Of a stretch of DNA of 42,735 nt, positions 1 to 42,735 are shown in pieces (within the stretch, counting starts at the first letter, position 1; every line of letters begins with the position of its first letter). Position numbers and translations under genes: made by a program. Under the pieces are notes generated by a model. The model ran no database searches, was not told where the DNA came from, and saw only the letters and a program-made list of their open reading frames with translations. The stretch lies in assembly GCA_029907315.1 (NCBI GenBank), contig JARYME010000015.1:1-42735 (forward strand), read 5' to 3'. The DNA comes from Armatimonadota bacterium (GTDB lineage: Bacteria > Armatimonadota > UBA5829).

Positions 1-1359
1 GTGTCTGCGGCTGACAGCATTGTCCGTGGACAGCGATATGTCCTTTCCTGCTTCTCTGCCGATTTCCGTTATATCAGGTTTGAGCACGAAAGCTTGTCCC
101 GCGTAAGGCCCTGCCAGTGCAACCAACTTGGGTTGTTCGATAGCGGTCGGCGCAGGGAACGTCAGGTTCAAGGGTTGTGTTGGTTGATAGCTTTGTTGAG
201 GCAATGCGCTCGTCGACGCCGTTGGTTGGCGCGGTGATTCGCTTACCACAGAGCATTGGCAATTGCCCGCTGCGTCTTTTGGCGAGCCACAGAATGGGCA
301 TACGTGTGGCGAGGCTGGGATCTTTTCATGCGTGCCTTGGAAGCTGGTTGGTGCAAATCCGAGTTGCTCTGTCGACTTCTCCCTAAATAGGAACCTGGTT
401 TTCCCAATTGTTATTGTGTCGCGATCTTTCAGTATCTCTTTCGATATGCGGACATCGTTAACCCACGTTCCGGCATACGACCCAAGATCCTCTATGTAGA
501 AGCGCTCGCCCTGTCGAACTATCATCGCATGGCGCTCTGCAACATCGGGGTCGCCGAAAACCGGTATATCCACCAATTCGCTGCGTCCCAAGACTGTTTC
601 GGGCTTTTCAAGAACGAATTGCTTACCTTCGTTGATGCCGACGAAGCGTACCAGCCAGGCCTGTTTTGCGAGCTCACCAGCGAGGCCTATGAATAAACCA
701 ATCGCTGCTCCGGTAGAGCCAAAGCTTATGAAGCGAATCAACTCCGGTGGGAAGTTTGCGACTCCGCCCTTATTGAGCCAGACGAGGATTTCGAAAATAC
801 ATCCTCCCAGTCCACCGCCGATGAACCCACCGACAGTTCCGTTCACCATTCTCCTGATGGAACTCGTCGCGATTCCTTGAGAGAGTCCGATGAATGCCCC
901 AATTATTGCCCACCCCAGGCTTCGACCTATGAGCATCAGTATGAACGCTATAGGTCCCGGCACGGAAGGGACTTTGGCTTCAGGCGGTAGGTTCGCGGGC
1001 AGGCTCGGTTCATACGGGCTGCCGCCAGAGAGGGCACGCGCTGCATTATAGACTGCGTTGCCGAGTGTAATGCCGACAACACCTCCACCGGCGCCGACCA
1101 GTGCTCCCATTAGAATTCCACGTTGTGCGTTTCGTGGGGAAAGCGTGCCTACCGCTTCGGCTATGCCTAGGGCAATACCTATAAGAAAGCCTGATACAAG
1201 GCCAACCACGAAGAGGTATTTGTACGGGATCACTACTTCCACGCCCGGCACACGAGACTCCGGCAGCAGTGGAGTCCACTCCATTGAGCCCCAGGCTATA
1301 AGAGCTCCTAAGGTTGCTGCGAATGTACATCGAACTACTCGAATCAACTCTGCCTCCAC
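1..1359 (-). CDS. Polytopic membrane protein with two FHA domains (C-terminus cut by window edge)
   Basis: The minus strand is open for 453 codons from a GTG at 1359 to the left edge, so the C-terminus is missing. The N-terminal half is rich in Gly and hydrophobic residues, with about six membrane segments (roughly residues 13-33, 46-66, 80-104, 135-165, 174-193, 208-230). A first FHA domain follows at about 248-330 (GRS at 258-260, ERHAM around 275-279, a GTWVND loop near 297). A zinc-ribbon-like CPFCG...GNCQC lies at 354-369, and a second FHA domain starts near 412 and is cut just after its SRRH motif. FHA domains bind phosphothreonine peptides, so a cytoplasmic signalling or scaffold role at the membrane is inferred. 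The gene is in the same frame as the upstream FHA gene, 36 nt after its stop. No clear Shine-Dalgarno precedes the GTG, which suggests translational coupling. It shares the CPFCG-FHA module with its neighbour. Confidence 0.85.
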   Translation of the reverse strand, partial: MEAELIRVVRCTFAATLGALIAWGSMEWTPLLPESRVPGVEVVIPYKYLFVVGLVSGFLIGIALGIAEAVGTLSPRNAQRGILMGALVGAGGGVVGITLGNAVYNAARALSGGSPYEPSLPANLPPEAKVPSVPGPIAFILMLIGRSLGWAIIGAFIGLSQGIATSSIRRMVNGTVGGFIGGGLGGCIFEILVWLNKGGVANFPPELIRFISFGSTGAAIGLFIGLAGELAKQAWLVRFVGINEGKQFVLEKPETVLGRSELVDIPVFGDPDVAERHAMIVRQGERFYIEDLGSYAGTWVNDVRISKEILKDRDTITIGKTRFLFREKSTEQLGFAPTSFQGTHEKIPASPHVCPFCGSPKDAAGNCQCSVVSESPRQPTASTSALPQQSYQPTQPLNLTFPAPTAIEQPKLVALAGPYAGQAFVLKPDITEIGREAGKDISLSTDNAVSRRH

Positions 1360-1395
1360 GCAAGCGTCACAGCGGTCGAGGCCTGTGTAACGGTC

Positions 1396-2682
1396 TTACG
1401 CTTCGAAGCGAAATCGGGTTGCGCCTATTTGAATCTCGTCGCCGGGTGAGAGTTTGTGTTCCTGGATGCGAACTCCATTCACAAAGGTGCCATTGGAGCT
1501 TCCTTCGTCGCGAATTGTATAACCATCTGCCGAGACAGTTATCGTCGCGTGACGCCGCGAAGTGGTGTTGTCGTTTACCAGCGCGACGTCGCACTCAGGC
1601 TCACGGCCAATGAGCTTGGTTCCCGGACCGAGCGTGAAAACCTGCCCTGCGTAAGTCCCTGTCAATCCGACCAGCCGAGGCGCCGCTGCCGCAGTGGTTT
1701 GAGGTGTTGCGACACTTGGCTGCAGGGAGCAGGCGCAGTTTCCAAGTGCGTCTCGCTTCTGGCCGCAGAACGGACACACGCTTGCGTCTGTGCTTGAAGG
1801 AGTAGGTCCAGTCCCAACAGTGCCGGCCTGCGGCGTGCCTGTAGCGGTATCGGGTAGTTGTACTCCCAGCTTTCTAAGAGCCTGTTCGGCGGTAGCGCCC
1901 TTTGCCTTTGCCACGGCATATATAATTGCCACGATGATCACCAGGAGCAAGATGCCAGCCAGCATTTGCAGTGCCAAATCGACTCTGGAGGCCTGTCGGC
2001 CGGCAGTTGTGCTTTCAGCCTTAGCGGTCTTGGTTTCCGGCGAAACCACTGTCTCCGCGGGAATAGTGTCCACATCGCCCTTTACTCTCACGTCTTTTTC
2101 AAACCAAGGCGTCGCACGCTTTGTGGGAACCTCGATGTCGGAGTCGACAGTCTTCGTGACGCCCTTTGCTCGGACTTTCACGTTCACTTCCCCGGCGGCC
2201 ACGTTCTGAAACGTTGCTATACCGTTGTCTGCGGGTGTTATGACCGCCGCCATCGGTGTCCCTTCACCATCCGTGATCTCTACTAGGGCACTTTCGATAG
2301 GAGACCCGTCTTCCGCGATGACGCGCAGACGTACATTACGAACGTAACTGAACGCATCATCTTTGAGGGCGATCTCCTTTGCTTGTTTCTGATCTTTTGC
2401 GGGTGTGTAGTCTAGGATTGCCAAGTTACCGGTCTTCTTATTCATCACAAAAAGTTTGGCGCTTTTGAACGTTGTGCCCAGAGCGGACGTGTCAAGTTTC
2501 GCGGTATCACCCTTAAACTTGACGGGCTGGGTAACGTGTTTGCCTCCGAGACCGTCGGTGTAGTCAAACCAGTAGAAGTAAGTTCCCTTCTTTTCGACCT
2601 TCAGAAGAGGCGAACAAGCGCAAATCTCGCACAGTGCCAAGATGGCTGAGATCGCTATTGATAAGACTCTTGCGGCTTTAAT
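1396..2682 (-). CDS. Secreted/anchored single-pass membrane protein with C-terminal FHA domain, probable ATT start
   Basis: The first conventional start (TTG at 2640) lies inside a hydrophobic stretch. Extending 14 codons upstream to an ATT at 2682 gives a complete signal-peptide-like N-terminus (KAARVLSIAISAILAL), with AAGGGGTGA at normal Shine-Dalgarno distance. An in-frame TGA nine bases further upstream leaves no other good start. Order along about 428 residues: signal segment; a beta-rich region (about 30-120); a carboxypeptidase-regulatory-like or Ig-like domain (about 112-185); a transmembrane helix (about 243-262); a zinc-ribbon-like CPFCG...GNCAC (about 305-320); and an FHA domain (about 340-427) with GREPECD, SRRHA and SSNGTFVNG. 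The predicted topology puts the beta domains outside and FHA in the cytoplasm, as expected of a sensor or scaffold. It follows the NAD(P)HX repair gene by about 33 nt. The function is unknown; the domain calls are firm. Confidence 0.85.
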   Translation of the reverse strand: MKAARVLSIAISAILALCEICACSPLLKVEKKGTYFYWFDYTDGLGGKHVTQPVKFKGDTAKLDTSALGTTFKSAKLFVMNKKTGNLAILDYTPAKDQKQAKEIALKDDAFSYVRNVRLRVIAEDGSPIESALVEITDGEGTPMAAVITPADNGIATFQNVAAGEVNVKVRAKGVTKTVDSDIEVPTKRATPWFEKDVRVKGDVDTIPAETVVSPETKTAKAESTTAGRQASRVDLALQMLAGILLLVIIVAIIYAVAKAKGATAEQALRKLGVQLPDTATGTPQAGTVGTGPTPSSTDASVCPFCGQKRDALGNCACSLQPSVATPQTTAAAAPRLVGLTGTYAGQVFTLGPGTKLIGREPECDVALVNDNTTSRRHATITVSADGYTIRDEGSSNGTFVNGVRIQEHKLSPGDEIQIGATRFRFEA

Positions 2683-2715
2683 GGTAGGTCACCCCTTTCT
2701 CGCGGTTGCTCAATC

Positions 2716-4317
2716 TTAGTTTTCCCCATGTTGCAGGCGTATCAATTCATCTATGGCGGTGCCTATGTGCCTTGCTACGTCTGACGCGATCATCGATGCT
2801 TCTGTACACTCCTCAGCCGCAAGCTCGCCAGCGCGACCATGTATATGCACCGCCGCGCACGCTGCGGACTCGGGAGTCCATCCCTGTGCGAGTAGTCCGC
2901 CGATCATTCCGGCCAGGACATCTCCCACTCCTCCGGTCGCCATCCCTGGTGAACCGCTCGTATTGACGAAGGCGCGCCCACTTGGGTCGGCCACTACGGT
3001 TCCCGCTCCCTTCAAGACTACGGTTACGCCGTGATCTTTAGCAAAAGAGCGTGCAACCTCCAGTCGGTTTGACTGAACCTCAGAAACGGCGGTTCCTAGC
3101 AGATTCGCCATCTCGCCGGGATGGGGAGTGATCACGATCGGTCCCCTACCGGCCTTGAGCACGCCCAGGTCTTTGGAAACAGCGAACAACCCATCGGCGT
3201 CGACCACTGCCGGTTTCTTCAGCTTCGAGATCAATTCCAAAACAAACGTTATCGTGTCTTCGTTGCGGCCGAGTCCCGGACCGATAACCGCAGCGTCACG
3301 TTTGTTGATTATGTCCAGCACCTGGCTGACTGACGTTTTTCCGAAAGCGCGTGCCTGGTTTTGGGGCACAGGTATTGTCATGGCCTCGGTAAGTTTGACT
3401 TCCAGTATATCGTTCAGGGATTCTGGCACTGCTACGGTTACGAGTCCGGTTCCTATCCGCAGCGCGCCTTCCGCGGCCAACGCGGCTGCTCCTGTCATAC
3501 CCACAGACCCGGCGACCACAGCCAGATGTCCATAGTCACCTTTGTGCGATGCGGCATACCGACGAGGCGGCAGCACAAAAGCGTGTGGATCCAGCAAGAA
3601 TGTTTGACTGCCGCAGTTGCTGAGAACTTCTCTTGGGATACTTATGTCCGCTACGATGAGCTCGCCCACGTAACTTGCGCCGGGATAAGTCACGAGTCCG
3701 ATCTTTGGCAGACCGAACGTGACGGTGCAGTCTGCGTCAACAGCGCCGCCCGTTGGCAGGGTGCCCCACGTCCTGCCGGTGTCGGCATCCACACCGGACG
3801 GTATATCCACCGCGAGGACTTTTCCTACTTTGTAGGCATTGATAGTCTCGATAACTTTCGCCAAGTCGCCAGTAATCTCGCCCTTTATACCCGTTCCTAG
3901 AAGAGCATCTATGGTCAGTTCCGCCCAAGTTACTGAGGTCTTCAGGCGCCTCAGGTTTCCAGAAAAGTCTACATCGAGCCCCATTCGTTCGGCGATCTCT
4001 AGATTGGTGAGCGCATCGCCCTTCGACCTCGACCTGTCCCCGAAATACGAGATGCGTACATCGGCGCCCAAATTGTGCAAGTGTCGGGCTGCAGCGAAGC
4101 CGTCTCCTCCGTTGTTGCCAGGGCCACACACGACCAAAACCCTGCGGCCGCGAGCGCCGGCGAGCATTTCGACTGCGACTTCGCTGACGGCTCGCCCAGC
4201 GTTCTCCATAAGAAGCAAGCTGGGGATCCCGTAGTTCTCTGTAGCCAGAGAGTCAAGACGACGCATTTCTTCGGCGGTCACCAGGTGCATCCTCAAGGGA
4301 GGTTTCTTTACTTTCAT
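2716..4317 (-). CDS. nnr: Bifunctional NAD(P)HX epimerase / ADP-dependent NAD(P)HX dehydratase
   Basis: This 533-residue protein fuses both metabolite-repair activities. The N-terminal YjeF_N half epimerises R-NAD(P)HX to the S form and shows NAGRAVSE and CGPGNNGGDGF (about residues 40-80). The C-terminal ribokinase-like half dehydrates S-NAD(P)HX using ADP and shows GHLAVVAGS, VVDADGLFA, TPHPGEMA and GGVGDVLAGM, the last carrying the family's catalytic Asp. The length matches the usual bacterial fusion. The start ATG overlaps the acpS stop by four bases (ATGA), so the two are translationally coupled, a common acpS-nnr arrangement. An internal ATG at codon 10 is an alternative start. The enzyme is cytoplasmic. 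Confidence 0.95.
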   Translation of the reverse strand: MKVKKPPLRMHLVTAEEMRRLDSLATENYGIPSLLLMENAGRAVSEVAVEMLAGARGRRVLVVCGPGNNGGDGFAAARHLHNLGADVRISYFGDRSRSKGDALTNLEIAERMGLDVDFSGNLRRLKTSVTWAELTIDALLGTGIKGEITGDLAKVIETINAYKVGKVLAVDIPSGVDADTGRTWGTLPTGGAVDADCTVTFGLPKIGLVTYPGASYVGELIVADISIPREVLSNCGSQTFLLDPHAFVLPPRRYAASHKGDYGHLAVVAGSVGMTGAAALAAEGALRIGTGLVTVAVPESLNDILEVKLTEAMTIPVPQNQARAFGKTSVSQVLDIINKRDAAVIGPGLGRNEDTITFVLELISKLKKPAVVDADGLFAVSKDLGVLKAGRGPIVITPHPGEMANLLGTAVSEVQSNRLEVARSFAKDHGVTVVLKGAGTVVADPSGRAFVNTSGSPGMATGGVGDVLAGMIGGLLAQGWTPESAACAAVHIHGRAGELAAEECTEASMIASDVARHIGTAIDELIRLQHGEN

Positions 4318-4685
4318 TGATTCTCGTCCACCTCTACCACCGCTACTGCGTGAGCGTAGTCTTTTGAGTGCGCCAAACTTATGTGCACTCGCAACTTCTG
4401 AGCGAGCTGCTGGGCAGGGCCGTGCAGTTTTACAATCGGCCTGCCATCTGCAAGTGTCACTACTTCAACGTCTTGCCAAGACAAAGGTCGGCCTAGGGCT
4501 TTGGCTACTGCTTCCTTGGCAGCAAATCTTGCAGCCAAACTTGCATACCGGCTTTTTCCCCTGGAGTTGCAGTAAGCAATTTCAGATGGTCTGAAAACGC
4601 GTGCACAGAAGCGCTGCGTCCGCCGCGCGATTTCTTCTACTCGCTTAATCTCTACTATGTCCGTACCTATTCCCAAAATAGGCAT
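4314..4685 (-). CDS. acpS: Holo-[acyl-carrier-protein] synthase
   Basis: AcpS transfers 4'-phosphopantetheine from CoA to acyl carrier protein. The characteristic start GIGTDIVEI carries the metal-binding Asp, followed by RYASLAARFAAKEAVAKALG with the conserved Glu and Lys, and HISLAHSKDYAHAVAVV at the C-terminus. From the ATG at 4685 the protein is 123 residues, normal for the family. A GTG eight codons upstream (4709) is open, but family alignment favours MPILGIGTD. The gene overlaps nnr by four bases and is the first gene of this minus-strand run. A TTGACA at 4763-4768 on this strand lacks a convincing -10 box. Confidence 0.94.
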   Translation of the reverse strand: MPILGIGTDIVEIKRVEEIARRTQRFCARVFRPSEIAYCNSRGKSRYASLAARFAAKEAVAKALGRPLSWQDVEVVTLADGRPIVKLHGPAQQLAQKLRVHISLAHSKDYAHAVAVVEVDENQ

Positions 4686-4806
4686 GCGCACTGTCCCACG
4701 AAACGCCACACGGACGTTTTAGTTCACCATTGTTTCTACGCCAAGGCTGAGCTTAAATCCTTTGTCAAACCCTTTGCGGTAGCTGGAGGTTATACCCTGT
4801 GTCTCA

Positions 4807-4835
4807 TTGACTCAGGTACTGCACGTCAATATGAT
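4807..4835 (+). promoter_or_regulatory. Sigma70-type promoter for the pseudo-MBL/cheB-like/pilB operon
   Basis: TTGACT (4807-4812) and TATGAT (4830-4835) are separated by exactly 17 bases. The predicted transcription start is near 4842, just ahead of the GAGGAAAG ribosome binding site and the ATG at 4853, leaving a very short 5' leader. Confidence 0.7.
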
Positions 4836-4852
4836 TTACCCGTGAGGAAAGA

Positions 4853-5686
4853 ATGCGCAAGTTCTTGCCGATAATCATCATAGCGGGTTTGTTGGCAGTT
4901 GCTCTGCTGTTTCTGAAAGAGCAGGGTCGAAACGTACGGAGACCAGCAGGTCCCGTTGTTGCAGTAAGCTTCCTGACCGCAGGTCTGGGCAACGGTGTTG
5001 TTCTGAAAATGCCGGATGGGCGTGCACTTGTGGTGGATCCCGGTTCGCCGACCACTACGAGCCGGCTCATACGCTACCTGCAGGACAGCGACATTGCATC
5101 TATCGACGTTCTGATAACTCGCTCTGACGCAAACACTTTCGAAACACTGCGGCGTTTGTTTGACGCTTTTGAAGTTCGCCGAGTCGTGCACACTGGGCAA
5201 CCGTGGGTTGAGTCGCTGAAGGGACCTGGAGGTAGGGTTGCGGAGGTGCTGTTATTTGCCGGGGACTCTATTCGGCTTGCAGCCGGCCTTAGACTCACTG
5301 CGCTATCACCTGCCCGCACTGCAGGTCGCGGTGGGAGCGAAGTGCTTGTGAGTGTTTTGCAGTACGGTCGAACCCGATTCTTGCTGATGTCGGATGCCAG
5401 TGTCGAGGTTGAGGGTTTCTTGATCAGGTCGGGAGTTGATCTGAGCAGCGATGTCCTGGTCACTGGGCGAAACGGTCGCTTTGGCAGCGTTTCTTTGGAG
5501 CTGATTGTTGCTGCTAGGCCAAAGTACTTCGTGGTTCTCGCAGCCAGGGGACGCGGCAGACCGAGCCGTCCTCTGCTGGAGCGTATAGATACAAAGAATA
5601 CGGGTGCGAAGGTGTATAGAACCGACACGGACGGCATCGTCACTATGGTTACCGACGGGCGCTCGGTCGTTGTTGAGCCCCGCTAG
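4853..5686 (+). CDS. Membrane-anchored ComEC-like metallo-beta-lactamase fold lacking metal ligands
   Basis: The 277-residue protein has an N-terminal signal anchor (about residues 4-22, LPIIIIAGLLAVALLF) and a domain that follows the ComEC C-terminal metallo-beta-lactamase pattern (LKMPDGRALVVDPG, then FEVRRVVHTG, then YRTDTDGIVTMVTDG). The metal-binding signature expected as THPDADH reads TRSDANT (89-95), keeping only one Asp. The later GDIE-like site is SDAS and the GHHGS site is GRNGRF. It is therefore probably a catalytically dead relative, exported or periplasmic and anchored. GAGGAAAG sits ahead of the ATG. It is first in an operon with the CheB-like and PilB genes, which suggests a link to pili or DNA uptake. 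That link is inference. Confidence 0.75.
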   Translation: MRKFLPIIIIAGLLAVALLFLKEQGRNVRRPAGPVVAVSFLTAGLGNGVVLKMPDGRALVVDPGSPTTTSRLIRYLQDSDIASIDVLITRSDANTFETLRRLFDAFEVRRVVHTGQPWVESLKGPGGRVAEVLLFAGDSIRLAAGLRLTALSPARTAGRGGSEVLVSVLQYGRTRFLLMSDASVEVEGFLIRSGVDLSSDVLVTGRNGRFGSVSLELIVAARPKYFVVLAARGRGRPSRPLLERIDTKNTGAKVYRTDTDGIVTMVTDGRSVVVEPR

Positions 5687-5701
5687 AAGGGGGTTGCAAA
5701 A

Positions 5702-6349
5702 ATGGAAAATGCAAATTACCAAAGACTCGGTCAGAAAGCACCTGATTGGGTCGTGGTTTTCGGTGCTACTGCTGGCGGACCACAGGCTCTGTCTCAGATT
5801 CTACCACAGTTTCCAGTAAATATCCCTGCGGCAGTACTTGTTGCTCAACATATGAGACCTGGTTTCACACGAGTCTTAGCCGCTCATTTCCAAAGGTTGT
5901 GCAGACTACCGGTTTGCGAGCCGGAGGATGGTCAGGCTCTCTTGGCGTCTAGAATCGTCGTTTGTCCGTCAAATGCCAGGGTCAGCATTGCCCGAGTCGG
6001 CTTTTCGCCTACTCCTGCGTACTGCATCAACATTGAGCACCCAGGTGATAGCGGGCGGATGGCGACCAGTAAGATTGATACGCTTATGATCTCAGCCGCA
6101 GAAGTATTCGGCAAGCGTGCCATAGGTGTTCTGCTGACCGGTATCGGAACCGATGGGCGTGAGGGTATGCGGGCGATCCACGAAGCGGGAGGCATAACGA
6201 TTGCCCAGGACCAAGCTACAAGCGTTGTTCACGCACTACCTTCTGCTGCCATCGAGGCAGGAGTGGTCGGGGAGATACTGCCGCTTTGGGACATAGCAGA
6301 GCGTATTACGCAGATAGTGGGGGGACGTTCTGATGCAGTCGCTGCTTAG
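5702..6349 (+). CDS. Stand-alone CheB-type methylesterase domain with Thr at the catalytic Ser position
   Basis: The 215 residues correspond to the CheB C-terminal domain, which removes methyl groups from chemoreceptor glutamates. There is no receiver domain. Family landmarks are clear: VAQHMRPGFT with the triad His (H50) and LLTGIGTDGREGM with the triad Asp (D151). The nucleophile motif, usually GASTGG or GASAGG, reads GATAGG, so Thr23 replaces the catalytic Ser. Activity is doubtful; it may bind rather than hydrolyse. AAGGGGG precedes the ATG. It starts 15 nt after the MBL-like gene and its last 17 bases overlap pilB, so all three are probably co-translated. Confidence 0.85.
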   Translation: MENANYQRLGQKAPDWVVVFGATAGGPQALSQILPQFPVNIPAAVLVAQHMRPGFTRVLAAHFQRLCRLPVCEPEDGQALLASRIVVCPSNARVSIARVGFSPTPAYCINIEHPGDSGRMATSKIDTLMISAAEVFGKRAIGVLLTGIGTDGREGMRAIHEAGGITIAQDQATSVVHALPSAAIEAGVVGEILPLWDIAERITQIVGGRSDAVAA

Positions 6350-8048
6350 GACCCGCTTGGGAGACGTTCTCGTTGCTGCCGGTGTGCTGACGGAAAAGCA
6401 GCTCGATTGGGCTCTCGAACAGCAAAAGGTCAGCTACAAGAGATTGGGCGAGATACTGCTTGAGTCGGGTCTGGTTGCCGAAGAAGACATCGTAGAAGCC
6501 CGCGCGCTTCAAATGGAGATGCCGTGTGTCGATCTCGTCGACGTGAAAGTGCCCGATTACGTAGTCCGGCTTGTGCCCGAAGGTATTGCCCGCACATATG
6601 CGGTTGTTCCGGTGTATGCAACCGAAGATCGACTGGCTTTAGCCACTGCCGATCCTATGGACGTCGAGGCAATAGATGCAGTCCAGAGGGTGTCCAAAAG
6701 ACGTGTTGAGCCGCTGCTGGCAAGTCGTTCACAGATCGAGAGCCTGATAGATCGTTTGTATGGCGTTGCGGCAGCAGACGACATAACTACGTCGATAGAG
6801 CAAGCCTCCGAAGAAATTGCTGTGGAGGCGGGCCATCAGGATCTTTCGACGGACATATCTGAGGAGCGGCGGAGGAGTGAGGAAGCGCCTGTTATTAAGG
6901 CGGTAAATCTCGTCATACAGGAAGCAATCAAACGGCGTGCCAGTGACATCCATTTCGAGCCTCGAGCGGATCGTATGGAGGTGCGCTATCGCATCGACGG
7001 CGTCTTGCAGCACGTGCGCGATCTGCCTAAGAATCTTCAGGGGGCAGTGATCAGCAGAATTAAAGTGATGGCTGACCTGGATATCGCAGAAAAGCGCGTT
7101 CCCCAGGACGGGAGGATCAGTGTAAAGCTGAATAACAAAAGCGTCGATCTTAGGATTTCCACTCTTCCCGTTCAATACGGCGAGCGGGTGGTCGTGCGCA
7201 TACTCGACAAGTCGGGAATAGTGCTCTCTCTTGAAAAGCTAGGCTTCAGCAAGGAGGATCTGGAGGCGTTCAAGTACCTGATTGAGCGGCCCTACGGGAT
7301 AATCCTGGTGACCGGACCAACAGGCAGCGGCAAGACCACCACCCTCTACTCTGCGTTGGACAGCATTCGGTCGCCTGAGATCAATATAATGACCGTTGAG
7401 GATCCGATAGAATACGAGTTGGACGGGGTAAACCAGTCTGCGGTTAATGTCAAGACAGGGCTTACATTTCCGGTTCAACTTCGAGCAATACTTAGGCAGG
7501 ATCCGGACGTCATATTCGTTGGCGAGATAAGGGATAGGGAGACCGCAACTATCGCGTTTCAGGCTGCAATGACCGGTCATCTCGTGTTTTCAACACTTCA
7601 CTGCAACGATGCTGCTTCGGCGATCACACGCCTTACTGACATGGGTGTTGAACCGTTTCTCATAGGCTCTTCAATCATCGGAGTGCTGGCGCAAAGGTTG
7701 GTTCGTACCCTGTGTCCTCGCTGTAAGGAAGCCTACGAAGCAGGTGCGGACGAACTGGCCCTGCTCAGGCTGTCTACCGACGAGACGGAAGTGAAGCTCT
7801 ACAAGTCGGTTGGGTGTGGTCACTGCGGCGGCACAGGTTTCGTAGGTCGCACAGCGGTTGTGGAACTTATGCGAGTCAACGACGAAATACGCCGTCTGAC
7901 GCTGCAGATGCCTACGGCTGACCAGATTCGCGAGTCAGCCGTTCGCGCCGGGATGAAAACGTTGCGGGAGTCCGCGGTCGAGAAAGTTTTGGCGGGCATC
8001 ACCACGCTTGATGAAGCCCGCCGCAAAGTGTTCTTCGAAGAGGATTAA
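6333..8048 (+). CDS. pilB: Type IV pilus assembly / type II secretion ATPase (PilB/GspE family)
   Basis: This 571-residue hexameric traffic ATPase powers pilus extension or pseudopilus assembly at the inner membrane. An N-terminal MshEN/GSPII_E_N domain (about 1-145; LGDVLVAAGVLTEKQL, LGEILLESGLV) is followed by the ATPase core with Walker A GPTGSGKTT (about 328-336), the Asp box, Walker B DPDVIFVGEIRD and the His box GHLVFSTLHCND. A tetracysteine zinc site (CPRC...CGHCGGTGF) typical of extension ATPases lies near the C-terminus, which argues against PilT. The start ATG lies inside the end of the CheB-like gene with GGGGGGA upstream. PilB and GspE cannot be separated from sequence alone. A pseudopilin occurs at 38181-38954. 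Confidence 0.93.
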   Translation: MQSLLRTRLGDVLVAAGVLTEKQLDWALEQQKVSYKRLGEILLESGLVAEEDIVEARALQMEMPCVDLVDVKVPDYVVRLVPEGIARTYAVVPVYATEDRLALATADPMDVEAIDAVQRVSKRRVEPLLASRSQIESLIDRLYGVAAADDITTSIEQASEEIAVEAGHQDLSTDISEERRRSEEAPVIKAVNLVIQEAIKRRASDIHFEPRADRMEVRYRIDGVLQHVRDLPKNLQGAVISRIKVMADLDIAEKRVPQDGRISVKLNNKSVDLRISTLPVQYGERVVVRILDKSGIVLSLEKLGFSKEDLEAFKYLIERPYGIILVTGPTGSGKTTTLYSALDSIRSPEINIMTVEDPIEYELDGVNQSAVNVKTGLTFPVQLRAILRQDPDVIFVGEIRDRETATIAFQAAMTGHLVFSTLHCNDAASAITRLTDMGVEPFLIGSSIIGVLAQRLVRTLCPRCKEAYEAGADELALLRLSTDETEVKLYKSVGCGHCGGTGFVGRTAVVELMRVNDEIRRLTLQMPTADQIRESAVRAGMKTLRESAVEKVLAGITTLDEARRKVFFEED

Positions 8049-8086
8049 CCGAAATTGGGTGCTTCAGACCGGCGAATGTGCCAAAA

Positions 8087-9805
8087 CTAGTCTGGAAATT
8101 CTACACCCTGTGCAGCGTTCACTATCAGCTGGGGATATACAGCTTGTCCGTCCCGCACACAGGAGCAGACGCCGGTCACTGCAACATAATGCCAAGTTGG
8201 ACCAACGATTACGCCAGGCGTCGCTATGCACCTAACTTGGGCTCCGCCATCATCAAGTAAGAACGTTTGGTCGTCTATCTGAGTGAACCGCCCGCACACG
8301 CGTACTAGGAGTCCGATGTTGTTCAGCCCAACTCCGTCCACAACACCGGTCTGGCCCGCTGCGCCCGCGAAGCCGAATGGCCCACCGCCTAGGTTCTTCG
8401 CCGTCATATACACTGGTTTCGCGATTGCCGGTTCACCCGACTGAGCGGACCACGCACGTATATAGCGCTCGCCGTTGGTGTTCGTTTTTACTCGACCAGT
8501 AACGCTGACCAGATGTCCTGGGTCGATGTTGTTGTCAGATAACTCCACTCTTATGCCAGAAACCTGCGCTTCTCCTATGACTTCCGACACGTAAAAAACC
8601 TGTCCGGTGGCTAGTGTGGAGACTACACCGGTGAGATTGACGAGTCGGTTGTCAAAACTCTGTTTTGCCTGCGGTATGCTCGTAACAGCAGTTTCGCAGC
8701 CCCAGCGAGCTATACAAAAAGACTCATATCCACCCGCGCTAGAAAAATATCCGCCTGCGTATAAAGCCTTCCCGGCTCCTAGTCCGTCATCGTAATCGCA
8801 CAGAGAATAAACAACTGGGTAGTCGCCGCCTATGCCTTCGCCCAATGCTTGCCAGTAGTTTCCATCCCATTTTGCTATCCTGTTTGCTGCTGTGCCGCCT
8901 GCGCTGGTAAAGGCGCCCGCAGCATAGAGAGCACCGTTAAACTCGCGCAAAGCACGAACCGATTGGTTCATGCCGGATCCCAGAGCCTGCCACGAGGAAC
9001 CGTCCCAGCAGGCGATTCTTGCTGCAGGCACGCCGCCAGCCTGAGTGAAGTCGCCCCCTGCGCACAGTTTTCCGTCGAAGACACATAGACTTTGAACGAA
9101 GTTGTTGACGCCCGACGAAACCGCTTGCCACGATTCACCGTTCCACCTAGCTATGTAGCTCGTGGGTACATTGCCGGCAAGTTGAAATCCTCCACCGGCA
9201 TAAAGTTCCCCGTTGTAGACGCAGAGCGCGAATACATACGGAAAAACGCCCCCATCGAGACCTGTTCCTACGGCACTCCATGAGGAACCGTTCCACTTTG
9301 CTATGTGAAGTGTGGACACTCCTCCCGCTGTTGTAAATGCGCCCCCTGCGTACAACTCGCCGTTGTACACACAGAGTGAGAGTACAGGCCCGTCGGTGCC
9401 GCTGCCCACTGGGTGCCAGCTTTCTCCATCCCATCTTGCAATGAAGTTGACTTCCACACCGCCCGCCGAAGTGAAATGCCCGCCCGCGTATAGTTCGCCA
9501 TTGTATTCGCACATAGCTTGGACGTAGCCGTTCACCCCTGAGCCTACGCCTCTCCAAGAGGTTCCGTTCCATCTGGCAATGTAGCTGACGGGTACGTTTC
9601 CCGCTGCCAAGAAAGTGCCACCCGCATACAGCTCACCTCGAAAGACGCACAGCGAGTTGACGTACGCATAAGTGGCACCGCCGAGTCCCTCCGCTGCGAA
9701 CAAGTCGCGCGCCCAGTCCGGACTGCATTGTGCTAATACTGCTTGTCCCGACACCAGGAAAGCGAATACTACAACAGCAACCAGAAAGCCGTAGACAATA
9801 CGCAT
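8087..9805 (-). CDS. Secreted repeat protein, probable seven-bladed beta-propeller plus OB-like tail
   Basis: A 572-residue protein with a clear signal peptide (MRIVYGFLVAVVVFAFLVS...LAQC) and GGAGGTGG five bases before the ATG. Residues about 45-375 hold seven repeats of about 46-50 residues with the pattern C-x-(Y/F)-N-G-E-L-Y-A-G-G-x-F-x-x-A-G-G, then I-A-x-W-x-G-x-S-W-x-x-V-G-x-G. Such LYAGG/IAKWNG repeats are typical of extracellular proteins in several phyla, and seven units fit one closed propeller. The C-terminal 190 residues look like two OB-fold-like units (VNLTGVVSTLATGQVFYVSE; LLVRVCGRFTQIDDQTFLLD). It converges on pilB with 38 bases between. No catalytic residues were recognised; a binding or adhesion role is inferred. 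Confidence 0.85.
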   Translation of the reverse strand: MRIVYGFLVAVVVFAFLVSGQAVLAQCSPDWARDLFAAEGLGGATYAYVNSLCVFRGELYAGGTFLAAGNVPVSYIARWNGTSWRGVGSGVNGYVQAMCEYNGELYAGGHFTSAGGVEVNFIARWDGESWHPVGSGTDGPVLSLCVYNGELYAGGAFTTAGGVSTLHIAKWNGSSWSAVGTGLDGGVFPYVFALCVYNGELYAGGGFQLAGNVPTSYIARWNGESWQAVSSGVNNFVQSLCVFDGKLCAGGDFTQAGGVPAARIACWDGSSWQALGSGMNQSVRALREFNGALYAAGAFTSAGGTAANRIAKWDGNYWQALGEGIGGDYPVVYSLCDYDDGLGAGKALYAGGYFSSAGGYESFCIARWGCETAVTSIPQAKQSFDNRLVNLTGVVSTLATGQVFYVSEVIGEAQVSGIRVELSDNNIDPGHLVSVTGRVKTNTNGERYIRAWSAQSGEPAIAKPVYMTAKNLGGGPFGFAGAAGQTGVVDGVGLNNIGLLVRVCGRFTQIDDQTFLLDDGGAQVRCIATPGVIVGPTWHYVAVTGVCSCVRDGQAVYPQLIVNAAQGVEFPD

Positions 9806-10003
9806 TTTCCACCTCCGGTTTTCATCTTACCATGGGTGCAAAAAACGTGCCGAAACTCGCAGGAAGCAGCTTTAAGATGTCTTGCGTCCAGTTTAAATGC
9901 GGACTCAATGGCGAATGCCAACGAGCTTTCGGTTGATTCAAACCAAGCCTTCGCAGGAATCGCCCTAGTATCTTCGTAAGGAGCAAAGCAGAGGAGGTTT
10001 TCA

Positions 10004-11149
10004 GTGCAGATGACCAGGCGTGATAGACTGATGGCAACGCTGCGGGGTGAACCTGTCGACCGGCCGCCCGTTTCTTTTTATGAGATTGGGGGCTGGAAAG
10101 TTGACCCAAATGACCCTGACCCATTCAACATTTACAATCATCCCAGCTGGCGTCCCCTTTTGGAGCTGGCGGAGAGCGAGACGGATATAATACGTATGTG
10201 TGCGCCGGCGTACAGTCCGCTGCCGGGTGTCCAGATAGAGGAGTTCTTCAAGACTGAAACCTGGATCCGGGACGGCTCGCTTTATACGCGCACCTCCGTT
10301 TGTGTTGGCGGCAGGACATTAACATCACTCACCAGGCGCGATCCGGATGTCCATACCGTCTGGACCATTGAGCATCTGCTGAAGACTCCGGAAGATGCCG
10401 AGCTGTACCTCCAGATTCCGGACGAGGTGTTTGTCCGTGAACCTGACGTATCCAATCTGTTTGAGGTGGAAAACGAACTGGGCGACCGCGGAATCGTGAT
10501 GATCGACACTGCGGATCCCATATGTCTCGCTGCGAGTCTTTTCTCTCTTGCGGATTACACTGTGATAGCATTTACGGAAAAGCGTTTGTTCCATCAGTTG
10601 CTTGAGAAGTTTGCGCGAATTATACTTCCTCGTGTCGAGAAAGTGGCGTCGGAGTTTCCCGGTCGACTGTGGCGTATCTGCGGACCGGAATATGCGACAG
10701 AACCCTATCTTCCTCCGGAGCTGTTTCGCGAATATGTGGTTCCCTATACGGGACTTCTCGTACAAGCAATTCAGAAACACGGCGGGTTTGCTCGCATTCA
10801 CTGCCACGGGCGCTTGAAAAACGTGCTACCTTACATTGCGGAAATGGGTCCGGCTGGTCTTGATCCAATCGAACCTCCACCCCAGGGAGATGTGGAGCTG
10901 CTGGAAGTGCGCCGCCAGTACGGCAAGGAGATGGTCTTGTTTGGGAATATAGAGGTGTCAGATATCGAGACAATGCCGCCCGCGGAGTTCGAGAAGCTTG
11001 TAGCGAAAACCTTGCGCGACGGAACAGAAGGCGAGGGGCGAGGCTTTGTTCTCATGCCGACGGCGGCTCCATACGGCCGAGTCGTCAGCGAGACGACTCT
11101 TGCCAATTATCGCACTATGGTGCGACTTGCAAAGAACTTCTCGCGGTGA
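10004..11149 (+). CDS. Uroporphyrinogen decarboxylase family (MtaA/UroD-like) protein
   Basis: The 381 residues follow the UroD/methyltransferase MtaA fold: TRRDRLMATLRGEPVDRPPVSF at the N-terminus, and LVQAIQKHGGFARIHCHGRLKN followed by MGPAGLDPIEPP near the C-terminus. The start is GTG at 10004 with GAGGAGG six bases upstream; ATG at 10010 is an alternative. The HCH cluster could bind zinc as in corrinoid methyltransferases, but the later Cys of MtaA is absent and no corrinoid protein gene is nearby. The true substrate is therefore unknown. Genuine HemE is shorter and has a different N-terminal signature. It is followed 19 bases later by rlmN. Confidence 0.85.
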   Translation: MQMTRRDRLMATLRGEPVDRPPVSFYEIGGWKVDPNDPDPFNIYNHPSWRPLLELAESETDIIRMCAPAYSPLPGVQIEEFFKTETWIRDGSLYTRTSVCVGGRTLTSLTRRDPDVHTVWTIEHLLKTPEDAELYLQIPDEVFVREPDVSNLFEVENELGDRGIVMIDTADPICLAASLFSLADYTVIAFTEKRLFHQLLEKFARIILPRVEKVASEFPGRLWRICGPEYATEPYLPPELFREYVVPYTGLLVQAIQKHGGFARIHCHGRLKNVLPYIAEMGPAGLDPIEPPPQGDVELLEVRRQYGKEMVLFGNIEVSDIETMPPAEFEKLVAKTLRDGTEGEGRGFVLMPTAAPYGRVVSETTLANYRTMVRLAKNFSR

Positions 11150-11168
11150 TCGGTTCTCCGAAGTCGAA

Positions 11169-12206
11169 ATGGTTGAGCGCAAACCTATAGACGTATTCGG
11201 AATGACAACGTCTGAGCTCGCCTCACTTTGCGATGAACTCGGCGAGCCTCGATACAGAGCCGAGCAGCTGGCGGATTGGTTGTATCGCAAGGGTGTGCGG
11301 GATTTCAGTGCTATGACGAATCTGCCCAAAACTCTGCGCGAACGGCTGAAAGAGTGTGCCGCGCTGACCAGGGCCGAAGTCGTAGCCAAGCACGCTGCGG
11401 ATGACGGCACAACCAAGTTTCTGCTAAAGCTCTCCGATGGAGAGACTGTGGAATCCGTGCTGCTGCCATACCCTGACCGCGTAAGCGTGTGTGTGTCGAC
11501 TCAGGTCGGCTGTCCTGTTGGGTGCGTTTTCTGCGCCACGGGCGCATCGGGTTTTGTGCGGAACCTGACTGCCGGGGAAATCGTTGACCAGGTTCTGACG
11601 CTCAGTGAGGCTAGTCGTGCCACACACGTAGTGTTCATGGGTATGGGAGAGCCGCTTCTCAACTTCGAAAACGTGTTAAAAGCGGTGCGTTTGCTCCACG
11701 ATGAAGTAGGTATCTCAATGAGGCGAATGACCGTTTCGACTGTTGGTATTACACCTGCCATACGCAGAATGGCTGATCTCAAACTACAGCTGACGCTTGC
11801 GGTGTCACTTCATGCGCCTGACCAAGATCTCCGAGCGCAGCTTATACCGCTATCGGCTAAGTACCCGCTTGATGAGTTATTGCAGGTTTGCAGGTCATAC
11901 GCGAACTATACCAAGCGGCGGATCACTTTTGAATATCTGCTGCTAGCAGGGATAAACGACTCGCCTTCACACGCCGCTCGTCTGGCGAAGATCCTGAAAG
12001 GTACCCTCTGCCACGTCAACCTGATCCCGTTCAACGAGGTACCGGAGGCGGATTTCAAAAGACCTTCAGAACGCGTCATAGCCGCCTTTCGTGCGGTTTT
12101 GGAACGCAGCGGAGTGCAGGTTACACAACGCGTCGAACGCGGACACGCGGTCGCCGCCGCTTGCGGACAGCTGCGAAGGCGGAGTGCAGGTGGGGCTCTC
12201 AGTTGA
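11169..12206 (+). CDS. rlmN: Dual-specificity 23S rRNA/tRNA adenine-C2 methyltransferase
   Basis: RlmN is a radical-SAM enzyme that methylates C2 of A2503 in 23S rRNA and A37 in some tRNAs. The CX3CX2C cluster motif is seen as CPVGCVFC, followed by FMGMGEPLLNFENV (SAM binding), STVGITPAIRRM, LAVSLHAPDQDLR, and a C-terminal RGHAVAAACGQL holding the methyl-carrying Cys. The ATG at 11169 gives 345 residues, typical of the family; a longer frame to 11046 would overlap the UroD-like gene and adds no family sequence. The Shine-Dalgarno is weak, which is consistent with coupling to the upstream gene 19 bases away. Confidence 0.95.
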   Translation: MVERKPIDVFGMTTSELASLCDELGEPRYRAEQLADWLYRKGVRDFSAMTNLPKTLRERLKECAALTRAEVVAKHAADDGTTKFLLKLSDGETVESVLLPYPDRVSVCVSTQVGCPVGCVFCATGASGFVRNLTAGEIVDQVLTLSEASRATHVVFMGMGEPLLNFENVLKAVRLLHDEVGISMRRMTVSTVGITPAIRRMADLKLQLTLAVSLHAPDQDLRAQLIPLSAKYPLDELLQVCRSYANYTKRRITFEYLLLAGINDSPSHAARLAKILKGTLCHVNLIPFNEVPEADFKRPSERVIAAFRAVLERSGVQVTQRVERGHAVAAACGQLRRRSAGGALS

Positions 12207-12278
12207 ATCAGTTCAGAGCGCATTGGAGGGGAGTCGAGCTCATTTGTGGGTTCAAGTTCAGAGAAAGGGCTTACGAGA

Positions 12279-13103
12279 ATGGAACGTGGAGTAGGTCTGG
12301 CGATATGGAACTTTGCTGCGGGAACGTTGGCTCAGCGCATTCGGCGGTGCGCCGCAGAAGGATTTGATTTCATAAGTCTGATCGGTCGAGACGCAGCGAG
12401 CCTCTCTCGGGGCCAGTGTCCCGATGTGGAGGAGGCACTCTTGGAAACTTCTCTTGCAGTCACGATTCACGCCGGTATGATGTCCGGTTGCGACCTCGTG
12501 CCTGCGGAGATTCTCTTGGACGACTTCAAATCGTTCATTGACTGGCACGACCGCACTGGTCGTTTGGCATGCGTGCACTACGATGCTGCTCGATCGCGTG
12601 GCGGGGAGTTTCTCTCCTCGCATATGCGCCAGGTGTTGAGCGAGATACTTGAGTGCTCCGCCGGCGCGGGCGTTAAAGTCGGAGTCGAAGACTGGCCTAT
12701 TACGCAAGAGCAGTTCGCAGAGTGTGAGGACCTTTCCCGCTACGAGCATTTTGGACTGTTGATCGATCTAGGGCATCTGAACATCAGACTGCGGCGCCGA
12801 TATGGGCTCGACAGTCCTTTCCCCGTAGATGCCGCGCGCGATTTCTTCCGCCAGTTGCCGCTGCCCGTCAATGAGCTACACCTGCACAACAATAATGGCG
12901 AACGCGATCAGCACGCTCCGCTCTCAAACGGTAATGCCGACATGTCTACGCTTGCCCGAATTCTTGCGGAGGCAGGTACGACGTGTTTAGCTACTGTCGA
13001 GATTGTGCCTGCCTGGTCCGGCATCGACGAAGATCAGGGATGGCGCGAGGCTTGCGCCGCTGCTGGGTTCTGGCGACAAGCGTTCGTCAGGCCTATATCT
13101 TGA
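12279..13103 (+). CDS. Xylose-isomerase-like TIM-barrel protein
   Basis: This protein of about 274 residues has the sequence texture of the AP endonuclease 2 / sugar isomerase superfamily. VGVEDWP holds a likely metal-binding Glu, LLIDLGHLNI the Asp and His, and ELHLHNNNGERDQHAPL the later His-rich site, with ATVEIVPAW near the end carrying the last Glu. These are the usual divalent-metal ligands of hydroxypyruvate or inosose-type isomerases and epimerases. The ATG at 12279 follows AAAGGG; a GTG at 12246 is an alternative. It lies 72 bases downstream of rlmN and its last 11 bases overlap the convergent gene at 13093. The substrate is unknown. Confidence 0.8.
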   Translation: MERGVGLAIWNFAAGTLAQRIRRCAAEGFDFISLIGRDAASLSRGQCPDVEEALLETSLAVTIHAGMMSGCDLVPAEILLDDFKSFIDWHDRTGRLACVHYDAARSRGGEFLSSHMRQVLSEILECSAGAGVKVGVEDWPITQEQFAECEDLSRYEHFGLLIDLGHLNIRLRRRYGLDSPFPVDAARDFFRQLPLPVNELHLHNNNGERDQHAPLSNGNADMSTLARILAEAGTTCLATVEIVPAWSGIDEDQGWREACAAAGFWRQAFVRPIS

Positions 13104-13533
13104 GATCGATTATCGCGCTGACGCCGACTCCATAGATGCGCTTGATGTTGCTTGTTGTCTTGCTTCCGACAGGGACAAGGGCTCGCACTCTGAGATTTCT
13201 GCCAATAACCGTGTTCGCTTCAATTTGGACCACGGCTTTGCACTTTTCGACGTTCTCCTTCGCGCCTATAACCTGAGCCGCCCCGATATGTGCGCCGCTA
13301 CCAAGACTGATTATGGGAACGACTGCAGTGGCTTCTGTCGTACCTACGTTCTTGTTGGCGGTAAGCTTGTTGATGAAGTCGTTGATCTGGGAGCCAAACT
13401 TGTCCACGATAAATGCTATTCCGCCAGCTTTCAATATGTCACCCGGCAGCCCCGCGAATGCCGTTATAGACACTGCCGCCAACACTACTGCAAGAGCCAC
13501 GAAAAAGATTCTGGAACTACTTGTCTTGATCAT
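13093..13533 (-). CDS. Small secreted protein of unknown function
   Basis: A 146-residue product with an excellent ribosome binding site (AAAGGAGGT, six bases from the ATG) and a clear signal peptide (SRIFFVALAVVLAAVSITAFAG). The mature part is Gly, Val and Ile rich, starts with an amphipathic segment (IAFIVDKFGSQINDFINKL) and then has a beta-rich region with VVPIISLGSG and IRRIYG-like elements (NIKRIYGVGVSAIIDLKI at the end). No family was recognised. Its 3' end overlaps the convergent TIM-barrel gene by 11 bases. It may be periplasmic or surface-exposed. Confidence 0.75.
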   Translation of the reverse strand: MIKTSSSRIFFVALAVVLAAVSITAFAGLPGDILKAGGIAFIVDKFGSQINDFINKLTANKNVGTTEATAVVPIISLGSGAHIGAAQVIGAKENVEKCKAVVQIEANTVIGRNLRVRALVPVGSKTTSNIKRIYGVGVSAIIDLKI

Positions 13534-13594
13534 CTGGCTACCTCCTTTGATGATGTTTCGGCTGTCTGGGCGCCAAGCGACGCCAAACCAATTA

Positions 13595-13674
13595 CCACGG
13601 AGGAACAGAAGATATCAGGTAATAACTCAACACTAGGTTAACTAGGTTATTGCTTCCGTTGTCTTGCTCCGTGG
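13595..13674. repeat. Imperfect inverted-repeat element between two divergent genes
   Basis: CCACGGAG (13595-13602) and CTCCGTGG (13667-13674) form perfect 8-bp inverted arms. They enclose a second inverted pair, AATAAC (13621-13626) and GTTATT (13646-13651), and a tandem duplication of ACTAGGTTA (13632-13640 and 13641-13649). The ends resemble the CACGGAG-type intergenic repeats seen in several bacterial genomes, but no copy elsewhere in the window confirms mobility. It could also act as an operator. Confidence 0.4.
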
Positions 13675-13732
13675 ATTAACCGGAGACATTATACCCGTTC
13701 TGAGCCGCGCGGGAAGCATTTTTCAGATTGTC

Positions 13733-14947
13733 ATGTGGGTTCCCTTTGCCAATTCTGTTCCCCCGGATGCACGCTCTGCGTACAAGCGCGATGTCGTGTC
13801 AGGAATTCTGGCAGCTGTTATGTCTGGGCTGACAGGTCCCTTTGCTGCGGTCATCGCTCGGAAAACCCTACATGCCTCCGCATTGGAAATCAGTTTGCTC
13901 TCAGTTGCACCGATGGCTGGCTATCTTTTGTCCCTCGTGTGGGCGAACATTATGGAGGGCCGGCCTAAGATGCCTTTTGCGGTCTGGTCCTGGGTTGTTG
14001 CACGTGGGCTACTGGTTTTGTGTGTAGCTGCTGTAAAGTCGTGGCTTTTCGTCGGGATCTTCGCAGTCACTTCTTTCATCGCTTCGGTCGCGCAGCCGGC
14101 GTATTCCGCGGTAATGAAGGAAGTCTACCCCGACAGTGATCGATCCAGGATAATGGGGTACGCTAGAGTTTGTACAATTGCCGCATATGTGGTCGTGACT
14201 GCAGTGGCGGCCCCGCTGGTGAAGGGCTACAACTATCGGTTTGTATTTCCTGTAGCTGCACTCTTTGGAGTAGCATCCGCACTTGTCTTCGGACAGATCA
14301 AAGCCACAAAGGCAGAGGGAAACGCCGAGGTTCCACTCCACCGGTTCGTAGGCAGCGGCTTGATGATACTTCGTGATGATCCAGCATTCGCTTGGTTCTG
14401 CGCAGGTATCTTCGTCTTCGGTTTCGCCAATTTTCTTGCTACCCCCATATATACGGTGTATCAGGTGGAGATTGGAGTTGATACGACCTGGGCCGGGGTT
14501 TACTCCATTATCGCCGCTTTAACTATGACATTTGCCTATGCCTATTGGGGACCGTACACGGACAGAAAAAGCCCGCAGATAGCGGTTGCCGTTCAAACTT
14601 TAATGTTTGCGCTGGTGCCGCTTATCTATTGCTTTGCCACTCGGCCGTGGATGCTGCTTCCTGCTATGATAATAGCTGGGATCGCAAACGCAGGACTGGA
14701 GCTGTCTTACTTCAGTGGTGTGCTGTACTTTGCTCCTGAGGAACGCGTGACAAGCTATCAGGGATTGTTCCTAAGCCTGATGGGTTTCAGAGGTGTAATC
14801 GCGCCTTTTCTCGGAGCAGCGCTGCAGCAATCTGGACTTCTTTCTCCTAGGGCTATTTTTGCCCTAACTGCTGTAATGATAGCAACCGGTGCACTAATCC
14901 AAGCCGTCGGACTGCGCAAATTCCCCCGCAGCAGTCCCACTTCATAG
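13733..14947 (+). CDS. Major facilitator superfamily transporter
   Basis: About 404 residues from the ATG at 13733, with roughly 12 hydrophobic segments, as in MFS carriers. DRSRIMGYARV after the fourth segment corresponds to the cytoplasmic loop, and YWGPYTDRKSPQIAV resembles the DRxGRR-type loop of the second half. The start is uncertain: a TTG at 13664 would add 23 residues but lies inside the inverted-repeat element and has no Shine-Dalgarno. No substrate can be assigned. The gene converges on rhaB 15 bases away, which weakly suggests a sugar or its breakdown product. Confidence 0.82.
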   Translation: MWVPFANSVPPDARSAYKRDVVSGILAAVMSGLTGPFAAVIARKTLHASALEISLLSVAPMAGYLLSLVWANIMEGRPKMPFAVWSWVVARGLLVLCVAAVKSWLFVGIFAVTSFIASVAQPAYSAVMKEVYPDSDRSRIMGYARVCTIAAYVVVTAVAAPLVKGYNYRFVFPVAALFGVASALVFGQIKATKAEGNAEVPLHRFVGSGLMILRDDPAFAWFCAGIFVFGFANFLATPIYTVYQVEIGVDTTWAGVYSIIAALTMTFAYAYWGPYTDRKSPQIAVAVQTLMFALVPLIYCFATRPWMLLPAMIIAGIANAGLELSYFSGVLYFAPEERVTSYQGLFLSLMGFRGVIAPFLGAALQQSGLLSPRAIFALTAVMIATGALIQAVGLRKFPRSSPTS

Positions 14948-14962
14948 CACGAGCTCGGTGGT

Positions 14963-16459
14963 TTAGCCCACCGGCGGCTGAGCTGCTATTTGTTTGAATA
15001 TGGAGTACGCTTCCTCGACCCCGGCTACTTCTCTCGGTTCGTAGGTTTCGAGGTCGAATGAGTTGCGCACTATCTGGCGGACTTCTTCAAGCGACTCGAT
15101 GAAGCCTCTGCCCATACCTTGGACAAGCACATTCCCCGTGGCTGTGGCTTCGACCGGTCCAGCTATCACTTTTCTTCCTGTGACGTCGGCCGTGAGCTGC
15201 GAGAGAAGCTTGTTCTGGGTTCCGCCGCCGACTATATGGATGGGTTCGTGCCTGCGGTTGAACATCTCGTCTAAGTCATCAACGGTTGCTCGATATCGGA
15301 GAGCCAAGCTGTCAAGTATGCAGCGCACTATTTCGCCTTTCGTTTCGGGGATTGGCTGACCTGTAACTTTGCAGAACTGCTGCACGCGCTGCGGCATATA
15401 TCCAGGAGGCAGGAAAAGCGGGTCGTCCGGGTTGATGATCGATTTGAATGCTGGAGACTCGCCGGCCATTGCGGTCAGGTCTGCGTATGAAATCTCCTCC
15501 CCTTCAGCAGCCCAAGTCCTCCGGCACTCCTGGACGATCCAGAGTCCCATTATGTTCTTGAGGAAGCGGAACGTCCCGCAAACACCGCCCTCGTTCGTGT
15601 AATTCTTCTGATAGGATGCTTCGTTTATCAGAGGTTTTTGCACCTCAACGCCCATCAATGACCAGGTCCCCGAGCTTAGGTAAACGTGTCCTTCGCCCGT
15701 TGCCGGGACGGCCGCCACTGCGCTGCCCGTATCGTGGGTCGCCGGTGCCACTACGGGAATACCTTCGCCCGCGCCTAGCTCTGCCGCAATACTTTCGTGC
15801 AGCGGACCAATTAGTGTTCCGGGCTGAACGATAGGCGGGAATATGTGCGGTGGGATACCTAATGCTTCGGCCAAGTCTGTGGCCCAACCACCGGCTGTTG
15901 GGTCGTACAGCATAGAAGTCGTAGCAATGGAGAATTCGCTGAGTTTTTCACCGGTCAACCAATAGTTGAACAGGTCCGGCATCATAAGCAAGGTGGAGGC
16001 GCACCTCAGAGCAGGGGATCCGCTGTCGACCATCGCGTAGAGCTGGAATATGGTGTTGAGCTGCATAAACTGAATGCCAGTGCGTTCGAATATCTGGCGC
16101 CGTGGCACCTTCTGAAACACCTTTTCCATCATTCCGTTTGTTCGACTGTCTCGGTAATGATACGGGATCATGACCAGCTCGCCGTCTTCTCCAAGCAGAC
16201 CAAAATCGACGCCCCACGTGTCTACCCCAATTCCATCGATTGCACCGTCGGTCTCACGCAGTGCCAGCTTGATTCCCTGCTTGATATCCGAAAACTGCTT
16301 GAGTACATCCCAGTGCAAGTGTCCAAGCACGTTCACTGGTCCATTAGGAAACCTGTGTACCTCGCGCAGCTCGAGCCTGTTGTCTTTGATGATTCCCAGC
16401 AACGCGCGGCCGCTTTCTGCGCCAAAGTCGATCGCCAGAAATTTCGAGTCCCTAGCCAT
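14963..16459 (-). CDS. rhaB: Rhamnulokinase (FGGY family)
   Basis: This 498-residue carbohydrate kinase phosphorylates L-rhamnulose at O1. The N-terminal ATPase element FLAIDFGAESGRALLG is the RhaB form of the FGGY signature. GIGVDTWGVDFGLL, IPYHYRDSRT, HDTGSAVAAVPA, YLSSGTWSLMGVE and IHIVGGGTQNKLLSQLTADV are also RhaB-like, and the length is usual. GGAGG precedes the ATG. It is the last gene of the minus-strand run, 43 bases after apgM. No rhamnose isomerase is in the window. A class II aldolase that could act on the product lies about 17 kb away at 33818. Confidence 0.92.
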   Translation of the reverse strand: MARDSKFLAIDFGAESGRALLGIIKDNRLELREVHRFPNGPVNVLGHLHWDVLKQFSDIKQGIKLALRETDGAIDGIGVDTWGVDFGLLGEDGELVMIPYHYRDSRTNGMMEKVFQKVPRRQIFERTGIQFMQLNTIFQLYAMVDSGSPALRCASTLLMMPDLFNYWLTGEKLSEFSIATTSMLYDPTAGGWATDLAEALGIPPHIFPPIVQPGTLIGPLHESIAAELGAGEGIPVVAPATHDTGSAVAAVPATGEGHVYLSSGTWSLMGVEVQKPLINEASYQKNYTNEGGVCGTFRFLKNIMGLWIVQECRRTWAAEGEEISYADLTAMAGESPAFKSIINPDDPLFLPPGYMPQRVQQFCKVTGQPIPETKGEIVRCILDSLALRYRATVDDLDEMFNRRHEPIHIVGGGTQNKLLSQLTADVTGRKVIAGPVEATATGNVLVQGMGRGFIESLEEVRQIVRNSFDLETYEPREVAGVEEAYSIFKQIAAQPPVG

Positions 16460-16502
16460 TTGCTCAGCGCCTCCAACCTCAATCTTTGCCGGCGGGTTTT
16501 GT

Positions 16503-17741
16503 CTAAGCCCCGAACTTTTCCTGCACGCCCATTAACTGGGTAAGTATTTTCATAACGTCGATTCCGCGAATTCTGCCAAGTCCTCCGGCAGTTACCGATC
16601 TTTCGTCGTAGTGCTCGCATTTATCCACGCGCACACCTTCTCCCCAGAACACTATCGGTACTGGGTCTCCGGAATGGTCCTTAACGGCGCACGGAGTCGA
16701 ATGGTCGGCGGTTAGGACTACGTAGGTGTTCTCGGGCAAATGGGACATGATATAGCCCACCATTTCGTCGAGTTTGGCTATCATCTCGAGCTTGACTTGA
16801 GGCGAGTCATCGTGTCCGCCAACATCGGCGCCCTTAACGTTGCACAAGACGAAATCATGCGTTGCCAGCCGCTCGATAACGGCTTTCCCCATATTGAGCA
16901 CGTTGGAGTCTGGTCCTCCTGTGGCACCAGGCACCTCTGTGATGTCCATTCCTACGTAGCGTGCCACGCCGTTTATGAGACCGGTCTCCGCTACACAAGC
17001 TGCTTTGAGCCCATATTCCGATTCGAACGGTTCAATGGACGGCCCCAAACCTGCACCGCGCGGCAGAATAATGTTTGCGGGTTTCAAACCCTGCGCAATA
17101 CGTTCTTTGTTCACGGGATGATCCTTAAGTATTTCATAGGATCGCCGCACAAATTCATTGACGGCTTTGGCTGTTCTTACTGCGCTTTCGTTGTTCGGGT
17201 CAAGAGGCTCGCAAGTCAACACCTTCTCGCCCTCGTGGTGTGGGTCTGTATCGGTGATCTCCGCGGATAAGTTCGGACCGCGCAGTATAAGAGCGCCGCG
17301 GTGTGCAACGGATTCTTTGAATATCGCTTTGATTCCATCAAGGTCCAGACCGTTTACCGCTGCTGCCAGCTGGTCGGTGCCGCTGGTGATGCGCCCGGCT
17401 CTGCGATCCAGGACTACCATGTTCTCGTCGACCGTGGAGAAGTTGCACCTGAAAGCTACGTCACCTTTCTTGACGTCCATGCCGATGCCGGCGGCTTCGA
17501 ACGGTCCCCTGCCGGTGTAGTACTTGTACGGGTCATATCCCAGTATCGCAAGGTGTGAGGTGTCGCTGCCAGCACGCACGCCGGGAGCGATGGGATCCAT
17601 TAACCCGCACTCCCCTTCTTTGGCTAGTTTGTCCAGGTTCGGTTTGTTCGCTGCTTCGAGCGGGGTCTTATCGCCCAAAGATTTGATCGGCCTGTCTCCC
17701 AGGCCGTCTGCTACCAAGAGAATAGCCTTTGCCTTGTTCAT
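16503..17741 (-). CDS. apgM: 2,3-bisphosphoglycerate-independent phosphoglycerate mutase, archaeal type
   Basis: This enzyme interconverts 3- and 2-phosphoglycerate in glycolysis and gluconeogenesis. The 412-residue size and the alkaline-phosphatase-fold motifs match the archaeal ApgM family rather than the roughly 510-residue Gpm[28 protein letters not shown] with the catalytic Ser, [23 protein letters not shown] and [11 protein letters not shown]. The ATG at 17741 follows GGAGG; an open extension to 17789 lacks conserved residues. It starts 23 bases after birA. Use of this enzyme in bacteria is scattered but known. Confidence 0.93.
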
Positions 17742-17764
17742 TGCCAACCTCCGGACAGCCAATT

Positions 17765-18505
17765 TTATAAGGATTGAAACGAGATACACTCAGCCCAGGC
17801 GATTGCCCGAGTGGCGCCGCAATCATCCTGTAGCAACAGCCGGCCGCAGTCGTCTATTCCGACAATCCGGCCGCGTATTTGCTCACCACCTACGTCTACC
17901 TCGGCCCGTGTTCCCATACCGCACATATGTGTGCGCCAACGCTCGAGAATTGCGGCGAATCCGACCGAACAGTAGGCTTGGTACCACTCAAAGAGCGCCA
18001 TAGCCATTTTCTCCGTCGCGGCTCGGACATCCTGCGTTGAACCCGTTTCCAGCGCGACCGAAGTGGCTTCTGCCGCGATTTCACTTGGGAAGGCGGTCTG
18101 GTTGACGTTTACACCTATCCCTATCACGACGGCTGCTTCAGCTGCGGCTTCGGTCGTTTCAATGAGAATCCCGCATATCTTCCGCTTATTTACCAACACG
18201 TCGTTCGGCCATTTGAGCTCGCAACGCAGTCCGAACTGTTCCTTGAGGCTTTCAGCGGCGGCAATGGACGAAACAAACGACAATTCGTGAAATCTCTCCG
18301 GCGGTAGATGCGGGCGTAGTATCGCGCTCATTAGCACCGAAGAACCGGGTTCATCCACCCATACGCGGCCATGTCTGCCTCGGCCCGCGTGTTGGCTTCT
18401 CGCGATAACTACAGTGCCTTCCGGAGCCCCGGTTTTGGCGAGTTCCAGCGCGATGTCGTTCGTCGAGCTCACCGTGTCGAAATCGACAAACGCGGGTTTA
18501 ATCAT
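17765..18505 (-). CDS. birA: Biotin--[acetyl-CoA-carboxylase] ligase, class I (no DNA-binding domain)
   Basis: BirA forms biotinyl-AMP and attaches biotin to the carboxyl carrier protein. In 246 residues the catalytic domain shows STNDIALELA, the biotinoyl-AMP loop AGRGRHGRVWVDEPGSS, LKWPNDVLVNKRKICGILIET and IGIGVNVNQ, then the C-terminal SH3-like domain. There is no helix-turn-helix, so it is a ligase only and not a biotin repressor. It lies 20 bases after nadC and 23 before apgM. Confidence 0.94.
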   Translation of the reverse strand: MIKPAFVDFDTVSSTNDIALELAKTGAPEGTVVIARSQHAGRGRHGRVWVDEPGSSVLMSAILRPHLPPERFHELSFVSSIAAAESLKEQFGLRCELKWPNDVLVNKRKICGILIETTEAAAEAAVVIGIGVNVNQTAFPSEIAAEATSVALETGSTQDVRAATEKMAMALFEWYQAYCSVGFAAILERWRTHMCGMGTRAEVDVGGEQIRGRIVGIDDCGRLLLQDDCGATRAIAWAECISFQSL

Positions 18506-18525
18506 AGCTGAAAATAAGGGGATAG

Positions 18526-19362
18526 TCAGAACTCCATACTTATGTCAAGGGCAGGAGGGCTGTGGGTCAGTGCGCCCACGGATATCAGGTCGACGCCCGT
18601 CTCGGCGACCTGTGCTACGTTGTCCAGGGTTATTCCCCCAGACGCTTCCAGAACAACTCTCCCAGCGGCCAACTGCACAGCCTCGCTGAGAGTTTGCACG
18701 CTCATATTGTCGAGCAGAACGGCGTCCGCACCGGATTCTATAGCTTCTTTGAGTTCGTCAAGGTTTCGCACTTCTACTTCGACCAGCAGCGTATGTGGTG
18801 CGCGGTTCTTGGCGGCGCGTACAGCGGCCGCGATTCCCCCAGCCGCTGCAATGTGATTGTCCTTGATTAGTATTCCGTCGTAAAGCCCGAATCTGTGATT
18901 GTATCCACCGCCGACTCTGACCGAGTACTTGTCAAGGCAGCGTAAGCCAGGTACCGTCTTCCGAGTATCAACTATTCTTGCTTTCGTGTGGGAAACGCGA
19001 GATACGTATTGGGACGTAAGCGTTGCTATACCGCTCATCCGCTGCAGAAAGTTCAGCGCCACCCTTTCACCGCTCAGAATCTCTGCAGCACTGCCGATCA
19101 CATTGGCTATGACCGTACCTTGTTCAAGCCTAGCGCCGTCTTCAAGATGGGGTTCGAACATCAGGCGCGAGTCCAGAATTGCGAACACCATGCGCGCAAT
19201 TTCTATACCGGCCAGTATACCCGCGGATTTTGACACAATGCGGGCGTCGGCCCGGGCCAGTCTCGGCACTGTGAGAGAGGTAGTTATGTCTCCCTGGCCC
19301 AGGTCTTCTTCGATTGCTCGCCTAACTATCGGTTCTGCTGCTAGCAGGTCCAGCCGTGTCAT
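18526..19362 (-). CDS. nadC: Nicotinate-nucleotide pyrophosphorylase (quinolinate phosphoribosyltransferase)
   Basis: NadC converts quinolinate and PRPP to nicotinate mononucleotide, CO2 and PPi, the entry point to NAD from quinolinate. The 278 residues carry the N-terminal EEDLGQGDITT, the core DTRKTVPGLR and YNHRFGLYDGILIKDNH (active-site Arg, His and Lys), VEVEVRNLDEL and LEASGGITLDNV. The ATG overlaps the nadA stop by four bases (ATGA), so the pair is co-translated. An L-aspartate oxidase gene (nadB) is not in the window. Confidence 0.96.
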   Translation of the reverse strand: MTRLDLLAAEPIVRRAIEEDLGQGDITTSLTVPRLARADARIVSKSAGILAGIEIARMVFAILDSRLMFEPHLEDGARLEQGTVIANVIGSAAEILSGERVALNFLQRMSGIATLTSQYVSRVSHTKARIVDTRKTVPGLRCLDKYSVRVGGGYNHRFGLYDGILIKDNHIAAAGGIAAAVRAAKNRAPHTLLVEVEVRNLDELKEAIESGADAVLLDNMSVQTLSEAVQLAAGRVVLEASGGITLDNVAQVAETGVDLISVGALTHSPPALDISMEF

Positions 19363-20261
19363 AACGCTATCATCTTCTCTATCGCGCTGCGTGCGCGGAC
19401 TATCACGTCTTCAGGCAGTTCTATTGCCGGCTGCATATCCTCCAGGCTCCACAATACTTTCTCTAAGGTTATTTTCTTCATGTTCGGACAAACGTTTACC
19501 GGGCTGGGGTTATAAAAAACCTTGCTCGGATTTTCCTTTTTGAGTCTGTGTAGCAAACCTCTTTCAGTGCAGATTATGAACTCCTTCGCCTGACTCCCGG
19601 CTACGAAGCGCAGCATGCCCGATGTGCTCTCCACCGCATCCGCCAGGGAAATGACGTCCATTGTGCATTCCGGGTGAGCTACTACCAATGCTTCGGGGTG
19701 TTCCCGCTTCGCACGCAGAACGTCTGCGGCAAGTATCCGGTGGTGAGTCGGGCAGTACCCACAGTAGGGGATTATTGTTTTGTCTGTTTTCGACGCTACG
19801 TACGCTGCCAGAGACTTGTCCGGGACGAAGAGCACCTTGTCGGATTCCAGAGATTCCACAACACGCACTGCGTTCGCCGATGTGCAGCAGATGTCGCTTT
19901 CCGCTTTTACGTCGGCGGAAGTGTTCACATAGGCAACCACTGGCAGGCCAGGATGAGCGGATTTAAACTGCAGGAGTTGCTCGCGGGTGATCATGTCCGC
20001 CATAGGACAGCCCGCTTGTTCGTCAGGAAGCAGAACAGTCTTTTCGGGGCTGAGCACCTTGGCCGTTTCAGCCATGAAGTGGACGCCACAAAACACGATC
20101 ACCTTTGCGTCAGTGCGGGCAGCTGCACGCGAGAGCTCGAGAGAGTCACCTGTAATGTCCGCTACATCTTGCACCTCAGGCAGTTGATAGTTGTGCGCGA
20201 GTATTACAGCGTGGCGCTGTTCCTTCAACTTGCTTATCTTGCTGACCAGATCGTCGCTCAT
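19359..20261 (-). CDS. nadA: Quinolinate synthase A ([4Fe-4S])
   Basis: NadA condenses iminoaspartate with dihydroxyacetone phosphate to quinolinate. The 300-residue product is the short form. Three cluster Cys are in family positions: C85 (AGCPMAD), C170 (GYCPTHH) and C258 (NVCPNMKK). Other signatures are LAHNYQLPEVQDVADITGDS, CGVHFMAETAK and VVAHPECT. It overlaps nadC by four bases and follows radA by 67 bases with only a weak Shine-Dalgarno. Confidence 0.96.
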   Translation of the reverse strand: MSDDLVSKISKLKEQRHAVILAHNYQLPEVQDVADITGDSLELSRAAARTDAKVIVFCGVHFMAETAKVLSPEKTVLLPDEQAGCPMADMITREQLLQFKSAHPGLPVVAYVNTSADVKAESDICCTSANAVRVVESLESDKVLFVPDKSLAAYVASKTDKTIIPYCGYCPTHHRILAADVLRAKREHPEALVVAHPECTMDVISLADAVESTSGMLRFVAGSQAKEFIICTERGLLHRLKKENPSKVFYNPSPVNVCPNMKKITLEKVLWSLEDMQPAIELPEDVIVRARSAIEKMIAL

Positions 20262-20328
20262 GTTTCTTGCCTACTTATACGCACCATTTATGCTGATGCG
20301 CTGCTTTGCCGTAGAGTGTGCCTGACAA

Positions 20329-21699
20329 TTAGGCCGACGCCAGTGCTGCGTCAATAGCTTCTTTCAAGTTCGAAGCGCCCACGGCTTTGATTGCATGCTG
20401 CTTCCTAAGACCGCGTGCACTTCGCTCTGCTAACACAACGCGCGAAAAACCGAGCCGAGCGGCCTCTCTTAAACGGGCGTCAAGTCTACCGACCGAACGT
20501 ACCTCCCCAGCCAGTCCTATCTCGCCGATCGCTATAGTGTCCTGGTCGACTGGCTTGTCCAGCAGACTGGACGCGATTGCCACCGCGACTGCCAGATCTG
20601 CAGCCGGTTCAATTACTCGCACGCCGCCAGCTACGTTTACGTAGACGTCCTTGTTTCCCAGCGGCAGCCCGACTCGTTTTTCCAAGACTGCAATTATCAT
20701 AAGCGTCTTGTTGTAGTCCACTCCTGCGGCCATACGTCGGGGGCTTGCGTAAAATGAGGGTGCCACTAGGGCTTGGATTTCTACAAGCAAAGGCCGAGAG
20801 CCTTCCATGGTTGCCGTAACGACCGATCCTATACCATGCGCAGGGCGCTCTGCCAGGAAAGCCTCGGACGGGTTCGGCACCTCTACAAGACCAGTTTCCC
20901 GCATTTCGAAAACTCCGACTTCGTCGGTGGAGCCAAATCTATTCTTAACCGCGCGCAGCACTCTATAGGATTGATGTCTCTCGCCTTCAAAATAGAGGAC
21001 TGTATCGACCATGTGCTCCAGGACGCGCGGGCCTGCGAGCGAACCTTCCTTTGTTACGTGGCCCACAATAAAAACCGATATGCCTTTTCCCTTAGCCAGA
21101 TTGGCCAGCACTCCTGTGCAGCTGCGCACCTGGCTGACGGTTCCCGGCGCCGACGAAAGATTGGGATCGTACATCGTCTGAATGGAGTCGATGACGACAT
21201 AGCTTGGTGCCAATCTTTCTATACACTCCTGCACGGCTTCGATATTTGTCTCCGTGACCACGTACAGCTGGGGCGATTCCACTCCAATGCGGTTTCCTCG
21301 CAACTTGATTTGCTCAGCCGATTCTTCACCCGATACGTACAGCACCTTTCCGGCACTTGTACTCAGGTTGTTGGCAACCTGCATCAGGATAGTGGATTTT
21401 CCAATGCCGGGGTCGCCTCCAATTAGCACCAGCGAACCGTCGACTACACCGCCTCCGAGGACGCGGTCGAACTCACTAAGTCCACAGCTGACCCTTCGTG
21501 CGCCTGTGGCGCTGAGCTCGCTAATAGGGACGGCAACGGCTGCTCCACTTGAAGCAGCTGAGTGTCTGCGAGGTGAGGTGTCTTCTATAGTCTCCTCGAC
21601 AAGCGTTGCCCACTCGTCGCAGTCCGGACAGCGTCCCACCCACTTGGGAGATTCATACCCGCAGGACTGACATACGTACCTTGTTCGTGTCTTCGCCAC
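20329..21699 (-). CDS. radA: DNA repair protein RadA (Sms)
   Basis: RadA is a RecA-like branch-migration helicase in recombinational repair. From the GTG at 21699 (456 residues) it begins [18 protein letters not shown], the standard family N-terminus with zinc-finger Cys at 10, 13, 24 and 27. Walker A GGDPGIGKST, the KNRFGSTDEVGVFEM motif and a C-terminal Lon-protease-like domain (VAGGVRVIEPAADLAVAVAIASS) follow. A longer frame to a TTG at 21735 would overlap the upstream gene without conserved sequence. The stop of the upstream barrel gene and this start share a base (TAGTG), so translation is probably reinitiated. Confidence 0.95.
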   Translation of the reverse strand: MAKTRTRYVCQSCGYESPKWVGRCPDCDEWATLVEETIEDTSPRRHSAASSGAAVAVPISELSATGARRVSCGLSEFDRVLGGGVVDGSLVLIGGDPGIGKSTILMQVANNLSTSAGKVLYVSGEESAEQIKLRGNRIGVESPQLYVVTETNIEAVQECIERLAPSYVVIDSIQTMYDPNLSSAPGTVSQVRSCTGVLANLAKGKGISVFIVGHVTKEGSLAGPRVLEHMVDTVLYFEGERHQSYRVLRAVKNRFGSTDEVGVFEMRETGLVEVPNPSEAFLAERPAHGIGSVVTATMEGSRPLLVEIQALVAPSFYASPRRMAAGVDYNKTLMIIAVLEKRVGLPLGNKDVYVNVAGGVRVIEPAADLAVAVAIASSLLDKPVDQDTIAIGEIGLAGEVRSVGRLDARLREAARLGFSRVVLAERSARGLRKQHAIKAVGASNLKEAIDAALASA

Positions 21700-22280
21700 T
21701 AGTAAGCCAAGCGAGTTCCGAACCTTATCGTCCAACCGCTGAAATCAGTGTCGCCGCCCACTTCTCGGCTCAGCTTTGCAATGCCCTGGCGTGTAAGTTC
21801 AACATAAAGTCCATTTCCCAGCTCGCGGCCTACGCTGACCACATACCCGAGCTTCTCGCCTCCATCGGAAGACCAGCCGTAAGTTTGCGTTGTTGGAATG
21901 TAGCCCCAGTACTTATGGCGCACCGCATAAATGCCGACGCCAGCCGTGACAAACCAACACTTCTCCTCATCGCCGAACCGCTTGATGGTTGAAACCCTGA
22001 CAGGCAGCAAGTTTGCTTTGCCGGTTGCGGTATCCGCTGAAAGCCATTCAATCTCCGCAACGGCCGTAGGTCGGCCCATCTGGTCTCGCTTGAAATTGTA
22101 CTGTATCGTCGCTCCCAACCAACCGCTTCGAATGTCTCGCAGATCGCTATCAGACGGCACATACCACGATATGTTGAATCCGAGTGGACTGGTATCCGGT
22201 GATCTGAATTGCGCGTAAGCAGAAGGCAACGTAAGTAGTGAGAATGCCGCTACGGCGCAGACCAGTGCAGCGTTCTTCAT
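21699..22280 (-). CDS. Predicted outer-membrane beta-barrel or periplasmic protein
   Basis: From the ATG at 22280, with GGAGGAAACAA directly upstream, the product is 193 residues with a classical signal peptide ([23 protein letters not shown]). The mature part alternates polar and aromatic residues in short strands ([54 protein letters not shown]) and ends in [11 protein letters not shown], an aromatic C-terminus as in outer-membrane barrels. This suggests a small eight-stranded-type barrel in a diderm cell. It is first in the radA-nad-birA run behind a consensus promoter. The function is unknown; its coupling to radA may just reflect genome compaction. Confidence 0.7.
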
Positions 22281-22313
22281 TTGTTTCCTCCAATGAGTGA
22301 GCTTGGCGAGATG

Positions 22314-22342
22314 ATTATACGCTTGACTCGTACCTCTGTCAA
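22314..22342 (-). promoter_or_regulatory. Full-consensus sigma70 promoter of the barrel/radA/nad operon
   Basis: Read on the minus strand, TTGACA (22342-22337) and TATAAT (22319-22314) are both perfect consensus hexamers with a 17-base spacer. The expected transcription start is near 22307, giving a leader of about 27 bases before the ATG at 22280. It probably drives all seven genes down to rhaB. Confidence 0.85.
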
Positions 22343-22383
22343 ACAAACTGAGCCACCGAGCTGCAGGACACAGCGGCGCATTC

Positions 22384-22401
22384 GCCGAAGAGAAGTTCGG
22401 C
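22384..22401. promoter_or_regulatory. Short perfect inverted repeat upstream of the GH4 gene
   Basis: GCCGAA (22384-22389) and TTCGGC (22396-22401) flank a six-base loop in the divergent intergenic region, about 57 bases before the GH4 start. It could be an operator or an mRNA hairpin. No regulator gene is adjacent, so this is only a candidate. Confidence 0.3.
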
Positions 22402-22457
22402 AGCTACTCTACAGAGCAGCGCCGAACCATGCAATTCATTGGACAAGGAGTTGGATA

Positions 22458-23774
22458 ATGCCGAAAATCGCATTCATAGGCGCCGGAAGTTTCGGGTTTA
22501 CACGAGCTTTGGTTCGCGACATACTGACATTCCCTGCGCTCGCGGATTCCACTATTGCTTTGATGGATATCGACAGGGAGCGGCTGGATTTCATCAAGGC
22601 GGCCGTCGATCGCATTGTCGAGGCAGGCAAATACCCGGCCAAGGTTTATGCCACCATGGATCGAGCTGAGGCTCTCGATGGAGCGGACGGTGTTCTGTGC
22701 ACCATTTTGGTGGGCGGTCCTCAAGTATTTCGCACAGATATCGAGATCCCAAAGAAGTATGGAGTCGACATAAACGTGGGGGACACACGGGGTCCTGCCG
22801 GGATCTTCCGTGCACTGCGCACAATTCCTGTGATTCTCGACATAGCTCGCGACGTCGAAAAGTACTGTCCGGATGCGATATTTCTGAACTACACAAACCC
22901 TATGTCGATGCTTTGCAAAGCTATTCTCAGCCAGACAAAAGTCAAGGCTTCTGGGTTGTGTCACAGCGTGCAGGGAACCGCGGCAATGCTGGCACGATGG
23001 ATCGGAGCACCTATGGAAGAGATTACCTATCGATGTGCGGGCATCAACCACCAAGCGTGGTATGTAGATTTCAAGTGGAACGGCAAAGACGCATATCCGC
23101 TGATTCGCGAAGCGGTTACAACTAGGCCGGAGATATACAACGAGGAACAGGTCAGAAACGAAATGTTCCTACATCTGGGTTATTACGTCACTGAGTCCAG
23201 CGGCCACAACTCAGAGTATGTTGCCTGGTTCCGGAAGCGGCCTGATCTGATCGAAAAGTACTGTACGCATGGAACAGGTTGGAATCCCGGCGAGCACGCC
23301 TACATTCTGAAGCACTACTTGCAAACTGAGGCGACTTGGCGCGACCATATAAAAGAACAGCTCCAAGCACCGGTTCGATTGGAAAGAGGACACGAATACG
23401 CTGCATACATCTTTAACGCCATATTCGGCGATGGCACAATGTATGAGTTTAACGGCAACGTACTCAACCACGGCCTTATCGACAATCTGCCTTGGGGATC
23501 TTGTGTTGAGGTGCCGGTGTTGGCGTCGAGGCGCGGGCTTGATCCATTGCATGTCGGAGCCCTACCTCCGCAGTGTGCCATTCTCAACAACATAAGCATT
23601 GCGACAGAGGAGATGGCTGTACAGGGGTGCCTGGAAGGAAACCGCGATATGGTATTCCACGCAATCTGCTACGATCCGCTTACGTCGGCTGTGCTGAGCC
23701 TGGCGGAGATTAGGTCGATGGTCGATGAGATGTTCGAAGCGAACAAAGGTTGGCTGCCGACGTTTGACAAATAG
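22458..23774 (+). CDS. Glycoside hydrolase family 4 (alpha-glucosidase/alpha-galactosidase type)
   Basis: GH4 enzymes hydrolyse glycosides by an NAD- and Mn-dependent redox elimination. The ATG at 22458 with AAGGAG upstream gives 438 residues, normal for the family. The N-terminal Rossmann motif is [38 protein letters not shown] and [10 protein letters not shown] follow; GLCHSVQG and GINHQAWY hold the metal-binding Cys and His. The form is closest to the AglA/MelA subgroup. With no signal peptide it is cytoplasmic and probably processes imported oligosaccharides. It heads a cassette with three further carbohydrate or cell-wall-related genes; its end overlaps the next gene's likely start. Confidence 0.92.
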
Positions 23775-24936
23775 CAAGAAAGACTCAAGGACGTTTGGCC
23801 TGGAACCGTTTGTGTCACCCACAGTGAGGGCTTTCTTGATGTTCACAGCTTTTGCAGTTTGGGCCCCGCAGCCTTCGGCAGCGGAGGGTTTCTTTGCTTT
23901 CTCTGGGGAAGAGAGTTTCAGGGAGTTTCGTCTGACCAATGCCGCTTGGGATCCCGCTTCCAAGGGTATCGTGTTCTCGTCGCCCCACGGGTCGGTGAAC
24001 CTGCAGTGTGCCACAGTCGAGTCACCGGAAATAAAGGTGGATGGCGGTTTTGACCAGGCTGTGATCTCGTGGAACGCATATACTCCTCTCGGGGCTTACA
24101 TACGAGTATACCTCGCAGCGAAAGTCGGGGCGAATTGGACACCCTGGTATAAGATGGGTTTGTGGACGCGGGATGAGCGTCCCGAGCCTCGAACGAGCTT
24201 CAAAGGCCAGGACGACGAGTGGGGCCGCGTGGATACCGATGTCCTTGTTCTCAAAAAGCCTGCTCAGGCTATTAAGGCGAGGCTGGAACTTGGGTCTGTC
24301 GACGGGTGCGCATATCCGATACTCCGTTTTGTCTCGGTGTGTGTTACGAATACTAGTGCCCCCAGGCCTACAGATGCGCCGGTGAAATCCGCATGGGGTA
24401 GGGAGCTCGACGTGCCGGAACTTTCCCAGCTCTCGGTTGAGGGAGGCCGCGGTTGGTGCAGCCCGACCTCAGTGGCGATGGTGCTCGGTTATTGGGCGAA
24501 AAAGCTGAACCGGCCTGAGCTTGCGGTCAGTATAACGGAGGCAGCGCAGGGGGTCTACGATAAGGCTTGGGGCGGCACAGGCAACTGGACTTTCAACATT
24601 GCCTTCGCCGGAGAGTTCTCCGGGATAAGAGCCTATGTAACCCGTTTTTCCAACATTGCCGACATTGAGAAAAGAGTTTTACAGGGCATTCCGGTGATTG
24701 TGTCGCTGGATTACAACAAGCTCAACCGTCGGAAGACCGAAGCTCCTATGGGTCACCTGATGGTGGTGCGCGGGTTCACGCGGTTTGGCAATGTCATCTT
24801 CAACGACCCCTGGGCTCGGTTGGATAAGGGTCAGAAGGTCAGAAAGATATTCAAGCGAGAGGACCTGGAGCGCTCTTGGCTTGGACCTGGCGGTTCGCAC
24901 GGAACCGTTTATCTGATAATGCCGGAGGAGCTTTGA
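23764..24936 (+). CDS. Secreted C39-like cysteine peptidase domain protein
   Basis: About 390 residues. The C-terminal 190 match the Peptidase_C39_2 (papain-like) pattern: [15 protein letters not shown] with the catalytic Cys, [10 protein letters not shown] with the His and VIFNDPWA with the Asp. The N-terminal part is beta-rich ([21 protein letters not shown]), possibly a carbohydrate-binding-like sandwich. A hydrophobic stretch ending PSAAEG looks like a signal peptide, so the protein is probably exported. The start is uncertain: TTG at 23764 inside the GH4 end is used here; an ATG at 23725 and later GTG/ATG codons are alternatives. The next gene's GTG directly abuts its stop. It may cleave peptides or peptidoglycan cross-links. 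Confidence 0.8.
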
Positions 24937-27024
24937 GTGAGCCTCGTTAGGTACGTCCGCCTCTCGAGCGCGATTTTGGTTGCTGCCGTGGTTTGTTCTG
25001 GTTCGTATGCTCAGGACCTTTCACCGTTGAAAGAGTATCACATATGGCTCCCTATGACCGGCTTTACTGATGCACAGGTTGAGGATGCCCGCAAGGCCGG
25101 CTACGACACCGTAATGCTGAAGATAGGACCTCCGCCTACACCAGACGAGACTGCGGTCGATTTCAGCTCCTCAGATCGATTGCTTGAACGCGTAACCTCT
25201 CGAGGAATGAACGCCGTTATCGTAATCTTAGGCTGGGCCGGATTAGGCAGAGGCAGATTCTGGGATATCGACGAAAGTGGCGAGAAGATTCCAAACCAAC
25301 TAGATCCGTTCTGGGACGAAGCGATGGAGCGGGTCGAGTGGTACTACCGGGCGGTTATTGAACACTACGCTCAAGCCCCCAGGGTGGTTGCATTTGTTCC
25401 CACCTGGGGAATCTACGGAGAAGCGGGTTTTACCTCGTTCACAGCCGGGTTCAGCCCGCACGCTCTTTCTCACTTCAACGAATGGCGCGCGCAACAAGGA
25501 TTGCCGCCGCTTGGTTCCCTGCCTAATCGTTACGCCGGACCGAATACGGAGTTCAACCGCTTCATCAGGTTCAGGTTTGAGTACGTTGAGCGGGTCTTTG
25601 ATCAGATGGTTGCTCGTCTCAAACCGCACGCGCGGGGTCGACCCGTCGGCATGTGGCAGGAATTGTATCCAGTCATCGGATATCTCTGGAATATGGTCGA
25701 AGTGCCTTCGGCCGACTTTGCTCTTTATGAGGCTGGGCTCGTTTACCAGGCTTGTCATCACCCGGAAAAGTCTTTGGCTGAAACGATGGGATTTCGTTAT
25801 CGGTGCAGGTCGGCTGCCGACTATCGGGATTACTACTTGCCCCTGCTTGCTCGGCGGCGCGGAGAGGGCGGGCGATTTATGGGCTGTCAGCTCACTAACG
25901 ACTATGCAAAGAACTACGGCTGGTCGGAGGACTTCGCCCATTCGGTTGGATTTGACCGCTGGGAGGACGAATTCGCTCCTTACTTGAAACGGCTGCTAGA
26001 CGCACCGCTTGAGGCACCGCGCCGCGATGTTCTTATGGTCTATCCCACGTATGCCGCCTCCGCATTGTCGGATTCCCCTGTGCATTTTACTGACACGCTG
26101 ATAATAGAAGTGCTGCTGCGGATGTTCGGCGTGCAGTTTGTGCGCTGCGGTAGTCCCGCACTGGACAAGATGCCCTTGGATGAGATGGACCGCTTTAAGC
26201 TGATAGTGGTGCCTGAATCCGACTACCTCTTGAGCTCCACGTACGGCAAACTGGTCAAGGCGAAACCAAAGGTCATATTCACCGGCTGTTTCGCTCAAGC
26301 GCTTGACAGCGAACAACTGCCGGTCGGCGGCAGCCGTGATGTTGCCGGTCTCACGCTACAATACGGTATTCGGCCTGCCGGACAGGTGCGCTTGAGCTCT
26401 GAGTGCGCAATAACCCTAGGCCTTTCTGAGGTCCTGAAGAGTCTTCAAGTCCAGTTGGCGGAAGACGAATGCTTCAAGTTTGTTGATGCGGGGTCAACTG
26501 CTCAAATGCTTCTCGCCTGTGGTGATTGGCCAATAGTTACGCGTCTGGAATTAACTATCGGCGGTAGGCGCAAGGAGTTCGTGTTCTTGCACGGCCACCT
26601 TTTTGCATCAGCCTGTTGGAATCCAAACCGCAAGCCGCCTGAGTTAGCTGGTTCGGCGGATCCGTCTGCCAACGAAGTCGATGTTTGGGGGCCGTATGAC
26701 TCTGCGCATCCACAGAATGCGTTCACGACAGCTTTCATGAAAAACCTGCTCGATTGGGCTGAAGTCGACTACCGCGTGCCAAATCCGAAGCCCAGGACGG
26801 TCTGCCCCTATCTCGGCGATCATATGGAACAGGTTTCGATTTCAGCCAATATTGTCTACAATAACACCGCAAGCGCTCAGGAGATAACGCTCAGGTTGCC
26901 CTTCAGGCCCCTCGGATTCGAGTCTGTCAAGGTGGGCGAGCGTTACACAGTCACGCTGACCGTGCCCCCGTTTTCTTATTTGCCGTTGAGATGGGAAGGC
27001 AATACTCCACTGTCCGGTCGGTAG
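24937..27024 (+). CDS. Secreted GH42-like glycoside hydrolase
   Basis: A 695-residue protein whose GTG start directly abuts the upstream stop. The signal peptide (LSSAILVAAVVCSGSYAQ) is clear. Residues about 33-345 look like a TIM barrel of the GH42/GH-A type: HIWLPMTGFTDAQVEDARKAG, VVAFVPTWGIYGEAGF (Glu162), FIRFRFEYVERVFDQMV and GMWQELYP (Glu242). Residues about 365-600 resemble the Rossmann-like trimerisation domain of GH42 (FKLIVVPESDYLLSS), and a C-terminal beta domain ends the protein. Glu162 and Glu242 are candidate catalytic acids but cannot be proven by eye. GH42 enzymes are usually cytoplasmic beta-galactosidases, so export is a notable difference. Family placement is moderate. Confidence 0.7.
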   Translation: MSLVRYVRLSSAILVAAVVCSGSYAQDLSPLKEYHIWLPMTGFTDAQVEDARKAGYDTVMLKIGPPPTPDETAVDFSSSDRLLERVTSRGMNAVIVILGWAGLGRGRFWDIDESGEKIPNQLDPFWDEAMERVEWYYRAVIEHYAQAPRVVAFVPTWGIYGEAGFTSFTAGFSPHALSHFNEWRAQQGLPPLGSLPNRYAGPNTEFNRFIRFRFEYVERVFDQMVARLKPHARGRPVGMWQELYPVIGYLWNMVEVPSADFALYEAGLVYQACHHPEKSLAETMGFRYRCRSAADYRDYYLPLLARRRGEGGRFMGCQLTNDYAKNYGWSEDFAHSVGFDRWEDEFAPYLKRLLDAPLEAPRRDVLMVYPTYAASALSDSPVHFTDTLIIEVLLRMFGVQFVRCGSPALDKMPLDEMDRFKLIVVPESDYLLSSTYGKLVKAKPKVIFTGCFAQALDSEQLPVGGSRDVAGLTLQYGIRPAGQVRLSSECAITLGLSEVLKSLQVQLAEDECFKFVDAGSTAQMLLACGDWPIVTRLELTIGGRRKEFVFLHGHLFASACWNPNRKPPELAGSADPSANEVDVWGPYDSAHPQNAFTTAFMKNLLDWAEVDYRVPNPKPRTVCPYLGDHMEQVSISANIVYNNTASAQEITLRLPFRPLGFESVKVGERYTVTLTVPPFSYLPLRWEGNTPLSGR

Positions 27025-27110
27025 TCTGCCGCACTCCAACGTGCGCCTCTTTGTGCCGATATAAGTGATGTAGTAATACACACTCAGGCAGAATAGGGGT
27101 GCGTGGCACG

Positions 27111-28982
27111 ATGAACATAAAGCCCAGCAGCACGGCTGGTTTGAACCTTGCCTACGCGGTCGGTTGGTTTGCAGAAGACGATTCTTTTGTGGTCACTCAG
27201 CTGGGCGGCGAAAGCCCGCTCGGCTCGACGCTGGTAGGTCTCGGGTCCGATTACGCAGTTCACATTTCACCCGACGGCGCGGGTTGGAGCACATTTGCCG
27301 GCCTTGACATCACCAGCCCTCTCGGTACTGGCAAAGGGTGGTATATCCGCGACCGCGAAACCGGTGCAGTGTGGTCACCGTTCTTTCTTCCGGCGGGCGA
27401 GAAAGCTGACGATTTTGAAGTGCGGTTCTTCCCAGGCCAAGTGACTGCCTATGCGCTTAAGAATAAAATCGGCGCCAGCCTGACCATAACGGCACTCCCC
27501 AACAAGCCTGTTGAAGTGTGGCTTGTAAAACTGGAAAACCGTTCGGCACGCGAACGCAGCCTTACTTTTACTACATACTTCGAACCGTGTGTGGGCCAAG
27601 GGCTAGAGACTTGCTATAAGACGCGTGAGAAGCTGCTCCTTATGCGCAGATCTCTTTCCTCCGCCGTCGGGGACGCGGCTGCAGTTGGAGACATGGTTCT
27701 TTTTCACGGGAGTACCCTCACGCCGGTCCGTTTTCAGACAGACAAAATGCGATTCATCGGCGACGGTAGAACGCTCAAGAACCCACTGGAACTTGATTCA
27801 GACGCTCAGCCTCCTTGCGAGGGAATTGTCGAAAACCCTGCAGCAAGTTTCACTGTCGACATTGAACTGCCAATCGAGGGCGAAGCGGAGTTCGGTTTTT
27901 ATGTGGGGGTCGCCAGGAACCCTGAACACGCGATTGATCTTGCCAAAGGGTTGAACAAAAGTTCGCTCGTCCGCGAAGCGGTGCATATGGCGCGCATGAA
28001 ATGGGAATCTGCATGCTCGCTCGTTCGACTCGACTCTCCAGACCATGTTCTGAATGCCTTTGTCAACACCTGGCTGCCGTATGAAGCCTACGCCGGCTGG
28101 ATGCGTCAGCGCACCGGAGGCGTCTGCCTGGATCCTTTGCTTGTGGCCGACTGCATAAGGCGCTACTATCCCATATGTGCCGCTGTACCGGATGCAGCAC
28201 GCAGCAGTCTTGTGAGTTTTGCTGCTGGGCTGAGTTTGTCCGGAGCTTACACAGAAGACAACAAGAACTTCGCTTCGCTTCCTCTCAGCGAGTTGATCTG
28301 GTTGCCTCTTACAGTAGCTCGATATGTGGTCGAAACTGGGGATGCTGCCATACTTGCAGAAACAGTTCAGCCGTTGGAAGGTGCTGGGGAGGAACTGACT
28401 CTGCAAGACCAATGCGAGAGAATACTTGAGATTTGTGCAGCTTCGCCGAGCGAGGCGGGACCGCTGTTCCCTCGAGCCTTGATAGCCTGGCGGGACATTC
28501 TGGAGAGCTGTGCCCAGCCTCGGACGGCAGTCGAAGAGATTCTGCACTCTGATCGCGATAGCCAAGATCCGAAGGATACTCAAAAGCTGCCAAGACGCAT
28601 TCGGCACATGCTCGCAGCCTCTGCTCTTCTCAATGAAGCACGCTATCGTTCATTGATTGAAGCGTTTTTTGCGTCGGAAAACGCACCTGTCGGCGACTGC
28701 GCCGTGGCGTGCGTCGCGTTTACAGAGATCACCGAAAAAATCCTAGGCGTGTTGCCGCTGTGCGAAGGCTTGGAACTATCGCCTCATCTTCCGGATTCTT
28801 GGCACGACTACGAAATCACGCGGCAGCTGAGAGGGGATAAGTATAAAATTCATGTGAAGAGGTCTCTGCGCCCGTCGAAAGCGCGCGTAACGGTTACAGT
28901 GGACGGTATTCCCATCAATGACTTTGTGATCCCTGAGTTCAGCGACGGGCTAGAACATATGGTGGAAGTGGTATTCAGTTGA
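27111..28982 (+). CDS. GH94-like (cellobiose phosphorylase-type) protein with reduced catalytic domain
   Basis: About 623 residues from the ATG at 27111, behind AGGGGTG; a GTG at 27099 is an alternative. The N-terminal half follows GH94/GT36 proteins: GWYIRDRETGAVWSP, VWLVKLENRSARERSL, TYFEPCVG, then RFIGDGRTLKNPLEL. The C-terminus (YEITRQLRGDKYKIHV...VTVDGIPI) also matches. The alpha-barrel between them (about 310-560) is short; the usual FRDQLQD-type segment is replaced by GGVCLDPLLVAD and no clear DWND motif is present. It may be a binding or scaffold derivative, or a divergent phosphorylase. With no signal peptide it is cytoplasmic. It is last in the GH4 cassette, 86 bases after the GH42-like gene. 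Confidence 0.72.
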   Translation: MNIKPSSTAGLNLAYAVGWFAEDDSFVVTQLGGESPLGSTLVGLGSDYAVHISPDGAGWSTFAGLDITSPLGTGKGWYIRDRETGAVWSPFFLPAGEKADDFEVRFFPGQVTAYALKNKIGASLTITALPNKPVEVWLVKLENRSARERSLTFTTYFEPCVGQGLETCYKTREKLLLMRRSLSSAVGDAAAVGDMVLFHGSTLTPVRFQTDKMRFIGDGRTLKNPLELDSDAQPPCEGIVENPAASFTVDIELPIEGEAEFGFYVGVARNPEHAIDLAKGLNKSSLVREAVHMARMKWESACSLVRLDSPDHVLNAFVNTWLPYEAYAGWMRQRTGGVCLDPLLVADCIRRYYPICAAVPDAARSSLVSFAAGLSLSGAYTEDNKNFASLPLSELIWLPLTVARYVVETGDAAILAETVQPLEGAGEELTLQDQCERILEICAASPSEAGPLFPRALIAWRDILESCAQPRTAVEEILHSDRDSQDPKDTQKLPRRIRHMLAASALLNEARYRSLIEAFFASENAPVGDCAVACVAFTEITEKILGVLPLCEGLELSPHLPDSWHDYEITRQLRGDKYKIHVKRSLRPSKARVTVTVDGIPINDFVIPEFSDGLEHMVEVVFS

Positions 28983-28991
28983 CCTGCGTGC

Positions 28992-29771
28992 CTACCACTT
29001 CTTCCGAACCGGAATCCCTGCTTTCGAGAGCTCTTCTTTGATCTGTGCGATCGTATATTCGCCCGTGTGGATTATGCTTGCTATTATGGCTGCGTCCGCT
29101 TTGCCTTCCGTGAATACCTCGATTAAGTGTTGAGGACTGCCGGCGCCTCCCGACGCAACCACCGGCACACCAACGTTCGTTGCTATAAGCCGGGTGAGGT
29201 TGAGTTCATAACCGCCGCGCGTCCCGTCGGCATCCACTGAGTTGACCACAATCTCTCCTGCGCCCAAGTCTTCCGCACGTTTTGCCCATTCGAGCGCGTC
29301 TAGTCCTGTTCGCTGCCTAAAACCCCGGATCGTTACCTCGTACCCACTCGGGAACCGCCTGAAGTCGGGATTGGCAACAGGGTCCATTCCCAGAACTATG
29401 CACTGACGCCCGAAAACTCGCGCGCCTTCGGCAATTATAGACGGGTTTTCCACGGCAAGAGAGTTTATCGAAACCTTCTCGGCGCCTGCGAGTAGCACGG
29501 CTTGCATGTCGTCAAGACCCCTTATCCCGCCGCCGACCGCAAATGGGATATGTATTACGCGGGCTACTTCCCGCACCATCTCTATATCAATGGGCCGGTT
29601 CTCTGCTGATGCTGTGATGTCATAGAAAACGAGTTCGTCGCAGCCGCCCTCGCTGTAAGCGACAGCCATTTCGATGGGATCGCCGAGGTCCACGTTCCCC
29701 TGAAACCTTACTCCTTTAGTAACCTTCCGGTTTCTGACGTCAAGACACGGTATGATTCGCTTCGTCAGCAT
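28992..29771 (-). CDS. hisF: Imidazole glycerol phosphate synthase, cyclase subunit
   Basis: HisF is the TIM-barrel subunit that joins ammonia and PRFAR to make IGP and AICAR in histidine synthesis. From the ATG at 29771 it has 259 residues. RIIPCLDVRNRKVTKGVRF carries the catalytic Asp; ELVFYDITAS, AVGGGIRGLDD, VLGMDP (second catalytic Asp), VNSVDADGTRGGYEL and VVASGGAGSPQHL follow. It overlaps hisH by seven bases, so the two subunits are co-translated. No other his genes are in the window. Confidence 0.95.
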   Translation of the reverse strand: MLTKRIIPCLDVRNRKVTKGVRFQGNVDLGDPIEMAVAYSEGGCDELVFYDITASAENRPIDIEMVREVARVIHIPFAVGGGIRGLDDMQAVLLAGAEKVSINSLAVENPSIIAEGARVFGRQCIVLGMDPVANPDFRRFPSGYEVTIRGFRQRTGLDALEWAKRAEDLGAGEIVVNSVDADGTRGGYELNLTRLIATNVGVPVVASGGAGSPQHLIEVFTEGKADAAIIASIIHTGEYTIAQIKEELSKAGIPVRKKW

Positions 29772-30388
29772 TTGCCATCCCACCGCACAAAGTTTGCGAG
29801 CAGTTGCAGACCTATTCGACCGGAACGTTCCGGATGAAATTGTACAGCCACGATGTTTGAGCAGCCGATGACCGACGCGAAACTCACTTCGGCGTATTCC
29901 GTTTCTCCGAACACATGTGCCTTGTCAGACGGCACCGGATAATAGCTGTGCACAAAGTAGAATTCGCTTTCGTCTTCTATTCCTTCGAAGATCGGATGCG
30001 GTTTGACGATGCGGACGGTATTCCAGCCGATATGTGGTATCTTGTAGGACGGATCGGCAGGGGCGAACCGCCTGACCTCACCGGGCAGCACTCCGAGGCA
30101 TTCGGTGCCACCGTCCTCTTCTGAGTAGTCCAGTATGATCTGCGTGCCGAGACAAATACCCAGAAATGGCTTTCCTGAGCGAGCCGCTTGTCGGATTGCT
30201 CCAATAAGGCCGAGCTGCTCCAAGTTGCGCACGGCTTCGCCAGCCGCGCCCACACCCGGGAATATTATCCGGTCGGCTGCTGAGATGGTCGAAGCATCGC
30301 TTGTAATAACACATTCAGCTCCGATGTGCTCCAGGGCAAGCCGGACGCTTGTGAGGTTTCCTGCTTTGTAGTCGATGATAGCAATCAA
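29765..30388 (-). CDS. hisH: Imidazole glycerol phosphate synthase, glutaminase subunit
   Basis: HisH releases ammonia from glutamine for HisF. The 207 residues begin MIAIIDYKAGNLTSV and hold the class I amidotransferase triad: Cys79 in GICLGTQ, and the His and Glu in VAVQFHPERSG. The start is a TTG at 30388 without an obvious Shine-Dalgarno, but the family N-terminus begins exactly there. The upstream 180 bases hold no gene; a small inverted repeat (CTCTA/TAGAG at about 30414-30431) lies close to the start. Confidence 0.95.
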   Translation of the reverse strand: MIAIIDYKAGNLTSVRLALEHIGAECVITSDASTISAADRIIFPGVGAAGEAVRNLEQLGLIGAIRQAARSGKPFLGICLGTQIILDYSEEDGGTECLGVLPGEVRRFAPADPSYKIPHIGWNTVRIVKPHPIFEGIEDESEFYFVHSYYPVPSDKAHVFGETEYAEVSFASVIGCSNIVAVQFHPERSGRIGLQLLANFVRWDGKC

Positions 30389-30568
30389 TTGGTGTTGGCT
30401 AACAGCTGTACTTCTCTACCAAATAGAGTAGCAAATTGAGCAGCACGCTTGCAACCAGGCGGCATTAGGGTTAAGTGCAGTCCGTTACCGGTAGATGGAG
30501 AATACCCTTGTCGTTTAGCTTTTTGCACGCGGCTTAGTAGGGCTGCGTGTTACGGCAGGAAGTTTGTC

Positions 30569-30820
30569 TTACGTGTTCGTCTGCTTGCCGTAGTGCTTCT
30601 CTAGGTATTCAATTATCTTGTCGTCGTCATCTGCTATTACAGTGCCGTCATCGCAGACAAGAGTAGGAATCCCCGCTTGTCCTGAGATTTCGATAAGTTC
30701 TTTGCGTTCAGGCTTTGCGCGCGGGACGTCCACGCAGATATAGTCTATGCCGAGTTCGGCCATTTTTGCGCGCACTCTGGCACAATAAGGGCACCAGTCA
30801 GCTTGGTAGAGTTTTAGCAA
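30569..30820 (-). CDS. Glutaredoxin-like thioredoxin-fold protein (TTG start)
   Basis: An 83-residue protein with the active site DWCPYC at residues 8-13, the cis-Pro in GIPTLVCDDG, and the C-terminal DDDDKIIEYLEKHYG. This fits small glutaredoxins of the NrdH/Grx type that reduce disulfides in the cytosol. The open frame extends 67 codons upstream without family sequence. The TTG at 30820 is preceded by GAGGTGA at proper distance and gives the usual glutaredoxin length, so it was chosen. Confidence 0.88.
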   Translation of the reverse strand: MLKLYQADWCPYCARVRAKMAELGIDYICVDVPRAKPERKELIEISGQAGIPTLVCDDGTVIADDDDKIIEYLEKHYGKQTNT

Positions 30821-31125
30821 CTTCTCACCTCGGTTTTCGTCGCTTTGCGTTTTGCCGCCGACCGCTTGTCGGCTGACGAGCACATTTAAGTATTCCATCA
30901 TGAGCTGCTTGCCGAAACCTGGGATGTCGCGGCGCTTCTGAACCTGCGTATGAGTTGGCAAGTAGGACTTGAGTTCAGTGCACGAAATATTGCGCGTGCG
31001 AGCTTCCGCGCCAGGCAGCATTTTTGTCGATTTGGCTGTAAAGGAAACAGATTTCGTGTCGTCAAATCAATTAACACGCCACTAACGCGTCTAGGTGTAT
31101 CAATTCTGCGGGGAGGTCGTACAAC
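30821..31125. other. Divergent intergenic region between glutaredoxin and a secreted protein gene
   Basis: About 305 bases without a supported gene. It holds an inverted repeat, GCCGAC / GTCGGC with a five-base spacer (near 30860-30877), on the glutaredoxin leader side, and GGGGAGG ahead of the ATG at 31126. No convincing -35/-10 pair was found. The frame continuing upstream of glutaredoxin here has no recognisable protein sequence. Confidence 0.5.
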
Positions 31126-32034
31126 ATGAAACGCTGGTTTGTACTGTTCTTGGTCGGTGTGGTTATTTGCTGCGCTGTGTGGTCGGCTTCGGCTGAGCCG
31201 GTCAAACTTGCGTACAAATTCACTAAGGGCGAACTTGACAAGTATCGCTCGAATATCTCCGTAACCATCACCACATCTTCTGGGCCGGGTAAGCCCAGCA
31301 TACCGCCTATAGTGGTGACCATGGAGACGGTGCAGCAAAGCCGCACGCTCGAGGTGCTGCCCGATGGCTCCGCCAAAGTCCGCGTAAGTCACTCGATTTC
31401 GTCCGTGAGCGTGTCCGGTGTGCCCAAGGGCAAGACACCTGCCGTTCCCAAGCAGAGCTTCTCGTTGGTTTACACAATGAGCCCTCAGGGACGCATAACT
31501 TCGGTCGAGGGCGCGCAGAACCTGCAGAAGATGTTTGAATCCGCAGGGTTGCGTAACTTCGACATGAGTTTCCTTACCAACCAAATGGCCAGCTATGTGC
31601 TCCTGCCGGAAGAACCTATTGATATCGGTTCCACTTGGAAACAGGTGATTCCGCTTCCGCTCGGCTGGGGAGAGGTGAGTGTGGAATCTACCCTTGATTC
31701 TTACGGGGAGAAAATATGGTCGCAGACGGCTGCGCGGATCTCGCAAAAGTTTACCGGCCGAATGGATTTGGGTCAGGTTGTGAGGTCGCTGGCGGGTTCG
31801 ATGGCGAGCACTGAAAAGGAGCGTCAAGCAGCATCGCAAATAACCGGCACTATGGATATGAACGGCACTATGACGTTTCTCTTTGCTCCTGAGCTGGGTA
31901 AGATCCTGAAAGGCAGCGGGCAGATGTGGGCTGAAATGACGCTCAATATGCCCGGGGCAGCAGTGGCTCAGGGTGCTCCTTCGCAAATGCAGATGCATAT
32001 GGATATGAAGTGCAGCATCACCAGGTTCAAGTGA
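31126..32034 (+). CDS. Secreted protein of unknown function (DUF6263-like texture)
   Basis: A 302-residue product with a signal peptide (KRWFVLFLVGVVICCAVWSASAE) and a good GGGGAGG ribosome binding site. The mature protein starts VKLAYKFTKGELDKYRSNISVTI, contains a Pro-rich linker and several Met-rich strands, and includes the pattern LLPEEPIDIGSTWKQVIPLPLG followed by a long beta-rich half. This layout resembles periplasmic or lipoprotein-like DUF6263 proteins, from memory only. There is no catalytic motif and no lipobox. Function unknown. Confidence 0.78.
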   Translation: MKRWFVLFLVGVVICCAVWSASAEPVKLAYKFTKGELDKYRSNISVTITTSSGPGKPSIPPIVVTMETVQQSRTLEVLPDGSAKVRVSHSISSVSVSGVPKGKTPAVPKQSFSLVYTMSPQGRITSVEGAQNLQKMFESAGLRNFDMSFLTNQMASYVLLPEEPIDIGSTWKQVIPLPLGWGEVSVESTLDSYGEKIWSQTAARISQKFTGRMDLGQVVRSLAGSMASTEKERQAASQITGTMDMNGTMTFLFAPELGKILKGSGQMWAEMTLNMPGAAVAQGAPSQMQMHMDMKCSITRFK

Positions 32035-32162
32035 TCGGATGCACCTACAGTGTCTTATGGCGGCACTAAGCAGGGTCTTTTTAGGGTTTGTGAGTGTGAC
32101 CCGTGGTTCAAGTTTCTGGGTGCCGCTTAAGGTTGAAGTTCACTGTCAGATATTGTCACCAG

Positions 32163-32190
32163 GCTCTCGCTAAGGGAGTTGTAATTTTTT
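32163..32190 (+). terminator. Possible weak intrinsic terminator
   Basis: GCTCTC (32163-32168) can pair with GGGAGT (32174-32179), including two G-U pairs, followed within five bases by a run of six T. It lies 130 bases after the secreted-protein gene and just upstream of the TTGACA box of the next promoter. The stem is short. Confidence 0.35.
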
Positions 32191-32201
32191 CTTTTTACCC
32201 C

Positions 32202-32230
32202 TTGACAGCTCCGCGACCTTGGGGTAAACT
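32202..32230 (+). promoter_or_regulatory. Sigma70-type promoter of the PEP-CTERM protein gene
   Basis: Perfect TTGACA (32202-32207), a 17-base spacer and TAAACT (32225-32230). A T-rich tract just upstream (about 32185-32197) could serve as an UP element. The predicted transcription start is near 32237, which leaves a leader of about 225 bases before the ATG at 32462. Confidence 0.75.
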
Positions 32231-32236
32231 GCTCAC

Positions 32237-32461
32237 CAGATGAGGTGGGCGAGCTTGCAACTGCGCACTTACTGCAGGAGGCGAGATGCTCGCCCGCGGA
32301 TGTGCGGTGCGTCGGGTCGATGAGCCGGCGAGCTCGTCCGTAACTAAGTGGCTCGATGGGCGCACAGTAGAATCAGGTAGAGGAAAGGAGAGGGTTTCTC
32401 GGGTGCGTAGAAATTGCTTCCTCTCTAGACATAGTACCAACGAGGAAAGGAGGGTCGATAG
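32237..32461 (+). promoter_or_regulatory. Long structured 5' leader, candidate cis-regulatory RNA
   Basis: The leader contains mutually exclusive hairpins. GCTCGCCC (32288-32295) can pair with the distal GGGCGAGC (32247-32254) or, through CTCGCC, with the adjacent GGCGAG (32280-32285). A closing stem TGTGCG/CGCACA (32301-32306 with 32361-32366) encloses the hairpin GATGAGC/GCTCGTC (32319-32325 with 32332-32338). The 11-mer GAGGAAAGGAG occurs twice: at 32380-32390 and at 32442-32452, where it is the ribosome binding site. TTCCTC (32418-32423) can pair with either copy. It was not recognised as a known riboswitch class. A 27-codon ORF starts at 32240. Confidence 0.5.
32240..32323 (+). CDS. Possible leaderless short upstream ORF (27 residues)
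   Basis: An ATG three bases after the predicted transcription start opens a 27-codon frame ending in TGA at 32321-32323. The encoded peptide is Arg-rich and resembles no known family. There is no Shine-Dalgarno, so it could be translated only as a near-leaderless message. Ribosomes on it would disrupt the first hairpins of the leader. It may be chance. Confidence 0.2.
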   Translation: MRWASLQLRTYCRRRDARPRMCGASGR

Positions 32462-33148
32462 ATGAGGAGAGTTCTAGTTCTCATGGCCGTGCTTGCAATG
32501 GTGTTTGTCGCAACTTGTTGCGCGAGCTGGGCCGCCGCAGATTGGAGGCTCACGCTCACACAAGGCGTTTGGCAGTCTGGAACCGTATACTGGATGGGGT
32601 CAAACCAGGATGTTTATGCAGGCGCCCTGAAAATGAAGGTTGACAAATACGATGCCGGACATCAAAACATCATCCAGACGTACTACAGCTGGATGTACTG
32701 CATTGACAAGGCATGGTACGATCCAAACGATTGGTACGAGCGTCAGCAGGGCGGAATCCCGATCAACAACATCCCTGATTTGAATGAGGATAAATGGGCT
32801 CGGAAGGTATGGCTAATCAACCGATACGGATGGAACAGCTGGCTTGATGTGGACAAGGCAACCGGCCTTCAGCTGGCGATATGGGAGGTTATTACAGACG
32901 ATACGCTGGACCTGAATGCCGGGAATTTCCAAATAGTCAGCGGGTATTCGACGGCCGCAATCAGCTATGCTAACACTTTGTTGGGCCTCGTTCAGAAGGC
33001 TTCACAGGCTGAGATTGCTGCCGACATATACTACGTCAACGACCAGAACATGAACGAAGTTCCTCCCATTCCCGAGCCGTTCACGCTTGTCCTCGCGACG
33101 CTCGGAATCGGTACGGTGGCAGGCTTGCGCAGGCTTGTGGCTCGGTAA
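32462..33148 (+). CDS. PEP-CTERM-anchored surface protein with candidate Cys-Gln thioester domain
   Basis: A 228-residue product with a signal peptide (VLVLMAVLAMVFVATCC), a mature domain and a C-terminal sorting signal: PEP at 204-206, a hydrophobic helix (FTLVLATLGIGTVAGL) and a basic tail RRLVAR. PEP-CTERM proteins are processed by an exosortase; none is in this window. The mature domain has MYCIDKAWYDP (Cys80) and, 57 residues on, TGLQLAIWEV (Gln137), preceded by KVWLINRYGW. Cys...Gln with QLAIWE is the pattern of thioester domains, which form an internal Cys-Gln bond and attach covalently to host or matrix amines. AAAGGAGG precedes the ATG, and a strong terminator follows. Confidence 0.83.
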   Translation: MRRVLVLMAVLAMVFVATCCASWAAADWRLTLTQGVWQSGTVYWMGSNQDVYAGALKMKVDKYDAGHQNIIQTYYSWMYCIDKAWYDPNDWYERQQGGIPINNIPDLNEDKWARKVWLINRYGWNSWLDVDKATGLQLAIWEVITDDTLDLNAGNFQIVSGYSTAAISYANTLLGLVQKASQAEIAADIYYVNDQNMNEVPPIPEPFTLVLATLGIGTVAGLRRLVAR

Positions 33149-33213
33149 GCTCTAGGCGTTGTTTCTTTCGGGTTCAGCGCTGAGAGCGCAAGCGATTGGA
33201 TCTGAATCGCGAA

Positions 33214-33242
33214 GGGGTCGGTTCTCCCGACCCCTCTTTTTT
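33214..33242 (+). terminator. Rho-independent terminator of the PEP-CTERM gene
   Basis: GGGGTCGG (33214-33221) pairs with CCGACCCC (33227-33234) around a five-base loop, followed by TCTTTTTT. It lies 66 bases after the stop codon. Confidence 0.9.
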
Positions 33243-33316
33243 GCCTGTGCCGCCGGCAAAACTAGTTCACCCCGTCCTTGATCCCGTGTCCGGGTATTCT
33301 TCGCTTCGATGAAGGG

Positions 33317-33341
33317 GATCCTGAATCGAGTTCAGGATGAC
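33317..33341. repeat. Single palindromic intergenic repeat, inverted relative to the adjacent array
   Basis: ATCCTGAA and TTCAGGAT form an 8-bp inverted repeat around three bases. Read on the minus strand it matches the consensus of the neighbouring units (GTCATsCyGAACTnGATyCrGsATC), so it is the same repeat family in opposite orientation. Confidence 0.7.
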
Positions 33342-33368
33342 GTTTTTCGGTACGTCAAGTGAAGCGAG

Positions 33369-33578
33369 TCCACCCAGGATCTGATTCGCCATCCATCAGT
33401 CGCCCAAGGAGTCATGCCTAAATTTATGTGCCATCCACCGGACGCTCGCGGTGTCATGCCGAACTTGGTTCACCGTTTGTAGGCTGGCTAAGGACTCATG
33501 CCGATCTTGATTCGGCATCTGCCAGGCGCCTACGGGGTCATGCCGAACTTGATCCGGCATCCAGGAGTTTGTCACTCA
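33369..33578 (+). repeat. Tandem array of five palindromic repeats with a 42-bp period
   Basis: Units begin at 33369 (degenerate), 33411, 33453, 33495 and 33537, each exactly 42 bp apart. Each has a core of about 23-27 bp like GTCATGCCGAACTTGATCCG followed by GCATCCA. The cores at 33495 and 33537 are good palindromes (ATGCCG with CGGCAT) and the others are decayed. The remaining 15-19 bases per unit differ. The core resembles REP-like repeats found between genes in many bacteria. Confidence 0.75.
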
Positions 33579-33740
33579 GAGTAGGAAACCCCGGATCCAA
33601 TCCATAGTGTCGTATAGCCCACACACCGCCCCATACTTAACCCGGGCTTCCTTAGACGTAGGGTAAGCGGTACCTTTCTCGTGATACTGAACCCGCTTCC
33701 GTATCCACACTAGGCTAACTACCAAGATTCCTATCTGTTC

Positions 33741-33770
33741 TAGACTAACCAGTGCAATTTGCATTAGAAT
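33741..33770 (+). promoter_or_regulatory. Weak promoter candidate for the aldolase operon
   Basis: TAGACT (33741-33746) and TAGAAT (33765-33770) are separated by 18 bases, about 48 bases before the GTG start. They match the consensus at four and five of six positions. Confidence 0.35.
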
Positions 33771-33817
33771 AGCAATCGCGTGAGCGACAAGCGACCAAAC
33801 ACCACAGGAGGCTTTAG

Positions 33818-34591
33818 GTGTCCGAAAAAGAAATTCTCGCCCAACTTATCGCGATGTCCCGCGAACTCGGGCGGCCTGAAAACGACTATGTCATACTCGG
33901 TGAGGGCAACACCTCCGCAAAGATAGACGAAGAACACTTCTTCGTAAAAGCCAGTGGCAAATACCTCGCCGATTCCGACGAAAACACCTTCGTCAAGGTC
34001 AAGCTCAACGGCGCCCTGGCAATACTGGACAAGGACAACCTTACCGACGATCAGATCAAAGAACTCCTCTTCGCAGCTTGCGCTGACCCCGACAGCAGCA
34101 TTCGACCCTCAATTGAAACGACATTTCACGCTTTTCTTCTCAGTTTGCCTGGTGTGAACTTTGTAGGACACACGCATCCCACGCCCATTTTGGCGATGAT
34201 GTGCAGCATTAATGCAGAGAACATCATTAGGGGACGCATATGCCCCGAGGAGATAGTATTTTGCGGACCCGAATCTGTTTATGTCGAATACGGCGACCCG
34301 GGCCTAGCCCTCGGTAAGAAGATCAGGGAAAGCGTTTATCGCTACATCGACAAACACGGCTGCAATCCCAAAGTGATCTACGTGCAGAATCACGGATTGA
34401 TAGCCTTGGCAGGCACCGCCGATGAAGTGATTGCCGCTACCGCAGTCGCGTGCAAGGCGGCTCGGGCCTTGACGGGTGCCATGATCTTCGGCGGGGTTCG
34501 TTATCTGCCCGAAGAGGATGTCGAACGGATATACGTCCGACCGGACGAGGCTTACAGACTCGAACAACTGAAACGCGCAAGAAACCGATAA
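33818..34591 (+). CDS. Class II aldolase/adducin family protein (rhamnulose/fuculose-1-phosphate aldolase type)
   Basis: A 257-residue zinc-dependent aldolase that cleaves a ketose 1-phosphate to DHAP and an aldehyde. GEGNTSAKID forms the phosphate-binding region, SIETTFHAFLL holds a candidate catalytic Glu, GHTHPT the first two zinc His and YVQNHGLIALAG the third. The start is GTG with CAGGAGG six bases upstream. It is the first gene of a tight three-gene operon with a SorE-like and a SrlD-like dehydrogenase. The aldolase half of bifunctional rhamnulose-phosphate aldolase/dehydrogenase proteins is related, which links it loosely to rhaB at 14963, but its natural substrate is open. Confidence 0.85.
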   Translation: MSEKEILAQLIAMSRELGRPENDYVILGEGNTSAKIDEEHFFVKASGKYLADSDENTFVKVKLNGALAILDKDNLTDDQIKELLFAACADPDSSIRPSIETTFHAFLLSLPGVNFVGHTHPTPILAMMCSINAENIIRGRICPEEIVFCGPESVYVEYGDPGLALGKKIRESVYRYIDKHGCNPKVIYVQNHGLIALAGTADEVIAATAVACKAARALTGAMIFGGVRYLPEEDVERIYVRPDEAYRLEQLKRARNR

Positions 34592-34607
34592 TGGTGAGAG
34601 CTGAAAA

Positions 34608-36353
34608 ATGAACGATGTCCTGAGACGATACAAGACACTTGACTATCCTTTGCCGAGCACCAACCTGGCTTGGAGGATGCACGAAGCCGGTGTAGAGAAC
34701 TTTGGCAAGACCGGCGAACCGGACGTCCTTCCACTTCGGCGTCCCAATCGAGACGAGGTGCTGGTCCGTGTGGATGCCATCGGAATCTGTTTTTCCGACG
34801 TGAAATTGATCACCCAGGGTCCAGCACATCCGCGCATAACGGGCCGCGATCTTGCCAAGGAACCGGTAATTCCCGGGCACGAGGTGTCATTAACGGTAGT
34901 TGAGGCCGGTGATGACTACAAATCCTCATATAAGCCTGGAGACCGGTTTATCGTGCAGGCGGATGTCTACTACAAGGGCGTGAACCTCGCCTACGGCTAC
35001 GCGCTTGAAGGCGGAATGCAGCAGTACGGCATCGTGGGAGAACCTGTGCTGGCAGGCGATGAGGGGTCTTATCTGATACCTGTGAAACCCGAGACGGGGT
35101 ATGCTGAGGCTGCGCTAGTTGAGCCTTGGACATGCGTGGTTGCCGCCTACCGCATTCAGCCGCGCAAAACTTGGAAGCCGGGTGGGGCGGTTCTCATCGT
35201 TCAAACGGAACGGGGAGAATATTGCTTTGACCCTGAGTTGTGGAGCGCCGGTTTGCCGCAAAAGATCGTGCTGTCCGGCGTGGATGCTGCTGTTGCATCG
35301 GCAATTGAGGCCGCTTTGAGGTCCGAAGCCGATATTACCAAGCTGCCTCTCGTCGACCTGAACTCGCTGAGCTCCGCGGTTCAAGAACATGCGGGCGGCA
35401 GAGGTTTTGACGACATTGTTGTGTTGGGAACACCCGACCCCAGTCTTGCCGAGGCTTTGGCCGCCGTTCTTGCCAAGAACGGCGTGATGGCAATACTCGC
35501 CGAAGAGCCGATCGGCAAACCTGTGAAAATAGACATAGGGCGAGTTCACTACGATTACATCGACATCATCGGCTCTCGGTCGCACAGAGTTGCGGATGCG
35601 TATTCCAAAAGCCGAACAAGCGAACTGACGCCCGGCGGTGCAGCTTGGTTCATCGGGGCAGCCGGTCCTATGGGGCAGATGCACGTTCAGCGCGCCGTGC
35701 GTCTAAAGAACGGGCCGTGCAAGATTCTGTGCACTGATGTCGACGACTCCAGGCTCGACTATCTTCGCTCCGGTGTCGATTCCACAGCTCGAGAACGTGG
35801 TATCGAAATCAAATATGTGAATCCGACACGAACGGTGCCGGATGAGCTGGACAAAATAGTGGCAGAGCTCACTTCGGGCAGGGGCTTCGACGATATCGTA
35901 GTGATGGCGCCTGTGGCTGCCATCATTGAGGACGCAGTGCGGTATCTTGCTGAAGGCGGTTTGTTGAATATATTCGCAGGCGTGCCGCGGGGCACCATAG
36001 CGACCATGGACATAAGTTCGACCTACCTGAAGGGCAACAGGTTTGTGGGCTCAAGCGGTTCCAGACCGCAGGACATGGTCGATACGCTGGCACTTACTGA
36101 AGCAGGCGAGCTGCCAGTGGTCAATTCATTGGCTGCAATAGGGGGTATCGATGCGGTTGCCGAAGGTGTGCGGGCGGTGAAAGAAGCACGGTTCCCGGGA
36201 AAGATAGTGATATTCCCGCACATCAGGCTGCCGTTGACTGCGCTAACGGATTTGAACAAAGTCGCGCCGAACGTGTTTGCCAAGCTGAAAGACGGAAAGT
36301 TTTGGACTAAAGAAGCTGAGGAGGAGCTTCTGAGGAGCAGGCTGGAGTTGTAG
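34608..36353 (+). CDS. SorE-like zinc-type dehydrogenase with duplicated Rossmann domain
   Basis: At 581 residues this is far longer than usual medium-chain dehydrogenases (about 340) or L-sorbose-1-phosphate reductases (about 410). An N-terminal GroES-like domain carries the catalytic zinc candidates Cys61 (GICFSDVK), His91-Glu92 (PGHEV) and Glu172 (VEPWTC). Two nucleotide-binding domains follow. The second (about 343-540) has FIGAAGPMGQMH and reads like SorE. The first (about 191-330) lacks a glycine motif (LIVQTERGEY) but repeats the same pattern: GGRGFDDIVVLG at 263 against SGRGFDDIVVMA at 423, with the following 60 residues alignable. One dead and one live Rossmann unit is likely. It sits between the aldolase (16 bases) and the SDR (2 bases). 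Oxidation or reduction of a polyol or ketose phosphate is inferred. Confidence 0.82.
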   Translation: MNDVLRRYKTLDYPLPSTNLAWRMHEAGVENFGKTGEPDVLPLRRPNRDEVLVRVDAIGICFSDVKLITQGPAHPRITGRDLAKEPVIPGHEVSLTVVEAGDDYKSSYKPGDRFIVQADVYYKGVNLAYGYALEGGMQQYGIVGEPVLAGDEGSYLIPVKPETGYAEAALVEPWTCVVAAYRIQPRKTWKPGGAVLIVQTERGEYCFDPELWSAGLPQKIVLSGVDAAVASAIEAALRSEADITKLPLVDLNSLSSAVQEHAGGRGFDDIVVLGTPDPSLAEALAAVLAKNGVMAILAEEPIGKPVKIDIGRVHYDYIDIIGSRSHRVADAYSKSRTSELTPGGAAWFIGAAGPMGQMHVQRAVRLKNGPCKILCTDVDDSRLDYLRSGVDSTARERGIEIKYVNPTRTVPDELDKIVAELTSGRGFDDIVVMAPVAAIIEDAVRYLAEGGLLNIFAGVPRGTIATMDISSTYLKGNRFVGSSGSRPQDMVDTLALTEAGELPVVNSLAAIGGIDAVAEGVRAVKEARFPGKIVIFPHIRLPLTALTDLNKVAPNVFAKLKDGKFWTKEAEEELLRSRLEL

Positions 36354-36355
36354 AG

Positions 36356-37141
36356 ATGAGGTTTAAGGACAAGATCGTTCTGGTCACTGGTGCAGCTCAA
36401 GGGCTTGGAGAGGCCATCTCGTTCAGGTTTGCGAGAGAAGGGGCTGTCGTGGTTCTGGGCGACATCAATGAACAGGGCGTGAAGGCTACTGCGGAAAGAA
36501 TAGCCCAGGAGTGCGGCACGCGAACGATGGGCGTGCGGATGGACGTGACCGACGAGACGGAAGTCGGCAGTGTTTTTGAAATGATAAAACGTGAGTTCGG
36601 CCGCTTGGACGTTTTGGTTGCGAATGCTGGCATACTCATCGCTCACCTGTTGGTGGATTTCCCGGTAAATGAGTGGCGCAAGGTCATAGACGTGAATCTG
36701 GTCGGCTACATGATCTGTGCCAAGTTTGCAGCACAGATGATGCAGGAGCAGAGAAGTGGTGTGATCATACAAATAAACTCCAAGTCTGGCAAAAAGGGCT
36801 CATTCGGAAACTCTGCCTACGCGGCGAGCAAGTTTGGGGGCATTGGTCTCACGCAGAGCCTCGCACTGGAGATGGCGCCGTTCGGAGTTCGAGTTAACGC
36901 TGTATGTCCAGGGAACATTCTGGAGGGCACTCTGTGGCAGCAGAGCCTGTTTGAGCAATATGCGAGAACCCAAGGGCTTACAATCGAGCAAGTAAGGCGC
37001 AAGTACCTGGATCAGGTGCCTCTCGGAAGAAGCTGCACATACGACGACGTAGCCAACGTGGTATTGTTCCTTGCCTCTGATGAGGCAAGCTATATGACGG
37101 GCCAAGCAATAAACGTAACCGGCGGCCAAGAGATGCGCTGA
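36356..37141 (+). CDS. Short-chain dehydrogenase similar to sorbitol-6-phosphate 2-dehydrogenase
   Basis: A 261-residue SDR. LVTGAAQGLGEA is the NAD site, VANAGI follows, and the catalytic set is Ser in QINSKSGKKGS with YAASKFGG (Tyr and Lys). The stretch INSKSGK...AYAASKFGG, GLTQSLALEMA, DQVPLGRSCTYDDV and MTGQAINVTGGQEM closely follows E. coli SrlD, which oxidises D-glucitol 6-phosphate to fructose 6-phosphate. With a SorE-like partner the pair could isomerise an L-sorbose-1-phosphate-type ketose through a polyol phosphate. There is no PTS gene in the window, so how the substrate is phosphorylated is unknown. Last gene of the operon. Confidence 0.85.
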   Translation: MRFKDKIVLVTGAAQGLGEAISFRFAREGAVVVLGDINEQGVKATAERIAQECGTRTMGVRMDVTDETEVGSVFEMIKREFGRLDVLVANAGILIAHLLVDFPVNEWRKVIDVNLVGYMICAKFAAQMMQEQRSGVIIQINSKSGKKGSFGNSAYAASKFGGIGLTQSLALEMAPFGVRVNAVCPGNILEGTLWQQSLFEQYARTQGLTIEQVRRKYLDQVPLGRSCTYDDVANVVLFLASDEASYMTGQAINVTGGQEMR

Positions 37142-37183
37142 GCTCTGCCGCCACGTGCTTTCCGCGGATGGTGCAAGTACAGT

Positions 37184-38041
37184 TTACTTCTGCTCGGCGC
37201 AGATCCTCGGCGGGTTGGTGGCGTAAGGATTTCGCCAACTTAGTGGGCTGTACGGACTGCCGTACTTGCTGTGCGGGTTTGTAATAGTGTTGCCATAAGG
37301 ATTGCCGTAGCGACCGTAGGGATTGGAGATGCTCTCAGGGTCGTACCTATTGGTCGAAAGTTTCCCTAGGTAAGTCCCGTCAGCGGCGTAAACCTTCGGC
37401 GGATTTGTTGCGTAAGGATTCGTCCAACTGGTTGTGCTGTAAGGGCTTCCGTATTTGCTGTAGCTGTTCATCAAGTTGTTCCCGTAAGGACTGCCGTACT
37501 TTCCATGAGGGTTTGCTATGCTCTCGGGGTCATACGGATTCGTCGATAGCTTGCCAAGATAGGTGCACTGGGCAGGCTTCGATTGACCTGATGCGACGGT
37601 TTTTGCCAGCGCTGCTGCGCCAGATGGAATTGTCCTTGTTGATCCTTTTGTCTGACCTGAGGTGATTCCCGTCGAGGTATTCGTTGCGATACTGGTGCCG
37701 AATGTACCAACGCCCAGTGAGCGCGCAGATGTTGGTTGCTGTCGGATTCCGGTGTAAGGCGAGTTGGTCGTCGAAGATCTTCTACCACTGCCGAGTATGT
37801 CGCATTCGCTAACCCTACCATTCTTGAACCTTATGGTGATTGAGCCGTAATACCAAACCTCCTCCGAAGACGTGGTGTACTTCTTACACGAGTTCGGTGG
37901 TCCCAAAGCCGACTGTACGTCGCTAGTACTCAAGCCATTGTACCGATACGTTACTTCCGCACGTGCGTAGGTTAGTGTGCCGATCGTTAAAATGCCGACG
38001 CCAACTATAATTGCGAGGGTTCTTCCAATAGTGCTCATCAT
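37184..38041 (-). CDS. Secreted protein with BamE-like N-terminal domain and YLGKL/NPYG repeats
   Basis: About 285 residues from the ATG at 38041, preceded by GGCGAGG. The signal peptide is STIGRTLAIIVGVGILTIGTLTYARA. A small domain (YNGLSTSDVQSALGPPNSC, then EEVWYYGSITIRFKNGRV) resembles the SmpA/BamE fold. After a Ser/Thr/Gly linker come two repeats of about 60 residues starting YLGKLSTN-x-YDPESI and continuing with Asn-Pro-Tyr-Gly and KYGSPY motifs, ending NPYATNPP. Repeats rich in Tyr, Asn, Pro and Gly of this kind occur in secreted proteins of many bacteria. It ends 42 bases from the convergent SDR gene. Role unknown, probably envelope or periplasmic. Confidence 0.8.
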   Translation of the reverse strand: MMSTIGRTLAIIVGVGILTIGTLTYARAEVTYRYNGLSTSDVQSALGPPNSCKKYTTSSEEVWYYGSITIRFKNGRVSECDILGSGRRSSTTNSPYTGIRQQPTSARSLGVGTFGTSIATNTSTGITSGQTKGSTRTIPSGAAALAKTVASGQSKPAQCTYLGKLSTNPYDPESIANPHGKYGSPYGNNLMNSYSKYGSPYSTTSWTNPYATNPPKVYAADGTYLGKLSTNRYDPESISNPYGRYGNPYGNTITNPHSKYGSPYSPLSWRNPYATNPPRICAEQK

Positions 38042-38093
38042 GTTTGCCTCGCCTGAAATACCTTTGTTGAAACGGTCTAGTTTCATCTCTTGG

Positions 38094-38122
38094 ATGATGC
38101 CTTAGGCTGCATCGGCTGTCAA
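38094..38122 (-). promoter_or_regulatory. Promoter candidate for the YLGKL-repeat protein
   Basis: On the minus strand, TTGACA (38122-38117), a 17-base spacer and CATCAT (38099-38094). The expected start is near 38087, 46 bases before the ATG. A second TTGACA lies 15 bases upstream of the first. Confidence 0.5.
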
Positions 38123-38180
38123 GGGCTTGGGTGTCAACCTTACAACTTTATTTCGCAGCTGTTACGGACGGGCGAACAGG

Positions 38181-38954
38181 CTACTTGGGTATGCGCCAAT
38201 GCTCGTCGCCTATGGGCGGGTTCGTATAGTAAGATATGTGTCCGTCTACGAAGAGGAAGTTTGCCCCGCTGCCATGCTGCTTGGCTATGTAAGAGTGGCG
38301 GTTATCAGGATAGAATCCGGTGACCTCAGCCAATCCGGATTCCGGATGGTTCGCTGTCGGGCACGTTCCAAGCGACGCATCGCGCTCGGGGTGATTGTAA
38401 ACCCCTTCAAAGAACAGCACCATGGCACTTGGCTTGGGTGCTGCGGTCATCTGCGCAGGGTACTGCGTGCCCATAACCGGATGCGACTTGTACCAAATGC
38501 AGGTCGCGCCGCGATTGACGACATAGCTGCAGAAAACGGTCCAGGTAGAGGAGTTGGACCACTTGCTCCATGGAGGCTGTGTGTGGCACCACTGCACCCA
38601 GTAGCTGTCTCTCACCACGTAGTACATTTCTTTCGGTGCAGCCGGGCACAACCACACGGTGGTTGCTTTGCGTTCATTGCTTATCCTGTCTTGCCGGTTG
38701 CGCAGGTATGGGTCTACAAGGAAAAGGTTTGCACCAAAGTGGACACTGGGGTAATAATCGTTCCAGTCTGCGCAGTACATACGGTAGGCAGACCCAATCT
38801 GACTGAGGTTGTTGGCGCAAGAGGCTCTCTTTGCTGCGGCTTTGACATTCGAGATCACGGGAAACAGTATGGCGGCCAAGACCGCTATGATAGCCACCAC
38901 AACAAGAAGCTCGACTATGGTGAAAGCTGTCTTTCGGTAGACAAACCCGCACAC
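38181..38954 (-). CDS. Type IV pilin-like / H-X9-DG pseudopilin protein (DUF1559 type)
   Basis: A 257-residue protein starting [19 protein letters not shown], where the prepilin cleavage and methylation region ([22 protein letters not shown]) is clear, although the residue before Phe is Ala rather than Gly. The globular part has paired Cys and ends with [13 protein letters not shown], the C-terminal VDGH signature of this group, common in Planctomycetota and Armatimonadota. The start is GTG with GGAGGAAAA upstream. It lies 36 bases after gpsA on the same strand. It is probably exported and assembled or anchored by the machinery served by PilB. Confidence 0.88.
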
Positions 38955-38990
38955 GACTGTTTTCCTCCGGCGTTCTCAGTCGAAGTTTCC

Positions 38991-39986
38991 TCAAAATTCT
39001 TCCTTGTGATTGCGTGACATAAGGTCGGCAACTGCTTGACGGGGCGATTTGCTCTCGAAGAGCACGGCATACACCTCTCGCGTTATCGGCATGTAGATGT
39101 TATGTTCTCTGCTCAGCAAATATGCCGCCTTGCAAGTGTGCATGCCTTCGGCGACTTGCCCCAGGGCTTGCAGGCTTTCGCTCAGCGTTTTGCCTTCGCC
39201 TAACATGATCCCCAGTCGCAGATTTCTCGACAAGCGACTTGCACAGGTTGCCATCAGGTCGCCGAAGCCAGATAGGCCGGTGAATGTTCTTGGGTCAGCT
39301 CCAAGTGCGCTTCCCAGACGGATCATCTCGACTACCCCGCGCGTGACCAAGGTCGCTTTTGTATTGTCTCCGTAGCCCAGACCGTCAGAGACCCCTGCAC
39401 CGATTGCCATTACATTCTTAAGCGCACCGCCCAGCTCGACCCCCACCACGTCTGAGTTTCGGTAGACGCGCAGGTTAGGCGCTGAGAACAATTCCTGAGC
39501 TGCCAAAGCCTTATCGGGGTTCGATGAGGCGACCACAGTCGCTGTCGGGATACCGTTTGCAAGTTCGACCGCTAGGTTGGGACCGGAGAGCACAACGCAA
39601 TCTGCGCCGATTTCCGGTCCTAGTTCTTCGGTTACCACCTGGGAACCGCGCAGTCCGCTTTCGCTCTCCAGTCCTTTTCCTGCGTTCACAAGCAATATGT
39701 TGTGACTCAGGCGTCCTTTCAGCTTCCGCGCGACTTCTCGAACTCCCGTGCTTGGTACTGCCAGCACTACGGCTTCGCACCCCGATAGCGCTTCATCAAG
39801 GCAAGAAGTTGGACTGACCAAGTCCGGAAGTTTGGTTCCGGGCAGGTAGCGTACGTTCTCTCTATCTCGCGCGAGAGCCTCGGCCTCCTCCGGAAGCCCC
39901 CAAAGGCTGACTTCGTGGCCCTTTCTGCCGAGCAAAACCGCGAGAGCCGTACCCCAACTACCGGAACCCAACACGGCAGTTCTCAA
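38991..39986 (-). CDS. gpsA: Glycerol-3-phosphate dehydrogenase [NAD(P)+]
   Basis: GpsA reduces dihydroxyacetone phosphate to sn-glycerol 3-phosphate for phospholipid synthesis. In 331 residues: AVLGSGSWGTALAVLL (NAD site), VVLSGPNLAVELANGIPT, VVGVELGGALKNVMAIGAG (catalytic Lys) and LGYGDNTKATLVTRGVVEM with the conserved Asn, Thr and Arg. The start is TTG with GGGAG upstream. No plsY is adjacent. Confidence 0.96.
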   Translation of the reverse strand: MRTAVLGSGSWGTALAVLLGRKGHEVSLWGLPEEAEALARDRENVRYLPGTKLPDLVSPTSCLDEALSGCEAVVLAVPSTGVREVARKLKGRLSHNILLVNAGKGLESESGLRGSQVVTEELGPEIGADCVVLSGPNLAVELANGIPTATVVASSNPDKALAAQELFSAPNLRVYRNSDVVGVELGGALKNVMAIGAGVSDGLGYGDNTKATLVTRGVVEMIRLGSALGADPRTFTGLSGFGDLMATCASRLSRNLRLGIMLGEGKTLSESLQALGQVAEGMHTCKAAYLLSREHNIYMPITREVYAVLFESKSPRQAVADLMSRNHKEEF

Positions 39987-40070
39987 TTTGCACTCCCAGC
40001 TCTGCAGAACAAGCTCCTCTGGAGCGTTGTTTACTTCTCCGGTCTAATTTCTGTCGATCACCTGACGGCT

Positions 40071-41366
40071 TTAGAGAAGAGCTCTTGCAACCTTGCGAAT
40101 AGCAAGCGCCGTCAGGTCGCAGTCCTCGTCCGTCATCTGCGGCGGAATGTCCAAGTGTATAGTCCGGCTTAGGTAATCAAGGGTGTTTGGACACATGTCC
40201 GGGCTGTACTCGGCTTTGCCGCCTTTCTGCGTGTAGTATGGACAAGTATAAGGGCAGCCCTCCGGTGTTGCTGTGACTTTGTCCATAATCATCTTCCAAT
40301 GCGCATAGATGTGCCAGTCCGGAACACCCTTGGAGTATATGCATCCGGCCGGTACGCCTTCAGCCGTCAACGCCTTCGCGAACTTCTCAGTAGTTTCGGC
40401 ATCTTTCAAGAAGAACATAAGGCAGATGCCTGTGTCTCCTGCTTCGTCATTCAGGCGGCGGAAGGTGATGCCAGGAATGTCTGCGATTTGGTCCTTGATG
40501 CGCTTTTTGTGGGCTCGCATGCGCGCAATAAGCCCGTCCAGCTTGCGAAGCTGCGCTAGTGCAACTGCTCCGTGAAGTTCGCTCATTCGGAAGTTTACAC
40601 CAGGGAATACTTCTCCCTCATACCTGGGCAGAGCGAAGCGGTCGGGTCTCCAGCACGCAGCAGTGTCGTGATACGCTTGCGCACGGTCGTACAGCAGGAG
40701 GTCATTCGTAACGACGATTCCGCCCTCACCCGATGTGATTATCTTGTGGTACTGTAAGCTGAAGGCGTTGCAATCGCCGAAGGAGCCCAAGCGCTTGCCC
40801 TTGTAACTGCCGCCGCACGCTTGAGCTACATCTTCAACCACTTTCAGCCCGTGCTTGCGGGCAATTTCCATAATTCGATCCATATCGCACGGAACTCCGC
40901 GCATATGGACGGGTATAACAGCTTTGGTTCGCGGAGTTATCTTCTTTTCGAAGTCTACCGGGTCCAGGGTCAGGGAATCGTCTACCTCTGCGATTACCGG
41001 TATGGCTTTGGCTGCAATCACGGCAGCACAGGTTGCAAAAAACGTGTAACCCGGTATTATCACTTCATCGCCAGGACCCACACCCACAGCAACCAGCGAA
41101 CATATAAGCGCTGAGGTACACGAGTTGACTGCCAGTGCGTACTTCATGCCGACCATGTCGGCAAATCTTTCTTCGAGCTGCTTTACCTTAGAGGGGAACT
41201 CAGCAGGCCCGTAGTACCGGAACAAGTATTTTCGGTCCAGAACCTCTAAGACTTCTTTCTTCTCTTCCTCGCCGATTTCCAATCCTCCAGGATACATTGG
41301 TGGAAGCGGTGTCGTCTTGACCGGCTTGCCTCCGTCTATTGCTAACTTCTCATCAATAACTGCCAT
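40071..41366 (-). CDS. DegT/DnrJ/EryC1/StrS-family PLP-dependent aminotransferase
   Basis: A 431-residue sugar aminotransferase-like protein. The PLP region is seen as NSCTSALICSLVAVGVGPGDEVIIPGYTF, VVEDVAQACGGSYKG and SLQYHKIITSGEGG with Lys208 as the Schiff-base residue. The N-terminus LAIDGGKPV is typical of AHBA-synthase/inosose-aminotransferase-like members. A Cys-rich insertion near the end (PEGCPYTCPYY, DMCPNTL) is unusual and could be a local zinc site. GGGAGGGAG precedes the ATG. No nucleotide-sugar genes are adjacent, so the substrate is unknown. It lies 84 bases before gpsA. Confidence 0.88.
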   Translation of the reverse strand: MAVIDEKLAIDGGKPVKTTPLPPMYPGGLEIGEEEKKEVLEVLDRKYLFRYYGPAEFPSKVKQLEERFADMVGMKYALAVNSCTSALICSLVAVGVGPGDEVIIPGYTFFATCAAVIAAKAIPVIAEVDDSLTLDPVDFEKKITPRTKAVIPVHMRGVPCDMDRIMEIARKHGLKVVEDVAQACGGSYKGKRLGSFGDCNAFSLQYHKIITSGEGGIVVTNDLLLYDRAQAYHDTAACWRPDRFALPRYEGEVFPGVNFRMSELHGAVALAQLRKLDGLIARMRAHKKRIKDQIADIPGITFRRLNDEAGDTGICLMFFLKDAETTEKFAKALTAEGVPAGCIYSKGVPDWHIYAHWKMIMDKVTATPEGCPYTCPYYTQKGGKAEYSPDMCPNTLDYLSRTIHLDIPPQMTDEDCDLTALAIRKVARALL

Positions 41367-41471
41367 AGTTGAACTCCCTCCCTTACTGTTTCAACTCTGC
41401 GCGGGATTTCCAAAGAGCGTTTTTTGGCTATGTATATGATACCAGTTATCTGTTGTCGTGAGGACATCCTC

Positions 41472-42596
41472 TCAACCGTCTATATATATGCGCGGGACTC
41501 GCGCGCCTATGTTGCACAGCACCTCGTAAGATATGGTGCCGATTTTTGCGGCAATGCTACTTACGCTCAAGTGCTCGTATCCTCCGCCGTAGAGAATTAC
41601 TTCGTCACCCACACTTACTCCAGGCACATCGGTCACGTCTAACATTGTCTGATCCATACACACTCTTCCGACCACCTGGACCTTGACACCTCTTACCACT
41701 GCATCACCGCAGTTGGAGAGTCGGCGGGAATAGCCGTCAGCGTATCCAATCGGAATGGTGGCTATAAGCCGCTTGTCCGGAGCTACGTATGTGCGTCCGT
41801 AACTGATCGGCGTTCCTGGTCGGACCCATTTGAGAAAGACTATTCGCGTCTTAAGCGTCAGGCATTCTCGGACCGTGACGGTTCTTGGCACGTTTTCGGA
41901 TGGGTATAGTCCGTAGATCATTATCCCGGGTCTCACTGCATCGAAGTCCGCCTCCGGATACGCCAACACTCCGGCGCTGTTTGAAGCGTGCGAGCACATC
42001 TGTGAAACCAGGCTGGGACATTCACGCTTTATAGTGTCGATTGTAGTCCTGAAAAGTGCTATCTGGGACTTCGTAAACGAAGAATCGGGCTCATCAGCAC
42101 TGGGAAAGTGAGTGAACAGGCCTTCGACACTTATTCCAGGTAGCGCCGAAACTCGGCGAACAAATTCGACAGCCTCCTCGGGCTGGATTCCGATTCGTCC
42201 CATGCCGGTATCGATTTTGACGTGTACCGCAGCTTTCTTGCCCAGCTTTGTCGCTACTTCAGACAAAGCTTGTGCAAACTTCAGGTCGCAGCACGCCGCG
42301 GTTACTTCTTGTCGGACTATTTCCTCGGCGGCGGCGTACTCACAGCATCCGAGAATCAGCAAAGGTGCTTTAATACCCGCTTCACGCAGTTCTATTGCCT
42401 CGTCGACGCAGGCAACGCCAAGCATATCCGCTCCGGCTTCCAAGCATGCACGAGACACCGGTACAGCGCCGTGTCCGTATGCGTTGGCTTTTACCGCAGG
42501 GATAAGCTTAACTCGGGACCCTATGCGTTTGCGAATCGCCTGAACGTTCTCCCTTATTGCTGAGAGATCTACCAGGGCAACAGTGGGCCTTGTCAC
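41472..42596 (-). CDS. alr: Alanine racemase
   Basis: Alr interconverts L- and D-alanine for peptidoglycan. The 374 residues show [12 protein letters not shown] with PLP-Lys36, [61 protein letters not shown] with the catalytic Tyr and [13 protein letters not shown]. The start GTG overlaps the stop of the upstream FAH-family gene by four bases (GTGA), so the two are coupled. After the stop, an inverted repeat GAGGA/TCCTC (41460-41471) is present without a T tract. Confidence 0.95.
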
Positions 42597-42735
42597 TGCT
42601 CAGCGACCACCTTGTTGCGAAGGACACCGACTTTTTCGACGACAACCTCCATCACGTCGCCCGGAAATACCGGTTTCATCCCTTCTGGCGTGCCGGTTGT
42701 TATAACGTCACCCGGGTAGAGCGTGTGGAACCTTG
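42593..42735 (-). CDS. Fumarylacetoacetate hydrolase family protein, C-terminal fragment (cut by window edge)
   Basis: The last 46 codons of a minus-strand gene: [20 protein letters not shown] then [21 protein letters not shown]. The [11 protein letters not shown] block and the [16 protein letters not shown] ending are the C-terminal signature of FAH-domain hydrolases, hydratases and decarboxylases (2-keto-4-pentenoate hydratase type). The N-terminus and catalytic residues are outside the window, so the substrate cannot be judged. It is coupled to alr by a four-base overlap. Confidence 0.88.

Follow-up and report, generated by a model that had tools for sequence, protein, structure and literature searches.

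A conserved leader RNA motif ahead of genes for proteins with off-consensus PEP-CTERM tails in one family of Armatimonadota

Most of what is known about how PEP-CTERM proteins are regulated comes from Proteobacteria and their sigma-54/PrsR sites (PMC1569441, PMC9850573). The regulatory region described there comprises a motif 1 and a sigma-54 motif 2, together with PrsK/PrsR (Haft et al. 2006, PMC1569441), and a site of the PrsR class consists of a promoter with GG at −24 and GC at −12 preceded by a motif 1 that ends in TTTACA (PMC1569441); such a sigma-54/PrsR regulatory site has been tested for pepA (PMC9850573). As already pointed out in the 2006 paper, regulatory motifs outside this class remain to be found (PMC1569441). 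In this regard, a stretch of 42,735 nt from an Armatimonadota bacterium (contig JARYME010000015.1; hereafter the window) carries, ahead of a gene for a secreted protein, a real, conserved and undescribed leader RNA motif. Like the PrsR system, it represents a candidate cis-regulatory sequence shared by many single-gene PEP-CTERM operons, with long leaders and a link to exopolysaccharide and exosortase genes. Unlike the DNA enhancer and sigma-54 promoter of that system, it is a stem-loop located 3′ of a TTGACA/TATAAT-type promoter in a different lineage, and the promoters found here, of the TTGACA-17-TATAAT type, do not show the −24/−12 signature of the PrsR class.

On the RNA side, the motif resembles the riboswitches and orphan cis-regulatory motifs of Rfam in being a short conserved stem-loop, near the ribosome-binding site, in the 5′ leaders of functionally related genes. 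It differs from the Rfam riboswitches in being confined to one family and in matching no Rfam family even at permissive thresholds: Rfam 15 gave no match in the window at the gathering threshold and none up to an E-value of 5 in 32150-32500, in keeping with the initial annotation of this leader, which had recognised no known class. A further likeness is to protein-bound translational operators such as CsrA sites and ribosomal-protein leaders, where a hairpin near the start codon is present in several unlinked genes. Unlike CsrA sites, however, the element has no consistent GGA loop motif; such a loop occurs in only two of the loci described below (P and Q), and a CsrA-type site was rejected on inspection. 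None of the papers found in the literature searched links PEP-CTERM or exosortase to such an RNA motif.

The regulated gene of the window encodes a 228-aa protein whose match to the thioester domain TED (PF08341) scores 15.3 bits (E 0.028) against a cut-off of 22 bits; a paralogue that is 40% identical (locus P below) reaches 23.2 bits, above that cut-off. Its promoter matches 10 of 12 positions and keeps both hexamers identical in the single close orthologue, in the congeneric genome G002, which confirms the promoter that had been proposed ahead of a leader of about 225 nt. This length follows from the promoter at 32202-32230, from whose position transcription is predicted to start near 32237. 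The features of the locus are the following:

32180-32196: A/T-rich stretch directly 5′ of the promoter
32202-32230, forward strand: sigma-70-type promoter, with TTGACA at 32202-32207, a 17-nt spacer and TAAACT at 32225-32230
32245-32297, forward strand: 5′ domain, a long hairpin GTGGGCGAGC/GCTCGCCCGC enclosing CTGCG-CACTTAC-TGCAG
32280-32294, forward strand: competing local hairpin GGCGAG-ATG-CTCGCC, which cannot form together with the distal helix of the 5′ domain
32307-32365, forward strand: recurring element, made of helix P1, GGGTCGATGAG, an apical hairpin and GGCTCGATG
32307-32313 and 32359-32365: helix P1, GTGCGTC with GGCGCAC
32314-32324: conserved strand GGGTCGATGAG
32319-32338, forward strand: apical hairpin GATGAGC-CGGCGA-GCTCGTC
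32350-32358: 3′ internal strand GGCTCGATG
32380-32390, forward strand: putative first Shine-Dalgarno-like copy, GAGGAAAGGAG, proposed from the sequence and the comparison of loci
32414-32424, forward strand: TTGCTTCCTCT, invariant in the G002 orthologue
32442-32453, forward strand: Shine-Dalgarno site GAGGAAAGGAGG of the window gene, of which AAAGGAGGGT is conserved in G002
32462-33148, forward strand: regulated gene for the 228-aa secreted, thioester-domain-like protein with the off-consensus tail PEPFTLVLATLGIGTVAGLRRLVAR
33213-33235, forward strand: intrinsic terminator of the window gene

A protein search of related genomes and GTDB contigs returned only that one close orthologue, too few sequences for an analysis of covariation, and motif searches were therefore adopted. 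The sequence CGTYGGGYCGATGRG is common to the window leader, the leader of the paralogous gene in G000:C122 and its G002 counterpart. A blind search with this pattern in 15 genomes of the family returned four leaders, one chance match in EF-G coding sequence and a further leader, Q in genome G011, which carries GCGTCGGGTCGATGGGCTGGAGTCTGTCCGATGGACGC ahead of a different PEP-CTERM-like gene. A covariance model built from five leaders (R1) then recovered the leaders R (G008, E 3e-6) and T (G001, E 0.016), both ahead of genes with such tails, while its other weak matches lay nearly all in open reading frames. The rebuilt model R2, in which R and T were included after R1 had found them, retrieves its own seven leaders at E 2e-11 to 3e-9, with the next match at 0.003 in coding DNA. 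Since R2 contains the seven sequences that it matches, only Q, R and T, found by genome-wide scans blind to genes, count as independent evidence. A diverged eighth copy, V, was located by synteny in G004. Altogether, eight copies in six genomes of one family occupy four unrelated locus types, namely W (the window gene and its G002 orthologue), P (the C122 type), T and the syntenic Q, R and V, and all eight stand in the leaders of genes with an off-consensus PEP-CTERM tail. Outside the family, neither the search of 291 genomes of the phylum under stricter filters nor a GTDB-wide pattern scan of contigs gave a further leader, and with a 20-nt pattern at three mismatches across the phylum chance matches swamp the signal. 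Covariance-model matches outside the family, together with the EF-G match in G001, were discarded, nearly all lying inside coding frames and none before a PEP-CTERM gene.

The proteins of W and P are related to each other (40% identity) and those of Q, R and V are weakly so, whereas between groups the likeness lies mainly in the tail. A C-terminal PEP motif, a hydrophobic helix and a basic end make up the architecture of all the regulated genes, with tails reading PEAST, PESTT, PEPFT or PEPIS, compared with the PEPGS/PEPSS form of most other PEP-CTERM proteins of these genomes. Against the PEP-CTERM family PF07589 (cut-off 20.7 bits), P, Q and R score 13.7-15 bits, and W and T give no match. 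Having such a tail does not by itself imply the element, as two genes have the tail without it, one next to Q and the other following P. The genes of Q, R and V adjoin an exosortase, EpsI and glycosyltransferases, and R and V also a polysaccharide export gene. Two exosortases are encoded in most genomes of the family, as a rule a short one accompanied by a separate EpsI and a long one measuring 540-630 aa (loci G000:C21 and C46, G008:C21 and C22, G011:C66 and C117), and the element-bearing Q, R and V genes lie near the short type with separate EpsI. In G002, the counterpart of the P gene (G002:C15, L021 about 3720-3690) is split by a mid-gene frameshift, either an assembly error or a pseudogene. 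Directly 3′ of the T gene there is a gene for an ECF-type sigma factor (L277 3522-4205, G001:C325) with Pfam sigma-70 regions 2 and 4, a possible regulator.

The core of the motif folds as a stem-loop of roughly 40-65 nt, in which one outer helix is conserved and a strand GGGYCGAU is nearly invariant. The initial annotation had closed a second multi-stem unit of the leader by 32301-32306 and 32361-32366, where TGTGCG does pair with CGCACA, although the homologues favour the slightly shifted helix P1 at 32307-32313/32359-32365. Across the eight sequences 94.6% of the cells of helix P1 are paired and three pairs have changed on both sides, the variable loop segments of W and T having been removed by hand before alignment so that the arms align. 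Its covariation score lies far above slid controls and was equalled by 1 of 500 shuffles, in a test that ignores the relatedness of the sequences. With only eight sequences from four locus types this covariation is thin, and we take it as suggestive, not conclusive. The arms of helix P1 are separated by about 26 to 55 nt, and the apical hairpin folds with a sequence that differs between loci. For the inner part two pairings fit equally well, one of GGG(U)C with (GG)CUC leaving GANG bulged and the other of GUCGA with UCGAN; copy V keeps neither, its inner 3′ strand being lost. The z-scores of the individual elements range from −0.6 to −3.8.

Selection on these leaders is apparent from several comparisons. 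The window protein and its G002 orthologue share 77% of their amino acids and fourfold sites are identical at 31% (saturated), against 75% identity in the leader, with an identity of 81% in its 5′ hairpin region, and 57% in the intergenic DNA 5′ of the promoter; both hexamers are also kept, so that the leader, from this promoter on, is under purifying selection. The strongest evidence of conservation is that between R and V, whose proteins share 36% identity and whose fourfold sites are 25% identical. In this pair a block of 143 nt, beginning with the upstream promoter element TGTTAGAATTACT and running through the promoter to GGGTCGATA, is 87% identical, compared with 41% in the 200 nt upstream and 38% in the rest of the leader. 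In the same line, the P-locus leaders P1 and P2 are 87% identical versus 50% upstream. Judged by these alignments, the leaders are under strong selection, and to this extent the initial annotation of a real, selected and structured leader behind a conserved promoter stands, but the part that recurs is 32307-32365 and not the strands at 32247, 32280 and 32288 on which it had centred.

On balance, we think it probable that the motif is a lineage-restricted, undescribed cis-regulatory RNA element that tags some of the exported proteins carrying an off-consensus PEP-CTERM tail. In P, Q, R and T, 27-38 nt separate the element from the start codon, against 93-96 nt in the two copies of the window type; measured from the inferred transcription start in W, P, R and T, its position shifts between about 67 and 146 nt, and each copy is oriented alike with respect to its gene. 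Such anchoring to the start codon, the constant strand and the variable spacing of the arms favour an action on the mRNA over a DNA operator, and the element probably acts near translation initiation. Among seven leaders the element does not consistently sequester the Shine-Dalgarno site, and no masking helix is common to them; the accessibility of this site is 0.2-0.7, mostly through pairing with coding sequence and with no shared hairpin. Given that the window leader also lacks an intrinsic terminator, the element may be the place on the mRNA where one shared trans-acting factor binds, in all likelihood a protein rather than a small molecule or an sRNA. Its binding would change translation initiation or mRNA stability, expression would depend on the pairing of helix P1 and on GGGTCGAT, and the element-bearing proteins would be made together with the exopolysaccharide/exosortase machinery. 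A more ambitious proposal, which we regard as doubtful though worth stating, is that this is the first described post-transcriptional control element of a PEP-CTERM/exosortase system, an RNA-level regulon tag through which one factor (protein, sRNA or signal molecule) sets the output of a dedicated subset of surface proteins with variant tails, matched to a second exosortase in the exopolysaccharide locus. What is at hand is a defined RNA motif, for which exact coordinates, a covariance model and a set of genes are given; it is tied to an off-consensus sorting tail and also, in the case of one locus type, to an exosortase/exopolysaccharide locus. Should the element act through a shared factor on the mRNA as outlined above, it would add a post-transcriptional layer to the biology of exosortases, and an uncultured lineage would offer a regulon open to testing.

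Part of the same evidence could be read at the level of DNA, with transcription-factor operators in the early transcribed region accounting for both the conservation and the inverted repeat. In R/V and in the P-locus leaders the conservation does continue from the upstream promoter element into the leader, and the arms of helix P1 are an inverted repeat in the DNA as well. We nevertheless hold this explanation to be unlikely, given the variable spacing of the arms, the varying distances from the transcription start given above, a distance to the start codon that hardly changes among the measured copies other than the window type, and the same direction of every copy.

The initial annotation had seen in the mutually exclusive hairpins of the window leader the hallmark of riboswitches, attenuators or thermosensors, and the pairings on which it relied are exact. 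The strand 32247-32254, GGGCGAGC, is the perfect complement of 32288-32295, GCTCGCCC, forming the 8-bp distal helix of the 5′ domain, and GGCGAG at 32280-32285 pairs with CTCGCC at 32289-32294 in 6 bp around a 3-nt loop. Only 19 of 4000 dinucleotide shuffles contained a strand able to pair over 8 bp with a distal partner and over 6 bp with an adjacent one, in a comparison made after the pattern had been seen. The two conformers are predicted at −31.3 and −27.0 kcal/mol in one orthologue and at −32.3 and −28.0 kcal/mol in the other, the local hairpin thus lying 4.3 kcal/mol above the minimum in both, a persistence which rests on two sequences and is compatible with a switch. Within the 5′ domain, 32257-32278 is invariant in the orthologue but for one base. 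A metabolite riboswitch or other shape-changing device, in which 32288-32295 would swap partners and so expose or hide the ribosome site, could also draw on the two Shine-Dalgarno-like copies with the conserved TTGCTTCCTCT downstream, and on the near-invariant internal strand of the element, which may be typical of binding pockets. On the other hand, the exchanging region is confined to the window gene and its G002 orthologue, and a 5′ domain common to the loci was rejected, none being shared. The alternative pairings show no independent compensatory changes between the two sequences. Neither result that the initial annotation had named as contrary to it emerged: helix P1 covaries to some degree, and no promoter turned up near the ATG. 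In V, conservation does not extend to the 3′ side of the putative pocket, and with neither a terminator in the window leader nor consistent Shine-Dalgarno sequestration across loci the three proposed classes stay conjectural. A shape switch is thus possible and unproven, and as an account of the motif we rate it improbable; a locus-specific 5′ domain with alternative pairings, added in the window gene, may modulate the element.

Returning to the preferred reading of an element acted on in the mRNA, the window type may include a further layer of control, because its leader holds an additional block between element and start codon with the second Shine-Dalgarno-like copy and TTGCTTCCTCT. The GAGGAAAGGAG copy would occupy the site of the sole Shine-Dalgarno in the other loci, and TTGCTTCCTCT could pair with either copy in the window, a pairing that is not compensatorily kept in G002. 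A further reading is that translation is coupled by a leader peptide or upstream open reading frame, such as the GTG frame of 20 codons that starts at 32403 and overlaps the start codon in the form ATGA; the frame is open in the window behind a Shine-Dalgarno-like copy and differs from the orthologue at several synonymous positions, but in G002 it runs into the main gene rather than ending there and the other loci have no counterpart, which makes this a very remote prospect. That the leader is an ordinary GC-rich sequence with incidental folding agrees with its overall stability, unremarkable at −82 kcal/mol (z = −1.28, with 21 of 200 shuffles folding equally well), and is strongly disfavoured by leader conservation against saturated fourfold sites and by recurrence at four unrelated locus types.

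Some minor observations concern the same DNA. Either of two adjacent GTGCG copies at 32302-32311 can base-pair with CGCAC at 32361-32365; the first has a further CGCAC partner at 32264-32268, within the loop of the 5′ hairpin. All these copies and partners are invariant in the orthologue and could bridge the two domains. In this family, a AATTACCTGNTTT-like sequence 10-25 nt before the −35 hexamer is common to many PEP-CTERM genes. In the PEP-CTERM leaders L094-L152, L274, L161 and L032, a sequence like AATTACCTGNTTTT or AATTACYGGTTTTT stands about 10-25 nt before a TTGACW-17-TATAAT promoter, and the A/T-rich stretch 32180-32196 of the window is a weak version of it. This pre-promoter sequence is likely a site where an activator acts on a PEP-CTERM regulon that falls outside the class described for Proteobacteria. 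Finally, the intergenic DNA 3′ of the window gene (33260-33570) contains recurring phrases such as tcatgccgaacttgatccggcatc, which resemble dispersed short repeats.
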